Shown one piece after another: positions 1 to 64,000 of a stretch of 64,000 nucleotides of DNA. The DNA comes from Candidatus Methanoperedens sp. (lineage in GTDB: Archaea; Halobacteriota; Methanosarcinia; Methanosarcinales; Methanoperedenaceae). Positions within the stretch are counted from its first letter, which is position 1; every line of letters begins with the position of its first letter. The stretch spans positions 1 through 64,000 of the forward strand of contig VEPN01000011.1 of assembly GCA_012026835.1 (NCBI GenBank), in the 5' to 3' direction. Made by a program: the position numbers and the translations under genes. The notes beneath the pieces are model-generated. The model worked only from the letters and a program-made list of their open reading frames with translations. It did not search any database and was not told the DNA's origin.

Positions 1-408
1 ATGATTCACCTCTTGGTGTTATTGTCATTTTAATACCCCCATTAAATAATCTGTTTAATGATTCTTAAAGATTACGGAGGCTTTAGAATCACGCTATAAT
101 TCATCTTCTGGAAAATACGATTTGCAGATACGCAAAAACTTTTCATTCACCTCCATTACTTCTGTTTTATCTATCAACTTCTGAAGAACCTCTTTTCCAC
201 GCTCTGTTTCAAAAACTTGTGCATATTTTTCCATTTCCATGATCAAGAACTCATTACCAATGAGTACAATAGTTGTATCATTGATCAATTCCAAAAGTAA
301 TTTCAGCGATGTGGTCTCCTTTTTAGGATTCTTGATAGACGCGATGAATAAATTTGTATCAACTAAAAACAGACGGATGCTTCTTTCTGATTTCTTCTTT
401 GACGTCAC
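1..408 (-). pseudogene. Decayed PIN-domain (VapC-like) toxin
   Basis: The open part (94-408, 104 residues) begins with a PIN-type first strand, FLVDTNLFIAS, holding the first metal-binding Asp, and ends early at a TAG. In the same frame past that stop the DNA still reads like the missing PIN C-terminal half (DSKASVIFKNH, a TAA, then TDYLM). After a run of five G on the coding strand, a shifted frame reads GIKMTITPRGES, which resembles the usual PIN ending (GIkvitP.EF). At least two in-frame stops and one frameshift separate these pieces, so the toxin is probably inactive. It overlaps the 3' end of the AbrB-type antitoxin gene by 50 bp if the first ATG is used, the usual toxin-antitoxin arrangement. 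Family assignment is fairly sure; decay is read from the sequence. Confidence 0.62.
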
Positions 409-619
409 TTCGCACCTTGCCGACTATGATATCGATGTCGATATTTTTAAAGTCTTTCTCAAGCTGTTCCGCTAATTCTTCGATTTTTATTTTTTTGATA
501 ATTAAAAGATCATTTTTAACGTCTATGAGTAGCTTGGAGCTTTCATTTAGCTTCAGTTTTTTGCGTAGGGCACCTGGGATCACAATTCTACCAGCTTTGT
601 CGATGTTCACGATTTCCAT
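359..619 (-). CDS. AbrB/SpoVT-family antitoxin (VapB-like)
   Basis: An 86-residue protein starting with a swapped-hairpin AbrB motif (VNIDKAGRIVIPGALRKKL), typical of DNA-binding antitoxins. The remaining Lys/Glu-rich helix would wrap the PIN toxin encoded immediately downstream on the same strand. By family, such antitoxins repress their own promoter; a palindromic site sits directly upstream of the start codon (623-645). The gene is intact although the toxin reading frame is broken, so it may now be an orphan regulator. The AbrB assignment is confident; partner specificity is inferred from position. Confidence 0.8.
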   Translation of the reverse strand: MEIVNIDKAGRIVIPGALRKKLKLNESSKLLIDVKNDLLIIKKIKIEELAEQLEKDFKNIDIDIIVGKVRSDVKEEIRKKHPSVFS

Positions 620-622
620 ATT

Positions 623-645
623 ATACCAATATGGTATTTTGGTAT
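623..645. promoter_or_regulatory. Probable antitoxin operator (ATACCA/TGGTAT half-sites)
   Basis: Just upstream of the antitoxin ATG lies a perfect palindrome, ATACCA-ATA-TGGTAT (623-637), followed by a third half-site TGGTAT (640-645). Symmetric sites at this position fit autorepression by an AbrB-type antitoxin. Inference from position and symmetry only. Confidence 0.5.
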
Positions 646-777
646 AATAATGTTTTGATAAGATTTACTATACTTGTAATATAATAATGTATATTTTAAA
701 TAGTTGTAGCAACAATAAAAGAAGTGTTAGATCTTTCAAGCCACCATAAAATGAAATAGACATGATGGGGAAGCATT

Positions 778-2534
778 ATGCTCAAACCAAAAATAGATAA
801 TTGGGGTGGAAATGAGGAATTAGATGGCTTATTATTATTCGCACAATTGATTGATGAAATGTTATTTGATTATACTATTGATTCCTATAAACCACCTGTT
901 TTGAATACACATTCTTTATGCGAAGAACTATTAAGTGCTATCGATGAGGTGAGAGAAGGTTTTCTTAAAGAAAAGTCCATAGAATCCATTAAAGAAGAAT
1001 TGATTTGGAGTTTAGAAAATGATTATGCAGCTAAACGTATTCTTGGGTATCGCTACAACACAATTCTAAATTATTTACGCACTTCAAATAATTTTAATGA
1101 TTTATCTTCTAACATTGCTCCACTTAAAAATTTACTGGATTTAAAATATATTGATGAAATAAAAAAAGAACTAACAGAATTGGTTGAAATACCAAAAGAT
1201 AAGGAAAAAATCACAACTTTATCTAAGCTCTTAGTCTCAGAATTATTAGCGAATAATTATTCACAACAGTATATCTTTTATGAAACAAGGAAATATTTTT
1301 TCCAATATCAAAAAATTCATTCTGCAAATCAAATCGAACAGTATTAAGTAAATTTTCCTTTGAAACAGAAAAATGGGATGTTCTTTTCAAAGGCGATCCG
1401 GATTTTAAATATGCAAAGGAATTAAAATTAGATATTGGAATTGAGATAACCGAAGAAAAGCCGGAACCAAGAACTACTTTTCCAAAAGAAATTGAATATT
1501 TAAATAAAACTGAAGAACATCCAATATTTATTATTTTTAAAAATATAGAAGCATTCGATCCATATTATGCAAGAGAAATAGCAGAGGAATATCTTAACAT
1601 TATAAATAATCTAGCTTCATATAGTATTCATAAGGAAAGATTAAATTGGGATAAAGATTCATTGGTTTATCTAGACTCAAAATTTACCATTGTTGAGCCA
1701 CCCGTTTCCCCTATGGCAAAAATTCGGGATTCTGATATTACAGAACTATCAACTATTATTGAAAATAGAACTACTTTTTTTGAACCGCTCGATGCTGCTT
1801 CAACATATTGCATTTTCAATTCTTTTGATTTTCATTCTTCTTCAATACAAACAAAATCGAGTGAAAATCAATTAATGAATTTATGGACTGCTATGGAAAG
1901 CTTACTACCTCCTCCCCAAGAGCAAAGAATTTTGCATTTTATAAATTCACTTGAACCTTTGTTAAGCAGGAAATACATTCAAAAATTAATCAACGATTTA
2001 ATGAATACATTGCGTTTAAATTATCCAAAGGAGCTAAACATCATACTTTCAAAAATGCCTCCTGAATATACTGACATTGAAAAGTGTGCGGCTTTGATTT
2101 CCATCAAAGATGAGAATGAGAACCTTAGAGATGAACTTTATGAACTCATGGGAAGAAATCCTTTATTGAGAAATCGGATATATACTTTAATGAAAAAATT
2201 GCATTCTGCAGATAATATTTATATAACTATGGAATTGCATAAAAATCGAATAAGATGGCATTTACAGAGGATATATAGAGCGAGAAATTTAATTACACAT
2301 AAAGGTGAAGATATTGATTATGTGAATCAGCTTGTTGAAAATCTGCATTTTTATTACCACACTATTATTGATTTGATACAAGAAATAACAAGCCAAAATA
2401 ATAATATTGATTCTTTAGAGACAGTATTTAACTTAGTCAGATTAGAACACGAAGCCTACATAAGATTACTAAAAGATTCAAAAGAAGAAAAATGTAATAA
2501 TAAAAATTTTAAATTATTTCTGTTTTGTTCATAA
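778..2534 (+). pseudogene. HEPN-domain protein (ApeA-like), broken by one frameshift
   Basis: Two consecutive open frames (778-1347 and about 1323-2534) read as one protein of about 585 residues: in the second frame the text continues without a stop from about 1323 (CKSNRTVLSKFSFETEKW) into the C-terminal part. The junction lies near A- and T-runs at 1305-1320, so a single-base indel, real or a sequencing error, explains the break. The C-terminal part contains RIYRARNLITHKG, the R-N-x3-H signature of HEPN ribonucleases; the hydrophobic-rich helices around it fit a HEPN fold. The layout resembles ApeA-type anti-phage HEPN proteins, a weaker assignment. The gene is AT-rich and lies beside a toxin-antitoxin remnant and a transposase remnant. 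Confidence 0.55.
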
Positions 2535-2649
2535 AGTTTAGAGCGTTTTTGCATTTTCATATTAGTTTTTTTCGTGCCCCATTTTAGCGCCGCTATTGTA
2601 ACTCTGGTTCAAGATATTTCATAGATGCACAAACCCCTATCGCCTTCAA

Positions 2650-2940
2650 CTACGGTATACCCCGGACAAATGTTCCAAGGCCTGTAGCTATCGTTTCCTT
2701 TATTTCTCCCTATTATATTCATACTTATCCTGCTCGCGAATATATTTTTCCACAACATCCCATCCCTGCCCCACCGATCCATGGAAACAGCTCGGAGCCC
2801 AGAAAAGCTCACCACACCATTCTTTCAGATGGGGGAATTCTTTCCTTAAGATTCTGCTTGTGCTTCCTTTTATTCCCTCAGCAATAATACCACCATCTTC
2901 TTCAAGAATTCGTCTGGATATATAAGACCGTGGTAAGCGC
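2650..2940 (-). pseudogene. IS200/IS605-family TnpA transposase remnant
   Basis: On the minus strand one frame reads IKGSTSRILRKEFPHLKEW followed by FWAPSCFHGSVG and DVVEKYIREQ. These match the C-terminal half of IS200/IS605 Y1 transposases (the KG.S...L...FP.LK..LW..SYF..SVG pattern followed by the helix with the catalytic Tyr, here VEKYIREQ). The reading frame stops shortly after, and the preceding part (AYHGLIYPDEF) is in another frame. The HUH-containing N-terminal part is missing. It is a degraded, inactive fragment. No flanking hairpin ends could be assigned. Confidence 0.6.
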
Positions 2941-3070
2941 TGCGAAACTATTCAACCGAACAAATATTTCTTGCTTATATTCAGACTATTTTTAGTATGA
3001 AGGTTTTATAGACAAAAAACGTTAACAAGCCCGATATCCTCCAAGTGCCATAACTAAAAAATTCAATAAG

Positions 3071-3078
3071 TTTATATA
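3071..3078 (+). promoter_or_regulatory. TATA box of gpmI
   Basis: TTTATATA lies 38-45 bp upstream of the gpmI ATG, preceded by an A-rich BRE-like stretch. It predicts a transcript start near 3100 with a short leader. The preceding stretch from about 2945 holds no gene that can be supported. Confidence 0.45.
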
Positions 3079-3115
3079 ACCAGAACACATCGTTTATGTA
3101 AACCATTCAACGCAA

Positions 3116-4642
3116 ATGATTAAAAACAGGCCTCTATTATTGATGATACTTGACGGTTACGGGCTGGGTGAAAAAAACGCAGGTAATGCCATAGCAGCCG
3201 CAAAAACGCCCAATCTTGATAAAATTTTTTCAATGTATCCGCATTCCACGCTCATTGCATCGGGCGAGTGCGTGGGGCTTCCGGAGGGCCAGATGGGGAA
3301 TTCAGAGGTCGGTCATCTTAACATCGGGGCAGGAAGGATCGTTTACCAGGACCTCACACGGATAACAAAATCTATCAGGGACGGGGATTTCAAGAGAAAT
3401 AAAATTCTTCTGGATGCCATGGAAAATGCCAGGGCCAATAACTCATCCTTGCACCTTATGGGTTTACTTTCTGATGGCGGGGTGCACAGCCATATCAGCC
3501 ATCTTTATGCACTTCTTGAGATGGCAAAAGAACTGGGCATCAAAAATGTATTTGTTCACGCTTTTCTTGACGGCAGGGATGTAGCCCCGAAAAGTGCGCT
3601 TAGCTATATCAAGGATGCGGAAGAAAAAATGAAAGAACTGTGCGGGGAATTCGCCACGATATCAGGCAGGTATTTCCCGATGGACAGGGACAAGAGATGG
3701 GACAGGGTTGAAAAAGCTTATGATGCCATGACCTGTGGTACAGGCATCACAGCACAAAATGCTTCCCTTGCATTAGAAAACGCCTATTCCCGTGGGGAAA
3801 CCGATGAATTTGTTACCCCGACAGTCATTTTAAAGAATAATAAACCAGCAGGCCTCATATCTGACAGGGATTCGGTGATATTCTTCAATTTCCGCTCAGA
3901 CAGGGCGCGCGAGATAACCCGCACCCTTATAGATGAAAAATTCGGTGATTTCAACCGAAAACACTTCCCGCGGACACATTTTGTGTGCTTTACTCAGTAC
4001 GATGAGAATTTTAACGTTCCTGTCGCTTTTCCTCCAGAACATCTCAGGAACATTCTATCTGAAATCCTTTCAGCGCATCATTTAAAGCAGCTCCGGATAG
4101 CTGAGACAGAGAAATACGCCCATGTTACGTTCTTTTTCAATGGCGGGGAGGAGACCCCTTTTCCAGGCGAGGACAGGCTTCTTATACCCTCACCGAAAAT
4201 CGCGACCTATGACCTGCAACCCGAGATGAGCGCGTTTCTAATTACAGACGAAGTGTGCAAAGCCATACTATCACGCAAATATGATGTCATTATCCTTAAT
4301 TACGCCAACCTTGACATGGTCGGGCATACAGGCGTCTTTAAAGCAGCCGTGGAGGCTACAGAAGCGATAGACCGCTGCATTGGTGAAGTGTCCGCTGCGA
4401 TCGGTAATGCTGGCGGGATTTTGATAATAACCGCAGATCACGGGAATGCCGAAAAGATGCTGGATGAGGATGGCGGGATACATACTGCACATACATCCAA
4501 CCCCGTGCCTTTTATTATCTGCAAAAATGAGATCACGTTACGGGATGGAATACTGGCAGACATTGCCCCGACGCTCCTTGATATGCTCGGAATCGAAAGG
4601 CCAATAGAAATGACTGGGCGGACTTTAATAATACCGCGATAA
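3116..4642 (+). CDS. gpmI: 2,3-bisphosphoglycerate-independent phosphoglycerate mutase
   Basis: Interconverts 3- and 2-phosphoglycerate in glycolysis/gluconeogenesis, in the cytosol. The 508-residue length is normal for the bacterial-type iPGM rather than the shorter archaeal ApgM. The N-terminus has the metal-binding DGYGLG motif and MGNSEVGHLNIGAGR, which holds the phosphorylated serine. Near the C-terminus, TADHGNAEKM and HTAHTSNPVPF supply further Mn/Zn ligands. It is transcribed alone or with the unknown gene that starts 30 bp downstream, though that gene has its own TATA-like box. Confidence 0.95.
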   Translation: MIKNRPLLLMILDGYGLGEKNAGNAIAAAKTPNLDKIFSMYPHSTLIASGECVGLPEGQMGNSEVGHLNIGAGRIVYQDLTRITKSIRDGDFKRNKILLDAMENARANNSSLHLMGLLSDGGVHSHISHLYALLEMAKELGIKNVFVHAFLDGRDVAPKSALSYIKDAEEKMKELCGEFATISGRYFPMDRDKRWDRVEKAYDAMTCGTGITAQNASLALENAYSRGETDEFVTPTVILKNNKPAGLISDRDSVIFFNFRSDRAREITRTLIDEKFGDFNRKHFPRTHFVCFTQYDENFNVPVAFPPEHLRNILSEILSAHHLKQLRIAETEKYAHVTFFFNGGEETPFPGEDRLLIPSPKIATYDLQPEMSAFLITDEVCKAILSRKYDVIILNYANLDMVGHTGVFKAAVEATEAIDRCIGEVSAAIGNAGGILIITADHGNAEKMLDEDGGIHTAHTSNPVPFIICKNEITLRDGILADIAPTLLDMLGIERPIEMTGRTLIIPR

Positions 4643-4650
4643 CTTATATA
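4643..4650 (+). promoter_or_regulatory. TATA-like box of the 369-aa protein gene
   Basis: CTTATATA directly follows the gpmI stop codon and is centred about 26 bp upstream of the next ATG (4673). That spacing predicts a leaderless or almost leaderless transcript, consistent with the lack of a Shine-Dalgarno motif before that ATG. Confidence 0.4.
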
Positions 4651-4672
4651 GTTCACAGACATATTTTATTAC

Positions 4673-5782
4673 ATGGATGCATCAGTCGATTTAATCATTT
4701 TAAACGGCAAGCTCACCATACTTGTTGCATTCGGGCACGGGGGAGAGGTGGAGAAAAGCCATTTAAAAAAGTTCATTGGCTCTGATATAATTGCAGAGAG
4801 ATGGAACAAACCCATAGAGATCGAACAATCAGAAGGTGTAGCCGTGATCGTAGCAGGGAGTGAGAAAATAACCTGCAGTGCAAACATATACACCGATGTT
4901 TTCATAGCAGGTGTCTCAATCCTCAGGACTGAGATTGAAATCAGGGACAGGATATTGTTAAATGATATACTGGTCTCCCTTCATTCAAACACTATCATTG
5001 TGGATGGGCTTGATTTCCAGTCATTTGCCAGCAAGAAGATAAGTGAAATACGTGGAAAACTCAACCCGGGCATGAAAGTTTCTTATTACCCTATCACAAA
5101 AAAATATACTCTCTTAAAAATAAAGGAATTTACCCCCATGCTTGACCAGAAAAGCCTGAAAGAACAATATGGGGTTATCCTCACACGTTTCCTGTCAGGC
5201 GAGACATCCATCCGCCCGCTGCACAGCAAGGAGATAACTGAAAAGCTTGCAAACGATCTCTCCTACTATGACGAGGATCTCTTCCTTGCATCGCCTGAGG
5301 GTGTGTTTATTATGGGCTGCGATGATTACCTCAAGGACCTTCGGGAATTGCTTGAACTGTCGATATCGCTTTTACTGTTATTCCAGATTTACGACATGAA
5401 GATTGATTCAGAGATCACAAATGCTTTTGATGCTATAAAAAAAATGAATACTTCTAAATTTTACTTCCTCACACAGGCCCCAAGAAAACTTGAGCGTTCT
5501 CTCCTCAAGGTGAGCGAGATAGGGCTTGTCATACTCGATGATATCGAAGACCTCCTGAATCCCCATAAAATAACGCAGGACTGGTACTACCAGTCGGCCT
5601 ACCAGAGGATGCTGAACATCCTCAAAGTATGGGATTTTGAAAAACTTGTGGAGCATAAGATAGATGATCTTCAGAACCTCTATGCTACTGCAAGGGAGCT
5701 TTCGACCGAACAGTTAACCATGATACTTGAAGCTACAATAGTTATATTAATCCTGCTTGAAATCATACAGTCACTAATATGA
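4673..5782 (+). CDS. Unknown 369-aa protein with C-terminal hydrophobic segment (RMD1/DUF155-like tail)
   Basis: No firm family is recognised. The N-terminal third is beta-rich (DLIILNGKLTILVAFGHGG); the middle has a helical segment with a hydrophobic run (LLELSISLLLLFQIY); the last 20 residues are strongly hydrophobic (ILEATIVILILLEIIQSLI) and look like a membrane anchor. The pattern of a helical region followed by a terminal hydrophobic helix recalls the RMD1/DUF155 family, but this is recollection of a pattern and not an alignment. It follows gpmI on the same strand, with its own TATA-like box. Confidence 0.75.
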   Translation: MDASVDLIILNGKLTILVAFGHGGEVEKSHLKKFIGSDIIAERWNKPIEIEQSEGVAVIVAGSEKITCSANIYTDVFIAGVSILRTEIEIRDRILLNDILVSLHSNTIIVDGLDFQSFASKKISEIRGKLNPGMKVSYYPITKKYTLLKIKEFTPMLDQKSLKEQYGVILTRFLSGETSIRPLHSKEITEKLANDLSYYDEDLFLASPEGVFIMGCDDYLKDLRELLELSISLLLLFQIYDMKIDSEITNAFDAIKKMNTSKFYFLTQAPRKLERSLLKVSEIGLVILDDIEDLLNPHKITQDWYYQSAYQRMLNILKVWDFEKLVEHKIDDLQNLYATARELSTEQLTMILEATIVILILLEIIQSLI

Positions 5783-5983
5783 TCTATCGACTTTTGTAAT
5801 GCGTTATAGCAGGGAAATTGTAGAGACATGGGTGGAAATTAATGTCAATACGCAACCTCATGATAATGATGATTATAAATGTATTATATTATAATTCGAT
5901 ATATTTAAATAATTTGACAGCTTATTGAAGGTGATATGGTGTCTGTTGGATACCATAATTAAATAAAATTATGGAGAGACCAG

Positions 5984-6916
5984 ATGAAAGTAGGTGTGAT
6001 AGGTGCTGGCGCAATGGGCCAGAATCATTTAAGAATATACAGTGAAATGAGAGATATAGAACTGGTAGGTGTATGTGATGTCGATAAAGCCAGGGCAACA
6101 TCGCTGGCAAAGACATATAACACCAGGCCATTTTTTGAACCTGAGAAATTGCTGGAACAGGAACTTGATGCTGTGAGTATAGTAGTACCCACCACGCTCC
6201 ACTCAAAAGTGGCATTGCAGGCGATCAAATCAGGGACGCATTTGCTGGTTGAAAAACCTATAGCAGATACGGTTGAGAACGCCGATATTATGATCAAGGC
6301 CGCACACGATGCCAGGGTAAAGCTGATGGTGGGGCACATCGAGAGGTTCAATCCTGCTGTCCTGAAATTAAAAGAGATCATTGATTCGGGCATGCTCGGG
6401 AAAATCGTCTCAATATCCTCGCGGCGCGTGGGCCCGTACAATCCCCGCATACGTGATGTGGGTATAATAATGGATCTTGGTGTCCATGATATCGATGTCA
6501 TATCATACCTGTACGGAAGGAAGATCAACGAGGTTTACACGATAGCAGGAAGCGATATACATTCGTTTGAAGACCATGCATCGATACTCTTGAGATGTGA
6601 TACCAACCTTTCAGGAATGGTAGAGACAAACTGGCTGACGCCGCATAAAATCAGGAACCTTACGGCCATTGGCTTAAAAGGCGTAGCATATCTTGATTAT
6701 ATAAAACAGACCGTGGAATTGCATGATGAAGCATGGGTAAGAACTGCCAAAGTCGAACCCAGGGAACCCCTGAAGAACGAATTGGAGCATTTCATCAAGG
6801 CTGTAAGCAATGGCCATGATGTTATCTCAAACGGTGAAACCAGCAGGCATGCATTGGCCGTATCAATGGCTGCCATTGAATCATACCACAAGGGAAAAGC
6901 AATCGGGGTCAGATGA
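5984..6916 (+). CDS. Gfo/Idh/MocA-family NAD(P)-dependent sugar oxidoreductase
   Basis: A 310-residue dehydrogenase with an N-terminal Rossmann fold (VGVIGAGAMGQNHLRIYSE) and the family EKP motif (HLLVEKPIA) whose Lys contacts cofactor and substrate. Further on, VGHIERFNPAV and DLGVHDIDVISYL match the C-terminal substrate domain, with the His in the HD pair likely catalytic. Close relatives in methanogens are annotated as UDP-GlcNAc 3-dehydrogenases feeding surface glycan synthesis, but the substrate here cannot be told from sequence alone. It stands alone with its own upstream AT-rich promoter (ATATATTTAAATA near 5898) and converges on the aminotransferase gene. Confidence 0.88.
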   Translation: MKVGVIGAGAMGQNHLRIYSEMRDIELVGVCDVDKARATSLAKTYNTRPFFEPEKLLEQELDAVSIVVPTTLHSKVALQAIKSGTHLLVEKPIADTVENADIMIKAAHDARVKLMVGHIERFNPAVLKLKEIIDSGMLGKIVSISSRRVGPYNPRIRDVGIIMDLGVHDIDVISYLYGRKINEVYTIAGSDIHSFEDHASILLRCDTNLSGMVETNWLTPHKIRNLTAIGLKGVAYLDYIKQTVELHDEAWVRTAKVEPREPLKNELEHFIKAVSNGHDVISNGETSRHALAVSMAAIESYHKGKAIGVR

Positions 6917-6931
6917 AGTAAGGGACTTCAT

Positions 6932-8074
6932 CTATCCATTGAAATATCTGTCTATCCTATCCATACCTTCCCTGATATTATCGAGGTTGTTGGAGTATGA
7001 AAAGCGAAGATACCCTTCGGCCCCTTCCCCGAAATCGATTCCCGGTGTTACTGCCACACCGGCATCTTCAAGAATGCACCTGCTAAGATGAAGTGAATCC
7101 CCACCGAAATCACGCGCATTTGCAAGAACGTAGTAAGCGCCCTGCGGTTCGTATCCTACCCCGAACCCGGTTTCTTTTAGCCGTTTGAGAATATACTTCC
7201 GCCGTTCATCATAAATACCGACCATTTCCCTGACATGCTCCTGCGGCCCCAAAAGCGCCGCAACACCGGCATGCTGGACAAAGCTGTTGGCGCATATAAA
7301 AAAATTCTGCTGGAGCTTTTGAAGCGGCCTGATATATTCTGGCGGAGCGACAAGGTACCCGAGCCGCCAGCCTGTCATGGCGTAAAGCTTGGAAAAGCCG
7401 TTCAGGACAAAAGCATTGTTAGTGAATTCCAGGATCGAATGGTCTTTTCCTTTATATATGAGACCCTGGTATATCTCATCTGAGATCACAGGGACTTTGT
7501 CTGCGGCTTCCGATATGCCACGAAGGGTTTCAGGGGGCATGACATAGCCGGTCGGATTACAGGGTGAATTTATAAGTATGGCTTTTGTTTTTCCAGTTAA
7601 TGTTTGGGCAACCGGGTCAGGCTTCAAGCCAAAACCATCATCTTCTGAGGTGTGCACAAATACAGGCTTGCCGCCCAGGTATTCCACAAAATTGGGATAA
7701 CAGGCATAATAAGGATTTGACATCACCACCTCATCCCCCCTGTCAAGAAGGCCCATAAAAAGCAGCAGCAGTGCCGGGCTTGTACCAGAGGTGACGATTA
7801 CCTGCAGGGGGCTTATTTCAAGAGCGAATTTACGGTTATAATATTGAGTAATCGCTTCCCGAAGCTCAAGGAGACCCAGGCTGTGGGTGTATTTTGTCTC
7901 ACCCGCCTTCAAAGCGGAGATCGCGGCTTTGCAGATATGAGGCGCCGTAGGGAAATCGGGTTCTCCGATCTCAAGGTCGATTATGCTTTTTCCTGCACGT
8001 TTCAGTTCCTGCGCCCGTTCAAGGAGTTCCATTACGTAGAAGGGTGTGAGCCTTTCGGATTTGCTGGAGAACAT
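6932..8074 (-). CDS. Class I/II pyridoxal-phosphate aminotransferase
   Basis: A 380-residue fold-type I aminotransferase, probably acting on aspartate, aromatic or related amino acids. Visible features are the N-terminal DLEIGEPDFPT, the cofactor-stacking YYACYP, the NSPCNPTGYV loop, SDEIYQGL, and the Schiff-base lysine in NGFSKLYAMTGWRLGY. The C-terminal RFSYSNNLDNI supplies the carboxylate-binding Arg. Substrate specificity is not resolved. It lies 7 bp downstream of a small membrane protein gene in a minus-strand run that begins with larC. Confidence 0.92.
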   Translation of the reverse strand: MFSSKSERLTPFYVMELLERAQELKRAGKSIIDLEIGEPDFPTAPHICKAAISALKAGETKYTHSLGLLELREAITQYYNRKFALEISPLQVIVTSGTSPALLLLFMGLLDRGDEVVMSNPYYACYPNFVEYLGGKPVFVHTSEDDGFGLKPDPVAQTLTGKTKAILINSPCNPTGYVMPPETLRGISEAADKVPVISDEIYQGLIYKGKDHSILEFTNNAFVLNGFSKLYAMTGWRLGYLVAPPEYIRPLQKLQQNFFICANSFVQHAGVAALLGPQEHVREMVGIYDERRKYILKRLKETGFGVGYEPQGAYYVLANARDFGGDSLHLSRCILEDAGVAVTPGIDFGEGAEGYLRFSYSNNLDNIREGMDRIDRYFNG

Positions 8075-8081
8075 AGATATA

Positions 8082-8300
8082 TCATTTTATTTTATAATCT
8101 GCATCTATGATTTTTATCTTTGGTTCATCTTTCATAATATTGGTGAAATACCGGATATAGAATATTATTGCTCCCAGGGCCAAAAGTATTATCCCGAACT
8201 CCCATGAACGTGCCCTTCTGATCACTATCAATCCGATCCCGCCTCCTATCAATATGATTGATAGAATTGCGAGAGCATCTTTTAATCGTTTGCTGCTCAT
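8082..8300 (-). CDS. Small two-helix membrane protein
   Basis: A 72-residue protein with two hydrophobic segments (about residues 9-26 and 34-50) separated by a short basic loop (RRARSWE), and a charged tail. No family is recognised. It sits between the SPFH protein gene and the aminotransferase gene, 25 and 7 bp away, suggesting one transcript. Small membrane partners next to SPFH proteins are common (NfeD-like), but this one lacks an obvious OB-fold tail. Confidence 0.6.
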   Translation of the reverse strand: MSSKRLKDALAILSIILIGGGIGLIVIRRARSWEFGIILLALGAIIFYIRYFTNIMKDEPKIKIIDADYKIK

Positions 8301-8325
8301 GGTTTCGCCTTATTAAAAGCAGGGA

Positions 8326-9162
8326 TCAGCCCTGTTTTACGCCCTGGGGCATGGGAAGTATTGTAGATACCCCGCCACTTCCCGTTACGTAAATAAAGTT
8401 CTTATTTTCTTTTAAGGCCTGGACGAACTCCCAGCTTATCAGCTCCGGGGTGATGGATTTGGATTTGATGAAGTTGGATTGGGCGGTCGCGTTCGCTTCG
8501 ATTATCACTCTCTCAGCCTCCAATCTTTGTTTCTCCACTGTGAATCTCATCTGCTCCACTGCCTGTTTTTCCCTGATTTTTGACTGGATCGCATTTGTTA
8601 CATCAGGAGGTAATGTTAATCCCCTGAACAGCACCCTTTCTACGATGATACCACGAGGTGCCAGTGTCTGCTTTAAAGTTGACTCCACCGCTATCTCGAC
8701 TTCCGTGCTCTTGCCTGTATAAATATCCTCTGCCGTATATTTCTTGATTTCTTCCCTCAGCAGGCCCATAAAATTAGGGATGATAAGCGTCTCACTGTAG
8801 GAACCTCTTACAGTTTTGTAAATGTCGCTTGCTTTATCAGGTTCAATGTGCCAGATGATACTTGCATCGAGAACGACCTCAAGACCTTCACGTGTAAGTG
8901 TCCCTCTTATCTCTTTAAATTCCTGTTCCTGGGTTTGCGTGTTTATCTTTTCAACATGTTTCAGCGGATTTATCAGATAAAATCCGGGACCAAGTTCATC
9001 ATCCTGAACCTGGCCGAAATAGTCCACTACGCCTACATGACCCGCGGGTATGATCACCGATGCAGCCCAGGCGACCCCGCCCACAATTATCGCTATGATA
9101 AATATAAGAATGACAGCCCTTCCCGCAGATTGTATCATGCCAATGTTCGAATTGTACTTCAC
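8326..9162 (-). CDS. SPFH/prohibitin-family membrane protein
   Basis: One N-terminal transmembrane helix (AVILIFIIAIIVGGVAWAA) is followed by a band-7 domain (GHVGVVDYFGQV, then PGFYLINPLKHVEKI) and an alanine/glutamate-rich coiled coil (EKQRLEAERVIIEANA), ending in GSGGVSTILPMPQG. Such proteins form membrane scaffolds that organise microdomains or regulate proteases. The start chosen is GTG at 9162: it has the archaeal Shine-Dalgarno GGTGA 4 bp upstream and a TATA-like TTTATA near 9195. A longer reading would run into larC and through the promoter. ATG at 9138 is the alternative. Confidence 0.85.
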   Translation of the reverse strand: MKYNSNIGMIQSAGRAVILIFIIAIIVGGVAWAASVIIPAGHVGVVDYFGQVQDDELGPGFYLINPLKHVEKINTQTQEQEFKEIRGTLTREGLEVVLDASIIWHIEPDKASDIYKTVRGSYSETLIIPNFMGLLREEIKKYTAEDIYTGKSTEVEIAVESTLKQTLAPRGIIVERVLFRGLTLPPDVTNAIQSKIREKQAVEQMRFTVEKQRLEAERVIIEANATAQSNFIKSKSITPELISWEFVQALKENKNFIYVTGSGGVSTILPMPQGVKQG

Positions 9163-9223
9163 GGAATCACCAGAATTGATAACACATAGAAAGTATAAAT
9201 AACGATTGGGTGGTAAAAACCTA

Positions 9224-10411
9224 TTAAAAATTCTTCCTCGCTTCTTCTTCGGCAAGCCTGATAATATCCCTTACCGGAATTCCTGATTCCCGTGCCGTTC
9301 TCTTACAGTCATCAAACTCTGCCGAAATATTCAAAAGAACACCCCGTAAATCCCTGGCTATTTTCACGGCAATCGTGAATTTCCTGCCATCTATCATGAG
9401 TTCTACTTCATTTATTTCCCTCTCTGCTATCAACCTGTGTTTTATTGGGATTATCCTGATGCCAAGAGAACCTGTTTCTTCCATTATTTTCCTTGAAATA
9501 ACCGCTGAACCTTCAGGTTTTGTTATTACCTGGATAATCTGGCCGCTCCGGCCTTTTTTCATCGTGGCCGGTATAATGGATACATCAAGTGCGCCTGCGC
9601 CAAGCAGCTCTTCAATGAGGTTGCCAAGCACCTGGCCTGTCACATCATCCACATTGGTCTCAAGCATCTCGATTTTTTCCTGTATAAGTGCGTCATCTAT
9701 CTCACCTGAGATTATCCGCAATACGTTGGGAATGAACAGGTCCCTGCTTCCCGCCCCGTACCCTATGCTTTCAGTCTTCATCGGGGGGCAGGCCCCTTTT
9801 TCGTTGACAAAACGGGCAAGCAGCGCCGCACCTGTGGGTGTGAGCAATTCCCATTCCACAGGCCCGGCTTTCCAGGGGAGGGAATATTCTTTCAGGATTT
9901 CAAGTGCGGCGGGTGAAGGCACAGGGAATTTCCCGTGTGAGAATTCAATAAATCCCGCACCAGTTGATATAGGGGTGCAGTATATCCTGTGCTTTTTTAA
10001 TCCGAGGTCATGGAAGGCTGTGCACGCACCGATAATATCGGCTATCGCATCTTCCTGCCCGAGTTCATGGAAATGTAGTTTTTCAATGGTCACCCCATGC
10101 ACCTTAGCTTCGGCTTTTCCAAGGATGTTAAAGACAGATACCGCATCTGAAATAATATCATGTGGAAGTTCCAGGGAGTTGATGCGATCAAGGATTTCCA
10201 CAAATCCCCGGCTTCCTTCTTTTCTGGTTGAAACACTGACCGCATGGGCGGAAATTCCCTTTTTATTGGTTTTTGAAATATCGACATCCACATCCGCTGC
10301 AAGCTCCATTGCTTCCGTCACCTTCGCAGGGTCAGCCCCAAGGTCGATGAGGGCCGCTATGGTCATATCGCCTGAAGCGCCTGAGAATGGGTCAAAAAGG
10401 ATTGCTTTCAT
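9224..10411 (-). CDS. larC: LarC-type nickel-pincer cofactor / nickel insertion protein (DUF111)
   Basis: A 395-residue protein starting FDPFSGASGDMTIAALIDLG, the LarC signature. Later HFHELGQEDAIADIIG and LETNVDDVTGQVLGNL match the conserved metal- and CTP-binding regions of the family. LarC inserts nickel into the pyridinium dithiocarboxylate precursor made by LarB and LarE. Neither larB nor larE is visible here, so the role in this organism rests on homology alone. Full-length as one gene, without the programmed frameshift seen in some bacteria. Confidence 0.9.
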   Translation of the reverse strand: MKAILFDPFSGASGDMTIAALIDLGADPAKVTEAMELAADVDVDISKTNKKGISAHAVSVSTRKEGSRGFVEILDRINSLELPHDIISDAVSVFNILGKAEAKVHGVTIEKLHFHELGQEDAIADIIGACTAFHDLGLKKHRIYCTPISTGAGFIEFSHGKFPVPSPAALEILKEYSLPWKAGPVEWELLTPTGAALLARFVNEKGACPPMKTESIGYGAGSRDLFIPNVLRIISGEIDDALIQEKIEMLETNVDDVTGQVLGNLIEELLGAGALDVSIIPATMKKGRSGQIIQVITKPEGSAVISRKIMEETGSLGIRIIPIKHRLIAEREINEVELMIDGRKFTIAVKIARDLRGVLLNISAEFDDCKRTARESGIPVRDIIRLAEEEARKNF

Positions 10412-10468
10412 CGTTATGCCCTATTATTCCCCCACTGCTTAAAGCACTTTCCGGGTATGCAAAAGCTC

Positions 10469-10663
10469 TTAATGGACTCTTTTTAATCTCTGGCCACGTT
10501 TGTGCATTATCATAATATAAATGCTTAAAAGCAAAATGCTCCACATAATAAAGCTTGCTGTAAGCAATGAATTAAGTTTATCGAATACTATTGTAATACC
10601 TGTACTAATTGTAAAGATTACCGGGGCTACCAAATTTAAGAATTTTTCTGTTGTTGATCCCAT
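10469..10663 (-). CDS. Hypothetical small membrane protein
   Basis: A 64-residue product with two hydrophobic segments (FLNLVAPVIFTISTGITIVF and a stretch near residues 34-51) and a basic tail (HKRGQRLKRVH). This composition is plausible for a real two-helix membrane protein with the tail in the cytosol. No family is recognised. No clear Shine-Dalgarno precedes the ATG, and an AT-rich region lies directly upstream. Confidence 0.42.
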   Translation of the reverse strand: MGSTTEKFLNLVAPVIFTISTGITIVFDKLNSLLTASFIMWSILLLSIYIMIMHKRGQRLKRVH

Positions 10664-10819
10664 GTATACTTATTAGGATATTTTTGTGATAACTATAAAA
10701 TATTTGTTGTGAATAGTTCAACAAGAATGCTCATCCTTATATATCGGCATATATTCAACCCCTTTATTTCTACTGGAATTATATATATTCAAATGATATA
10801 CATTTGGATGAAAAATAAA

Positions 10820-11737
10820 TCACAGGCATCTACGGGATTTATAAAAGAAATATCCTATCACGGTAATAGTAATCACAGGAGATACATACTCAGGTATGTG
10901 CACCCCGAAGCTGTCAAGCACCATTACTATCCCGAGGAAAAATATTGAATACATTGCGCCATTCTTCAGGTAGATGTATCTTTTTACCCTCTCGATGTTG
11001 CTTACTGTAAGCTCCCTTACCACAAAGGCCCCTATCCCGTTGCCAATGAGGATCAGAGGAACGGAAAGCGTGAATGCGAAAGCACCTACAACGCCATCGA
11101 TCGAGAATGTTGCATCGATGACCTCAAGATACATTATCTTGCTCCAGTCGCTCATGCTCGTTCCCCCCATAAGTTGTTTCTCATGCATCTCCGCATTCTG
11201 TTTGAATCCGTGGGTTATGAAGAATGCAGTTGAGCCGACCACTGCCCCGAATGCCATAAACGGATGCTCCTTTATGGAGAACCATACTATTACTGTAAGG
11301 ATGATGGATACTATCGCATAGAACCATACCCCGTGCTGATGGAAAAACCGCTCGCCGCGAAGGCCGTAGTTTTTTGCCTCGATGAACAGCCAGTGGAAGA
11401 ACAAAAAAATCAGGAATACCCCTCCGCCAACGAGCAAAAAGGGCGAGGACTCCTCGATTACTCTTGCTATCTCGGGATCGTCGCTGAATGTTGCGGTCAG
11501 GGCTCCAACAGGTCCGAGTGATGGATTGGTCGCCCATACAATACCCCAGGGCAGCATGCCCCTGATAACGAAAACCGCAAAGAACAAACCATATATCAGG
11601 AACCATCGCCTTGCTCTCAGGGACATAGTGGAAAGCACTTCTGCATTTATTACGGCGTTATCGATGCTGCTTATGGTCTCAAACAGGATCAGACCTACGA
11701 TGATAAGGATTATAGAAAATATTTCCATATATACCAA
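10820..11737 (-). CDS. TerC/DUF475-family integral membrane protein
   Basis: A 305-residue multi-pass membrane protein. The first helix contains ETISSIDNAVINAEVL and a later one contains EVIDATFSIDGVVGAFAF; the paired acidic D-N/D-G motifs in helices are characteristic of the TerC superfamily, thought to move or bind divalent metal ions such as Mn. About nine hydrophobic segments are visible. The family was named for tellurite resistance, but this does not demonstrate that function here. The gene is isolated between larC and pheA. Confidence 0.85.
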   Translation of the reverse strand: MVYMEIFSIILIIVGLILFETISSIDNAVINAEVLSTMSLRARRWFLIYGLFFAVFVIRGMLPWGIVWATNPSLGPVGALTATFSDDPEIARVIEESSPFLLVGGGVFLIFLFFHWLFIEAKNYGLRGERFFHQHGVWFYAIVSIILTVIVWFSIKEHPFMAFGAVVGSTAFFITHGFKQNAEMHEKQLMGGTSMSDWSKIMYLEVIDATFSIDGVVGAFAFTLSVPLILIGNGIGAFVVRELTVSNIERVKRYIYLKNGAMYSIFFLGIVMVLDSFGVHIPEYVSPVITITVIGYFFYKSRRCL

Positions 11738-11832
11738 AACATTTTTTAGTAAACCTGCACTATAACATCTTTTGGGGTATTATATTTTTCTCTCACATTT
11801 AATAAAAACAGGATCATATCATTTTCACTTCC

Positions 11833-12648
11833 TTAACCCGGATTTTTTGCAGCAGGATATGAACCTATTATCTTGAGCATCCCGACCTTGGCCTTTACTT
11901 TCTCCAGGGTCTCTTTTATTGCTTTCTCTTCAATATGCCCTTTCAGGTCGATATAGAATAGATAATCCCCGAGTATTTTTTTTGTTGGCCGGGATTCTAT
12001 CCTGGTCAAATCTATATCCTTATCTGCGAACTCGCCAAGTATCTCATAAAGCGCGCCCGGCCTGTTCTTCTCAAGATATATGATGATCGAAGTTTTATCA
12101 TTACCCGTCGCAGGGGGCGTATTTTTTCCGATCACGATAAATCTTGTGACATTCTCATTCACATCCTGGATATTCTCATCCAATATACTTAACCCGTAAA
12201 TATCGGCTGATTCCCTGGAGGCAATTGCTGCTGTTTCCTTTGATTCGGAAGCAAGCCTGGCCGCCTGTGAGGTGCTCAATACTGGACGCACTTCAACATT
12301 CTTGAAATTGGTCTTAATGTATTTCCTGCACTGGGACAGGGCCTGATGGTGGGACATGATGATCTTTATCCTGTTATAGTCTCCTTTTGAAAGAAGGCAG
12401 TGTTTTATCCTTACTGTTACCTCGCCAATGATCTTTAACTGGTGCTCCATAAGAAGGTCAAGTGTGAGGGTGACAGACCCTTCAAGAGAATTTTCAATGG
12501 GTACAATACTGCTGTCAACTTCATTTCGAAGGAGTGCATCCACTGCATCAGGGATATCATCGTAATGCCGCAATTCTGCCAGGCTGTTCCATTGATTTGC
12601 AGCTTTTTCACAGAATGACCCTTGAGGTCCTAAGATTGCGATTATCAT
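11833..12648 (-). CDS. pheA: Prephenate dehydratase with ACT domain
   Basis: Converts prephenate to phenylpyruvate in phenylalanine synthesis. The 271-residue monofunctional form begins IAILGPQGSFCEKAAN; NVTRFIVIGK closes the catalytic domain, including the Thr of the TRF motif. The C-terminal ACT domain (about residues 190-265) has TSIIIYLEKNRPGALYEIL and the phenylalanine-binding IESRPTKK motif, so feedback inhibition by phenylalanine is expected. No chorismate mutase domain is fused. Confidence 0.93.
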   Translation of the reverse strand: MIIAILGPQGSFCEKAANQWNSLAELRHYDDIPDAVDALLRNEVDSSIVPIENSLEGSVTLTLDLLMEHQLKIIGEVTVRIKHCLLSKGDYNRIKIIMSHHQALSQCRKYIKTNFKNVEVRPVLSTSQAARLASESKETAAIASRESADIYGLSILDENIQDVNENVTRFIVIGKNTPPATGNDKTSIIIYLEKNRPGALYEILGEFADKDIDLTRIESRPTKKILGDYLFYIDLKGHIEEKAIKETLEKVKAKVGMLKIIGSYPAAKNPG

Positions 12649-12695
12649 CTACCCTTTATAGAGATGGGGAAAAGAAATAGTTTATTGCTTCTTAG

Positions 12696-12801
12696 CAGGC
12701 TTCATCCGGGCGCTGCCAGGTTCCTGGCTACAACCATTGAGATGCCCCCTCATGAACGGATTTCCAGTAGTTGTATGCTGTGAAGTATGCTTTCCATTCA
12801 A
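12696..12801. repeat. Chimeric remnant of two toxin-antitoxin loci
   Basis: Bases 12696-12726 repeat 13073-13103, the start of the RelE-like toxin gene, with 3 mismatches in 31. Bases 12719-12801 repeat 14423-14505, the antitoxin/toxin junction of the TumE-like locus, with 2 mismatches in 83. The two pieces join at a stretch present in both parents (AGGTTCCTG). It encodes nothing intact and is best read as a recombination scar. Confidence 0.75.
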
Positions 12802-12831
12802 CACAGATGGAGTATTTAAAAACTTTTAAAT

Positions 12832-12859
12832 ACTTATAGTTTTAATAACTATTATAAGT
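12832..12859. promoter_or_regulatory. Promoter/operator of the RelBE-like pair
   Basis: An imperfect inverted repeat, ACTTATAGTT then AACTAT and TATAAGT, overlaps the probable TATA element 10-35 bp upstream of the antitoxin ATG (12868). Symmetric sites overlapping the promoter are usual for toxin-antitoxin autorepression. Confidence 0.4.
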
Positions 12860-12867
12860 GATTATAT

Positions 12868-13059
12868 ATGAATGAGGTAACTACTATCCCTGTAACAAAG
12901 AAAGTAAGAGATATGTTAAAATCATACGGTTCAAAGGGCGAGACATATGATAACATCCTGCGCCGCATGATGAAACAGGTCGATCATGAAGAGTTCATGG
13001 AGCGGCAATACAAACTCCTTCAGGAGAAAGATAAATTTGTTTCTCTGGATGAAATTTGA
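12868..13059 (+). CDS. Antitoxin of a RelBE-like pair
   Basis: A 63-residue protein. Its start (TTIPVTKKVRDMLKSYG) is like the short ribbon-helix-helix-type antitoxins of archaea, followed by ETYDNILRRMM and a charged C-terminal helix that would bind the toxin. The stop codon overlaps the toxin TTG start (TTGA), so the two are translationally coupled. The promoter region has an inverted repeat suited to autorepression. Confidence 0.75.
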   Translation: MNEVTTIPVTKKVRDMLKSYGSKGETYDNILRRMMKQVDHEEFMERQYKLLQEKDKFVSLDEI

Positions 13060-13337
13060 CAGTCTTTGACATCAGGCTCCATCCGGGTGCTGTCAGGTTC
13101 CTGAGAGAATTAGATGCAGATACAAAAGACAGGATAAAATTGGCATTAAGAAATCTGGAAAATGACCCTTTCAGGGATAGACCAAAGGCTGATATTAAAA
13201 AATTAGAGGGCACAAAAGGAAGAGAGAATTTATACAGGTTGAGGATAGGGGATTACAGAGCCGTTTATGCGGTTGAGGGGAATACCGTGTGGGTAGCGGA
13301 GATATTCTTGAGAGGGAAAGGTTATAGAGGGATATGA
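13056..13337 (+). CDS. RelE/ParE-family toxin
   Basis: A 93-residue toxin of the RelE superfamily, expected to cleave mRNA on the ribosome. Recognisable features are LHPGAVRFLRELDADTKDRI, a helix followed by NDPFRDRPKADIKKLEG, and the C-terminal YRLRIGDYRAVYAV with conserved basic residues. The TTG start overlaps the antitoxin stop by 4 bp. The coding frame is intact. Part of its 5' end is duplicated upstream at 12696-12726. Confidence 0.85.
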   Translation: MTVFDIRLHPGAVRFLRELDADTKDRIKLALRNLENDPFRDRPKADIKKLEGTKGRENLYRLRIGDYRAVYAVEGNTVWVAEIFLRGKGYRGI

Positions 13338-13385
13338 AAGTCACTATTCCCGGACATGCTTTTTCCGAATATGAACCGCAACGTT

Positions 13386-13431
13386 GCGCAGGGTCGCCCA
13401 ATCACACCGGGCGCGCCGGGCAAGGAACGGG
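13386..13431. repeat. GC-rich dispersed repeat, copy A
   Basis: Shares the core GCAGGGTCGCCCAA..CACC..GGCGCGCC with two other places in this patch (13968-14020 and 14845-14897). Copy A is shorter and continues into GGGCAAGGAACGGG. The composition is much more GC-rich than the flanking toxin-antitoxin genes. Confidence 0.65.
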
Positions 13432-13450
13432 AAAAAAGGCTAAACATAGA

Positions 13451-13520
13451 CACCGCAAAGTTCGAAAAGTTCGCAAAGCGTAGCAGGAATATCTTTGCGA
13501 ACTTTGCGCGCTTTGCGGTG
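13451..13520. repeat. Long inverted repeat (28-bp arms)
   Basis: Arms 13451-13478 and 13493-13520 pair at 25 of 28 positions around a 14-base loop, with inner repetition of the unit CGCAAAGTT. Transcribed, it would form a strong hairpin. It lies upstream of the orphan antitoxin gene and downstream of the RelE toxin gene, so it could act as a terminator or be a non-coding palindromic repeat; the sequence does not decide. Confidence 0.7.
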
Positions 13521-13608
13521 AAATCTACTCCAGCAGATATGTGGAAACTAACATTAGGCAAAATATGTGTGGAGTTCTTTTTATGTAATTGGAGATCAAT
13601 TATTCAAT

Positions 13609-13815
13609 ATGTCTGGGGCAACCGACTCAAAAGAAATTTTACATGAATTAAGGACAATTAGAGAAGATCTTAATTATATTAAAGGTCATATGGTAGATAT
13701 CGACTCAATTCTGACAGAAGAGGATTATCTTTCTCTGCAGGAATACAGAAAAGAAAAAGCTTTAGAGAGACTTATTTCTCATGAGGGTCTTAAGAATGGA
13801 TTGATGGGATTGTGA
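13609..13815 (+). CDS. Orphan antitoxin-like protein
   Basis: The product starting at ATG 13609 has 68 residues: a helical N-terminus (EILHELRTIREDLNYIKGHM), then DSILTEEDYLSLQEYRKEKA, resembling archaeal antitoxins of the LTxxD...E type. ATG 13609 is preferred over an upstream GTG-like extension that lacks a ribosome site. Its stop overlaps a GTG (GTGA) that opens only ten codons (13812-13844), so the expected toxin gene is missing or truncated. Confidence 0.6.
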   Translation: MSGATDSKEILHELRTIREDLNYIKGHMVDIDSILTEEDYLSLQEYRKEKALERLISHEGLKNGLMGL

Positions 13816-13844
13816 AGATAGAAAAAAGAGCGAAAGCTTACTGA
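13812..13844 (+). pseudogene. Truncated toxin start (10 codons)
   Basis: A GTG overlapping the antitoxin stop opens VKIEKRAKAY and then a TGA. The coupling and first residues look like the beginning of a RelE-type toxin, but nothing toxin-like follows; GC-rich repeat DNA begins soon after. Interpretation as a truncated gene is inference from the coupling. Confidence 0.3.
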
Positions 13845-13967
13845 TTTTCAATTTATCCTTTTTTGGCGCCTGTTTTCAGAAGTGCGCTGCGCAACGAACC
13901 CATAGCAAGGGCGCTATGTGAGCGGCTTCAAAGCCTCCCACGAATAGAAAGCCGCAACGCTGGCAGT

Positions 13968-14020
13968 TCGCAGGGTCGCCCAACCTCACCGACACCGGGC
14001 GCGCCGTCCCCATCAGGGAA
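13968..14020. repeat. GC-rich dispersed repeat, copy B
   Basis: Second copy of the GCAGGGTCGCCCAACC..ACACCGG.CGCGCCGTCCC unit, followed by more GC-rich non-coding DNA to about 14085. The stretch 13845-14093 carries no supported gene. Confidence 0.65.
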
Positions 14021-14093
14021 TGCGGGCAAATCCCGTACCTCTGGCGGCGCGCAAGGGTGGGGGGCGCACTCCATTCGTTTGTTCAGTTCGTTG

Positions 14094-14441
14094 TTAATCT
14101 TTGATTTTCATCTCTATATATGCAAGAACATCCGCCAGATTCAAATCCTCACCCGATATGACATTTCTGCTATTATGAACATGGTGTGGAAAATTTGGCA
14201 GATCCTTATGATGCGGCGCATTATCCCATCGTCTTATCATTTTCTCACTTTTTTGCCAGTGATATGAATATTCCCTCCAATCAGCTCCCTCTGCTTCAGA
14301 TACATGAAGCAAGGAACCATCTTTAAATGTTGCTGTGGCTTTGATCAATTCTATGTCTGGTTCAATAAGAGTCTTCAAAATTCGAACTTCAACAACGATG
14401 TTATGGCTCCGAAGCAGTGTAAGGTTCCTGGCTACAACCAT
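14094..14441 (-). CDS. TumE-like toxin (DUF6516 family)
   Basis: A 115-residue protein with the family order: an N-terminal strand (IVVEVRILKTLIEPDIELIKA), then GSLLHVSEAEG, YSYHWQ and a C-terminal metal/active-site region rich in His (RRWDNAPHH, FPHHVH). DUF6516 proteins are described as toxins of two-component TumE-TumA loci. The gene overlaps its upstream partner by 10 bp on the minus strand, as expected for a coupled pair. Confidence 0.7.
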   Translation of the reverse strand: MVVARNLTLLRSHNIVVEVRILKTLIEPDIELIKATATFKDGSLLHVSEAEGADWREYSYHWQKSEKMIRRWDNAPHHKDLPNFPHHVHNSRNVISGEDLNLADVLAYIEMKIKD

Positions 14442-14749
14442 TGAGATGACTCCTCATGAACGGATTTCCAGTAGTTGTATGCTGTGAAGTATGCTTTCCA
14501 TTCAATATAGTCATCCCATTTTTCAAAGTCTTCTTTCTCTGCTGCTTCTATTTTTGATTTGAAATTCTCAAAATCAGTATTATATTTTTTCTCAAATCCC
14601 TTCATGTCAGATTCAAATTTCGTCATTTTTGACAGGCTCAGGTCATGGATAATATTAATGAGTGCAGATCTCTCATTTTTGTATATTCCGTGGCGCACCA
14701 GGCTTGATATCGGGCTCCATACATCTTTAGGGATTTCCAGAATTTCCAT
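14432..14749 (-). CDS. Antitoxin partner of the TumE-like toxin
   Basis: A 105-residue, highly charged helical protein (KMTKFESDMKGFEKKYNTDF; EAAEKEDFEKWDDYIEWKAY). Proteins of this composition commonly precede DUF6516 toxins and are taken as the antitoxin. The last part of the gene is duplicated at 12719-12801. The DNA-binding part, if any, would be the N-terminal helices (PISSLVRHGIYKNERSALI). Confidence 0.65.
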   Translation of the reverse strand: MEILEIPKDVWSPISSLVRHGIYKNERSALINIIHDLSLSKMTKFESDMKGFEKKYNTDFENFKSKIEAAEKEDFEKWDDYIEWKAYFTAYNYWKSVHEESSQWL

Positions 14750-14844
14750 GAATGATCACCAGTTAATGAAAATATTGCAGCTTTATATTATTGCTTGTGA
14801 TGTATTTAAAGTTTAATGATGATTTGCTCGAAATATGTTCCACA

Positions 14845-14897
14845 ATTGCAGGGTCGCCCAACCACACCGGCACTGGACGCGCGCCGTCCCGCAGGGA
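14845..14897. repeat. GC-rich dispersed repeat, copy C
   Basis: Third copy of the GC-rich unit (GCAGGGTCGCCCAACCACAC then CGCGCGCCGTCCC). It separates the TumE-like pair from the STAND ATPase gene, so each copy lies at a boundary between accessory modules. Confidence 0.65.
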
Positions 14898-14920
14898 TTC
14901 AGCTTTGCTTAACGCTAACT

Positions 14921-16945
14921 CTAAGCTATATTATATCCTGGCTTCCTAGTCTCAGCAAATTCTGCTGAACCTGCTAAAGATTCTTCTATCTTTTTAAAAC
15001 AGACTCTCAAATAGGATAGTTCTTCCATGTCAATATCTTTAGCATGAGCATCTATTCGAAATTCATTTATTGTTTTTAACTCTTTTTGGACATCTTCCAA
15101 ATCCCGACCAAACCAATTTTGAAAAACGTCCCAATTCTTCACTAACAATGTAATCAACTCATTAAAAAATAAATCCTTAAAAATTGATTCGTATCCGACT
15201 CTGCATAATGTTTCTGCTCTCTCCTTAGGAAGAGACAATAATAGAACAGACATGCATTTCTTTCCATATTTGAACCGTAAACCGGCACGAATTAGGTCTC
15301 TTATCCATACTTCAATCCTATTTCTTTTTCTTGATATTTCTGCTCTAATTTCTTCGATACCTTTATCATCGATATTTGATGGGTTTCCAATTTCAATATT
15401 ATCTTTCTGTTTCTCTTCTTTTAAGTGTGTTGATAATATTAAAAGTGACAATTCTGGCTTATTGTTTACCAAAGTGACTAAACCATAACCTAGTATATGC
15501 TCAAGAAATTCAGGATGTTCTTTTAAATAGCTTTCAACTTTTTCATATTTTCCTTTTGAAAGTAATACAACCATTTCATATTCATTTGGATACCAAACAG
15601 CCAAAATGTTTAATATCTGTTTTACATACTTTTGCAATGCCAGATTAATTTGCTTTTTGTGCAATTCGAAATGTTCTTTAGTAAATGTAATCGGTCTTTC
15701 TTTTTCAAGTTCACATAGCTTACTGCATGCATGCCTAACTAAGAAAGGATGTCCACCGTATGTGTTTATGAGTAATGGATAAAAATCAACGTTAAATTTC
15801 ACTCCCATATATCTGCCTAACATTCTCAGCATCATTCGAACAGATTTCTCATCAAATGGTTTCAAAAAGTATGGTTTAATGAGTGCAAATAGAGGATTGT
15901 CGTATCCACCTACTGATTCATCCTCAACACATTTAGGATTTACACCTGAGATAATAAATGTAAACTTACCGTTGCTGGTTTGGTGAATTGATCTCATGGC
16001 TTGCCAAAATGGCAAAAAATCTTTATTCCAGCGTTCTTCAGGGCTAGTTTTAAATGAAATCCATTCAATCTCATCAAGAGCTATCGTCAATCTATTTTCT
16101 GGTACTTTTTCCAATATTTTCATAATTCCATCATAAAAATATTGTGGTGCAAATTCGTAAGAAAAATTATCGATATCCAAATTTATATTTGCACGCTGAT
16201 TTGTTTGTTTTAAGATTTCATTTAATAGAATTTTGAGACAATCCTCCCAACGAGATTTGTAAAAACCAGGATTAGAGCAATCGTAATAAACAAAATGTCC
16301 CAATTCTTTTGATATTATGTTTCTCTTAATCCCAAAAAGAAGAGACGTTTTGCCAATTTTGCGTAAACCAAAAATGCCCGAGTTTTGGCCATTTTTTATT
16401 CTGTCAATGAATTGCACTACCAAATCTTCCCTTCCAAAAAATGAGCGATCTGTTTGAATTGGTGATTCGACGGCAAACAAGTCTCTTTTGAAAAGATAAT
16501 CTTGAAAATGATTCCTTAATCTAGCTGCATCTGGTTTCATTTCAATCAAGAAATTTTCAGAAAATGGGATGATACATATTCTTTCTGGATCTTGAAGTGA
16601 AAATTCCTTAACATTTTCCTCGACATTTGGTGTTTTTGAAATAAAGATACAGACCATTTGATCTAAACGAATTCGGTATCTCAATAATATATCATTTATT
16701 TGTTCAAAATTTCTAGAATGCAATTCTGAATAATTAAAGAGAGCACATAGGATTTCTCTGTCAAAACCAAAACCATCTTTCATGTGTTGCTCGGGCTTTA
16801 AGAAGAAATATAGCCATTTAGATTGGCCTTTCTCATATCTACTCATATATGTTATATCGAAAGAATGTGATAAAATCTTTAAAATTCTCTCAATATCTTC
16901 TGAGTATTCGAAGGCTTCCTTTACTTCGTCAAGAATTATACCCAT
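14921..16945 (-). CDS. STAND-like P-loop ATPase with Swt1/HEPN-like C-terminus
   Basis: A 674-residue protein. After an unrecognised N-terminal domain of about 160 residues comes an FFGRE motif and a Walker A, GIFGLRKIGKTSLLFG, with Walker B TIALDEIEWIS and an ISGVNP sensor segment, the arrangement of archaeal/STAND NTPases. A winged-helix-like region follows (GGHPFLVRHACSKL). The C-terminal 130 residues resemble the Swt1-type HEPN domain: ITLLVKNWDVFQNWFG then INEFRIDAHAKDIDMEEL, with an R-x3-H motif. NTPase plus HEPN effector suggests a defence protein that senses infection and cleaves RNA. Function is inferred; the gene is AT-rich and lies in an accessory patch. Confidence 0.75.
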   Translation of the reverse strand: MGIILDEVKEAFEYSEDIERILKILSHSFDITYMSRYEKGQSKWLYFFLKPEQHMKDGFGFDREILCALFNYSELHSRNFEQINDILLRYRIRLDQMVCIFISKTPNVEENVKEFSLQDPERICIIPFSENFLIEMKPDAARLRNHFQDYLFKRDLFAVESPIQTDRSFFGREDLVVQFIDRIKNGQNSGIFGLRKIGKTSLLFGIKRNIISKELGHFVYYDCSNPGFYKSRWEDCLKILLNEILKQTNQRANINLDIDNFSYEFAPQYFYDGIMKILEKVPENRLTIALDEIEWISFKTSPEERWNKDFLPFWQAMRSIHQTSNGKFTFIISGVNPKCVEDESVGGYDNPLFALIKPYFLKPFDEKSVRMMLRMLGRYMGVKFNVDFYPLLINTYGGHPFLVRHACSKLCELEKERPITFTKEHFELHKKQINLALQKYVKQILNILAVWYPNEYEMVVLLSKGKYEKVESYLKEHPEFLEHILGYGLVTLVNNKPELSLLILSTHLKEEKQKDNIEIGNPSNIDDKGIEEIRAEISRKRNRIEVWIRDLIRAGLRFKYGKKCMSVLLLSLPKERAETLCRVGYESIFKDLFFNELITLLVKNWDVFQNWFGRDLEDVQKELKTINEFRIDAHAKDIDMEELSYLRVCFKKIEESLAGSAEFAETRKPGYNIA

Positions 16946-17137
16946 ATTATCTCCTTTATGTTGATTTTAACTCTATTGATTGGTAATATAACTTTCGGAG
17001 TATTCAGTAGTTCCGATTATTGTAATTCCGAAAGGGACTCCCCAGCCCAGCAAAGCCGTTGGAACCGGAGATGATCCACGCACTTAAGATGTGAAGATTA
17101 AATCAAGCCTGTACAACAGCCCCTTCGCTGTATCACC

Positions 17138-17776
17138 CTACACCGCTGCAACCACCACGCACCCGTCACATCGCTTCCTCCCGCAGAACTGCTTCCCGTA
17201 CTCCACAATAAGAGCATGAAACTCCTTATACAGCGGGACATCCTGCGGCAGCGACTTCTCAAAGAGCGATTGCAGTTCCCCGTAATCACCTTCAATGCCC
17301 ATGCACCTGCAAATTCTTCTCGTATAGGCATCGATAACGAACCTGGGTTTATTGGCAGCATACAAAATGATGCTGTCAGCCGTCTCTTCCCCCACACCGT
17401 TCAAAGAAAGAAGCACATCCCGGAGTTCATCTATCGGTTTTTCAAATATTTCGGGATTTCCTGAAAAAAATGCTGAAACATCCTTCAGCCGTTTTGCCTT
17501 CTGCCTGTAAAACCCCGTACACCTAATATATTCTTCCAGTTCCCCAAGATTTGTTTCAGACAGGGGGCCGGGCTCCATGAGTCCTCTGGTCTTCAGGTTG
17601 ATTATCGCTTTCTCCACGTTCTCCCATTTTGTCTGCTGTGTGAGAATAGCCCCGATTACAACTTCAAATGGCGTATCAGCGGGCCACCAGCTTTTCGGTC
17701 CGAGCGTTTTCAGGAGTTTTTTATATATGTCATACAAACTTGACACCCAGGTCTGAGAGTTTATTAAGGATAGCAA
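17138..17776 (-). CDS. Endonuclease III-family DNA glycosylase, apparently lacking its last Fe-S cysteine
   Basis: A 212-residue HhH-GPD protein for base-excision repair. FEVVIGAILTQQTKW and the helix-hairpin-helix LLSLNGVGEETADSI with the downstream catalytic Asp (FVIDAYTRRI) are present. The Fe-S loop near the end reads C-x4-C-x2-C and then stops; removing one G after the third Cys would give WWLQRC, which restores C-x2-C-x5-C. So the C-terminus is either frameshifted or carries a sequence error. The N-terminus overlaps npdG by 47 bp if ATG 17776 is used; GTG 17746 is an alternative start. Confidence 0.85.
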   Translation of the reverse strand: MLSLINSQTWVSSLYDIYKKLLKTLGPKSWWPADTPFEVVIGAILTQQTKWENVEKAIINLKTRGLMEPGPLSETNLGELEEYIRCTGFYRQKAKRLKDVSAFFSGNPEIFEKPIDELRDVLLSLNGVGEETADSIILYAANKPRFVIDAYTRRICRCMGIEGDYGELQSLFEKSLPQDVPLYKEFHALIVEYGKQFCGRKRCDGCVVVAAV

Positions 17777-18386
17777 GGTTGATCAGAAAAGGAGTAAGTG
17801 ACTCGATCATATAAGAGGACGCAAGTGTTCCCCCTTCAAGGGGTGAGAGGTTCCCTATATCGCGTGTAAGCTCCTTCACCGTTTTTTTTGCATCATCATC
17901 GTCCCCGCAGATAACGACCGAGTAATCAAGAGGATCATCCAGATTACATAATTTCCTGGCAGGAACATTATGGTATGCTGAGACAACTTTCACGCTTTTT
18001 GGAAGGATGTCCCGAATTTCAAGCGCTGCGCTTCCCTGTTTTGGGGGTGTGTATTCAAACAATTTATTCTTTTTCATGGGGACAACAAGTGAGATTACTA
18101 TCTGGTCTTTAAGAAAAGGTTTAAGGCCTTTCAGTAATTGCACTACACCGTCATATGGTACCGAAATAACAACAACACTCGCATCCCTGATACCATTCTC
18201 ATTAGAACATCCGGTAATGCCACAGCAAACCATACCTTTGTCAGAAAGCTTGCCTGAATATTCCTCAGCGGCTTTTAGTGCTTTTTCTTCATCCCGCGAA
18301 CATACTACGACTTCATGTTTCTTTGACCAGCGAAGCGCTAATCCTTCCCCAATACTTCCAGTGCCTCCCAGTATTGCTATTTTCAT
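17730..18386 (-). CDS. npdG: F420-dependent NADP reductase (NADPH:F420 oxidoreductase)
   Basis: Transfers hydride between coenzyme F420 and NADP. The 218-residue protein starts with a Rossmann motif, IAILGGTGSIGEGLALRW, followed by VCSRDEEKA that selects NADP phosphate, and continues with VVISVPYDGVVQLL, KVVSAYHNVPA and the C-terminal FLINLAILNK helix typical of Fno/NpdG. Links F420 redox chemistry to biosynthesis, as in methanogens and their relatives. The 3' end overlaps the endonuclease III gene. Confidence 0.92.
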   Translation of the reverse strand: MKIAILGGTGSIGEGLALRWSKKHEVVVCSRDEEKALKAAEEYSGKLSDKGMVCCGITGCSNENGIRDASVVVISVPYDGVVQLLKGLKPFLKDQIVISLVVPMKKNKLFEYTPPKQGSAALEIRDILPKSVKVVSAYHNVPARKLCNLDDPLDYSVVICGDDDDAKKTVKELTRDIGNLSPLEGGTLASSYMIESLTPFLINLAILNKLSDLGVKFV

Positions 18387-18437
18387 ATTATCGCCTACAT
18401 CTTTTAGATATTACGCATTTTACTTATCATATTATAT

Positions 18438-19352
18438 TTATTTTTCCTTTAACATTCTTCGCATCATTCGCATGTTTTCCCTGTGCAATGATACTATAAG
18501 ATCGCTCATGATAGCGAAAATAAACATCTGGATACCTACAACCATTAAAAGCGTGGACAGGATTGCAAGCGGAACATGGGTAATATTTTTCAACCATTCA
18601 TCCACGACATATATACCAATAGCAAGGCCGCAAATTGCAAGAAGCCCGCCAATCAAATTAAAATAAAAAAGAGGGTTATGCATCCGCGTGAGCAAATAAA
18701 TCGTCGAAGCTATCCTGACCCCGTCCCTGACAGGCCTGAGTTTAGTGGCTGCGCCGCTCACTCTTGCAAGATACGTTATCGGTACCTCAACTATTTTTAG
18801 ATCCTTTTTAACACATTCAACCGTGATTTCGGTTTCGACTTCAAAACCGGTCCTGTTCAATTCAATCTGTTTAAAAGCATCATATGTAAACACCCTGAAG
18901 CCCGAGAGTATATCTTCAAGCCAGACCCCATACGCAAAACCGAATATCTTGTTCAGTATCCTGTTCCCGAACAGGTTCATCCTTGTAAAAGCCCCTTTCT
19001 GGTAATTTGCGAACCTGTTCCCGATAACATGGTCTGCGATGCCAAGCGCGACAGGTTCAAGAATTTTAGTTATCTCCTCTGGAAGATATGTCCCGTCTCC
19101 GTCCATCATTACAACATATTTGCTCGTTATCAACTGGAACGCCTGGCTCACAGCCTGCCCTTTCCCTTTCCCGCTCTGGATTATCACCTTTGCCCCCGCA
19201 TTTTCCGCGTTTTTTACAGTATCGTCTGTGCTGTGGCCATCTATCACAAGAATATCCCGATAACCGAGGGATTTAAATTCACTGACAAGACCCCCTATCG
19301 TTTTCCCCTCGTTCAAAGTCGGGATTAATATGCAAACCTCATCTTTATTCAT
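18438..19352 (-). CDS. Family 2 glycosyltransferase (AglJ-like)
   Basis: A 304-residue polyprenol-phosphate glycosyltransferase. The GT-A domain has ILIPTLNEGKTIGGLV, VIDGHSTDDTV and the metal-binding MMDGDGTYLPEEI, then DILSGFRVF. Two C-terminal hydrophobic segments (FYFNLIGGLLAICGLAIGIY and LAILSTLLMVVGIQMFIFAI) anchor it in the membrane. Close archaeal relatives (AglJ) add the first sugar to dolichol phosphate for N-glycosylation of S-layer proteins. The exact sugar is unknown. Confidence 0.85.
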   Translation of the reverse strand: MNKDEVCILIPTLNEGKTIGGLVSEFKSLGYRDILVIDGHSTDDTVKNAENAGAKVIIQSGKGKGQAVSQAFQLITSKYVVMMDGDGTYLPEEITKILEPVALGIADHVIGNRFANYQKGAFTRMNLFGNRILNKIFGFAYGVWLEDILSGFRVFTYDAFKQIELNRTGFEVETEITVECVKKDLKIVEVPITYLARVSGAATKLRPVRDGVRIASTIYLLTRMHNPLFYFNLIGGLLAICGLAIGIYVVDEWLKNITHVPLAILSTLLMVVGIQMFIFAIMSDLIVSLHRENMRMMRRMLKEK

Positions 19353-19399
19353 TTTGAATCCTTATTCATTTATTTATATTTAATGGTTAGTAGTTCGTT

Positions 19400-20092
19400 T
19401 TAAGATTTACAGCCAGCATATACTGTAGCTATCCCAAAAGTAAGGTCATAGAGGTAAATCTCTTTTATACCGGATTCTCTCATTATTTCAATGAATTTGC
19501 TTCTTTCCGGAAAAGCCATGACAGAAGAAGGAAGATAGCTGTAGGCACCTTTTTTTTTCGAAATCACAGCACCTATGACTGGCAGGATCTTCTGGAAATA
19601 AAAAAAATAGACTGATTTGAAAACAGGGTTCCGGGGCTGCGAGAACTCAAGTATTACTACTTTCCCACCTTTTTTTACAACGCGGCTCATCTCTGACAGG
19701 GATTTTTTAATATCTGCCACATTCCTTATCCCGAATGCCACGATGGCGCCGTTAAAGGTCTCATCCTTAAAAGACAGGTTCTCTGCATCGCTCTGGACGC
19801 AGGAAACATTACATATATCCCGATCATTCAATTTCCCTGTGCACAACTGCAACATTTCCCGACAGAAATCCGTGGCTATAACATCGCTTTTATTTGAAAC
19901 TTCTATTGCCACGTCCCCGGTTCCTGAACAGACATCAAGGATCAGGCCGGGCGGCAGTTTGGATGCCGCGAACCCTCGCCAGTACCTGTCCCTTCCAAGG
20001 CTCAGGAAAGAGTTGAGGAAATCATATCTTTGTGAAATTCCGGCAAACATTTTCTGGATATATTCTTTTTTCTGCAACTGATACCTCGTCAT
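19400..20092 (-). CDS. ubiE: UbiE/MenG quinone C-methyltransferase
   Basis: A 230-residue SAM-dependent methyltransferase with the UbiE signature: YDFLNSFLSLGRDRYWRGFA, the SAM loop LDVCSGTGDVAIEVS, VAFGIRNVADIKKSL and ILEFSQPRNPVFKSVYFFY. It methylates demethylmenaquinone or a related quinone. Among methanogen relatives this implies a menaquinone-type electron carrier, as described for Methanoperedens, rather than only methanophenazine. A TATA-like ATATACTTAAA lies about 25 bp upstream of the ATG, suggesting a leaderless message. Confidence 0.9.
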   Translation of the reverse strand: MTRYQLQKKEYIQKMFAGISQRYDFLNSFLSLGRDRYWRGFAASKLPPGLILDVCSGTGDVAIEVSNKSDVIATDFCREMLQLCTGKLNDRDICNVSCVQSDAENLSFKDETFNGAIVAFGIRNVADIKKSLSEMSRVVKKGGKVVILEFSQPRNPVFKSVYFFYFQKILPVIGAVISKKKGAYSYLPSSVMAFPERSKFIEIMRESGIKEIYLYDLTFGIATVYAGCKS

Positions 20093-20161
20093 CTATGCAT
20101 ACTTTTTAAGGTTTAAGTATATCGATAGTTTCTTTTAATCAGACCGCCATTAAGGACACAC

Positions 20162-21511
20162 ATGGCAATCCACCCTATTGAATACCGCTACGGGCATCCC
20201 GAAATGAAGGCTGTGTGGAACGAAGAGAACCGCCTCCGGAAAATGCTGGATGTTGAGGTCGCTCTCTCTAAGGCCGAGGCCCTGACAGGTTATATTCCGG
20301 AGGGAGCGGATGAAAAAATATCCCATGGCGCAAGAAAAGTCAAACTTGAAAGGGTAAAGGAAATAGAGGATGAAATCCACCACGATGTAATGGCTGTGGT
20401 CCTTGCTCTTGCGGAGCAATCGGGTGATGCAGGAAAATGGGTACACTTCGGGGCAACTTCCAATGATATACTGGATACTGCTACAGCCCTCCAGATAAAG
20501 GACGCAGGTCTCATTTTAGCAAAAGAAACTGGAAAACTGCGTTCGATCCTTCTTGAGACGGCATTGTCACATAAGAATACCGTATGCGCAGGGCGTACCC
20601 ACGGGCAGATTGGCGTCCCTACCACTTATGGCTTGCGGTTTGCGATATGGGCATCCGAGATCGACAGGCATATTGAGAGGCTGGGACAGTTGATATCCCG
20701 CGCCACAGCAGGCAAGATGAGCGGTGCTGTCGGGACACAGGCAGCCTTCGGGAAAAAAGGGATAGAGATACAGGAAAAGACGATGGAGATCCTCGGGATA
20801 GAAGCGGCTGACGTTTCCAACCAGATAATCCAGAGGGACAGGCATGCTGAATTTATTATGTGGATGGCAAATACCGTAACCACGTTTGATAAGATATGCA
20901 TTGAGATCAGGAGCCTTGCCAGGAGCGAACTGGCTGAAGTCGAGGAAAGCTTTGGGAAAAAACAGGTAGGTTCATCCACGATGCCTCATAAACGCAATCC
21001 GATAAAATCAGAACAGGTATGTGGCCTTGCCAGGATTGTGAGGTCAATGGTCGAGCCCGCCCTGTTGAATAATACGCTGTGGGATGAACGCGACCTTACG
21101 AACTCTTCCTGCGAGCGTATCGTGTTCCCGGAATCCTGCGTACTGGCAGATCATGTGATACGCCTGACAGCAGGGATTATCAAGAATTTGCGGTTCTACC
21201 CTGAAAACATAAGGAAAAACCTGGAACTGCTAAATGGCCTGAACATGGGTGAAGCCATAATGATAGAACTCAGCAAGAAAGGCGTGGGAAGGCAGGAGGC
21301 CCATGAAATCGTGCGCCAGTGTGCCATGTCTGCAAGGGAAACAGGTATTCACATGAAGGATGCCCTGATAAAAAACGAAACCGTTTCAGGATATATGACT
21401 GAAAGCGAGATTATAAGGATAATGGACCCGGATAGTTATATAGGCACAGCAGTAGAACAGGTTGAAACGCTTGTGAAAAAACTGGAAAAAAAGAGGATCG
21501 ATATTTGTTAA
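20162..21511 (+). CDS. purB: Adenylosuccinate lyase
   Basis: Catalyses two fumarate-releasing steps of purine synthesis. The 449-residue protein has the fumarase/lyase signature GSSTMPHKRNPIKSEQ, the N-terminal IEYRYGHPEMKAVW, HDVMAVVLAL, and the catalytic-histidine region GRTHGQIGVPTTYGLRFA. Length is normal. The downstream GNAT gene starts within the last codons, so the two are co-transcribed. Confidence 0.95.
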   Translation: MAIHPIEYRYGHPEMKAVWNEENRLRKMLDVEVALSKAEALTGYIPEGADEKISHGARKVKLERVKEIEDEIHHDVMAVVLALAEQSGDAGKWVHFGATSNDILDTATALQIKDAGLILAKETGKLRSILLETALSHKNTVCAGRTHGQIGVPTTYGLRFAIWASEIDRHIERLGQLISRATAGKMSGAVGTQAAFGKKGIEIQEKTMEILGIEAADVSNQIIQRDRHAEFIMWMANTVTTFDKICIEIRSLARSELAEVEESFGKKQVGSSTMPHKRNPIKSEQVCGLARIVRSMVEPALLNNTLWDERDLTNSSCERIVFPESCVLADHVIRLTAGIIKNLRFYPENIRKNLELLNGLNMGEAIMIELSKKGVGRQEAHEIVRQCAMSARETGIHMKDALIKNETVSGYMTESEIIRIMDPDSYIGTAVEQVETLVKKLEKKRIDIC

Positions 21512-21957
21512 GGAAAGCCACGATCAAAGACGTAGAAAAGATGTGGAAACTCATAAATAATTATGCGGACAAGCGCATGATGCTCCCCAGGTCGCTGAGC
21601 GAACTGTATGAGAACCTCAGGGATTTTTATGTTGTGATAGATAACGACCAGATGGTTGGATGCGGCGCGCTCCACATCGCTTGGGAAGATTACGGTGAGA
21701 TCCTGTCACTGGCTGTCGAACCTGAAAAGACGAGGCAGGGGGTGGGTTCGCTGATATTTAAGGCATGTGAAGAGGAAGCCCGTGCACTGGGACTGAACAA
21801 ACTTATAACACTGACGTATGTGCCTGAATTCTTTGAAAAACACGGTTTTGTCAGGGTGAAAAAAAGTACGCTTCCCCATAAAATATGGAGCATGTGTATC
21901 AGATGCCCCAAGTTCCCGGAATGCGATGAGATACCTCTTGTAAAAAAGATTAACTAA
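21505..21957 (+). CDS. GNAT-family N-acetyltransferase (ArgA-like)
   Basis: A 150-residue acetyltransferase with the acetyl-CoA loop (LAVEPEKTRQGVGSLIF) and the family ending FFEKHGFVRVKK. The tail has a CIRCPKFPEC cysteine cluster, seen in N-acetylglutamate synthase-like enzymes of archaea, so a role in arginine synthesis is possible but unproven. The start is TTG 21505, overlapping the purB stop by 7 bp. The 3' end overlaps a convergent small ORF by 4 bp. Confidence 0.85.
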   Translation: MLRKATIKDVEKMWKLINNYADKRMMLPRSLSELYENLRDFYVVIDNDQMVGCGALHIAWEDYGEILSLAVEPEKTRQGVGSLIFKACEEEARALGLNKLITLTYVPEFFEKHGFVRVKKSTLPHKIWSMCIRCPKFPECDEIPLVKKIN

Positions 21958-22067
21958 TGACTGATGGTGCCGATGAACAGGGGTATAAGGAATATCACGA
22001 ATGCTATGCCTGTAATCGATGCAAGGGTCCAGAAAATATAACCGAATATTAGTGGGGAAAACTTCAT
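21954..22067 (-). CDS. 37-aa membrane peptide
   Basis: On the minus strand ATG 22067 opens 37 codons: a short MKFSPLIFGYIFWTLASITG start, then AFVIFLIPLFIG and a terminal SH. Two hydrophobic stretches make it a likely single- or double-pass membrane peptide. Upstream on its strand lies CTTAAATATACG, a reasonable TATA element. No family is recognised. Support comes from composition and promoter only. Confidence 0.45.
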   Translation of the reverse strand: MKFSPLIFGYIFWTLASITGIAFVIFLIPLFIGTISH

Positions 22068-22215
22068 AAACCTATCACATCTCAACATAAGATGTGCGTA
22101 TATTTAAGATTTCCTTAAAATTTTCACACATATATCTCACTCAAATATAAATCCGTGTCAGTTCACAGTGTAAACAAACTTTGCAGGGGTTTATAACCCT
22201 TGAAAAGGAGGAAAA

Positions 22216-22413
22216 ATGGGACAACTGCTCGAACTGTCAAAAAAAATAGATGAGATAATTTCACAAAAAGGAATGGACAGGCTGACAACAAGAGGAAGAA
22301 TCGGCCTGAAATCCGGCGTTTTGATGGCTTTTAATGAAAATACACCGGACGATGCTGCAAAAATTGCAAAAATAAAGGAAGCTGCCAGGGAAGTACTTGG
22401 AACAGGTGTGTAG
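22216..22413 (+). CDS. Unknown 65-aa protein
   Basis: A small helical protein (LLELSKKIDEIISQKGMDRL, then RGRIGLKSGVLMAF and a C-terminal KIAKIKEAAREVLG) preceded by an excellent ribosome site (AAAGGAGG, 5 bp before ATG). It ends 8 bp before the cache-HAMP gene, which has its own GGAGGA site, so the pair is probably an operon. No family is recognised; it could be a signalling partner of the membrane sensor, by position only. Confidence 0.7.
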   Translation: MGQLLELSKKIDEIISQKGMDRLTTRGRIGLKSGVLMAFNENTPDDAAKIAKIKEAAREVLGTGV

Positions 22414-22421
22414 GAGGAACT

Positions 22422-23591
22422 ATGAGACTAAGCGTAAAATTCAAACTTCTACCTATAATTGTAATAGGCATAGCATTACTTACAGGGATTTTTTATTATA
22501 CTTCGATGAATGCTATGGAAAAAAACCTGAACACGGTCAGCCATAACGGGGTCAAGACCGCAAAAGAGATGTTCTATAATCTTGAGGATAACGATGTAAA
22601 AATGTTATCCAGTTCACTGGAGATGTTTCTCAGCAATAAGGAATTCAAAGAGGTTTACCTGAAAAATAACAGGGAGGAGCTGTATAATTACGGCCAGCCT
22701 CTGTACAACCAGTTGAAAATTGATTTCGGGATTACACATTTCTATTTCCATTTGCCCAATGGCACAAATTTCGTCAGGCTCCATAGCAAAACACAATACG
22801 GCGATAAGATAACAAGAAAGACTCTTGAAAAATCAGTACAAGCGAATGGTTTCGGGACAGGGTTGGAACTTGGAAAGACCGCGTTTGCACTCAGGGTCGT
22901 ACATCCGTATTATAATGGCACAAATCTTATCGGATATGTCGAACTGGGCGAAGAGATCGACCATTTCCTGAAGGTTATGAAGAAGCAAACGAATGAGGAT
23001 TTTGGTATCTTCATCAACAAGCAATTCATAAAACGTGAGGACTGGAAATCCACAAGGGATGCAAAAGGGCTAAGTGATAATTACGATGACCTCAAAGATT
23101 ATGTGGCTATCGATACGACCACGGATTCAATAAGTTCTTTTGTAGCAAATGATGAGGGACGGCTTTCAAAAGTACCTGCTGAAGGAGAGGTATTTAACAA
23201 ATACCAGAAAGATTCTTCAACCTATATTACAGGCGGGTTCCCGTTGTATGATGCGGGAGGAAGTAATGTAGGCACTGTCGTTGTTGTCATGGACGTGACG
23301 CCTCTTGAGAATGCGGCAAATGAAAGCAGCAGGTTTGTACTTATAGTATCCATAATATCTGCGATCGCCATAAGTCTGATCGTTATTTTCCTGGTGAATA
23401 AATATATCCTCAAGCCACTCGACAATATAGTGGATGCAACTACACGGGTAGCAGGAGGAGATTTCACAGCAGAAATAAAAGCACAATCCAATGACGAGAT
23501 CGGCGACCTTGCAGTAATGATAGAAGGATTCAAAACGATACTGGTCGGAACTGCAAAAGACCTGGAAGCTGCGCAGGAGAATAAGAAATAA
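22422..23591 (+). CDS. Cache-HAMP membrane sensor without an output domain
   Basis: A 389-residue membrane protein: a transmembrane helix at about residues 9-27 (LPIIVIGIALLTGIFYY), an extracytoplasmic cache-type sensor of about 270 residues (DFGITHFYFHLPNGTNFVRL, VHPYYNGTNLIGYVELGEE), a second helix (FVLIVSIISAIAISLIVIF) and a HAMP domain (LKPLDNIVDATTRVAGGDF, NDEIGDLAVMIEGF). It stops right after the HAMP helix, so there is no methyl-accepting, kinase or cyclase module. It may signal through a separate protein such as the 65-aa product encoded 8 bp upstream. Confidence 0.85.
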   Translation: MRLSVKFKLLPIIVIGIALLTGIFYYTSMNAMEKNLNTVSHNGVKTAKEMFYNLEDNDVKMLSSSLEMFLSNKEFKEVYLKNNREELYNYGQPLYNQLKIDFGITHFYFHLPNGTNFVRLHSKTQYGDKITRKTLEKSVQANGFGTGLELGKTAFALRVVHPYYNGTNLIGYVELGEEIDHFLKVMKKQTNEDFGIFINKQFIKREDWKSTRDAKGLSDNYDDLKDYVAIDTTTDSISSFVANDEGRLSKVPAEGEVFNKYQKDSSTYITGGFPLYDAGGSNVGTVVVVMDVTPLENAANESSRFVLIVSIISAIAISLIVIFLVNKYILKPLDNIVDATTRVAGGDFTAEIKAQSNDEIGDLAVMIEGFKTILVGTAKDLEAAQENKK

Positions 23592-23606
23592 TAACTCCTG
23601 CATTTT

Positions 23607-24023
23607 TTATTTTTTTATAGATAATTCTACTTTCATATCCAGTGCACTGTTCGATAAAGCGTCAGTATCCGTATTTCCTTCCCGTTTAATCCACTTGAAA
23701 CCAATTTTTTCAAAATTGCAGCACAGCTTTTTTGCTTCATTGAAAAGAGGTATGAGATTCTCGCTTTTAACCATGTACCTGCCGGTTATCTGTCTTATTA
23801 TCAACTGGCTGTCCCCGCGCACTTCAAGTACTTTGCATCCATATGCTTTTGCCAGTTTCAACCCCTCTATCAGCGCGCTCCATTCTGCAATGTTGTTCGT
23901 CCCTTTGCCAAGGCGTTTTGAGACTTCTTTTACTTTTTTCCCGTTCTCAAGTAAAACTATCCCTATCCCCATCGGGCCCGGATTACCCCTGCATGCGCCA
24001 TCGAAATATAATATACAGCTCAT
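23607..24023 (-). CDS. Ribonuclease HI-like protein
   Basis: Hydrolyses RNA in RNA:DNA hybrids. The 138-residue product shows YFDGACRGNPGPMGIG (first catalytic Asp), NNIAEWSALIEGLKLA (Glu), RGDSQLIIRQITG (Asp) and NTDTDALSNSAL (last Asp), the full DEDD set. ATG 24023 is chosen because it overlaps the pspAB stop as ATGA, indicating coupling; the longer reading starts inside pspAB. Confidence 0.88.
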   Translation of the reverse strand: MSCILYFDGACRGNPGPMGIGIVLLENGKKVKEVSKRLGKGTNNIAEWSALIEGLKLAKAYGCKVLEVRGDSQLIIRQITGRYMVKSENLIPLFNEAKKLCCNFEKIGFKWIKREGNTDTDALSNSALDMKVELSIKK

Positions 24024-24577
24024 ATGGGAATGTCCTTCAGTGGATACCACCGCTCTGCTTCTTTTTCTATCGGGAGTTCTTTCTCCATGACAGATCTCAG
24101 CCTGAATTCACAGGATGAGTCCCTCATATCCCCCTTAGGTACATAGGGGTAATATTTTGCCTGTTTGAAATTGTAAATCCAGTAAACAACGGACTCGTTT
24201 TTGAATTTGAAAACAGCGCACAGCAACTGTTCACCAAAACCGTGGTCAGTAAGGGTTTCACTCACCATATAAAGCGTGGTCACAAGATCCTCGAACTCAG
24301 GGTCGTTCAAAATGACCCATAGATATCCGTAAGAATCTTTTTTTATGCTGTACTGGGTATTTGTTTCCTTGCAGCTTTGCTGGAGCAAATCCCGGATTTC
24401 AATTTCCGCGCGCGAGAACCTTGAAGCTTCAAGCGGCTTAAAGCATATCCCTGCCCCTGCCTGTATCAGGGAGAGGCTGGTGCCCAGCGTAACGTAGGCT
24501 GTGGACATGGCAAAGAGTTTATCGGGCTTTGGTTTTGGAAGTTTGCTCTTGCCCAGAAGAGTATCAAGGAATCCCAT
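24020..24577 (-). CDS. PspA-associated protein PspAB
   Basis: A 185-residue soluble protein whose sequence (LLGKSKLPKPKPDKLFAMS, GICFKPLEASRFSRAEIEI, DSYGYLWVILNDPEFEDLV) matches the PspAB family, which is regularly found next to the HtpX protease in archaea and actinobacteria. It starts directly after the htpX stop and ends in an ATGA overlap with the RNase HI gene. A role in membrane-stress response with HtpX is the usual proposal; no biochemical function is known to me. Confidence 0.75.
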   Translation of the reverse strand: MGFLDTLLGKSKLPKPKPDKLFAMSTAYVTLGTSLSLIQAGAGICFKPLEASRFSRAEIEIRDLLQQSCKETNTQYSIKKDSYGYLWVILNDPEFEDLVTTLYMVSETLTDHGFGEQLLCAVFKFKNESVVYWIYNFKQAKYYPYVPKGDMRDSSCEFRLRSVMEKELPIEKEAERWYPLKDIPI

Positions 24578-25465
24578 TTAGAATTCCATCCTTCTCTCCA
24601 TCTCCTCAAGTGCCCTGATGCGCGCTTCGACAGACGGATGTGTGGAGAAAAGGTTCATAAGCGACTCTCCGGAGATAGCTGGTATGATGAAAAAGGCGTT
24701 CATGGCTTCCACTTCCCGCAGGTCGCGAGTTGGCACGTGTTCCATCACGCCGCTGATTTTCATAAGTGCGGAGGCAAGGTTTGAGGGCCTTCCTGTAATT
24801 ATTGCAGAGCCCCTGTCGGCAGAGAACTCGCGGTACCTTGAAAGCGCACGGATGAGCAGGAAGCTTATGACCCATACGATAATCGAGACCACAAATATGA
24901 TTATTGTAGCCCCTGCGCCCTTCCTGTCCCTGTCTCCACCCATCCCGAAGAAAAGCATGTTACGTACAAGCAGGGCAGCCACAGTGGATAAGAAACTTGC
25001 GATCGTAATAACAAGCATGTCGCGGTTCTTGACATGGCTGAGTTCATGGGCAAGCACTGCTTCAAGCTCTGGCTGGTTCAATCTTTCCTTCAGTGAAGTT
25101 GTGACAGCCACAACAGCGCTGCCCTTGCTCCTGCCTGTGGCAAACGCATTGGGGACACTGCTACTAACTATCGCCACTTTAGGTTTTGGGAGGTCCGCAA
25201 TGGCGCACAGTCTTGATATAGTCTCGTGGAGGCGCGGTTCCTCCTGTTCTGTGACCAGATGGGCGCCAGTGCTCCAGAGCACCATTTTGTCTGAAAAGAA
25301 AAACTGGAGAAATAACATGACCAGCATGAATAATATGAGTATGTTAGTCCACGAGTCTCCGTATCTCAATATGACTGCCAGGAAGAAAAGATATAATACT
25401 GCAAGTAAGAACATCGTTAATAGCATACGTGCCTGAAGTCCAAGGTCATTGTACCATTTTTTCAT
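24578..25465 (-). CDS. htpX: HtpX zinc membrane protease
   Basis: A 295-residue M48 metalloprotease that degrades damaged membrane proteins. Two N-terminal transmembrane helices precede the catalytic VLAHELSHVKNRDM (HExxH zinc site); two further helices (VAALLVRNMLFF, TIIIFVVSIIVWVISFLLI) and EFSADRGSAIITG with the third zinc ligand follow. Directly upstream of pspAB, one transcript. The stretch 25466-25769 on either strand carries no supported gene and holds the divergent promoters. Confidence 0.93.
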   Translation of the reverse strand: MKKWYNDLGLQARMLLTMFLLAVLYLFFLAVILRYGDSWTNILILFMLVMLFLQFFFSDKMVLWSTGAHLVTEQEEPRLHETISRLCAIADLPKPKVAIVSSSVPNAFATGRSKGSAVVAVTTSLKERLNQPELEAVLAHELSHVKNRDMLVITIASFLSTVAALLVRNMLFFGMGGDRDRKGAGATIIIFVVSIIVWVISFLLIRALSRYREFSADRGSAIITGRPSNLASALMKISGVMEHVPTRDLREVEAMNAFFIIPAISGESLMNLFSTHPSVEARIRALEEMERRMEF

Positions 25466-25769
25466 TTTATGCCTCCCAAACTTCTAATGTAGTTGCTTCT
25501 ATTAAAGAGTGGCGATAATTGCTCTTCTCTTTTAAAAACTTTGGACAAGAATAAAAGTCTTCCGATTTGGATGTTCTGCAAGGCAGGTCTTGCTGATGAA
25601 AATCTGATTATGTAAAATACAGAGAAGTATAAAATATAAGTACAAGTATTCATATATATTTAGAAATCAAGGAAAATTACAGGTTAATCGCCCTCTGAAG
25701 TTTAGATAATTAGATCGAGTATTAAAGAAAGTGACGTTTTAAAAATGATGTGACAATTCAAAATAAGAA

Positions 25770-26759
25770 ATGGCACAAAGAGACTTAAGATTGGACTTAT
25801 TTAAAGCATTTGCAATAATTGCAATAATGTTGTGGCATTTTCAAGCCATACCGACCTGGTCCTTTATTTGGGCTATACCGGTATTTATTTTTGTTACAGC
25901 TTCGGCTTATTACAACAGACTGGAAGAAATTAAATTAAAAAAGATAGTCTTTAATTTTATCTGGATATTTTCAATAATAATCATTTTTACATTTGTCGCA
26001 GAATTTCTGAATTTTCCTAAAATATCAAGCATGGATTTAGAAACCTCATTACAATCTATCCTAACTTATTTTGTGATCAGAAATCCTTATTTAGGGAATT
26101 TATGGTATTTTCTGGTTTATTTCCAATTACTATTGTTAATATATTTTTTAGGGAAAATAAAACATGAAACGTTAAAAAAATTAAGCAAACCAATATTTTT
26201 GATGCTGGTTTTTACAATCTCATTAACATTTTCTTACTATCTCCTTTATAGATTCAATAAAGGAATAACTTTGAATATAATCTCCTGGCTTCCTTTGATA
26301 TGGGCAGGAATATATTATTATCAGCCAGTATCTAATTATTTTAAGAAACAAAAAGAAATAAGGTTAATCATTTACTTCTTAATCAGCTCATTAGTAATAT
26401 TCATAATCCTGTATACAGGAAATGAACCTCTTATTTCTTTTCTTCAAGAAAGGACTCACGATTTCATCTTTCCAACGATTTTCATGCAAATTTCTTATAT
26501 AATAATCTTTTTTTGCATAACGGAAACAATGATAAGATATTCTCCAGGTCTTGTAAATTCCTCATTTATGATTATTGGAATACTTTCTTTTTATATTTAT
26601 ATATTTCACGTCTTCATATACAGAGTCTTATTATATCCAATTTTTGGAGAAATCGGTATAATCTTAACATTGATAACTTGCTTGATTATTGGTATTCTGT
26701 TGGAAAAGATAAGATTGATGATTTTTAAAGATAATACGAGAATAGTATTATTACTATAA
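25770..26759 (+). CDS. Acyltransferase-3 family membrane protein
   Basis: A 329-residue protein with about ten hydrophobic segments. The start (RLDLFKAFAIIAIMLWHFQ) contains the conserved His and Arg region of the Acyltransf_3 family, which O-acetylates sugars or lipids at the membrane. The gene is markedly AT-rich compared with htpX and the NCS2 permease gene on either side and has Ile/Lys/Phe-heavy codon choice, suggesting acquisition. No glycan gene cluster surrounds it. Confidence 0.82.
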   Translation: MAQRDLRLDLFKAFAIIAIMLWHFQAIPTWSFIWAIPVFIFVTASAYYNRLEEIKLKKIVFNFIWIFSIIIIFTFVAEFLNFPKISSMDLETSLQSILTYFVIRNPYLGNLWYFLVYFQLLLLIYFLGKIKHETLKKLSKPIFLMLVFTISLTFSYYLLYRFNKGITLNIISWLPLIWAGIYYYQPVSNYFKKQKEIRLIIYFLISSLVIFIILYTGNEPLISFLQERTHDFIFPTIFMQISYIIIFFCITETMIRYSPGLVNSSFMIIGILSFYIYIFHVFIYRVLLYPIFGEIGIILTLITCLIIGILLEKIRLMIFKDNTRIVLLL

Positions 26760-27031
26760 CATCCCGGACGCTGTGGAAGCTCTCTTGCAAAGCGATAAGA
26801 TAATACAGGAGATGAAATACACATAAACACAACTAACCAAAACCATTAAACCAAAATCAAATGAAAACGGAATGCATCATCTCCATGACTAAAAAAACCG
26901 GCAGTAAAACAAAGAAACCATGATGAAAAAGATTATTGGAAAATTAAACTTCGCAAAATAAATACCGAAAAACATAAAAATTACTGATACTATAATCAAG
27001 TTCAGACATTTCTATGATTTGAGGCAGGCAC
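26760..27031. other. Intergenic stretch with a possible orphan gene tail
   Basis: About 270 bp without a supported gene. Right after the acyltransferase stop the plus strand reads IPDAVEALLQSDKIIQEMKY and then T and a stop, in a frame and base composition like the native genes. It has no start codon upstream, so it may be the 3' tail of a gene cut by the acquired DNA. The rest is AT-rich with no visible structure. Confidence 0.3.
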
Positions 27032-28306
27032 TCAAAAGTGATAGAGAACCAGGGTCACAAGACCGATAAGGCTTAATATCAGGTTAGGCATGCCCATTTT
27101 TCTCTCCGTGAAATACTCATATCCTGCCAGAGCGATCATCGGCAGCACGAACGCTATCAAAAGATTCCCGCCGAAGATCCCCGGGAATGTGAATAACAGT
27201 AAAATTACATTCCCAGGTTCAGCCCTGAAATCGATTTCCTGCATGACCTTTAAGAGAATAAAAGCCGCAACTGCCGCAAGTGCCGGCGCCGTAGCCCACA
27301 GGAGGACCTGCAGAGGCAGCTGGCTGAAAAACGGCGTGATGAAAAGCACTGGAATGAAGACTATTGCTGTTACGACACTTGCCATACCAGTCCTGGCGCC
27401 AACAGCCACTGCCCCGGCGCTCTCGATATACGTGCCCACGGTGGGCTGGCCGAAAAATGCTCCGGCTGCGGTTGATACTCCCTCCACGTGCATGACTCTC
27501 TCGATGACTTTTTCGTCATCATCGCGTTTCATGGGAGCCAGAAGTGCTTTAAGAGTACCTGTGACATCGACAAGTTCAATCAGCAGGAAAATCAGTATCA
27601 AGTATGCATAATTCCATGCATCTACAAAATTCAGGATGAAAATAACTTTCGAGGGGTCATCAATCCCAAAAATCAGGGATGGATAGCTTATCTTGAATAT
27701 AGCAGGTGCTATTATTAAGGCCAGGGCGATACTTGCCAGTATGGAGATTCCTTTGATTGCTTCCGGCAGCTTTTTGTAAAGGATTACTATAAAAATCGCC
27801 AGAGCAAAAAACGAGAGGACAGGCAGATCTTTGTAATTGGCCGGGAGTGTAGGAAGCCCTGTTGTACTTCCTTTTATAAGGCCGGCATCTGAAAAGGCCA
27901 GATAGAGTAAGAAAGCAGCAACGGCAAATCCCCAGATAAGAGAGAGATTTTTCGGGATCGCCTTCCCGAACCGGGCCCTCAGACCGCTCACACTGATGAT
28001 AAAGAACAGAACACCTGCCCAGAACACTATGCCAAGCGCTGTCGCAAACGGTATACCTGCGCCCACGAGGCTGAAAGCGAAAAATGCGTTCTCACCCATG
28101 TAAACGCTCTGGGCAAAAGGCACCCGTGCATAGATCCCGTTAGCAAGGGTAAAGATTATTGTTACAATTATGGTTGTTGTCATCAATGCCCCGAAAAACT
28201 CCTTGCCAACGCCGCCAGCAATGATCGTTGGGCTAAGAATCATTGCATACATGAGCAGTGCAGCATTGAGCAATCCACCAAGAATATCTTCTTTTGAAAT
28301 ATTCAT
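27032..28306 (-). CDS. NCS2-family purine permease (AzgA-like)
   Basis: A 424-residue membrane transporter with about 12-14 segments. FFGALMTTTIIVTIIFTLAN, IPFATALGIVFWAGVLFFI, the acidic-containing ELVDVTGTLKALL and GQPTVGTYIESAGAVAVGA match the AzgA branch of nucleobase:cation symporters that import adenine, guanine or hypoxanthine. The E and T residues in the last two motifs bind substrate in the family. Monocistronic, with an untranslated stretch of over 400 bp upstream. Confidence 0.9.
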   Translation of the reverse strand: MNISKEDILGGLLNAALLMYAMILSPTIIAGGVGKEFFGALMTTTIIVTIIFTLANGIYARVPFAQSVYMGENAFFAFSLVGAGIPFATALGIVFWAGVLFFIISVSGLRARFGKAIPKNLSLIWGFAVAAFLLYLAFSDAGLIKGSTTGLPTLPANYKDLPVLSFFALAIFIVILYKKLPEAIKGISILASIALALIIAPAIFKISYPSLIFGIDDPSKVIFILNFVDAWNYAYLILIFLLIELVDVTGTLKALLAPMKRDDDEKVIERVMHVEGVSTAAGAFFGQPTVGTYIESAGAVAVGARTGMASVVTAIVFIPVLFITPFFSQLPLQVLLWATAPALAAVAAFILLKVMQEIDFRAEPGNVILLLFTFPGIFGGNLLIAFVLPMIALAGYEYFTERKMGMPNLILSLIGLVTLVLYHF

Positions 28307-28437
28307 GAAGAATGAAGATAGATAATTGTTTATATATATTTTACTGTCTTCGCTTTTCGATTATTGAAGACCGGTATTTCTTATGTCTAACCTGTTAGCA
28401 ATGAAACTCAGAAAATATGCAACAAAATAGATATTAG

Positions 28438-28506
28438 CAACGAACTAATACGAACCCGTACGAACTCTGGTTGCATGAATTCGTTTCAGTTCGTACCAGT
28501 TCGTTG
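28438..28506. repeat. Inverted repeat with ACGAAC units
   Basis: Arms 28438-28455 and 28489-28506 pair at 16 of 18 positions (CAACGAACT..TACGAAC against GTTCGTA..AGTTCGTTG). Within the left side TACGAAC occurs twice. The core CAGTTCGTTGTT also occurs at about 14085. It sits in the divergent region between the NCS2 permease and glnA; 28307-28711 otherwise shows no supported gene. Confidence 0.55.
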
Positions 28507-28711
28507 TTTATATGGTACTGTTTTTCATACTAGCACACAGTTGGAATCATTGGATAGACTCTTTTTAACCGTAAACTATTTAAACGGATAAACGGAAACC
28601 TACAGTCGGTCTTATCAATCTTCCTTTGATTTGGTTGTCTAAGATGAGAATACGTTGTAAACAAGTTGAATGAGGATATGATGAGACCATAAACTTTACA
28701 GGAGAAAGATA

Positions 28712-28807
28712 ATGACGACATACACCTCAGAAAAACTTCTGGAAACGGTTAAGGAGATAAAGCCGATTAAGCGGTCGGTACCCCGAATGATTTATAGCTA
28801 CAAATAG
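28712..28807 (+). CDS. 31-aa leader-like ORF upstream of glnA
   Basis: ATG 28712 follows a good ribosome site (CAGGAGAAAGATA) and encodes MTTYTSEKLLETVKEIKPIK followed by a short basic tail, ending 23 bp before glnA. It may be a small regulatory protein or the truncated start of a lost gene. No family is recognised. Confidence 0.35.
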   Translation: MTTYTSEKLLETVKEIKPIKRSVPRMIYSYK

Positions 28808-28830
28808 TAATTAAAGTTTAAAATGCATAA

Positions 28831-30165
28831 GTGATGAAAATGATCAAAACAAATGAAGATATACTGTCCTCAATAGAGGAAAACCAGGTACGATTCCTGA
28901 GACTCCAATTTGTCGATATACAGGGGATGGTAAAGAATGTAGGCATTCCTGTATCACAGGCGGAAAAAGCATTGACTTCGGGCATTTCTTTTGACGGTTC
29001 TTCGATTGAAGGTTTTGTCAGGATTGAAGAATCCGATATGGTACTGAAGCCTGATATCAATACTTACAAGATTCTGCCATGGGACGTGAGCGGCGGCAAG
29101 GCTGCAAGGATGATCTGCGATGTTTACAAGCCAAATGGCAAGCCGTTTGAGGGTGACCCGCGATATGTCTTAAAGAGGGCTATCGAGGAGGCCGCCTCGC
29201 GGGGCTTCGTAATGAATACGGGCCCTGAAATCGAATTTTTCCTGTTCGAAAAAAAAGATGGGGAAGCCACGAACAAGCCGCATGACTTCGGCGGTTATTT
29301 TGATTTCCCGCCCATTGACCGCGCCGAAGCGATACGCCAGAACATCGTCCTTGCCCTTGAGAACATGGGGTTCAATATCGAAGCCTCGCACCATGAGGTT
29401 TCGGCAGGCCAGCATGAAATAGATTTCAAGTATGCCGATGCGTTGACGACCGCTGATAACGTCATCACGTTCAAGTTCGTCACAAAAACCATAGCACTCA
29501 GGGACCATCTTCATGCTTCGTTCATGCCAAAGCCGGTTTTCGGCATAAACGGGTCGGGAATGCATACTAACATATCCCTGTTCGAGGGAAACAAGAACGC
29601 ATTCTATGATGAGACAAAGGATATGGAAGTCAGCGATACCCTGCGTTATTTCGTGGGAGGGCTGAAGAAGCATGTAAAATCATTTACAGCAATTGCAAAC
29701 CCGCTCGTGAACAGTTATAAGAGGATCGTGCCGGGATACGAGGCGCCTGTATATGTGGCATGGTCAGGTGCGAACCGCTCATCTTTGATCCGCATTCCGG
29801 CGGCCCGTGGTATGAGTACGAGAGTCGAGCTGCGAAGCCCCGACCCGTCATGCAACCCGTATCTTACATTTGCGGTCATTTTAATGGCGGGGCTTGATGG
29901 CGTGCAGAACCAGATAGACCCGGGAGAGCCTACGACGCTTAATTTATTCCACCTGACTGATGAAGAACGAAAGAACCTGGGAATAGAATCCCTGCCTGGC
30001 AGTCTCAAAGAGGCACTGGATAACCTTGAGACCGATCCCATTGTGCGCAATGCCCTTGGAGAGCATGTGTATAACGATTTCATGAGGCTTGGAAGAGCTG
30101 AATGGGATGCATACAGGATCAGTGTCCATGATTGGGAAATCAATCGCTACCTGAATACTATCTGA
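28831..30165 (+). CDS. glnA: Glutamine synthetase, type I
   Basis: Makes glutamine from glutamate, ammonia and ATP. The 444-residue subunit has FDGSSIEGFVRIEESDMVL, the metal-binding TGPEIEFFLFE, ASHHEVSAGQHEIDF, INGSGMHTNISLF and the ATP/glutamate-binding NRSSLIRIPAARG. It is the short GSI-alpha type without the adenylylation-loop insertion. The nrpR-like gene begins 8 bp downstream, so the nitrogen repressor and a likely target are in one operon. I could not find a clear GGAA-N6-TTCC NrpR site upstream by eye. Confidence 0.95.
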   Translation: MMKMIKTNEDILSSIEENQVRFLRLQFVDIQGMVKNVGIPVSQAEKALTSGISFDGSSIEGFVRIEESDMVLKPDINTYKILPWDVSGGKAARMICDVYKPNGKPFEGDPRYVLKRAIEEAASRGFVMNTGPEIEFFLFEKKDGEATNKPHDFGGYFDFPPIDRAEAIRQNIVLALENMGFNIEASHHEVSAGQHEIDFKYADALTTADNVITFKFVTKTIALRDHLHASFMPKPVFGINGSGMHTNISLFEGNKNAFYDETKDMEVSDTLRYFVGGLKKHVKSFTAIANPLVNSYKRIVPGYEAPVYVAWSGANRSSLIRIPAARGMSTRVELRSPDPSCNPYLTFAVILMAGLDGVQNQIDPGEPTTLNLFHLTDEERKNLGIESLPGSLKEALDNLETDPIVRNALGEHVYNDFMRLGRAEWDAYRISVHDWEINRYLNTI

Positions 30166-30173
30166 AAGGTAAA

Positions 30174-31166
30174 ATGCCTGCAACAACTATCGACTCAATG
30201 GTGCAAAGAAAACTCATAGAGATACTAAGGATACTCTACGAGAACCACCACCCTATAGGGGCCAGGTTGATAGCCGACAGGATGAATGAACGCGGATACC
30301 CCATCGGAGAACGGGGTGTCCGCTACCATCTCCGTATTCTTGATGAGCGGGGTCTAACCCAGCGCCAGGGGTACGACGGCAGGGTCATAACAGAGCTGGG
30401 AATAAATGAATTGAACAACGCGCTGGTAGGTGACAGGCTGGGTTTTATAATCTCCAGGATTGAGAAACTTATCTATGATACCACTTTTAACCTCAGGACA
30501 GGCCAGGGGAATGTTATAATCAATATGTCGATAATAGATAAGAACGACATCGAAAGGACAATGGATGTTGTCAGGCATGTAATATATAGCGATTACCCTG
30601 TCAGCCCGTATATAAAGCTGATAGAGGAAGGAACTGTTACATCAGATATCAGGATCCCGGAAGGGAAAGTCGGGCTGGCCACAATGTGCAGTATAACGAT
30701 CGACGGGATTTTAATGAAAAGCGGGATACCTGTAAACACCAAGTATGGCGGTATATTGAAAGTAGAGGACAGGAAACCAGTAAATTTTGAGGATATTATT
30801 GTTTACAATGGTACGACTGTTGATCCGATGCGGATTTTCATATCCAAGAAGATGACCAGGGTACTGGATGCTGTGGATAAAGGTTCGGGGAGACTTCTTG
30901 CCAATCTCCGTGAAATCCCGGCATCCGCACTTTCCGAAGCCCGCATTATTCTTGAATCCGTGATGCAATCCGGGATCGGAGGGATTGCCGGGATCGGGAA
31001 GCCGGGAAGTCCGGTATTTGACGCTCCGGTTGATAACGGGAAAGTCGGTATTGCAGTGTATGCCGGAGTGAACGCTATGGCGGCAGTGGAAGAGAGCGGT
31101 ATTCAGGTAAATACGTCTCCGATCTCCACTATTATTGATTTCAGGGAATTGAAGAAACTGGAATAA
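30174..31166 (+). CDS. nrpR: NrpR-type nitrogen repressor (winged helix plus one NrpR domain)
   Basis: A 330-residue regulator. Residues about 1-70 form a winged helix (RKLIEILRILYENHHPIGAR, RGVRYHLRILDERGL); the rest is one NrpR effector domain, with GKVGLATMCSITIDGILMKS and a second similar GKVGIAVYAGVNAMAAV half. In the family, 2-oxoglutarate relieves repression. The single effector domain corresponds to NrpRI, which in Methanosarcina works with a separate NrpRII. ATG 30174 is preferred: it has AAAGGT before it and avoids overlapping glnA. Confidence 0.88.
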   Translation: MPATTIDSMVQRKLIEILRILYENHHPIGARLIADRMNERGYPIGERGVRYHLRILDERGLTQRQGYDGRVITELGINELNNALVGDRLGFIISRIEKLIYDTTFNLRTGQGNVIINMSIIDKNDIERTMDVVRHVIYSDYPVSPYIKLIEEGTVTSDIRIPEGKVGLATMCSITIDGILMKSGIPVNTKYGGILKVEDRKPVNFEDIIVYNGTTVDPMRIFISKKMTRVLDAVDKGSGRLLANLREIPASALSEARIILESVMQSGIGGIAGIGKPGSPVFDAPVDNGKVGIAVYAGVNAMAAVEESGIQVNTSPISTIIDFRELKKLE

Positions 31167-31923
31167 ATCTTTGGATTACCCCATATAATAGTTCACCGGC
31201 GATGATAAGTAACACGAACGCAAACAGCCGGTTGATTGCACCTGGGGACAGGCGTTTAAAGACCATTCTTGAACCCGCCTGGGCGCCTGTGAAAACGGCT
31301 GCCCCTGTAAAAAATAAAAGACTTACATCCATCTGCTGCCGCCCCACAAACAGGTGTCCGAGAAACCCGGCCAGTGCTATGAATGTTATGATGAACGAGG
31401 AAGTTGCTGCTGCTTTTTTGATTTCAAACCCTATAATCAGAAGGAGCGGTACGATAAAAGTGCCACCTCCTACCCCGGCCATCGATGAAAGAACCCCGAT
31501 CAAGAAACCCATACCTGCACAAAAAACCGTCTTTTTTATTCCGCCAGCCCTGAATGTGAATCCGAGGCTGTTGAAAAAAAGTATCCTTGCGCCGGCAAAA
31601 AAGAGTATTGTAGAGAGAAGCAGGATTATGAGCTGGGTATTAACAATCCTGGCAAAATAAGGGCCTATAAGAAGCGCTCCCGGGATGGCTGAAAAAATAA
31701 TCGGGTAAGCTATCTTTGTATCGACGAACTGTTGTTTCAGGTATGTCAAAGAGGCCGAGGCTGTGGTTATGGTATTCAAAAGGAGCGCCATCGGAATTGC
31801 AGTGAGGAGGGGGAGGCCCATCCAGAAAAAAAGCGGGGTATATATGATTGCCCCTCCAAGACCAAGCATTGAAAAAACAACAGCAACAAAAAATGCGATG
31901 AATATAATAAGTATTAAATCCAT
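31141..31923 (-). CDS. TauE/SafE (TSUP) family anion transporter
   Basis: A 260-residue protein of about eight transmembrane segments. The paired family motifs are visible: LGLGGAIIYTPLFFWMGLPL in the first half and SSMAGVGGGTFIVPLLLIIG in the second. Members export or import sulfite, sulfoacetate or similar organosulfur anions; the substrate is unknown. Its 3' end overlaps nrpR by 26 bp on the opposite strand. Confidence 0.88.
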   Translation of the reverse strand: MDLILIIFIAFFVAVVFSMLGLGGAIIYTPLFFWMGLPLLTAIPMALLLNTITTASASLTYLKQQFVDTKIAYPIIFSAIPGALLIGPYFARIVNTQLIILLLSTILFFAGARILFFNSLGFTFRAGGIKKTVFCAGMGFLIGVLSSMAGVGGGTFIVPLLLIIGFEIKKAAATSSFIITFIALAGFLGHLFVGRQQMDVSLLFFTGAAVFTGAQAGSRMVFKRLSPGAINRLFAFVLLIIAGELLYGVIQRFIPVSSIP

Positions 31924-32009
31924 AGCCTCTTTTATCCGTGGCAGGATTGATAATGCTATGGAAGAAAAGTTTATGGACAGGGAACTTAATATAGTTCGTA
32001 AGGATACAA

Positions 32010-32414
32010 ATGAATAAAAAACAGCGTTTAGTATTGGGAGTTTCCATAGTTGTTGTGCTGCTGGGATACCTTGTGCTTACAAGCGGGGTTATCGCGAACC
32101 AGTATGAGGTAAAAGATGCCGTGGCTGCAAGGGAAAACCTGACAGGAAAAATAATCGTTATCAACGGCACTCTTGTTGCAGGCACGGATAAATATGATCA
32201 GCTCAGTCATACACTGACATTCAAAATGACGGACGGTATAGAAACCATCGATGTTATATACACTGGTGAAAAAATCGATATACCTCCTGAATATACGAAT
32301 ATCCAGGTGATAGTAACCGGGCAGTTCAACAATAGTCTGTTCGAGGCTTATAAGAAGCCACTGACGAAATGCCCCTCAAAATATGAAGCTTCTCCGGATA
32401 AGATAGAGCAGTGA
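32010..32414 (+). CDS. ccmE: CcmE-like haem chaperone (archaeal CxxxY type)
   Basis: A 134-residue membrane-anchored protein: one N-terminal helix (LVLGVSIVVVLLGYLVLTSG), an OB-fold beta barrel (GKIIVINGTLVAG, IDVIYTGEKID, IQVIVTGQFNNSLFEA), then KKPLTKCPSKYEA. In CcmE haem is held covalently on a His in HxxxY; archaeal forms have Cys at that place (CxxxY), which is exactly what is seen here. It supplies haem for cytochrome c maturation outside the membrane. No other ccm genes are nearby. Confidence 0.88.
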   Translation: MNKKQRLVLGVSIVVVLLGYLVLTSGVIANQYEVKDAVAARENLTGKIIVINGTLVAGTDKYDQLSHTLTFKMTDGIETIDVIYTGEKIDIPPEYTNIQVIVTGQFNNSLFEAYKKPLTKCPSKYEASPDKIEQ

Positions 32415-32542
32415 GGATAGCAGTCAAAATCAACTATTATAATAAAAGAGGTTAAGAATAAGGTGTCAGGAAATGATAAGGATACATTGTCATAGTAAAG
32501 TATATATATTATGAAAGAATGTTTTAATTATCTGGTGGTTCG

Positions 32543-32866
32543 ATGGAGTCGCTAAAGATTCGAATAAAAAGACGCCTTGAGGTATACTTAGAACTGGATA
32601 TAGACGGAATCAGGAAATTTATAATCAAAATGCTGCTTGAATTAAAAAGAGTAACTGTTGATCTATTGTACGAGGAGATCAACAAAAAATTCAAGGTTTC
32701 CTACAGTGCTGTGGCTTCAACACTGGGATACATCCATTCAAAGCTCGGTATTCTTCATGCCAGTAAGGAATCCTATAAAACACCAACTGTATATTCATTA
32801 AAAGAAGAATATGTAGATTTAATTAAAAGCGCGTTGCTTAAAAATGAACAGATTAACATAACATAG
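32543..32866 (+). CDS. DUF2551-family winged-helix-like protein
   Basis: A 107-residue protein known mainly from Methanosarcinales. KRRLEVYLELDIDGIRKFII is followed by VDLLYEEINKKFKVSYSAVA and SKLGILHASKES, a pattern of helices and a wing that suggests a small DNA-binding regulator. It has a TATA-like ATATATATTATG stretch about 40 bp upstream. The 3' end overlaps the convergent HD hydrolase gene by 14 bp. Confidence 0.75.
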   Translation: MESLKIRIKRRLEVYLELDIDGIRKFIIKMLLELKRVTVDLLYEEINKKFKVSYSAVASTLGYIHSKLGILHASKESYKTPTVYSLKEEYVDLIKSALLKNEQINIT

Positions 32867-33380
32867 AGCTAATCTCGTTATCCAAATCAATAAAGCGTCG
32901 TATCGTTTTTTCATCAAGTTGTTTTTTCCGTAAGCTTGAAACGACTTCTTCCATATCTCCCACCCTCTCACCAATAATAAGATTATCCGCGTGCGCAACG
33001 ATCTTTTCCTCTATTGTAACTGGCAGGTAATCCCTGGCCGGAAGCCCGAGGAGGATAGCATCCTCCTTTGTTATTCCGGCGCCTACATGCCGTTCTATGA
33101 TATTCACGAGTTTACCACTCAATCCGTTTTCAATAGCTACTGCCGCACCCACGACAGCGTGGTCAATGCCATGTGTCTTTCCTCTGCCTATGTCGTGAAG
33201 CAGGCCGCCTATAAACACAGTCTCAATATCGATATTTGCCGAACCCCCTTTTTTTTCAGAGCATTTATTGATCCTGGCAGCTATTTTCCTTGCATATTCT
33301 GCAACTATCCTGCAATGCCTGATTACATCTTTCGAGCATCCTGACTTAATGAGAAGGTCGATAGCCTCTTTCTCATTCAA
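32853..33380 (-). CDS. HDIG-domain hydrolase (TIGR00295-like)
   Basis: A 175-residue HD-superfamily phosphohydrolase with CRIVAEYARKIAARI, the metal-binding IGGLLHDIGRGKTHGIDHA and a later EKIVAHADNLI, the H...HD...D set. Archaeal proteins of this size form a single family whose substrate is unknown, probably a nucleotide or cyclic nucleotide. The start codon overlaps the tfe stop by 4 bp, so it is the last gene of the tfe operon. Confidence 0.85.
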   Translation of the reverse strand: MNEKEAIDLLIKSGCSKDVIRHCRIVAEYARKIAARINKCSEKKGGSANIDIETVFIGGLLHDIGRGKTHGIDHAVVGAAVAIENGLSGKLVNIIERHVGAGITKEDAILLGLPARDYLPVTIEEKIVAHADNLIIGERVGDMEEVVSSLRKKQLDEKTIRRFIDLDNEISSMLC

Positions 33381-33898
33381 GCATACGCACCCTGGGTCAT
33401 TTCCTCAAGACCGGAAATTCTCTTTTTAAGGGCTTTTATTATCATTTCATTATCCTGGTATTCCAGTTCCTCACCGCATACAGGGCATATGAAATCAAGA
33501 TCGCTGGCAGTCTCAAAAAGAAAGCGGCTGCATTGTTTCTTGCATGTATAAAAAACCTTTCCTTCCTCAAATTCAAGTTTTGTCTTAAGATTTTTTAAAA
33601 GTTTCCTTGATTCGAGTTCAAGCTGCCGATCCATCGTGGAAAGATCAAGTTTCCACAGGTAAGTAAGCCAGCCGCTATCCGTATCCCTTACCCTGCGATA
33701 AGATGCCAGCCTGTTCTCATACAATATAAAAAGTGTTCTTCGCACGATATTCAATAAAACACCGGTAACCTCGGCGATCTTTTCATCCGTGACCTCACCC
33801 TCAGGCATATTCCTGACAACCTTAAACCCCTCTTCGCCAACAAGGCTCATAAGATAGCCTCTGATAACAGGATCATCCAAATCAACCAAAAATATCAC
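33377..33898 (-). CDS. tfe: Transcription factor E (TFIIE-alpha homologue)
   Basis: Helps RNA polymerase open promoters. The 173-residue protein has an N-terminal extended winged helix (GEVTDEKIAEVTGVLLNIVR, RTLFILYENRLASYRRV), a linker helix and a zinc ribbon with FYTCKKQCSRFLF and FICPVCGEELEY, four cysteines in all. Length fits archaeal TFE. It lies in a minus-strand operon with RNA-processing genes and an ATP-grasp enzyme. Confidence 0.93.
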   Translation of the reverse strand: MIFLVDLDDPVIRGYLMSLVGEEGFKVVRNMPEGEVTDEKIAEVTGVLLNIVRRTLFILYENRLASYRRVRDTDSGWLTYLWKLDLSTMDRQLELESRKLLKNLKTKLEFEEGKVFYTCKKQCSRFLFETASDLDFICPVCGEELEYQDNEMIIKALKKRISGLEEMTQGAYA

Positions 33899-33924
33899 CG
33901 TATCCCTCTTGTTTTTATACGACT

Positions 33925-35019
33925 TTAAACTTCCGTCATAGCTGCGATATAAGACGAAGATTTCCAGACTTCTTCTAATGTCGTCTTTCGCGTTTTACCT
34001 GTCCCGAGCATCGTCGTAATCGGCTCATCCGCCCTGACCCGCCGTCCCGGCTGCGGAATATCAGCCGCTTTTTCCTTATCCATGCACCGGGTGAGCCTGT
34101 CAGACATATCCCGGCTTATGACAATATTTTTTTTTGCATAAATTATGGCCCTGGCTGCAAAGCGCACGGGATTTCCTGGTTGTGGAAGTTCACCTGCAAA
34201 TGACCTGACATGCGAATTAAAAATATTTATCCCTGTTGAAAGCTCGATAGTATCCAGGCTCCCCTGGAACCTGGGATTTATCTCGATGACTGACAGGCCT
34301 TTTTCATTCAATATGAAATCAATACCATTAGAACCAAGAAGCTTGAACTCCAGGGCGATCTGTTTTGCATAGTCTGCCATCTTGTCGCCGAATTTGGTTT
34401 GAAACGGTGTGATATTCCCGCAGTATGCAAATGGCAGCCTTGTAAGCCACGGGACTCCTATCAGTTGCTCGTTTAAAGCAACTATTTCAGAATCCTCTCC
34501 TGTACTTATAAGGGAGGCGCTGCATGGTATTCCTTCAATGAATTCCTGGGCTATGAACTCCCCGGGATTATTTTCCTGACTGAATAAAGCCAGTTCTTCC
34601 TCATTTTTTACCAGGGTGTTCTTTATTCCGCCTGAGCCAAACCTTGGTTTTACCATCAATGGAAATTCAAGTCCCGAAGGATTTTTCAACATGGAGGTCT
34701 GCGGATGCGGGATACCCATTGATAAGAATTTTTCTGAAATATTTAATTTATCATTTGTTTTTTCCATGATACCGGGCTTGTTGTTAAGTGAATTTTTAAA
34801 TCTCAAATTCTCAAACCCGGGCCCTGTTATCACTGAATCACATGATCCAGCAAATTCGTAAATCTCCTTTTCTGTCATATTCCCAAGCATCCGGGTTTTT
34901 TCAGCGCATCTGAGAAGGTCTATATCACCGAAGTAATCAAGGGCATAAGCTTCGTATCCTGCTTTCCTGGCAGAGCAAACAATGCTTCGGCTGCTGTTGC
35001 TGATCACAAGGATCTTCAT
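33925..35019 (-). CDS. ATP-grasp carboxylate-amine ligase-like protein
   Basis: A 364-residue enzyme of the archaeal COG2232 kind. It has a Rossmann-like N-terminus (ILVISNSSRSIVCSARKAG), the ATP-binding FPLMVKPRFGSGGIKNTLV with its lysine and glycine loop, GEFIAQEFIEGIPCSASLI, and the metal-binding GIDFILNEKGLSVIEINPRF. It joins a carboxylate to an amine or thiol using ATP; substrates are unknown. The start overlaps the aTrm56 stop by 4 bp. Confidence 0.85.
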   Translation of the reverse strand: MKILVISNSSRSIVCSARKAGYEAYALDYFGDIDLLRCAEKTRMLGNMTEKEIYEFAGSCDSVITGPGFENLRFKNSLNNKPGIMEKTNDKLNISEKFLSMGIPHPQTSMLKNPSGLEFPLMVKPRFGSGGIKNTLVKNEEELALFSQENNPGEFIAQEFIEGIPCSASLISTGEDSEIVALNEQLIGVPWLTRLPFAYCGNITPFQTKFGDKMADYAKQIALEFKLLGSNGIDFILNEKGLSVIEINPRFQGSLDTIELSTGINIFNSHVRSFAGELPQPGNPVRFAARAIIYAKKNIVISRDMSDRLTRCMDKEKAADIPQPGRRVRADEPITTMLGTGKTRKTTLEEVWKSSSYIAAMTEV

Positions 35020-35543
35020 TTGCTTTTTACCTCTTTTCCTGCTCTTTTTGGGATAATCTCAATCTCACCGCCGGAAAATTCTGCTTTTAACGGTTCCCTG
35101 CCTGAGGCGGCATGAAGCCTGTCCATCACAACTGCCAGGGCTGCAACTTCCGAATGGGGCTGGTTTCCCACAGCCACGTTCCAGTCGGCAAGCCCGTATA
35201 TCTCAGGCGGGACTTTCTCGGCACCGATAACTATCAGGAGATTTTCAACCGGGATTTCATTTATTACATCAGGGAGATTCATGCCGTACATTGTCAGGTG
35301 CAACACTTTTCCCCCGGCGTCTTTCCAGTTTTTTACTTCTCTCTTCCAGTTCGTAATCCTTCTGACATAGAACGAACCGCCCCACCTCTGTAATACTTCA
35401 CTGATGCTTTTTTCGATGCCGTTGTCATCTGAATCAAGGAGCATGCCTTCTGCGCCAAAAGCACGCGCAGTAAGACCCACATGGGTGGTTATCCTCTGGT
35501 CTCTCTGGATACGGTGGCCAAGCCTTAAAATCACTATTCGCAT
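35016..35543 (-). CDS. tRNA (cytidine-56-2'-O)-methyltransferase aTrm56
   Basis: Methylates the ribose of C56 in the T-loop of tRNA, an archaea-specific SPOUT enzyme. The 175-residue protein begins IVILRLGHRIQRDQRITTHV, and later has VLHLTMYGMNLPDVI, LLIVIGAEKVPPEIYGLADW and VAVGNQPHSEVAALAVVMDR, the knotted SAM-binding region. It starts 2 bp after the CPSF-like gene ends and overlaps the ATP-grasp gene. Confidence 0.92.
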   Translation of the reverse strand: MRIVILRLGHRIQRDQRITTHVGLTARAFGAEGMLLDSDDNGIEKSISEVLQRWGGSFYVRRITNWKREVKNWKDAGGKVLHLTMYGMNLPDVINEIPVENLLIVIGAEKVPPEIYGLADWNVAVGNQPHSEVAALAVVMDRLHAASGREPLKAEFSGGEIEIIPKRAGKEVKSK

Positions 35544-35545
35544 AG

Positions 35546-36784
35546 TTATAAATACACGGTTTCCGTGTTGGCCGGGGCGATTGATTCTACGCCGATTTCT
35601 TCTTTGACCCAGTCTGCAAAACCCGAAGTATTATCCCCGTGCACAGGGATAACTGTCCGGGTTCCGTTATCGCAGAACTTTTTTACAAGGTCTTTTAACT
35701 GTGCATCGCCGCAGTGGGCTGAGAAATCAAAAAGTTCAATCCTGCAATTCAGGTGTTTTATCTCATTCCTATCTTCGATATAACCACGTTCGATAGCAGT
35801 CCTTCCATTTGTCCCTTCCACCTGGTAACCTGTGAGGTGTATCTTTGATTTCGGGTCATTCCCCATCTCACTGATATAATAAAGCACCGGACCGCCATTT
35901 AGCATCCCTGCGCTTGTCACGATTACTGCGGGTTCACGAATAATTTCCTTTCGCTGCTCAGGCTTCATTATATTTGAATTCGTGAATATCTTTTCAAGTT
36001 TTAAGATATCCCTTACATATTCAGGCGATCTTTTTATAATGTTAAAAACATCAACTCCCATGCCGTCAACGTAGGCCTGAAGACCGTGCTTTTTCAGGAC
36101 AAGCATTATCTCCTGCGTCCTTCCGATGCTGAAAGCAGGTATTATCGCTTTCCCGCCGATATCAAGGGTTTCCTTTATCGACTCGATAAACCGCTTTTCA
36201 AGTACTTCTCTTGGGGTATGGTTTTTCCCAAAGTATGTACTCTCAATCAACAACGTATCGCTTTCCGGATAATCCGTGTCAGCACCATTCTGCAGTTCTG
36301 TCCTGACAGTGTTTATGTCTCCTGTATAGAACAGAGTCTGTTTGTCTTTTTCAAGATACACGGATGACGAACCCGGAATATGACCCGCATCATAAAAGCA
36401 GGCAGTGTAACCCGAAGTCTGGAATTCCTTCCTGTAAACCGCAGGCTGCGCGTATCTTTCGAATTCCTGTATCTCTTCAGTATAATATGGTATAATATGC
36501 CCTTTTTTCTCCGCTATTTTAAGTGTGTCCCTTGCAAGGAGCCCGCATAGCCTGGCAGTGAGGGAAGTAGAGTAGATTTCAGGCCTGACGTCCATTAGAT
36601 TAGGTGCAAGCCCGCAGTGATCAAGATGCCCGTGTGATATTATCAATGTCTTCGGGCGCAGGCCATTTGAAGGAAATGCCGGGGGGTCTGTGGCTTTTAT
36701 CCCGTAGTCAAGGAGTACCTCCTCATTAATAATAAAAGCCGACCTTCCGACTTCTCCCGCACCTCCTAAAAAACGTATATTAAT
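35546..36784 (-). CDS. Beta-CASP metallo-beta-lactamase RNase (aCPSF2-like), probable ATT start
   Basis: An archaeal CPSF-like nuclease without KH domains. Zinc motifs are ISHGHLDHCG, DAGHIPGSS and YTGDIN; the beta-CASP part has LLIESTYFG, PAFSIGRTQE, VTSAGMLNGG and the terminal VIPVHGDNTSGFADW. The first in-frame TTG (36646) would delete the essential first strands. The same frame continues upstream as NIRFLGGAGEVGRSAF, a typical family N-terminus, with no ATG, GTG or TTG. ATT 36784 fits, with GAGG 7 bp upstream. The product would be 412 residues. It heads the operon with aTrm56, the ATP-grasp gene, tfe and the HD gene. Confidence 0.85.
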   Translation of the reverse strand: MNIRFLGGAGEVGRSAFIINEEVLLDYGIKATDPPAFPSNGLRPKTLIISHGHLDHCGLAPNLMDVRPEIYSTSLTARLCGLLARDTLKIAEKKGHIIPYYTEEIQEFERYAQPAVYRKEFQTSGYTACFYDAGHIPGSSSVYLEKDKQTLFYTGDINTVRTELQNGADTDYPESDTLLIESTYFGKNHTPREVLEKRFIESIKETLDIGGKAIIPAFSIGRTQEIMLVLKKHGLQAYVDGMGVDVFNIIKRSPEYVRDILKLEKIFTNSNIMKPEQRKEIIREPAVIVTSAGMLNGGPVLYYISEMGNDPKSKIHLTGYQVEGTNGRTAIERGYIEDRNEIKHLNCRIELFDFSAHCGDAQLKDLVKKFCDNGTRTVIPVHGDNTSGFADWVKEEIGVESIAPANTETVYL

Positions 36785-36945
36785 ATTATCGCCTCGTTTG
36801 TTACTTAGTTTAGAATCAAATTGTTTTTATGCAATATAAAATCATATCAGTGGATAGGAGTGCAGGGATAAAATAAAAAACAGGTTTATGCAAAACCGGT
36901 TAAATTCTGCATTTTTCTGATGGTGGATAAAATCCCTTTATATGA

Positions 36946-37011
36946 TCAGGCACAGGAAGAGTGACATTTACATGTTCCTTTTGAGATTTTCTTTATCTTT
37001 TTGACCTTCAA
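36946..37011 (-). CDS. 21-aa cysteine-rich peptide (candidate)
   Basis: TTG 37011 has a strong ribosome site (GAGGTGA, 5 bp away) and encodes MKVKKIKKISKGTCKCHSSC plus A: a basic stretch then a C-K-C-H-S-S-C cluster able to bind a soft metal. It lies 80 bp downstream of the copper ATPase gene on the same strand and could be the last gene of its operon. Very short, so chance cannot be excluded. The remaining 36785-36945 and 37012-37091 hold no other supported gene. Confidence 0.33.
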   Translation of the reverse strand: MKVKKIKKISKGTCKCHSSCA

Positions 37012-37091
37012 TGTCTTCACCTCAATCAAGCAGATTATTCTAATGATTTAATTTGTTTCTGGTTTAAATTTAGAAAATCATATTGTGGTTT

Positions 37092-39335
37092 TTATATCTT
37101 TTCTCTCCTCATCAGAAGAGCGTTGATGACCACGCTTATGGAACTTAAAGACATGGTTACAGCAGCGAACTCTGGTCTTAAAACTATCCCATATGGAACA
37201 AGTATCCCTGCGGCTACCGGGATTGCTACAACATTATAGCCTGTTGCCCAGACCAGGTTCTCATTCATCTTACGCATGGTCTTATTGCTGAGATTGATGA
37301 GTTTTGAAACATCCCTCGGGTCATTCCTGATCAAAACAACATCAGCCGATTCCACTGCGACATCTGTGCCTGCACCGATCGCTATCCCGACATCTGCCTG
37401 GACAAGTGCAGGTGCATCGTTTATGCCATCCCCCACCATTGCCACTCTCTTTTTTTGATCCTGCAGTGTCTTTATGGTGTTCGCTTTCTGATCGGGAAGT
37501 ACCTCGGCAAAGAAGGTTGTCATGCCCAGTTCTTTGGCGACGTATGCTGCTGTCTGTTTATTGTCTCCTGTAAGCATAGCCACTTCCAGGCCGAGTTCTT
37601 TCAGATTTTTAACCGCTTCCCTGGATTCTTCCCGTATCAGGTCAGCCAGAGCTATCAGACCCTGAAGCCTCCTATCAGTTGCAACATAAATAACCGTCTT
37701 ACCCTGGGAAGAAAGTTTTGAAATTGCACCCTGATATATATAAGGATTTATATTTATATCCCTCATAAGATTTGCATTGCCTGCGTAAACTCCATTTTTC
37801 CCGACAATAGCCCTGGCGCCTTTTCCGGGCATGGCCATAAATTTTTCAGCTTTTACCCTCTGTAAACCTTTTTCCTGCGTTTTTTTTACTATTCCTTTTG
37901 CTATCACATGCTCAGAATTAACCTCTATGGCAGCAGCGTTCTCTAAAATTTCTCTTTCACTCCAGTCTCCCAGCCTGATAATATCTGTAACTCCAAATTC
38001 TCCCCTGGTCAGGGTTCCTGTTTTATCAAACACTACAATGTCTATCTTTTTTGCTATTTCCAGCGCTTCAGCGTTCTTTATGAGTATCCCATTATTGGCT
38101 GCCATTGTTGTGGATATCGATGTGACTGCCGGAATGGCAAGGCCCAAAGCATGTGGGCAGGCAATGACCACTACAGTGATAGCCAGTGTCAGGGCAAAAA
38201 GGCTGCCTGCCCCGATCCCGAGCCAGAAAATAAATGTCCCTGCACCCACAAAAATAGCTATAAGGGTCAGGTAGCCGGCTGCCCTGTCTGCAAGTTTCTG
38301 AACCCTGGGCTTTGAAGACATTGCCTGTTCAACAAGCTTGATAATTTGAGCGATAGCGGTTTCTTCACCTGTTTTTGTCACCCGGACCCGGATAGCGCCT
38401 TCACCATTTATCGTTCCGCCGATAACTTTGCTCTCTTTCCTTTTTTCTACAGGCTTTGATTCTCCCGTAACCATGGATTCATTGACCGAACTTTCGCCCT
38501 CTACCACCACGCCGTCTACCGGAACATTTTCACCAGGTTTAACAAGAACAATATCACCAACTTTGACATCGGAGGTAGGAATCTCGACAACATTTCCGTC
38601 TCTTATTATATTAGCAGTAGGCGGTATTAGTTTTACAAGTTCTTTTAAGGCCCCGGATGCGCTTCTCTGGGCCTTCATTTCCATCCAGTGCCCGAAAAGA
38701 ATGAAAGTAGCCAGGGTACTTATTTCCCAATAGAAATCAGGTGCTTTGAAAAGAAAAGTGGAGCCTAAACTGTATAAATACCCGGACAATAATGCAATGC
38801 TTACAAGAACATTCATATCAAGCGTATGCAGCTTAAGAGATGCCACCGAGCCCTTGTAGAAGACAAAACCCCCGTACAAAATCACAACTGAAGCCGCAAG
38901 AACAAGCAGGAAGTTCCAGACGGGATTTGGAGGGAGAGTATAACCTGCCCATCCCTGGATTGATGGCGACAGTATCAAGACGGGAATTGTAAAAATCGCT
39001 GCAACTATGAAGTGCCTTTTCATCTCGGCTTCCATCATCGCATGGTGGTCATGGGGAGCGGGCTTCATTTTTACAACTCCATGTTCGAAGTGGGCTTTGT
39101 CATGGATACTTTTTCTCTCCTCGCAAAGTACCCTGCACTCTCTTAGCTTTTCTATTATGTCCCCGGCGCTGACCATGCCTTTATGGACTTTAACTATCAG
39201 CAAGTTATTTACAGGATCAAAAACGGAATCAGTAACGTGCTCGATAGAATTCACCATATCTTCTACCTTACAGACACATTCCGGAGATATGTAATCGCGA
39301 ACTTCCAGTCTTATCGTTTCGTACTGATCTTCCAT
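37092..39335 (-). CDS. copB: P1B-type copper-transporting ATPase with CPH motif (CopB-like)
   Basis: A 747-residue heavy-metal pump. The N-terminus is a divergent HMA-like domain (SPECVCKVEDMVNSI, with CVC in place of CxxC) followed by a His-rich stretch (PAPHDHHAMM). The core has GDIVLVKPGENVPVDG, the TGES actuator loop, the intramembrane CPHALG, VVFDKTGTLTRG with the phosphorylated Asp, and VGDGINDAPAL. CPH rather than CPC defines the P1B-3 class, which exports copper (CopB in Archaeoglobus). Divergent from a copper-storage-like gene, so a shared copper response is likely. Confidence 0.93.
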   Translation of the reverse strand: MEDQYETIRLEVRDYISPECVCKVEDMVNSIEHVTDSVFDPVNNLLIVKVHKGMVSAGDIIEKLRECRVLCEERKSIHDKAHFEHGVVKMKPAPHDHHAMMEAEMKRHFIVAAIFTIPVLILSPSIQGWAGYTLPPNPVWNFLLVLAASVVILYGGFVFYKGSVASLKLHTLDMNVLVSIALLSGYLYSLGSTFLFKAPDFYWEISTLATFILFGHWMEMKAQRSASGALKELVKLIPPTANIIRDGNVVEIPTSDVKVGDIVLVKPGENVPVDGVVVEGESSVNESMVTGESKPVEKRKESKVIGGTINGEGAIRVRVTKTGEETAIAQIIKLVEQAMSSKPRVQKLADRAAGYLTLIAIFVGAGTFIFWLGIGAGSLFALTLAITVVVIACPHALGLAIPAVTSISTTMAANNGILIKNAEALEIAKKIDIVVFDKTGTLTRGEFGVTDIIRLGDWSEREILENAAAIEVNSEHVIAKGIVKKTQEKGLQRVKAEKFMAMPGKGARAIVGKNGVYAGNANLMRDININPYIYQGAISKLSSQGKTVIYVATDRRLQGLIALADLIREESREAVKNLKELGLEVAMLTGDNKQTAAYVAKELGMTTFFAEVLPDQKANTIKTLQDQKKRVAMVGDGINDAPALVQADVGIAIGAGTDVAVESADVVLIRNDPRDVSKLINLSNKTMRKMNENLVWATGYNVVAIPVAAGILVPYGIVLRPEFAAVTMSLSSISVVINALLMRREKI

Positions 39336-39563
39336 TGCAAACCCCCTTTACAGAATCAGCAAAAATACAATGCTGCACAGTAATGAAATCCCTCTATAGT
39401 ATATAATTATTCCTGTCAGTTCATGCCATGCCCAAAATAGTATTTAATTCTTTAATCCACTTTCAGTTTAAGTTCGCAAAATCTTATTTGGGATTTTCTA
39501 ACTATTTTAACCAAAAATTGTTTATGAAAAGATGCCCATAAAGATAATGTGGGAGGTGAGAAA

Positions 39564-39893
39564 TTGGTAAATCGTAAACAGGAGGAGTGTATAGAGGCTT
39601 GTAACGACTGCTTTGCGGCATGTGAATACTGCGCTACGGCATGTCTTCGCGGAAGTGATGTGAAGATGATGGTAAAGTGCATCCAGCTTTGCCGCGATTG
39701 CGCCGATATTTGTGCGCTATGTTCAAGATTCATGTCAAGAAATAGCCAGTTTGCAAACCAGCTTTGTGCCCTTTGCGCTGATATCTGTGATGCATGTGCA
39801 GAAGAATGCGAAAAACATGAAGCTGAACACTGCAGGGCATGTGCAGAAAGTTGCAGGAAGTGCGCTGAAGCTTGCCGGGAAATGGCAGCTTAA
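39564..39893 (+). CDS. Four-helix-bundle copper-binding protein (Csp/DUF326-like)
   Basis: A 109-residue protein full of regularly spaced cysteines (CIEACNDCFAACEYCATACL, CIQLCRDCADICALC, CALCADICDACAEECEKH, HCRACAESCRKCAEACR), the pattern of cytosolic copper storage proteins that line a helix bundle with thiolates. TTG 39564 is chosen because a perfect GGAGGTGA lies 4-5 bp upstream; a GTG at 39549 would place that site inside the gene. It diverges from the CopB-type pump gene, forming a copper-handling module. Confidence 0.88.
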   Translation: MVNRKQEECIEACNDCFAACEYCATACLRGSDVKMMVKCIQLCRDCADICALCSRFMSRNSQFANQLCALCADICDACAEECEKHEAEHCRACAESCRKCAEACREMAA

Positions 39894-39990
39894 GTGAAGA
39901 GCGGGTATGAACCGTTGGTATGCACTTTCAACAATACTCTACTAATTATACACTCAGGATAAATACATAATAAATATTTATCCACTTTTT

Positions 39991-40269
39991 TTAAAAATTA
40001 TCTAATAATCCATGTTCTCGATTATAATGATAGTAGAAGGCTATTGCCACAATTATGGTTATGAAAGTTATAATATTGGCCGTCATTATTATGAGATTTT
40101 TAAGATAGACTCCGTATAATGCCCACAAGATATTACCTGCACCGAACTGTAACAACGTCACAAGACTTACATCCTTTGCAGATTTTGCCCTGTGCATTTT
40201 TACTATCTGCGGCACGAATCCGAATGTTGTAAGAAAAGAAGCCGCGATCCCTATGATATGCCATTCCAT
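39991..40269 (-). CDS. SemiSWEET / PQ-loop family transporter
   Basis: A 92-residue protein with three transmembrane helices. The first contains the PQ motif (ASFLTTFGFVPQIVKMHRA), the second NILWALYGVYLKN, the third ANIITFITIIVAIAFYYH. SemiSWEETs work as dimers and move sugars by facilitated diffusion; the substrate here is unknown. The following 373 bp (40270-40642) contain no supported gene. Confidence 0.85.
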   Translation of the reverse strand: MEWHIIGIAASFLTTFGFVPQIVKMHRAKSAKDVSLVTLLQFGAGNILWALYGVYLKNLIIMTANIITFITIIVAIAFYYHYNREHGLLDNF

Positions 40270-40642
40270 ATTCTACACTTATGTTGTATTCTATATTTAT
40301 TGGTTCACTTCAAACAGAACTTATTTAACCCCTAAAGAACCTGGTAAATATGGGTAGTGCGGATGAGGAAATTAACAGAGCAGGAGGAAAAATTAACTAA
40401 AAATATATAAAACTAAATCTCCGACTATGTAGGGGAATGATTAAATATTTCATAAATTCTGTATTCCATTATAAAAACTTTTACCCCGATAAGGTTTACG
40501 TGCCAATGGGTTTATCATATGGCATATGCACATTAAAACCGTTTCCGATATAACGGATAGGATTTATTGGATTATGGGTTTTATGGCACTTAATACGGGG
40601 TAATTAACCATACAGTTAACAAAGGCTTAAAAATGGATAATC

Positions 40643-42616
40643 TCACTGTTTCTCGCAAGAATACTGGCGTTCTGAATAATAATGTTGATCCGAATATTCA
40701 AGCTTTGGAAGTTCCACAAATAAAACAAACCCGCCATCCCGTGTGTCTTCCACCCCGATACCTCCTTTGTGAAGTCTTACTATTCTCCTTGCAATTGCCA
40801 GACCCAGTCCCGAACCTTTTACACCCATCTTTCCCATCCCATAAAGCATGTCAAAAATCACGGTTTTATCAGTATCCTTTAAACCATCCCTGTCGATAAT
40901 CCTGATTTTCCAGAATACATCCCCCTCCTCACTGTTCACGATAATCTTTTTATTGCCGTATTTTATTACGCTCGATATAAGGCTGGCAAAGACCTCTCCT
41001 ATAATCTTGTTTGCCCTGATGGGCATGCTTGTGGTCACATTGTTCTCAATATCCACCCCTGCCTTTGAAGCCGAAGGACTGAGATTTTCTATAACCTCTT
41101 CTATTTTCCCTTTTAAATCCATATCAACGAATTCAAGACTTTCAAGACTCTCTATCCACGAGAATTTAGCTGCGCTATCTATTAACTCCGTGGCCCTGGA
41201 AAGGCTTCTCTCAACAGTTTCAATGTACGACCTTTTCTTGGGTTGTGTCTCGTCTTCTTTCAGAAGTTCAATAAAACCGCCTGCTGTTACCAGGTGGTTC
41301 ATAAGATCGCGGTGCATTATGTCTATGAAAAGTTCCTTCATATAGTTGGATTCTTCAAGCTCTCCAGCATATTTTTTAATCGCTTTCTCTGCACGTTTGC
41401 GCTCCGTGATATCAATCATTGAGACATGCCTTTTAGAATAATCTTCCTCATGACCAGGGGCTACCGACCATTTCAGATAAACATAAACCTCATCGCCAGC
41501 CATGGTTTTGACAACGTCCTCACCTTCAAATTCAGTCCTCCCTTGCGCAATGGCTATGAGTTCTTCTTTGAATAGCCCGTATGAATGTTCCGTAAATATC
41601 TGCCCCAGCCCGTCCATGAGTTCTTTTTTGCCAAGCGCCCTGAATAGAGAAACCGTAGCCTTGTTTACATTCACAACTTTCACCAGTTCAGTGCAGTGGA
41701 TAATTTCTTCAGGGTGTGTTTCAAAGAATTCTCTGAAATCTTCAACACCTTTACTCCTCAGGCCGTCGATATAATTTTTAATGTCCGAACTGTCTTCTTC
41801 CCACAGGGAGATCGGAGAATCCTCAAAAAGATTGCGGTATCGTTCCTCGCTTTCTCTCACAGCTTCTTCAAAACCCCGCCGCTCTGTCATATCCCTGATT
41901 ATGCCTACCATGGCTATAGGCTCGCCTTTGCTGTTTTTGACCAGGGAAGTGTTCAACCATACTGGAAATTCCCGCCCGCTCCTGTGTTTTACCATGAGTT
42001 CCCCGGCCCAGCATCCGTGCTTTTTTATGCAGGGTATGATTATATCAGCCGCAAAGTCAGGATCTATGTTCATCTCGTTAACATGTTTCCTCCTGAACTC
42101 CCCTCCAGAAAAGCCGTACATCCTCTCTACCGCCCTGTTGGAATATATAATATAGCCGTCCAGATCTACTATCTGGATGCCATCAGGCGCTTCTTCCACA
42201 GCACCGGAGAGCAACCTCAGCATATTCTCAGCCTGTTTGCGGTCTGTGATATCGCGCGCCGTAGTAAGAAGTAGTTTACGTCCGCTAAGCTCCACAAGAT
42301 CCACGTTCATCAGTGCAGTATAAATTGTGCCGTCCTTACGTTTGAGCCTGACTTCCCGGTCACGCACAATGCCGTTCTCCCTCAAAGCTTTAAGTAATGC
42401 TATGCGCTCCTCAGGTTCGGCGTAAGTAGCCCCAACGCCTGCTGATCTTAGCTCTTCAAGGGTGAAACCCATCATCTTCTGTATGCTCGGGTTGGCATCA
42501 AGCACGTTGCCTTCAAGGTCTGCTATTCCTATTCCCACCGGGGCAGCCTCAAATAATAAACGATATTTTTCATTGATAGTTTTTACGTCATCGTCAGGTT
42601 TTTCTCTTTTTCTCAT
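40643..42616 (-). CDS. Multi-PAS sensor histidine kinase
   Basis: A 657-residue soluble kinase. Four PAS-like segments can be seen: one at about 15-125 (FEAAPVGIGIADLEGNVLDA), one at 135-245 (GAVEEAPDGIQIVDLDGYII), a divergent one near 260-400 and its PAC tail near 370-410. MHRDLMNHLVTAGGFIELL carries the phospho-accepting His, and GMGKMGVKGSGLGLAIARRI is the ATP lid of the catalytic domain. Without membrane helices it senses an internal signal such as redox state. No response-regulator gene is adjacent. Confidence 0.9.
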   Translation of the reverse strand: MRKREKPDDDVKTINEKYRLLFEAAPVGIGIADLEGNVLDANPSIQKMMGFTLEELRSAGVGATYAEPEERIALLKALRENGIVRDREVRLKRKDGTIYTALMNVDLVELSGRKLLLTTARDITDRKQAENMLRLLSGAVEEAPDGIQIVDLDGYIIYSNRAVERMYGFSGGEFRRKHVNEMNIDPDFAADIIIPCIKKHGCWAGELMVKHRSGREFPVWLNTSLVKNSKGEPIAMVGIIRDMTERRGFEEAVRESEERYRNLFEDSPISLWEEDSSDIKNYIDGLRSKGVEDFREFFETHPEEIIHCTELVKVVNVNKATVSLFRALGKKELMDGLGQIFTEHSYGLFKEELIAIAQGRTEFEGEDVVKTMAGDEVYVYLKWSVAPGHEEDYSKRHVSMIDITERKRAEKAIKKYAGELEESNYMKELFIDIMHRDLMNHLVTAGGFIELLKEDETQPKKRSYIETVERSLSRATELIDSAAKFSWIESLESLEFVDMDLKGKIEEVIENLSPSASKAGVDIENNVTTSMPIRANKIIGEVFASLISSVIKYGNKKIIVNSEEGDVFWKIRIIDRDGLKDTDKTVIFDMLYGMGKMGVKGSGLGLAIARRIVRLHKGGIGVEDTRDGGFVLFVELPKLEYSDQHYYSERQYSCEKQ

Positions 42617-42752
42617 GTTGCACTTTATATCTTACCTTTTGGTAGATATATTATCTTTCATTGGTCATCGGTTGAGAAGAATCTCTGATAATGTATCGAA
42701 GTATTTATGTTTTATGCATGAATATATTAATTAAAATGAGCAAAGTTAAGGG

Positions 42753-43112
42753 TTAACGAAAAAAACGGGAGCCTGTAAGCTCGGCGGGGAGGATTTTTTT
42801 ATGTGCAATTTTTTTTAGTTTGCAGTACCATTCATATGTAAGAAAAACAAGGCAGGCGGGGGCCAGCAGGCTAAAAATCTGCGATCCAGGCAGGGTTGTT
42901 CTGCCAGAAGAACCATTAATTAGAAAAAATATACTAAAAGAGAATAAGTAAACACAATTTTTTCCAATAAAAGATGTGTTTATCAATGATTTCAATTCTT
43001 TTTTATCAATATCTTTCCACAAGAACAGGATCTGGATCGATAAAAAAATTAAAAATAAATATATATTGAGTGCAAAAGGCTCTATATATTTACTAATATA
43101 TTCATCCGCCAT
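42753..43112 (-). CDS. Small four-helix membrane protein, paralogue of the 53.4-kb gene
   Basis: A 119-residue membrane protein. IYLFLIFLSIQILFLWKDI is followed by KNCVYLFSFSIFFLING and LLAPACLVFLTYEWYCKLKK. It shares spacing and residues with the product of 53417-53812: a W near the first helix end, an FxxKNxxY motif and a terminal (E/Q)WY basic tail. No named family is recognised. It ends with a basic cytosolic tail. Confidence 0.65.
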   Translation of the reverse strand: MADEYISKYIEPFALNIYLFLIFLSIQILFLWKDIDKKELKSLINTSFIGKNCVYLFSFSIFFLINGSSGRTTLPGSQIFSLLAPACLVFLTYEWYCKLKKIAHKKILPAELTGSRFFR

Positions 43113-43302
43113 GTTCTTACCTATCCACCTAAAATCTTCTATATCTAATTATGATTATCATAATAATAAAGACTTCGTAGGTTCTTAAGTGATCCTTTTA
43201 ATAGAATTAACTCTGAGTTTTTGCCTTTTCCGTTAATTATAAGTTCATTTAGTAAACTCTTTGAACACAATTAACCATCGTGTGCAAACGTGAGAGCAAG
43301 GT

Positions 43303-44490
43303 ATGGATACTAAGAAATACAAAAATATTACACGGGGCGTTTCAGATACTTACGTCAACGTACACCCCATCCAGCGCGGCGGCGTTCTGACCGCAGAGGC
43401 ACGAAAAGCACTCCTTGAATTCGGCGACGGCTATTCGGTGTGCGATTACTGCTTCGAGGCAAGAGTTGACCTCGTAGACAATCCACCTGTCCACGACCTG
43501 GTGCAGGACGTGGCAGAGTTCCTTAATATGGATGACGTCAGGTTCACGGCAGGGTGCCGCCATGCAAAATGGGCTGCCATGCACATGGTATGCGAACCCG
43601 GCGACACTGTAGTGGTCGATGCCCTTGCCCACTACACATCGTATCTTGCCGCAGAGGCGAACAGATTGAATATAGTTGAAGTCCCGCATAACGGTTATCC
43701 AACTTTTGAGGTAGATATTGAAGGATACGCCAGTAAATTTGAGGAAGTGGAGCAGAAAACAGGCAAGCTTCCTTCGATGGCTGTACTTACGCATGTGGAT
43801 TACAGGTACGGGAATCTTGCAGATGCCGAAAAAGTAGGAAGGATCTGCAAGGAATACGGCGTCCCCTTCCTGCTGAACACAGCCTATTCATCAGGCATAA
43901 TGCCTGTGGATGGAAAAAAACTCCATGTGGATTTCCTGTGCGGCTCAGGACACAAGAGCTGGGCAGCATCAGCGCCGATAGGAATACTTGCCACAACGTA
44001 TGAATGGACAAGCAAGGTCTTTAATAAATCCACACTGCGGGGCGACTGGAGCGGCCGTGGCTTTACGAAGAAAGAGATAGCATTGTTTGGCTGCTCTCCG
44101 GTATTCGGCGCGCCTGTAGCCACCCTTATGGCGTCGTTCCCTGCTGTCGTGGAACGTGTAAAACACTGGGATGAAGAGGTCGAAAAAGCCCGGTATTTCG
44201 TGCGGGAACTTGAGAAAATCGAAGGTTTCCACCAGATGGGTGTCAAGCCAAAACAGCATACTCTAATGAACATCGAAAGCCTGCCGCTGCATGAGATAGC
44301 TGAAAAAGATAAACGCAGGGGCTACTTCCTCTATCATGAGCTCAAGAAGCGAAAGATAGTGGGGCTTCATCCCGGCATGAGCAAGAATTTCAAGATCAAC
44401 ACCTACGGCCTGAAATGGGAACAGGTGAAATATGTGGCTTCCGCTTTCAAGGATATTGCAAGAGAGAACGGAATAAAAGTCGAGGATTAA
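43303..44490 (+). CDS. pscS: O-phosphoseryl-tRNA(Cys):Cys-tRNA synthase (SepCysS)
   Basis: Converts phosphoseryl-tRNA(Cys) to cysteinyl-tRNA(Cys) with a PLP cofactor and a sulfur donor, the methanogen route to cysteine. The 395-residue protein shows IQRGGVLTAEARKAL, the conserved cysteines in SVCDYCFEARVDL and RFTAGCRHAKWAAMH, THVDYRYGNLADA, and the PLP lysine in CGSGHKSWAASAPIG. The three cysteines are those proposed to carry persulfide. A DUF169 gene follows 2 bp after the stop. Confidence 0.95.
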   Translation: MDTKKYKNITRGVSDTYVNVHPIQRGGVLTAEARKALLEFGDGYSVCDYCFEARVDLVDNPPVHDLVQDVAEFLNMDDVRFTAGCRHAKWAAMHMVCEPGDTVVVDALAHYTSYLAAEANRLNIVEVPHNGYPTFEVDIEGYASKFEEVEQKTGKLPSMAVLTHVDYRYGNLADAEKVGRICKEYGVPFLLNTAYSSGIMPVDGKKLHVDFLCGSGHKSWAASAPIGILATTYEWTSKVFNKSTLRGDWSGRGFTKKEIALFGCSPVFGAPVATLMASFPAVVERVKHWDEEVEKARYFVRELEKIEGFHQMGVKPKQHTLMNIESLPLHEIAEKDKRRGYFLYHELKKRKIVGLHPGMSKNFKINTYGLKWEQVKYVASAFKDIARENGIKVED

Positions 44491-44492
44491 AA

Positions 44493-45512
44493 ATGAAATA
44501 CGCAGAATTCTCAACAAAATTCAGGAAATTTTTTGAACTTCCATCATCACCGGTCGCGGTCAGAATAATAACGGATAGCTCACAGGAGCAAAAAACCGGC
44601 GTGCAACCCATGAGGTTTTGTGAAATGGTGAGGCGAAGCGCCTTTTATGGGGAGAGTTTCATTTTCGGGGTCGAGGAACTTACATGCACAAGCGGCGAGC
44701 TTGCTCTTGGTTTCACCGAACCTTCGTACGGGGAGGTATATCCGAGGATAAAACCCGCAAACACAAAGCTTGTTAGCGTCTCACCTCTTGAAAAAACAGA
44801 GAAAAAACCTGATGTTGTGATAATAGTGGGAAACCCGCGAAAGATTATGCGGGTCTCGACCATACTTTCCCAGTTGCATGAAAAACAACCTGTGGAGGCA
44901 AAATTCAAAGGTGAGTTCGCAGTATGCGGTGAGTGTACGGCGATACCTTTTATGGAAAAAAAAGTGAATCTCTCGCTTTTGTGCAACGGGGCAAGGATGT
45001 TCTCAGGCTTCAGGGACGATGAGATAGTGATGGGCTTCCCGCTTGATGACTTCATCCGCATTGCCGAAAGCACTGAAGAAAAAGAGATAACAAGCGCACT
45101 TTGCGGTTGTATAATGGACGATATTCCAGCAAATGCCGTCTCTGCGATTGAAAAAATAGGGTTTGGCAAAGGTACTGACCAGTTCTTCGGGAGATTCGGG
45201 GATGAAATCGTGAGGCTGTACACGCCCAAGGACAGGGAAGGAAAGATCACTTCGCTAACACTGCATATACCCGTCAAATTCAAGGACAGTGCCACTGCCA
45301 CCGGAGCAGACCAGGTAGCAGGAAAACTACTGGAGAAACCTATGCTTCACAGGGTACGGGATAACTGGGTGGATATCGCACTTCCCCTGGAGCTTGGCGA
45401 GTCCCTGAACAGGGCAAGCATGCGGGGTGAGAAGTTTGAAACACTGGTGAGAGAGGGGATCGATACGATAATTAAGGAAGTGGAGAAGGTCAAAAGGAAG
45501 GCCGGAAGCTAG
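44493..45512 (+). CDS. DUF169-family protein
   Basis: A 339-residue protein of unknown function from anaerobes. Typical features are ELPSSPVAVRIITD, RFCEMVRRSAFYGESFIFG, EELTCTSGELALGF, and a cysteine-containing FAVCGECTAIPF. ATG 44493 is chosen, 2 bp after the SepCysS stop; a longer frame would overlap it. The C-terminal 90 residues (REGKITSLTLHIPVKF on) look like an added domain. Co-transcription with SepCysS hints at sulfur or cysteine metabolism, inferred from position only. Confidence 0.85.
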   Translation: MKYAEFSTKFRKFFELPSSPVAVRIITDSSQEQKTGVQPMRFCEMVRRSAFYGESFIFGVEELTCTSGELALGFTEPSYGEVYPRIKPANTKLVSVSPLEKTEKKPDVVIIVGNPRKIMRVSTILSQLHEKQPVEAKFKGEFAVCGECTAIPFMEKKVNLSLLCNGARMFSGFRDDEIVMGFPLDDFIRIAESTEEKEITSALCGCIMDDIPANAVSAIEKIGFGKGTDQFFGRFGDEIVRLYTPKDREGKITSLTLHIPVKFKDSATATGADQVAGKLLEKPMLHRVRDNWVDIALPLELGESLNRASMRGEKFETLVREGIDTIIKEVEKVKRKAGS

Positions 45513-45608
45513 AAAAACCCTTGCAAACAGTTTTATCCATGTGATACAATTAAGTACCCATAATATATTCGCTATATATTTGGAAGAACCATCTGAGGGG
45601 ACATAAAC

Positions 45609-48323
45609 ATGGATGAGATACAGCTAACGGTTGCGAAAGCATACCCGAACGATTCAGGAAGAGGGATAGCGCGTCTTGACCCGCACACATTGATGGTGTT
45701 GCAGCTTACGCCTGGAGATATCGTAGAGATAGAAGGCAAGAGGCGTACATCTGCAAAAGTATGGCGCGCCGACCGGATAGACTGGGACCAGGAGATAATA
45801 CGTATCGATGGTTTCATAAGGCAGAATGCAAGCGCAGGTATCGGTGATTCTGTAAAGATAAAAAAAGCCGAGGTTAAGATCGCAGATAAAGTGGTTCTTG
45901 CGCCGCCTGAAGGCACATCCATCCAGTTCGGGGGTGAAGCCGAGGATATGGTAAAGCGGCAGATAATGAAACGCCCGATCACCAAAGGTGATATTATTCC
46001 TGTAATGAGTACAATGGCCCATCCTTTCCTCGGGCGCGTGGTAACTGGCCAGACCATTCCCCTGATCGCCATCGAGGCAGAGCCTGAAGGGGTAATCCTG
46101 ATCACAGAAGAGACAGACATCAAGCTTCGGGAAAAGCCCGTGGTGGTTGATGTCACAGGGACAGGGATAACCTATGAGGACATCGGCGGTTTAAGCGAAG
46201 AGATCCAGCGCCTGCGTGAGATGATTGAACTGCCATTGAAACACCCCGAAGTATTTGAAAGGCTGGGAATCGAATCACCAAAAGGAGTATTGATGTACGG
46301 TCCTCCCGGGACAGGGAAAACCCTGATAGCCAGGGCAGTGGCGAATGAATCAGGCGCAAACTTCTGTTCCATAGCCGGCCCTGAGATCATGAGCAAGTAC
46401 TACGGTGAGAGCGAACAGAGGCTGCGTGAGATTTTCGAGCAGGCAAAAAAAGATGCCCCATCCATTATTTTCATAGACGAACTGGATTCCATTGCTCCCA
46501 AAAGGGAAGAGGTGACCGGGGAGGTCGAAAGGAGGGTCGTGGCGCAGCTCTTAACAATGATGGACGGCATGGAAGAGAGGGGGCAGGTAGTGGTTATAGG
46601 GGCAACGAACCGCATCGATGCCATAGACCCCGCGCTTCGCCGCCCGGGCAGATTTGACCGCGAGATAGAAATTGGGGTGCCTGACCAGGCTGACAGGCTT
46701 GAGATCCTCCAGATACATTCGCGGGGCATGCCGATTTATCACTGGGAAAACGATATCGCGGAAAAAAAACTTGCAGAAAGGATTACGTCCTTTGAGGTTA
46801 ATTCTAAAGGGCGCATATCTGAAAACACTTTGAAGATCGAAATCCTGGAATCTGAAAAGAGTAAAATTGAAAATGAAATAAAAGAGATAAAAGATGAACA
46901 GGAGAAACAGGGTCAACTGAAACAATTGAAATCCAGGATTGAGGACCTGGAAAAAAATATCGTAACTCATAAGAATAACAATAAAAAGTTAGAGAAAGAA
47001 ATCCATTCGATTAATAAAATTAATGAAACATTAAAGGAAAAAAGAAACATTCTCGAAGCCATATTGGCCGACATAAACGAGATCAGGCAAACAAGCGAGA
47101 GGGAACTTGAAGATGTTTCCATTACATTTTCGGAAAAACATATCAAACAAAAAGATAAAAAAATCAGGGAGATAGAAGAAACCCTTTTTGAGTCAGGCGT
47201 GATCTCAGATAGTTATTTCAAGAAGGTTATTGAAGATTCCGCCCCGCATATGCTTGAACACTTCGCTTCTGTAACACATGGGTTCGTGGGAGCCGATATA
47301 TCGGCTCTTGTACGCGAGGCTGCTATGAAAGCACTTCGGAGATATCTTCCCCAGATAAAACTTGATGAAGCGGTTCCGCGCGAATTACTTAATAGCATGC
47401 AGGTGAAAGCAAGTGATTTTGAAGAAGCTTTGAAGGATGTCGAGCCTTCGGCGATGAGAGAAGTGATGGTCGAGATCCCGAAGGTTGCATGGGAAGACGT
47501 GGGTGGCCTTGATGAAGCAAAACAGGAGATTATAGAGGCTGTGGAATGGCCTCTTAAAAGACCTGAGAAATTCAGGAAAATGGGAATCAGGCCCCCGAAA
47601 GGAATTCTACTTTACGGCCCGCCGGGCACTGGCAAAACACTTCTTGCCAAGGCTGCTGCTAATGAAAGTTCGGCCAATTTCATAAGTATAAGGGGCCCGC
47701 AGCTTTTATCCAAATGGATAGGGGAATCAGAAAAGGCCGTGCGCGAGGTTTTCAAGAAAGCCAGGCAGGTTGCGCCATCAATACTGTTCCTTGATGAGCT
47801 TGATGCGATTGCACCTATCAGGGGCATGGATTTTGGCTCGAAAGCATCTGAGCGTGTTGTTAACCAGCTGTTGACCGAGCTTGATGGAATTGAAGTCCTG
47901 AAGAATGTCGTGGTGATAGCTGCGACGAACAGGCCCGAGATTGTCGATCCTGCACTTATCCGTTCTGGAAGGTTCGACAGGCTGGTTTTTGTGGGCCCGC
48001 CTGCAAGGGCCGAGAGGGTGGAGATATTCAGGATACACCTGAAAAATATCCCGCGCTCAGATGATGTGAACCTGGAAGAACTCGCTGATCTTACCGATAA
48101 TTATGTGGGATCGGATATTGAATCTCTATGCAGGGAAGCTGTGATGCTGGCACTGCGGAAAGATTTCGATGCTGAGAATGTTGAAATGAGGCATTTCCGC
48201 GACTCTCTGAAGAAAGTCAGGCCTGCACTCGTGGAAGGCATGATTGAATATTATGAGAAGCTGCAGGAGCAATTCAAAGGCGGGACAAAACAGGAACAGA
48301 AGTCTTATATAGGTTATAGGTAA
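45609..48323 (+). CDS. cdc48: CDC48/VCP-type AAA+ ATPase with a coiled-coil insertion in D1
   Basis: An archaeal unfoldase that feeds substrates to the proteasome. Residues 1-185 are the CDC48 N domain ([20 protein letters not shown]). D1 has GPPGTGKT at about 231 and [13 protein letters not shown]2 has GPPGTGKT at about 670 and [12 protein letters not shown]. Relatives are about 730-760 residues; this one is 904 because about 165 extra residues (roughly 376-550) split the D1 lid between HSRGMP and [14 protein letters not shown]. The insertion is charged and heptad-like ([20 protein letters not shown]), so a coiled coil. GAGGGGA and a TATA-like CTATATAT lie upstream. Confidence 0.95.
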
Positions 48324-48388
48324 AAAAAGCATGTTTGATGAACCTTTACAGATAAATAATATTCCGGGGTTCATAAAAAGGGATTACT

Positions 48389-48652
48389 ATGGCAAAGATA
48401 CTTGCAAAAAATTTGTCCAATAAAAAGGCAATGCTCACTGATGGGTCTGAATTAGGGCTTGCCACTGATGTAGTTATGGAAACACAGAGCGGAGAGTTGT
48501 TATACCTGGTCGTGAAACCCAATCCTATGGTGGATATCTCCAAATTCAAGACACAGGATAATTATGTACTTATTCCTTTTGAAGCCGTCAGGGCAGCCAA
48601 GGATTACGCTATAATTGATAAAAAGATGGTGACAGGTGGCGACATCGAGTAA
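48389..48652 (+). CDS. PRC-barrel domain protein
   Basis: An 87-residue beta-rich protein (KILAKNLSNKKAMLTDGSEL, GLATDVVMETQSGELLYLVV, VLIPFEAVRAAKDYAII), the size and pattern of stand-alone archaeal PRC-barrels, which are thought to link cell-division or RNA-processing proteins. Single-PRC proteins such as CdpB interact with FtsZ or SepF in other archaea; ftsZ lies two genes downstream on the same strand, which makes a division role possible here. Confidence 0.85.
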   Translation: MAKILAKNLSNKKAMLTDGSELGLATDVVMETQSGELLYLVVKPNPMVDISKFKTQDNYVLIPFEAVRAAKDYAIIDKKMVTGGDIE

Positions 48653-48682
48653 TATTTTTTATCGGGATTGGAAGGCACTGTT

Positions 48683-50059
48683 TTGAGTGGTGAGGCCAGG
48701 GTTACAATAATTTGTTCTAAAAAAGACAGGGCAAGCCAGAATATTAAAAACAGCCTTCTGTCCCTGCGGAAATGGGAGAATGCAGAATCTGTTATCTATA
48801 CTGTTTTTGAATTCAAGAATTTCAGGATCGTAGAGATAGATGAACCGCTCATAGAACAGGACGGTCTTGATAAAAAGCTGGCAGCGTGCGGTCTCCCTGC
48901 AAATATCTTGGTTTTTGCATCAAAGCACAGGAGTAAAGACGGAAGAGCTATCCTTACAGTGCATCCGACCGGGAATGCAGGGGAGGCAAAGTACGGGGGG
49001 CTGGCAGGAAGATTTGCGACTGCTGCGCCCCAGGCTATGCGTTCATTGCTTCGCTCGCTTAAAATATTAACAGAAAATGAGGATTATGAGATTACTCTCG
49101 AATGTACCCATCACGGGCCAAGCGAATTGGATGTACCTTCGGTGTTCGTTGAGATAGGAAGCGGCGAAGAGCAATGGCTTGATGAGGTGGCTGGGAGGAT
49201 TGTTGCAAACGCGATATTGATGATGAACGAAAATGAGGCACCCGTCGCTGTAGGTTTTGGCGGCACACACTATGCCCCCAGGCAGACAGCCCTTATTCTT
49301 GAAACAGATATTACTTTCGGGCACATATTTCCGTCCCATTCACTTGATGGACTTGATGTACATCTTATCAAGGAAGCTTTCCTGAAATCAGGTGCGGATT
49401 TTGCTTACTTTGACCGGAAGTCAATGAATGCAAAGCAGCGTGAGAAACTGGAAGCGATAATAGAAAGCATCGGCTTTGAAGTGCTCAAGGAGAGCGATAT
49501 AAGGGATATGGACGGGGTTCCATGGCAGTTTTGTAACCAGTTGCGGCAGAAGGTAAAGGAAGTCTGTCCGAAAGGCAGGCCAAAGATAACTGATAAGATA
49601 AAATGCGAAATATTAGCATGCCCGGGGTGCATCTGTCCTAAAGTTAAGATAGCCCGTATAAATCCGGCCCTGTTATCAGAAGCTGAAAAACTTGACAAAA
49701 AAAAGCTTACTAAATTCCTTTCAGACCATAACATCGCTTATATTGAATACGATGATGGGAGGTTCGCACACGTCATAATAGCGCTGGATAGCGATTGTGC
49801 CAGGCTTGTCTCCCAGGAATTGACTGAAGAATGTCTTGAAATCATTAAAAAATATTATGATGTTTCTGTAAATAAAGGAACATTGCAAATAACGGAAAAA
49901 AAGTTCAGCCCGAAACTTGCAAATTCCCTTGGAATACCGGAAGGCCCTTTATACGGCAAACTTGCAAAGGGTGAATCTGTAGTTATAGGCGGAAAAACTA
50001 TAAATCCGGAAATGGTATATGAAACAAATAAAAGAATGATTAAATTGAGCTACGATTGA
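48683..50059 (+). CDS. dtdA: D-aminoacyl-tRNA deacylase (DtdA) with C-terminal extension
   Basis: Removes D-amino acids from mischarged tRNA. The first 270 residues are the archaeal DTD2 domain: [54 protein letters not shown] and [17 protein letters not shown] further 180 residues include a CPGCICPK segment and end in [20 protein letters not shown], which resembles the tail of RNase Z-like proteins. TTG 48683 is chosen with GGAAGG upstream; TTG 48668 is an in-frame alternative. Typical stand-alone members are shorter. Confidence 0.88.
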
Positions 50060-50070
50060 GGGATAAAACC

Positions 50071-51162
50071 ATGGAATCAATAATAACTGAGGCGCTTTCA
50101 AGAGCAGGTGAATCTAAAATCCCGATAGTTGGGGAAACGGATGAAGAACTCCTGGCAGTTTTACAGGAGTTAAGAACAAATATCGTTGTAATAGGATGCG
50201 GGGGTTCTGGTTCGAACACTATCCAGAGAATGTCAGAGGAAGGAATAAGCGGGGCAGAGCTGTTCGCCATCAATACCGATGCCCAGCACCTCCTGAATAT
50301 CAAGGTCAGGAAGAAAATCCTGATCGGCAGGAGCAGGACACGGGGGCTTGGCGCGGGAAGCATGCCGCAGATAGGACAGGATGCGGCCCAGGAATCAAAA
50401 GCCCAGATAGAGAAGGCGGTCGGAAATGCAGATATGGTTTTTGTGACATGCGGCCTCGGCGGCGGGACGGGTACAGGCTCGGCGCCTGTTGTTTCAGAGG
50501 TTGCGCGGGACGCAGGTGCCCTTACCATAGCGGTCGTGACGCTCCCGTTCACTGTTGAAGGCGCAGTACGCATGGACAATGCTGAGGCAGGACTTGAGAG
50601 ATTGCGGGATGTTGTGGATACTGTGATAGTAGTTCCGAATGATAAACTACTTGAAGTGGTTCCCCACCTGCCGCTGCAGGCGGCATTCAAGGTGGCAGAT
50701 GAAGTCCTGATGAGGGCGGTAAAAGGGATCACAGAACTGATTACCAAACCCGGGCTTGTCAATCTTGATTTCGCAGACGTGAGAGTTATAATGCAAAAGT
50801 CAGGTGTGGCAATGATAGGACTTGGCGAGGCTGAAGGTGAGAACAAAGCAATCGAATCCGTGCAGAAGGCGCTTCGAAGTCCACTGCTGGATGTTGATGT
50901 TTCAGGTGCGACGGGTGCTCTCGTTAATGTCGTGGGAGGTCCGGATATGACAATTGCCGAAGCTGAAAGCGTTGTAAATGAACTTTATGCCCGTATCGAC
51001 CCCAAAGCAAGGTTGATCTGGGGCGCGACCGTGGACCCTGAGCTTGAGCATATTATAAGGACCATGATAGTCGTTACAGGGGTCAAATCCCCCCAGATAC
51101 TCGGAAGGAACACGGCAGGAAACATCGGGACAGCAAGATACGGGATTGATGTTGTCAGATAG
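50071..51162 (+). CDS. ftsZ: Cell-division GTPase FtsZ
   Basis: Forms the division ring. The 363-residue protein has [17 protein letters not shown], the tubulin signature [37 protein letters not shown] and the T7-loop region with [14 protein letters not shown]. Length is normal and there is a short N-terminal extension of about 35 residues. ATG 50071 is preferred to an upstream TTG that overlaps dtdA; GAGGGA lies 9 bp before it. Confidence 0.95.
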
Positions 51163-51182
51163 GGTTATTTATCTGTAGTCTG

Positions 51183-51905
51183 ATGCATGCATACATAAAC
51201 GAGATTTTTAATTCCGTACAGGGCGAAGGTCCTTATGTAGGCGTGCGCCAGGTATTTGTGCGTTTTGCACAATGCCAGTTGCATTGCGCATACTGTGATA
51301 CTCCTCTTTCCCGTAATATCCCCCGGCTCTGCAGGGTTAAGAGAAACCTGAAAGATTCCTATTCTATTAAAAATCCGATAGGAAGGGGTGAGCTTGAAAA
51401 ACAGGTACATAAGTTATGGACTCCTTCGACAAGACACATAAGCCTGACAGGGGGAGAACCCCTCATCCACGCGGATTTTATCAGGGAGCTTGAACTGGAA
51501 TATCCGTTATATCTTGAAACCAATTCCGGATTCCCGGATAAAGCAAGAGAATTGCGGGACATGATCGCGATAGCTTCATGCGATATCAAATTACCTGAGC
51601 ACGATTCGACTGACCATTACGAAGAATTGCTTGCAAATGAGCTTGAGACCATTTCCATATTCAACAGGACAGCAGAGACCTTTGTGAAAATTGTGATTCT
51701 TCCTAAAACCACAAAGGAATCCATATCTCCTGCTGTTTCAGGTATCGCCTCAATAGACAGGAGTATTCCTCTCATCCTCCAGCCAGCGACACAAGAAAAA
51801 ATAGTACCAAGAGGATTGCTGTTGGAGTTGATGGATTTTGCAGGAGAAAAATTAAAGGATGTGCGTGCGATACCACAAACGCACAAGATGCTGGGACTTC
51901 CCTAA
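51183..51905 (+). CDS. queE: 7-carboxy-7-deazaguanine synthase-like radical SAM protein
   Basis: A 240-residue radical SAM enzyme of the QueE family, a step in making the deazaguanine precursor of archaeosine in tRNA. It begins NEIFNSVQGEGPYVGVRQVF and has FAQCQLHCAYCDTPL, the C-x3-C-x2-C site for the 4Fe-4S cluster, then HISLTGGEPLIHADFI and a C-terminal ILQPAT. It starts 20 bp after ftsZ and overlaps a convergent lipoprotein gene by 4 bp. Confidence 0.88.
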   Translation: MHAYINEIFNSVQGEGPYVGVRQVFVRFAQCQLHCAYCDTPLSRNIPRLCRVKRNLKDSYSIKNPIGRGELEKQVHKLWTPSTRHISLTGGEPLIHADFIRELELEYPLYLETNSGFPDKARELRDMIAIASCDIKLPEHDSTDHYEELLANELETISIFNRTAETFVKIVILPKTTKESISPAVSGIASIDRSIPLILQPATQEKIVPRGLLLELMDFAGEKLKDVRAIPQTHKMLGLP

Positions 51906-52408
51906 TTGCCTGTTGTAGTGGCCAGTGCCATCAACGAATTGTTATCAAAGGATTTTCCAACTAAAAACATGTATTTATCGTTTGCCCACACCACACTATA
52001 ACGTGATCTTTGCTCTCCTTTTATTATTGAATAATCCGTGATCTTTGTAGCCTTATAACCGTTAAGCTGGACATCCTCAAAGGGACTGAAATCACCTTTG
52101 TATTGTTTTCTTATGTCTTCTTTATACTGGGAAAGAAGAGAGGAAGGATTGTCATTTTTAACCGCCTGGATATAAATCTCATCTCCATTATATCTATAGA
52201 TGCCCTCTGTGGCGTTCATGGAATTTCCGCCGATGACCATCTGTATATCATGTACACCCAGATATGTAAACCCGGCTGGCAGGTTGGTTTTCGGGATTAC
52301 ATCAGATCCGGGATTATCGACCTTAGTTCCATTATTATCATCCAGGCATCCGGAAATAAAAACTACAGTAGCAAGCAATATGAGTAAAGATAAAGATTTG
52401 GTTGACAT
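51902..52408 (-). CDS. Lipoprotein of unknown function
   Basis: A 168-residue exported protein. The signal peptide (LSLLILLATVVFISGC) ends in a lipobox with cysteine at residue 21, so it is probably lipid-anchored outside the cell. The rest (FTYLGVHDIQMVIGG, YIQAVKNDNPSSLLSQY, VWANDKYMFLVGKSF) is soluble and not in a family I know. It diverges from another lipoprotein gene across a 113-bp intergenic region. Confidence 0.75.
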   Translation of the reverse strand: MSTKSLSLLILLATVVFISGCLDDNNGTKVDNPGSDVIPKTNLPAGFTYLGVHDIQMVIGGNSMNATEGIYRYNGDEIYIQAVKNDNPSSLLSQYKEDIRKQYKGDFSPFEDVQLNGYKATKITDYSIIKGEQRSRYSVVWANDKYMFLVGKSFDNNSLMALATTTGN

Positions 52409-52521
52409 TTATTGCCTCCTCTTGTCTAAATATGCTTCAGAGTTAAAAAAGTATCGGTAACTGCGAATTCATTGGAAGTCAAAGCAAGAGTTATATATTT
52501 TCAAGGTCAAGTTAACATGCA

Positions 52522-53361
52522 ATGAAGAATAAAACCTTTATACTGATCGCAGTTTCTCTACTTGTGATAACAGCAGGATGCCTGTCATCCCAAAAAGCGG
52601 AAGTGGTCAAGAATTTTGACCGGAGTGATTTATCCCTTAATGAAGAATCCCCTAATAGAGAAGGGGGAGCTAATGATTACAAAACCGCAGGTTCTGACAG
52701 AAAAATTATTTCAATGGCAAATATCCAGATTGAAGTACAAAGTGTCCAGGCAGCTTTTAACCAGATAACGAATATCACCATAGCAAGCGGCGGTTTTATC
52801 TCAAGCTCTTCAATTTATGATGCCGGGGGCCGCAATAATGGCCGGGTGATAATAAGGGTACCGCAAAAGAATTTCTATCCGGCGGTTGAACAGATAGAAT
52901 CCGCGGGTACGGTAAAGTCCAGGCAGATTTCCGGGCAGGATGTTACAGAGGAGTTCATCGATCTGGAGGCGCGCCTTGGCAACCTGAAAAAACAGGAAAC
53001 AAGGTTGCAGGAAATCCTGAAAATGGCTGCGACAGTAAAAGATGTTCTTGAGATCGAGCATGAACTTGAGCGCGTGCGCGGCGAGATAGAGCGCCTGACC
53101 GGCAGGCTGAATTACCTTAACCAGAGCGTGGAGATGTCAACGATTTCAGTGAACGCAATGGAACCTGCGCCTTTAACAGGCGAGGAATGGGGTATAACAG
53201 ATGCGCTGGGGGAGTCATTAAGGGGATTTGTCGCGAGTATTAAAGGAATCATTATTTTCATAGGCTATGCAATTCCGATAGCAGTGTTTTTAATCGTTGC
53301 AATTTTTGTAGCTCGTGGTCTCATTTTCCGACTCCGTGAATGGATAGATATCAGGAAATGA
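52522..53361 (+). CDS. DUF4349-family lipoprotein
   Basis: A 279-residue membrane protein: a lipobox signal (FILIAVSLLVITAGCLSS), an outside domain (SMANIQIEVQSVQAAFNQIT, GRVIIRVPQKNFYPAVEQIE), a coiled coil (EIEHELERVRGEIERLTGRL) and a C-terminal transmembrane helix near 240-265. The region SRQISGQDVTEEFIDLEARL is the DUF4349 signature. Function unknown; members are thought to be surface or envelope proteins. Confidence 0.88.
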   Translation: MKNKTFILIAVSLLVITAGCLSSQKAEVVKNFDRSDLSLNEESPNREGGANDYKTAGSDRKIISMANIQIEVQSVQAAFNQITNITIASGGFISSSSIYDAGGRNNGRVIIRVPQKNFYPAVEQIESAGTVKSRQISGQDVTEEFIDLEARLGNLKKQETRLQEILKMAATVKDVLEIEHELERVRGEIERLTGRLNYLNQSVEMSTISVNAMEPAPLTGEEWGITDALGESLRGFVASIKGIIIFIGYAIPIAVFLIVAIFVARGLIFRLREWIDIRK

Positions 53362-53416
53362 TAATATCAGGAAAAAACAGGTAAGTATTTATATAGACTG
53401 AGATAAAATTAAACTG

Positions 53417-53812
53417 ATGGATAGGGAACTAAATATACTACTGGTAAGTACATCTGTTATTATCTCTTTTATTGGGTTATTTTTTGTTATTAAAATATGT
53501 GCAGTATGGACAAGTGTGGATAAAGGAGTATTAAAAGCCAGGGTCTTTCTAAGCAGCAATTTCTTAATGAAAAACTGGATATATGTCTTTCTCGCCGGCG
53601 CTTTTATTGCAATGCGAAGAATGATTCAACTTTTGGATTTATTGGAATTCCCGGTAAAAAGCAGAGGTATGGATTATCTATTTGACTTAATGGGACTTAT
53701 AGTAATATCCCTGTTAGTAATGCTTGCTTTCCAGTGGTACAGACTTGTATATTCCACATTTCCGGATGGCGGGAGATCAATGAAAGCCGCCGCTCCTGCA
53801 ATTAAGCCATAA
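53417..53812 (+). CDS. Small four-helix membrane protein
   Basis: A 131-residue protein with hydrophobic segments at about 8-25, 52-66, 85-110, and a basic tail. It resembles the 42753-43112 product in spacing and in the motifs VWTSVD, NFLMKNWIYVF and FQWYRLVYS. It is preceded by a TATA-like ATTTATATAG. No named family is recognised. Confidence 0.65.
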   Translation: MDRELNILLVSTSVIISFIGLFFVIKICAVWTSVDKGVLKARVFLSSNFLMKNWIYVFLAGAFIAMRRMIQLLDLLEFPVKSRGMDYLFDLMGLIVISLLVMLAFQWYRLVYSTFPDGGRSMKAAAPAIKP

Positions 53813-56368
53813 TTACCTTGTGATCACAATCACAGCATTTCCAGCCTCAAGGACATCTACAGCTTTTCCTTTTAGAAGCATTTCTTTCTCTAAAATAAAG
53901 CAGGAAGGGTCAAGAGTAATATTCTCTCCTTCAATCTGAACTGTGACGCTTCCAGACGCGGCAAGACCGGGGTTGGTATTGGTAAGCGCTTCGGCAATGG
54001 ATTTTGCCTTATTCCTGTATGTCTTTCCAAGAACCTTCATGTTGGGCTTGATGCCGATGGGCGCAAATTCAAAATCAGGTGTTCCGATCTTAAGCCTGAT
54101 TTCCGTATTGGCAGCCCCCGCTATGTCGGATGCATCGGTTATTGTGGAATAAATCTCAATCTCCCCGAGCGGCGCATTCAATGCCATGCCGTGTTCGGAT
54201 TTATAGCGCCTGATGGCTGCTGTTATTTCTTTAATCAATTCACCCGCAGCTTCTGCGTTCTGGTCGATAAGAGACTCGTCCGCCTGCGGCCATGCCTGCT
54301 GATGGACGCTTCCCTCTCTTAAATGTGAATATACCTCTTCAGAGAAGTAAGGAAGGAAAGGCGCAAGAAGCCTGGAAAGGGTTTCGATGGTAATAAATAG
54401 TGTGTAACGGGCAGCATTCTTTCCCTCACCATCGCCGTACAGCCTCGATTTTGCAAGCTCGATATAGTTGTCTGCAAGTATGTCCCAGGCAAATCCCCTG
54501 ACAGCCTTGAAGGTTTCATCGAACTGGTATGCATCCATCTTTCCTGTGGATTCTTTTACAAGCCTGTTCAATTTGCTGAGGAGCCAGAGGTCAACCGGTG
54601 TAAAGGTAGCAGGCTCGTCAGAGATGTGGGGCAGGGAGAAGCGTACAATGCTCCAGAGTTTTTGCAGGAAGCGCGAACCTGCCACCACGTCCTTCCATGA
54701 AAATATGATGTCCGACCCGGTAGTGCCGCCGATTGCCGCCCACTGCCTGAAAGCATCAGCGCCATACTGCTTGATGACCTCTTCAGGCACAACAAAGTTA
54801 TTTCGGGATTTGCTCATCTTGTGGCCGTCCTCGCCAAGCACCATGCCATTGAGCAGGATGGTATCCCACGGCTTGGTCCCAAGAAGTGCCTTTGATCGAA
54901 GTATAGTGTAAAAAGACCATGTGCGGATAATATCATAACCCTGCGGGCGAAGCTGCGTCGGTAAAAGGAGCGGCCGATCGCTTAGCCAACCTGCGACATG
55001 AAGCGCGGAAATAGATGAGTCCATCCAGGTATCAAGTACGTCCTCTTCCCCCCGGAATTCCGTGGAACCGCATTCGCATGCCGCAGGAGGGGCCTTTTGT
55101 GTGGGGTCAAGGGGAAGCCATTCTTCTTTTGCCACCTTGGTTTTCCCGCACTCCCTGCAATACCAGGCTGGAATTGGCGTGGCAAATATCCTCTGTCTTG
55201 AAATGCACCAGTCCCATTCCATCGTCCCTGCCCAGTTCTCAAGCCTGACTTTCATGTAATCCGGTACCCATGTCACCTGATTGGCGGTATTGAGGATGTC
55301 TTCCTGTATTATCCTGACGAACCACTGCCTTTCTGACAATATCTCTATGGGCGTTTTGCATCGCCAGCAAAGACCCACATTCTGGGGGAGCTTTTCCTGC
55401 TTGTAAAGAACGCCTGCTTTCTTCATGTCCTCGATTATGGCTTTCTTGCATTCCACCGTGTTCATGCCTTCATATTTGCCTGCAAGTTCAGTCATTTTCC
55501 CGGTCTTATCGATGGCTTTGCGCAGAGGCAGTTTATGTTCAACCCACCACCTGACGTCCTGCTTGTCGCCGAAGGTGCATATCATGACAACACCAGTACC
55601 GAAAGAGGGGTCAACGCTTTTATCAGCAATGACCCTGACCCTGTGGCCGAATACCGGCACTTCGACCTCGGTGTCTACATACCCGCTGTATCTTTTATCA
55701 TCAGGGTTAACTGCGACAGCAACGCAGGCAGCAAGCAGTTCGGGTCTTGTGGTTGCAATCTTGAGTTTGTCAAAATTAAGGTAATTAAGGATTGTGTCCC
55801 TTGAGTCGTATTCGACTTCGGCAAAAGCGATCGCGGTCTCGCACCTCGGACACCAGTTCACGGGATGGTTCTGCTGGTATATCATATCATTCTCATACAT
55901 CTGCACGAACGACTTCTGGGTCTTTCCGAAATAAGCGGGTTCCATCGTTATGTACTCGTTGCTCCAGTCTATGGAAAACCCGAGGCGCCGCAGGCTTTTT
56001 CTCATCCGGCCTATGTTCTTTTCCGTAAGCTCAACGCACAGGCGGCGGAACTCCTCGCGCGAGACCTGGCTCTTTGTGATGCCGTGCGCCTCTTCAACCT
56101 TAACCTCTGTCGGGAGGCCGTGGCAGTCCCAGCCTTCGGGGAACATCACGTTGTAACCATGCATCCTCTTATAGCGCGCCACGAAATCGATATAACACCA
56201 GTTAAGGGCATTGCCGATATGGAAATTCCCTGTGGGATAAGGGGGAGGCGTGTCGATTATGAACCGCGGTTTTTGCGAATCCCAGTCAAAATAATACATG
56301 GAATCCTGCCATGTGTTCAGCCATTTTTCTTCGATGGTATTATAATCGTATTCTTTCGGGAGTTCCAT
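53813..56368 (-). CDS. valS: Valyl-tRNA synthetase
   Basis: Charges tRNA(Val). The 851-residue class I enzyme begins [20 protein letters not shown], has the HIGN nucleotide-binding motif near residue 52, [14 protein letters not shown], an editing (CP1) domain with [19 protein letters not shown] and the KMSKS loop near residue 518, then an anticodon-binding domain. Length is near the archaeal norm. No C-terminal coiled-coil arm is visible. The following stretch 56369-56754 has no supported gene. Confidence 0.94.
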
Positions 56369-56754
56369 ATCCCGCTCTGATTACCTGCATGATTAATAGA
56401 ATTATCGGTTTTGGGGAAGATTTACTTGTCATTTATTATCTAACATGTCCTGTCTAGAGTTTTATAAGATTCTTATTCGGTCTTCTCACCTTAATTCCGA
56501 CAAGTGCAACTATCAGAACTAATCGTATAGGGCTTCTATATGTTCTCCTAATAGTATCTTGAAACAATTCAAATTTCTATATGGTTCTTGTATCTGAGAG
56601 TAAACCAGTGATAATAAACCTTGTCTCCTTAAGATAATCTTCAAAACAGCCTTTGCCATCAACTTTAATAACGTCTCATCAACAAGCTATCATCTCCCAA
56701 AGTTTTTTATATTTAATAATCATACTATAACTATTAAACAACTATTAAATAATT

Positions 56755-56904
56755 ATGAACAAAGGGAAAGGAGAATTTAAGCACTATGGGTATGAGGTCC
56801 TTATCAAAACCGCAAAAAAACAAGGTAAAAAAAGTACAAGCTGTAATGTATATGTCCCATCAGATTGGGAAGGGAAAAAGGTAGTAGTTATTAGGGTTGA
56901 ATGA
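56755..56904 (+). CDS. DUF2080-like small protein (transposase-associated/antitoxin-like)
   Basis: ATG 56755 encodes 49 residues: a short lysine-rich start with a GYEVLIKTAKKQGK segment, then SCNVYVPSDWEGKKVVVIRV and a final E. The vYvPk.W.GK.V.vi.i pattern is that of DUF2080 proteins, found beside transposases and in archaeal toxin-antitoxin settings. Upstream lies the near-repeat ACTATTAAACAACTATTAAAT and a TATA-like TTTTATATTT, so it may regulate the island that follows. It is too short for family certainty. Confidence 0.6.
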   Translation: MNKGKGEFKHYGYEVLIKTAKKQGKKSTSCNVYVPSDWEGKKVVVIRVE

Positions 56905-56928
56905 TAGGAACAGGAGAAATTGTAACAT

Positions 56929-57531
56929 ATGGTTGAATATATTGAAAAGGAAGCCGAAATGAAAGATGATAATGAAGATCCAAAGCAAAAAGGTCTTGAA
57001 AATCTTATTCTTCTTGTTCTTGGAATAGTAGACAGAAAGATTTCTTTTTTACATTTGGAAAAAGAAGTATTTCTCTTGTGGAATTTCCATCCAAAAATAA
57101 AGCCTTTTTTGAATTTTATTAAACATTATCGAGGCCCCTATTCAAAAGAAATACAAGAGGCTATACAAGATCCTGTTTATTTTGAAAATCATTGGATTTA
57201 TAGCCCACCACCTAAAGGAGATAAACTAAGTGGAGGTTATGTTGAATTAACCGATGCGGGAAGAAATGAGTACGAAAGGCTTTCAGAAATTATCAAAAAT
57301 AATGATGAATTATTGCATTTGTTTACCGGAATAAAAATAGTTAGGGAATTATATGATAAGTTAACCTTAAAAGAACTTCTTTTGCTTATTTACAATACTT
57401 ACCCAGAATATATTGAAAGGTCAAATGTGTATAAAGATATTTTTAAAGATAAAAAGGCATTAGCCGATGGTTTGATAAAAAAGGGGTTAATAGATACTGA
57501 AAGATACGAGTCTCTTCTTGGAGGGAATTAA
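56929..57531 (+). CDS. Winged-helix-like protein (Panacea/DUF4065-like), first gene of a three-gene island
   Basis: A 200-residue protein. LENLILLVLGIVDRKISFLH leads into LEKEVFLLWNFHPKIKPF, FIKHYRGPYSKEIQEAI and GGYVELTDAGRNEYERL. This order of helix, RGPYS and LT.AG segments resembles the Panacea/DUF4065 architecture used by antitoxins, but the match is from memory. The C-terminal part (LTLKELLLLIYNTYPEY) is helical. It ends 2 bp before the PIN-like gene. AT-rich, as is the island. Confidence 0.7.
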   Translation: MVEYIEKEAEMKDDNEDPKQKGLENLILLVLGIVDRKISFLHLEKEVFLLWNFHPKIKPFLNFIKHYRGPYSKEIQEAIQDPVYFENHWIYSPPPKGDKLSGGYVELTDAGRNEYERLSEIIKNNDELLHLFTGIKIVRELYDKLTLKELLLLIYNTYPEYIERSNVYKDIFKDKKALADGLIKKGLIDTERYESLLGGN

Positions 57532-57533
57532 TA

Positions 57534-58118
57534 ATGGAAGAAGGTATCGTACCAGATTCATCATTTTACATTTGTTTTGCCAATGACTTAAAAAGAAGAG
57601 AATGGCTTTACGAGCTCGCAAATCTATATCCCGTCTATATAGGAAAAAGAATTTTAAAAGAAATATTCAAGGAAGTATCAGATGATAAGGATTTTCTTTC
57701 AACAGTTAAAATAATAGATTTTGATTATTATGAACTTATAAAACCCTATTTTGGAAGAAACGAGATGCATATTGATGATGGAGAATATGAGGCTATAGGT
57801 ATCGCTCATTTTCTTGTAATTAAAGGCTACTTAAGATATTTAATAATAGACGAAACACGAGCAAGAAATTTTGTTAATAGGCATTTTCCAAGCTTAACAG
57901 ATAAAATGGTTGGTACAATCGGTTTTTTAAGAGATGGTTGCTGTAAAGATAAAAAAATAAGCGCATTAAAAGTCCTTGGAATACTATATGCAATAAAAGA
58001 AACTGTGGATTCTGGAAAAATAAATAGACCTTGTAGCATGGATACCAAAAGTTATAATAATATACTAATCCCTACTATAGAAATGATTAATAAAATTAGC
58101 AGGGATTATGATGAGTGA
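57534..58118 (+). CDS. PIN-like nuclease (DUF3368 type)
   Basis: A 194-residue protein with PIN-type blocks: VPDSSFYICFANDL (first Asp), YPVYIGKRILKEIFKE, DDGEYEAIGIAHFLV (Glu), YLIIDETRARNFVNRHF (Asp) and VGTIGFLRDGC. The sequence DE...ARNF and vGTiGfL is diagnostic of the DUF3368 group of VapC-like ribonucleases. It is followed by a gene that overlaps its end by 11 bp, so the three are one operon. Nuclease activity is inferred. Confidence 0.72.
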   Translation: MEEGIVPDSSFYICFANDLKRREWLYELANLYPVYIGKRILKEIFKEVSDDKDFLSTVKIIDFDYYELIKPYFGRNEMHIDDGEYEAIGIAHFLVIKGYLRYLIIDETRARNFVNRHFPSLTDKMVGTIGFLRDGCCKDKKISALKVLGILYAIKETVDSGKINRPCSMDTKSYNNILIPTIEMINKISRDYDE

Positions 58119-59409
58119 ATTTGATCCGCATATAAATAAACATATATTGAATAAGGCAAAGGACTGTTCTGTTTATAATGTTAAAGAAATTGAAATAGAA
58201 CATTCGAATAAGAAAATTGAGGCACCTTACAAAGTTTTAGAAGGAAAGAAAATCAATAAAGAAAATGCTACTTGGTTAACAGAAAATATTGAAACGCCAA
58301 TATTTGAAAGCGGAGCTTATGTTTCACAGTATAGGAGTTGGAATAAATTATACTATCTTCTCGAAGAGGCAGAAGAGACACAAACAAGCGGACTAGATGA
58401 TTTCTTGGGTCTTAGGAAAAAATTGTGGGATTCAAGTTTAACTACGGTCTCTTTCGTTTTTGCAAAGAATCCTTTTATAGAGAATGTATTTGGTACTGAA
58501 GAGGGAAAAAAAAGTTTACCACCTTTAGATAAAGATAGTTACGATAGCTTATTGGATTATATAGATGCTGCATCAAAGGCTTTGATTTTATCACCTGATA
58601 TAAGAATAAAAGGACGAGAAAAAACAATAACTATAGACGAGTATATAAAGTTCGTTGATCATAGTATCAAAGTTCTTTCTGAATTTAATAAAAAGCCAAT
58701 ATTTGCACCCATACAAATACATTTATCTCAAAAAAACTTGAAAAAAATTCTGATGCATTATAAAAAGCAAAAATATACGAATATCTGGGTTAATTTCAAT
58801 GCCAACAATATTGGGGGCACATATTTTTCGAGACTTAAAACCTTACATAGACTTATAAATAAGATCATGGGGTTAGAAAATGTAACTCTTTATTTTTCCA
58901 ATATCAAAAAAGAGATTAATCCTCATATTAAAGATGAAAAAGTGGTAGGTTCTGACATTTTATCCCCTTTTTTTGCAGCAGATTTTATTGGAGTTACGAG
59001 AGAACCTCAGAGAGTAATAGATGAAAATCAAGATGAGAGGATAAAACAACTTGTTATGAAGGGAGAATTCAAAAGCAAGGAAGATTATGAAGAATCTCTT
59101 AAACTCCACAAATCAAGAATACTCGACCCTGAGAGTTATTACTACTACAAAATCGATAAGTATCCCCACAAATTAAATTTTGATAAAAACTCTCTTTTAG
59201 ATAATACCCAACTAAATAAACTACTGAATAGTGTTATCATTTATGAAGAGGTAGAAAAAACGAAAAAATTCGTAGAAGAACAAAAAAATATAAAACCATA
59301 TTTGAAAAACAAAAAAGCCCTTAATGAAACCGGAGTAATAAAAGATCTTCCCATAGAAGGAAGTGGAAAGATGCCAAGCAAGATTTATGATTTCCTTGGC
59401 GGGCTTTAA
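58108..59409 (+). CDS. Unrecognised 433-aa protein, third gene of the island
   Basis: No family could be named. It has a charged N-terminus, FESGAYVSQYRSWNKLYYLL, LWDSSLTTVSFVFAKNPF, then alternating strands and helices (PIFAPIQIHLSQKNLKKIL, TNIWVNFNANNIGGTYFSRL, NVTLYFSNIK, SDILSPFFAADFIGVTREP) that could form a TIM-barrel-like fold; a distant likeness to tRNA-guanine transglycosylases is only an impression. The last 120 residues are Lys/Glu-rich and end KIYDFLGGL. Overlap with the PIN-like gene means they are made together. Confidence 0.75.
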   Translation: MMSEFDPHINKHILNKAKDCSVYNVKEIEIEHSNKKIEAPYKVLEGKKINKENATWLTENIETPIFESGAYVSQYRSWNKLYYLLEEAEETQTSGLDDFLGLRKKLWDSSLTTVSFVFAKNPFIENVFGTEEGKKSLPPLDKDSYDSLLDYIDAASKALILSPDIRIKGREKTITIDEYIKFVDHSIKVLSEFNKKPIFAPIQIHLSQKNLKKILMHYKKQKYTNIWVNFNANNIGGTYFSRLKTLHRLINKIMGLENVTLYFSNIKKEINPHIKDEKVVGSDILSPFFAADFIGVTREPQRVIDENQDERIKQLVMKGEFKSKEDYEESLKLHKSRILDPESYYYYKIDKYPHKLNFDKNSLLDNTQLNKLLNSVIIYEEVEKTKKFVEEQKNIKPYLKNKKALNETGVIKDLPIEGSGKMPSKIYDFLGGL

Positions 59410-59481
59410 ATGAGTGGCTGATTAAACTCAGAGTTTTGAGTTCTATTCAATATTCCTCAACGTAACGGTACATGTTGTACA

Positions 59482-59494
59482 AAATAATATATAC
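59482..59494 (+). promoter_or_regulatory. TATA box of hdrCBA
   Basis: AATAATATATACT lies about 35-47 bp before the hdrC ATG and is followed by an AT-rich start region. The ribosome site CGAGGTT sits 3-5 bp before the ATG at 59529. Confidence 0.4.
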
Positions 59495-59528
59495 TATTAA
59501 ATCTACAAGTGTTTTCCTCCGAGGTTAA

Positions 59529-60161
59529 ATGAGAAAAGAAACCATCCTCCCGGAATCCAAGGATACCGCATTCAGGGATCTTATCATAAAATCGCCGGGC
59601 GGCGAGAAGATACCCACATGCATGCAGTGCGGGATATGTGCGGGTTCATGTCCGGTCAGCCACGAAATGGATTATACCCCGCGCCAGCTTGTTCGCATGA
59701 TACAGCTTGGTCTCAGGAAAGAAGTCCTGAACAGCAACACCGTCTGGATTTGCACCACATGCTTTTCATGCTCTGTGCGCTGTCCCAGGGGAATACACCC
59801 GACAGAGCTTATGGAAACGTTAAAACCCATTGCCATGTCTGAAGGCATCAGGAACAAGAACGCAAAATTCGATAATGTTTTTTCCGATGTGATAAAGAAG
59901 AACGGAAGGGCTTCAGAATTCCTGCTGATATCGAAATACAGCCTTTCTGAGCCTGGAATGATAAAACAGGCTCCATTCGGCTTTTCCCTGTTTTCCAAAG
60001 GAAAACTGCCCCTGTCTGTCGATAAAATGGAAGATACAGGCGAACTGGATGCGATTTTTAAACTCGGTGAAAAAACGGAAGAAAAAGCAGAAACAAAAAC
60101 AAATCCCGGGAAAAAAGAGACCGGGGAAAAAGAAAATGCAGAGCCGGAGACTGAAAAATGA
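59529..60161 (+). CDS. hdrC: Heterodisulfide reductase subunit C
   Basis: The electron-relay subunit. The 210-residue protein has two 4Fe-4S motifs, CMQCGICAGSCPVSHE and CTTCFSCSVRCPRGIHP, then ELMETLKPIAMSEGI. The last 40 residues are a Lys/Glu tail (EKAETKTNPGKKETGEKENA) not usual in HdrC and probably disordered. hdrB starts within its last codon (ATGA overlap). Confidence 0.94.
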   Translation: MRKETILPESKDTAFRDLIIKSPGGEKIPTCMQCGICAGSCPVSHEMDYTPRQLVRMIQLGLRKEVLNSNTVWICTTCFSCSVRCPRGIHPTELMETLKPIAMSEGIRNKNAKFDNVFSDVIKKNGRASEFLLISKYSLSEPGMIKQAPFGFSLFSKGKLPLSVDKMEDTGELDAIFKLGEKTEEKAETKTNPGKKETGEKENAEPETEK

Positions 60162-61018
60162 AATATTCATATTACCCGGGATGTGCGCAGCACGGAACGG
60201 CTGTGGATTATCGCATGTCGGTCGGGGCCGTATTTACACGCCTTGGCATCGAGCTTGAAGAAATAAAGAACTGGAACTGCTGCGGCGTCCTTCATGTTGA
60301 TGACAGGACAACAAGGGTAGCCCTTTCAGCAAGAACGCTTGCTACATCAAAAGGTCTTGATGTTGCCACGCCGTGCAATCTCTGCTATTCAAACCTGATG
60401 CGCGCCAGGACTGCGCTTGAAGACGTGACCCTCAAAAACAGGATCAATGAAGCTCTTAAGACAAAATATAACGGAAATACGAAGCCAAAACATCTTCTCG
60501 AAGTTATTGTAAAAGATTTCGGTCTTGCAAAACTGGGTGAGCAAGTGAAAAAACCTTTAAAAATAAAAGCTGTACCTTATTACGGCTGCCTCCTGACCCG
60601 GCCCGGGAACGAGTTCGACAGCCCTGAAAATCCAATGTCCCTGGACAACCTGATCTTGTGCCTCGGTGCAGAACCAGTAAGGTATTATTATAAAACAAAA
60701 TGCTGCGGCGGCCCGATTCTTATAACCGATGAGGAACTTGCCCTCGGCCTTGCAAGAGATATTCTTATGATGGCAAAAGAATCAGGTGCAGACTGCATGG
60801 TAGTAACATGCCCCATGTGCCATCTCCAGCTTGATGCAAAGCAGAAAGCGGTGGAAGCTAAATTCAATATCAAGATCGATATGCCAATCATTTATTTCAC
60901 GCAGTTGATAGGTCTTGCAATGGAAATTCCCCCGAAGGAACTGGGACTGGATAAGCACCTTGTTCCCACCGATAAACTACTGGCATCAATAGAGGGAGGT
61001 AAGAATGCCGGAGAATGA
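60158..61018 (+). CDS. hdrB: Heterodisulfide reductase subunit B
   Basis: Carries the catalytic non-cubane Fe-S clusters that reduce CoM-S-S-CoB or a related disulfide. The 286-residue protein starts YSYYPGCAQHGTAVDYRMS and has the two CCG motifs, NWNCCGVLHVDD and TKCCGGPILITDEE, with the accompanying cysteines in ATPCNLCYSNLMRA and TCPMCHLQLDA. The frame is intact and the next gene overlaps by 14 bp. Confidence 0.95.
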   Translation: MKYSYYPGCAQHGTAVDYRMSVGAVFTRLGIELEEIKNWNCCGVLHVDDRTTRVALSARTLATSKGLDVATPCNLCYSNLMRARTALEDVTLKNRINEALKTKYNGNTKPKHLLEVIVKDFGLAKLGEQVKKPLKIKAVPYYGCLLTRPGNEFDSPENPMSLDNLILCLGAEPVRYYYKTKCCGGPILITDEELALGLARDILMMAKESGADCMVVTCPMCHLQLDAKQKAVEAKFNIKIDMPIIYFTQLIGLAMEIPPKELGLDKHLVPTDKLLASIEGGKNAGE

Positions 61019-63311
61019 ACCAGCCCAAAAAAAGATCGGCGTGTATCTGTGCAGATGCGGCGGGAACATCGGCGATGTGATCGACCTGCAGGCCGTTGCT
61101 GACAGCCTGAAAAGAGAAAATGTAATCGTCAACATCCAGGACTACCTGTGCAGCAGCGCAGGCCAGGAGAAAATAAAAAACGATATAGAGAAAGGAAAAA
61201 CCGACCGCGCCTTAATAGGTTCATGCTCGCCCAAACTGCATCTTGAAACATTTCGCAGCATGGCAAAAAACGCGGGGCTAAATCCCAGCCTTCTTGAAAT
61301 AACGAACATAAGGGAACAGGCAAGCTGGGTTCACGACAAGGAAAGTAAAGAGAGCGTAAATTCAAAGGCCAGGGGATTGATAAAAGGCGCTGTCGCCCGT
61401 ATTTCTTCCATAGAGGCGCTCGTCCCGCTTGAAAAAAAATTGGTTGACAGGACACTGGTCGTGGGCGGTGGGATTGCAGGGATAACAACTGCCCTTGAAC
61501 TGGCTGATGGGCATGAAGTAATGTTGATAGAGAAACAGCCTTATCTCGGCGGCCACATGATCGGTTTATCAAAAACCTTCCCGACGCTTGATTGTTCACA
61601 GTGCATCCTTACGCCGAAGATGGTGGCTGTGCACAACCATCCCGGCATAACTATGTTAACACAGACCGAGGTTGCGGATGTGAAAGGAAGCGCCGGGGAT
61701 TATTCAATAACCCTGAAACACAGCCCACGCTACGTTGATATCAAAAAATGCATATCCTGCGGCGCATGCGCCAGGAAATGCCCCAGTGGCGCCATATTCC
61801 TGCCTTTTGCACAGGCAGTCCCGCAGGCATACATGATCGACATGTCAAAATGCAAGAACTGCGGCGCATGCGTGAAAGTCTGCCCGCGGGATGCCATCGA
61901 TCTTGATGCAAAAGAAACAACAAGTTCTGTTTCAGTAGGGGCAGTTGCCATAGCCACGGGTTTTGAGCCCATCAACCCCTCCTTTATTGAAGAGTACAAC
62001 TATCCGGCTCCCAATCTTCTTACAGCAGTTCAATTCGAAGAAATGCTCTCAGCAAAGAGCAAAACCGGGATGAGACTGCAAAAAGCTGACGGGACATTCC
62101 CCGACCGTGTGGCATTCGTGCTGTGTGCAGGCAGCAGGGATTTCACAGGCAGGGGGAAGAAGTACTGCTCCAAGGTATGCTGCATCTACTCGCAGAAACA
62201 GGCACAGCTTGTCAAAAAGATGAAAGAAGATGCCGAAGCCTGGATATTCTATATCGATATGCGCTCGGCTGGCCGGAGGTTCGAGGAATTCTACCACCAT
62301 ACGCAGGAAAAGGGCGTTAATTACGTGCGCGGGAAAGTGGCCGAGATAATACCCCAGAAAGACAGCACTCTCATGGTACAGTATGAAGACACGAACCTTG
62401 GAATGAAGGGGCGTGAAATATTCGATATGGTAGTGCTGTGCCCTGCTCTTGTACCGTCTGCCGGGACAAAAGAACTTGCCGATAAACTCGGTGTGCCTCT
62501 TGGTGATGACGGGTTTGTCGAGGAGAAGCATGTCAAGCTTGATCCGGTAAATACCTTGAACCAGTCTGTATTTGCAGCAGGCTGCGTGCTCGGGCCCAAG
62601 GATATCCACGACTCGGTGACAGAAGGCATAAGCGCCGCGCACAAGGTCTCGCAGTTCCTAGGAAAAGGCATGATACTCATCCCGCCTGAGAAACCCATGA
62701 TACTTGAGTGCAACGGATGCGGGGACTGCGTGAAAGCATGTCCTTACAATGCGCTTGCCCTTGAGGGAGGAAAAGCCGTGCTTTCTCCCCTTGCATGTAC
62801 AGGCTGCGGCGTCTGCGTGCCCGCATGCCCGATAAAAGGTATCGAGATAAGGAATTTTACGCGAAACCAGTTAAAGACGCAACTTAAGGCGATACTGGGT
62901 GAAGGGCCGGGTGTTATCGTGTTCATTGATCCCTATGCTTATGCAGCAGCCGATATAGCCGGGGTGAACAGGAGACAATACTCTTCCCTGATAAGGTTCG
63001 TAAGCGTTCCTTCGATCCATATACTGGACGCAGATGTCATTAATGCTGCTTTTGAACACGGCGCATCGGGTGTGATGCTGATAGAAGGAACGACCGATGA
63101 AAAGCTCACATCGCGCTCGGACGAGCTGTACAAGAAACTTAAAAAAGATACCAGGAAGCATAAGAAGCCCCTGCGGTATTCGCATATCGAGACTGCGCAG
63201 TACGAAAAACTGACTGACCTTCTCAATGTGTTCGCAGCGCAGGCGGGAGCGAAAGCGGAAAAGAGAAGCAGGAAAGAGCAGGCTGATGAGAAAGAATCTG
63301 CTGCTGAATAA
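61005..63311 (+). CDS. hdrA: Heterodisulfide reductase subunit A fused to a cysteine-free MvhD-like domain
   Basis: The flavin-bifurcating subunit, 768 residues. After an N-terminal YLCRCGGNIGDVID segment comes the FAD site LVVGGGIAGITTALELADG (about 151-169), LDCSQCILTPKMV, four ferredoxin clusters (CISCGACARKCP, CKNCGACVKVCP, CNGCGDCVKACP, CTGCGVCVPACP). From about residue 635, PGVIVFIDPYAYAAADIAGV then VNRRQYSSLIRFVSVPSIH and FEHGASGVMLIEG follow the MvhD/FlpD template, but the family's Fe-S cysteines are replaced. The tail is Lys/Glu-rich. Confidence 0.94.
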   Translation: MPENEPAQKKIGVYLCRCGGNIGDVIDLQAVADSLKRENVIVNIQDYLCSSAGQEKIKNDIEKGKTDRALIGSCSPKLHLETFRSMAKNAGLNPSLLEITNIREQASWVHDKESKESVNSKARGLIKGAVARISSIEALVPLEKKLVDRTLVVGGGIAGITTALELADGHEVMLIEKQPYLGGHMIGLSKTFPTLDCSQCILTPKMVAVHNHPGITMLTQTEVADVKGSAGDYSITLKHSPRYVDIKKCISCGACARKCPSGAIFLPFAQAVPQAYMIDMSKCKNCGACVKVCPRDAIDLDAKETTSSVSVGAVAIATGFEPINPSFIEEYNYPAPNLLTAVQFEEMLSAKSKTGMRLQKADGTFPDRVAFVLCAGSRDFTGRGKKYCSKVCCIYSQKQAQLVKKMKEDAEAWIFYIDMRSAGRRFEEFYHHTQEKGVNYVRGKVAEIIPQKDSTLMVQYEDTNLGMKGREIFDMVVLCPALVPSAGTKELADKLGVPLGDDGFVEEKHVKLDPVNTLNQSVFAAGCVLGPKDIHDSVTEGISAAHKVSQFLGKGMILIPPEKPMILECNGCGDCVKACPYNALALEGGKAVLSPLACTGCGVCVPACPIKGIEIRNFTRNQLKTQLKAILGEGPGVIVFIDPYAYAAADIAGVNRRQYSSLIRFVSVPSIHILDADVINAAFEHGASGVMLIEGTTDEKLTSRSDELYKKLKKDTRKHKKPLRYSHIETAQYEKLTDLLNVFAAQAGAKAEKRSRKEQADEKESAAE

Positions 63312-63367
63312 AGCTAATCATCCCTTACCTTAATCACTGCCCGTCATTCTATGAAGATCGATACCGG

Positions 63368-64000
63368 CTATTTTTTCTTCACTTCCATCTCACCCCGAAA
63401 ATACCCATTCACCGCCTGCATGTACATATCACGTGGCATGAGTTCCCGGCTTACTGTGCCCAGTGTCTCTTCTGATATCCTGCCATCTCTGATCAGTTGC
63501 CGCCCCGCCTCTTTTGCTGCTTCAAAGATGTCATCCACAGGCGCACCCATCTCCATCATCGGCCTTAATGCACCTCCATGAGGTCGCAGCAGGGCTCCTG
63601 CGAATTCATTCGCCCCATTCCTGCAATAGGCTTTCATGTGTGCAAGCATCGGGTCAAAGTTGTCCATTTCCCAGAAACCGCAGTTAGAGACCAGTACTAC
63701 CTTGCTTGCTTTGGTGTCCTCACGAAGCGGATGGCGGCAGTGGTCATCGCGCAGTTCAAAAAAGGGATACACCTGCGGCACTGTCCGGTCAAGCAGGTTC
63801 TTCATCGGGCCTGTGAATCCATCGCAATAGACGGGAGTTGCCAGCACAATAACGTCGGCCTCGCGCATTATTGGATCAAGCATCTGCATATCGTCATCCT
63901 GGAAGCATTTTCCAGGCGTCTTGAGCCAGCAATCGAGTTCACCCAGGCATGGATTGATTTTTAGCTTCCTGGTGTAAAAAAGCTCAACGTCTGCACCTGC
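63368..64000 (-). CDS. Flavodoxin-fold NAD(P)H oxidoreductase (5' end outside window)
   Basis: The gene runs off the window; the visible part is open to base 64000. KINPCLGELDCWLKTPGKCF then READVIVLATPVYCDGFTGP matches FMN-binding reductases of the NADPH-dependent FMN reductase/iron-sulfur flavoprotein family, where the CxxC-type motif resembles CIGC..C of ISF proteins. KVVLVSNCGFWEMDNF continues the FMN fold. C-terminal half lacks a recognised domain. It converges on hdrA. Confidence 0.85.
   Translation of the reverse strand, partial: AGADVELFYTRKLKINPCLGELDCWLKTPGKCFQDDDMQMLDPIMREADVIVLATPVYCDGFTGPMKNLLDRTVPQVYPFFELRDDHCRHPLREDTKASKVVLVSNCGFWEMDNFDPMLAHMKAYCRNGANEFAGALLRPHGGALRPMMEMGAPVDDIFEAAKEAGRQLIRDGRISEETLGTVSRELMPRDMYMQAVNGYFRGEMEVKKK

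What the first reader, a model, noticed from the sequence alone, without database searches (positions are those of the whole stretch)
56929..59409. Candidate undescribed three-gene system: winged-helix-like protein, DUF3368-type PIN, and a 433-aa unknown
Seen: three AT-rich genes 2 bp apart or overlapping by 11 bp, between valS and hdrC, unlike the neighbours in composition. The middle protein has PIN/DUF3368 blocks (DDGEYEAIG, IDETRARNF, VGTIGFL), the first a Panacea-like layout, the third an unrecognised mixed alpha/beta protein of 433 residues. Inference: a toxin-antitoxin or anti-phage operon in which the PIN protein is the nuclease, the first the sensor or antitoxin and the large one the specificity or target-binding unit. 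I know of no described system with this set.
Basis: partly seen in the sequence, partly recalled or inferred. Interest (0 to 1): 0.7.

Follow-up and report, generated by a model that had tools for sequence, protein, structure and literature searches.

The report
Archaeal PIN toxin with TGT-like partner
Three small neighbouring archaeal genes (a probable antitoxin, an RNA-cutting enzyme, and a protein folded like a tRNA-modifying enzyme but apparently stripped of its catalytic site) are inherited together across many archaea, often beside anti-virus genes, and probably form an undescribed self-poisoning defence module.

Summary
In detail: three AT-rich genes (A 200 aa, B 194 aa, C 433 aa; 2-bp gap, 11-bp overlap; ~30% GC) between valS and an hdr cluster. 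Profile searches find C in 29 of 394 genomes drawn from the phylum. A-B-C occurs as a unit in 26 loci (22 co-directional, 4 with C divergent). Gene distances correlate (r 0.87-0.93), and the three genes are under purifying selection in close pairs. C has no sequence match in Pfam, NCBIfam, PADLOC or PDB, but AlphaFold models of two members ~18% identical both retrieve tRNA-guanine transglycosylases (TGT) first. The TGT nucleophile position is Gly/Ala/Ser and the zinc motif is absent in all 27 sequences, so C looks like a pseudo-TGT. B is a DUF3368-type PIN with its acidic site kept. A is distantly DarG-C-terminal/Panacea-like. In 2-3 loci B is replaced by another PIN. In three loci the PIN gene alone is broken while A and C stay intact, as expected of a toxin. 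13 of 29 loci lie beside type I RM or DUF499/DUF1156 genes, against 0 of 38 random same-genome segments. Best reading: a three-part PIN toxin-antitoxin or abortive-defence module; C's role is inferred. I found no description of the set.

The parts
56929..57531 (+). Gene A, 200 aa: winged-helix-like protein distantly related to the DarG C-terminal domain / Panacea group; proposed antitoxin or regulator
   Evidence: Profile A8 vs PDB: 7yk3_B DarG, E 1e-4 (A2). PADLOC PDC-M19A in 26/26 and DarG in 21/26 members. Pfam SocA_Panacea below cut-off. K45, F48, G69, P70, Y155 invariant.
57534..58118 (+). Gene B, 194 aa: DUF3368-type PIN nuclease; proposed toxic effector
   Evidence: D8 and D106 invariant in 21 homologues; E43 and E84 near-invariant. 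The B of L041 passes Pfam DUF3368 (28.0 bits, cut-off 27.3); those of L110, L106 and L037 score below. NCBIfam VapC toxin weak, E 0.09.
58108..59409 (+). Gene C, 433 aa: TGT-fold (beta/alpha)8 protein without the TGT nucleophile or zinc motif; proposed nucleic-acid-recognition subunit
   Evidence: AF2 pLDDT 74, pTM 0.80; Foldseek PDB ranks 1-28 all TGT, best E 4.1e-8. Second member modelled gives TGT at ranks 1-15. Collinear but weak profile-profile alignment to TGT. No Pfam, NCBIfam, PADLOC or PDB sequence match.
56755..56904 (+). 49-aa DUF2080-family transposase-associated ORF just upstream of A; probably a mobile-element trace, not part of the module
   Evidence: NCBIfam NF033496 E 1.5e-8, 34.1 bits over cut-off 22; Pfam DUF2080 weak, E 0.038.
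56712..56738 (.). 13-nt imperfect inverted repeat (85%, 1-nt spacer) upstream of the cluster; possible operator, may be chance in AT-rich DNA
   Evidence: the repeat finder I1; no functional evidence.

Best explanation
The three genes are one conserved conflict module of the PIN toxin-antitoxin / abortive-defence kind. B is a DUF3368-type PIN endoRNase and the toxic effector. A is the winged-helix protein, of the DarG-C-terminal/Panacea kind, that holds B in check and probably regulates the operon. C is a catalytically dead TGT-fold protein that gives the complex nucleic-acid recognition, most likely tRNA or other structured RNA, so that the PIN cuts a defined target when the block by A is lifted during infection or when a neighbouring restriction system is disabled. 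Shown by computation: gene content, co-inheritance, order, purifying selection, intact PIN acidic site, TGT fold with loss of TGT catalytic motifs, PIN-specific decay and replacement, enrichment in RM/BREX-related islands. Inferred: A neutralises B, C binds RNA (tRNA best guess), the trigger, and the antiviral outcome.
For: Unit: 26 A-B-C triplets; Mantel r 0.87 (A-B), 0.93 (A-C), 0.92 (B-C), 0 of 5000 permutations as high, n=24. Selection: dN/dS 0.07-0.25. PIN site: D8/E43/E84/D106. PIN replacement: C-A followed by a Pfam-PIN protein of another type in L037 (1874-4065) and L113, perhaps also L115. PIN-only decay with A and C intact: premature stop in L109, internal deletion in L107, transposase insertion in L114; no locus with an intact PIN and free flanks lacks A. 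Fold of C; nucleophile column Gly/Ala/Ser and no CxCx2C in 27 of 27. Islands: 13/29 loci beside HsdRMS, DUF1156, DUF499, SNF2-NOV or Eco57I genes against 0/38 controls, Fisher p 2.7e-6 (Pfam identities). Backup RNase effectors, PIN included though uncommon, are described in BREX and DUF499 loci (PMC12839542).
Against: No experiment. About half of the loci, the window included, are not beside RM genes. Sequence profiles support the TGT relation only weakly (hhalign probability 5%, P 0.008), so it rests on AF2 models of moderate confidence (pLDDT 70-74) and Foldseek (TM 0.5-0.57). C is broken in L104 and L029 with the PIN ORF open, and occurs alone in haloarchaea (L111, L112, L117), so C is not strictly tied to the PIN. 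The invariant E67 of C could mean an active enzyme rather than an adaptor. Island queries were taken from the case loci (own locus left out), and some loci are close relatives.
Confidence: 0.6

Rival explanations
1. Restriction-modification-like system: C is an active base-modifying or base-exchanging enzyme of a new type that marks self nucleic acid, and A+B cut what is unmarked.
For: C has a TGT-type fold, a fold used for DNA modification by DpdA in Dpd systems (PMC12839542, PMC6884629). E67 is invariant, and D283 and D292 nearly so, down to 11% identity. C is divergently transcribed in 4 loci and stands alone in haloarchaea like an orphan modification gene.
Against: The TGT nucleophile column is Gly/Ala/Ser in 27/27 and the zinc motif is absent. 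No deazaguanine-pathway genes were noticed beside the unit in the relatives read.
Confidence: 0.15
2. Sensor module: C binds modified nucleic acid or another infection signal and acts as the trigger that frees B from A, rather than as target selector.
For: The TGT fold suits a nucleobase or 7-deazaguanine pocket. An EVE-domain gene lies directly downstream in L031 and an ASCH-domain gene beside the unit in L037. Repeated insertion inside BREX-related and type I RM loci.
Against: The residues of the TGT substrate pocket are not conserved in C. EVE/ASCH neighbours in only two loci.
Confidence: 0.25
3. Ordinary PIN toxin-antitoxin addiction pair (A-B) on a mobile element, with C an accessory gene, for example a second regulator.
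For: Patchy distribution (10 of 238 genomes of the class). Low GC and the DUF2080 ORF beside it. C broken in L104 and L029. DUF3368 PINs are known toxin-antitoxin components (general knowledge).
Against: C is present in 26 triplets and kept with A when B is swapped or broken. C evolves in step with A and B and is under purifying selection.
Confidence: 0.2

Closest known systems
DUF3368-type PIN toxins (VapC-like type II toxin-antitoxin; PADLOC candidate PDC-S70)
   Same: B has the DUF3368 motif layout and PIN acidic site; small overlapping genes with a winged-helix partner.
   Different: Partner is not a canonical VapB-type antitoxin; a nearly always present third, TGT-fold gene; PADLOC has no model that matches C.
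Panacea (PanA, DUF4065) and DarG C-terminal antitoxin domains
   Same: A shows remote similarity to the DarG C-terminal structure 7yk3 (E 1e-4) and sub-threshold Panacea hits in G451. Panacea pairs with many unrelated toxins (PMC8832971), like the PIN swapping seen here.
   Different: Window A has no Panacea hit; no DarG macrodomain or DarT gene seen; accompanied by a TGT-fold protein.
tRNA-guanine transglycosylases (TGT, arcTGT, QTRT1) and DpdA
   Same: Fold of C, order of strands, TP motif, GxD motif and C-terminal Asn.
   Different: Nucleophile Asp replaced by Gly/Ala/Ser, no zinc motif, weak sequence similarity; the genome has its own three TGT-family genes elsewhere.
Dpd DNA-modification systems and BREX-related capture (BRC) systems with TGT
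   Same: A TGT-fold protein in a defence setting (PMC12839542).
   Different: Those encode TGT/DpdA with DpdB/C or with HerA, PglZ and GNAT; here a pseudo-TGT with A and a PIN.
RNase effectors lodged in type I RM and BREX/DUF499 loci (PrrC, PARIS, HEPN; PrrC from general knowledge)
   Same: The unit repeatedly sits within or beside type I RM and DUF1156-DUF499-SNF2 operons.
   Different: No ATPase sensor of its own; a PIN with a TGT-fold partner.

Membership tests
Type II PIN toxin-antitoxin | Toxin and antitoxin genes adjacent and co-directional, co-inherited | tested here: met
   A-B adjacent in all 26 triplets, A-B distance correlation 0.87
Type II PIN toxin-antitoxin | Toxin with PIN acidic active site | tested here: met
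   D8, E43, E84, D106 all conserved in 19 of 21 aligned B proteins; L108 (N/Q) and L104 (E43 to G) deviate
Type II PIN toxin-antitoxin | Toxicity and neutralisation by the partner | not testable with these tools
   Indirect only: PIN-specific gene decay
DUF3368 (PF11848) | Match above Pfam cut-off | tested here: inconclusive
   Window B: none. B of L041: 28.0 bits over cut-off 27.3; B of L110 26.6, L106 22.2, L037 19.4 below
Panacea (PF13274) | Match above Pfam cut-off | tested here: not met
   No hit at the window; best A-type hits in G451 19.1 and 17.5 bits, cut-off 25.7
DarTG | DarG macrodomain plus DarT | tested here: not met
   Only the region matching the DarG C-terminal part is present; no macrodomain hit in A
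TGT family | TGT (beta/alpha)8 fold | tested here: met
   Two models, TGT first in PDB fold searches
TGT family | Nucleophile Asp (Z. mobilis D280) and zinc site CxCx2C | tested here: not met
   Gly/Ala/Ser at the aligned column, motif absent in 27/27; the mapping rests on a weak profile alignment
TGT family | Significant sequence similarity | tested here: inconclusive
   hhalign P 0.008, probability 5%; no Pfam TGT hit
Dpd / BRC systems | Catalytic DpdA/TGT with DpdB-C or HerA/PglZ/GNAT partners | tested here: inconclusive
   C lacks the catalytic motifs; partners not noticed among neighbours read, no dedicated search made
PADLOC PDC-M19 | M19A plus M19B | tested here: not met
   A matches M19A in 26/26; M19B hits in 16 genomes lie far from the units

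The most novel reading that the evidence does not exclude
A new class of archaeal defence module in which a catalytically dead tRNA-guanine transglycosylase fold has been recruited as the guide that delivers a PIN ribonuclease to a specific tRNA (or as the sensor of modified nucleic acid), under control of a Panacea/DarG-like winged-helix protein, and used as a fail-safe inside restriction-modification and BREX-related loci.
Probability: 0.35. Interest if true: 0.85.

Novelty: new variant of a known kind. Interest (0 to 1): 0.66.

Why it matters
If right, an RNA-modification fold has been turned into a target-recognition or sensor subunit of a toxin. That would link tRNA modification to antiviral self-poisoning in archaea, add an unnamed system (C has no family in Pfam, NCBIfam or PADLOC) to archaeal immunity, and give a concrete way to ask how PIN RNases gain specificity. 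The natural experiments already present (PIN swapped or broken with the rest kept) make the roles directly testable.

Tried and rejected
Close-relative searches for C in plasmids and phages and for C or A in viral contigs found nothing; one haloarchaeal plasmid carries a lone C. The genome-contig scan gave one locus (L011). MacB-like matches of C to PDB (E 0.06) rejected as chance because they vanish with the profile. Empty-site test failed: valS does not lie within 1.5 kb of hdrC in any of the 27 other hdrC loci of the genus. E67 was first taken by eye as the TGT D102 position; rejected because the profile alignment and strand order put it on strand 2. PDC-M19 membership rejected. Papers searched with ten term sets; none returned describes the combination as far as read. 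Bacteria could not be surveyed beyond one scan of genome contigs.

Full report
What is there. The three ORFs exist at the stated coordinates with the stated spacing in a stretch of about 30% GC between genes of 45-53% GC. valS and the hdr genes were recognised by reading their sequences. A 49-aa DUF2080 transposase-associated ORF precedes A, and a 13-nt inverted repeat lies at 56712-56738.

Is it a unit? A single-protein search with C in 394 genomes of the phylum gave 10 genomes. Nearly all of these loci carry A and B upstream in the same order. A 13-sequence profile raised this to 29 of 394 genomes and 20 of 136 genera. Reading the neighbourhoods with iterated profiles gives 26 A-B-C triplets: 22 co-directional with overlapping or nearly touching ORFs, and 4 (L107-L110) where A-B and C are divergent. 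Pairwise distances of the three proteins correlate at 0.87-0.93, never reached in 5000 permutations (this does not separate co-inheritance from shared species phylogeny, but the distribution is patchy). Nei-Gojobori dN/dS in close pairs is 0.07-0.25 where it could be computed.

What the proteins are. B: D8 and D106 invariant, E43 and E84 nearly so, in 21 homologues. The window copy does not reach Pfam DUF3368, but the B of L041 does (28.0 bits, cut-off 27.3) and others come close. A: best structural relative by sequence profile is the DarG C-terminal domain structure 7yk3 (E 1e-4). PADLOC DarG matches 21 of 26 members and candidate PDC-M19A matches 26 of 26; Panacea matches stay below cut-off. 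C: no family in Pfam, NCBIfam or PADLOC. AF2 on nine sequences gave pLDDT 74, pTM 0.80, and Foldseek against the PDB returned TGTs at ranks 1-28, E 4e-8 to 5e-6, before other TIM barrels at 8e-6 and weaker. A second model, of a member about 18% identical (pLDDT 70, pTM 0.68), again gave TGTs at ranks 1-15. The two models share alignment rows and are not wholly independent. hhalign with 27 sequences gives a full-length collinear alignment to archaeal TGTs but with low significance (P 0.008, probability 5%). In it the TP motif, the GxD motif and the C-terminal Asn (N374, invariant in C) correspond, the nucleophile Asp falls on G295 (Gly/Ala/Ser in all 27), and no sequence has the zinc motif. C is therefore best described as a TGT-fold pseudo-enzyme; E67, P163 and N374 are invariant and D283 and D292 nearly so.

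Which gene is the toxin? Three natural experiments point to B. In L107 and L109, close relatives, the PIN gene is disrupted in different ways (an internal deletion and a premature stop) while A and C are intact and 92-96% identical. In L114 a transposase gene interrupts the PIN gene that follows C-A. In L037 (1874-4065) and L113 the DUF3368 PIN is absent and a PIN of the general Pfam PIN family follows C-A instead (the L113 match is below the Pfam cut-off); L115 has an unassigned 216-aa gene in that place. No locus with an intact PIN and sequence on both sides lacks A. C is less strictly kept: truncated in L104, frameshifted in L029, and alone in haloarchaea (L111, L112, plasmid locus L117). 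Sequencing errors in draft genomes could explain some of these breaks.

Setting. Type I RM genes flank L026, L037, L101, L102 and L106. DUF1156 methylase, DUF499 ATPase and SNF2-NOV helicase genes flank or enclose the unit in L031, L041, L107, L109, L110 and L113, in L041 and L113 inside the operon. Eco57I-type methylases lie beside L100 and L115. With own-locus queries left out, 13 of 29 loci against 0 of 38 random 14-kb segments of the same genomes carry such genes (Fisher p 2.7e-6). Query choice and relatedness make this p-value optimistic. DUF499-centred loci were named BREX-related systems in 2026 (PMC12839542), where backup RNases, PIN included, are noted, but the passages retrieved do not mention a TGT-PIN-winged-helix module.

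Mechanism. I propose that B is the effector RNase, A its antitoxin and regulator, and C a nucleic-acid-recognition part derived from a tRNA enzyme, so that lifting the block leads to targeted RNA cleavage and growth arrest during infection. The first two assignments follow from family knowledge plus decay and replacement patterns; the third is inference from fold. Rivals are C as active modifier, C as trigger sensor, and an ordinary PIN pair with an accessory gene.

Limits. Bacteria were barely sampled; no experiment; two structure jobs; no complex model. The window copy itself is not in a recognisable defence island.

Noticed in passing
window 45609-48323 (+): CDC48/VAT-like AAA ATPase of 904 aa that seems to carry a long charged, coiled-coil-like insertion after the first ATPase domain; seen by reading only.
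   Followed up: no
window 51183-51905 (+): QueE-like radical SAM gene of the preQ0 pathway about 5 kb from the TGT-fold gene; probably coincidence, since archaeosine is a housekeeping tRNA modification.
   Followed up: no
L111:5760-7516, L112:5506-7160, L117:8001-9685: In haloarchaea C stands without A or B, tail to tail with a conserved ~155-aa gene, next to an Orc1/Cdc6-like gene in L111 and L112.
   Followed up: partly
L037:902-8720: Two units close together: a C-A-PIN version (with an A-like protein fused to a DUF488-looking part upstream and an ASCH gene downstream) and a canonical A-B-C, with an HsdS gene between them.
   Followed up: partly
L107, L109, L114: PIN gene broken in three loci (internal deletion, premature stop, transposase insertion) while A and C are intact.
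   Followed up: yes
L104 (C gene), L029 (C gene): C interrupted by an in-frame stop (L104) or frame shift (L029) with the PIN ORF open; pseudogene, error or recoding not resolved.
   Followed up: no
window 56368-59529: valS-hdrC adjacency is peculiar to this genome: none of 27 other hdrC loci of the genus has valS within 1.5 kb.
   Followed up: partly
PADLOC PDC-M19A and PDC-S70: These uncharacterised candidate defence families resemble A (26 of 26 members) and DUF3368 PINs such as B; some PDC-S70 models match A-type proteins.
   Followed up: partly
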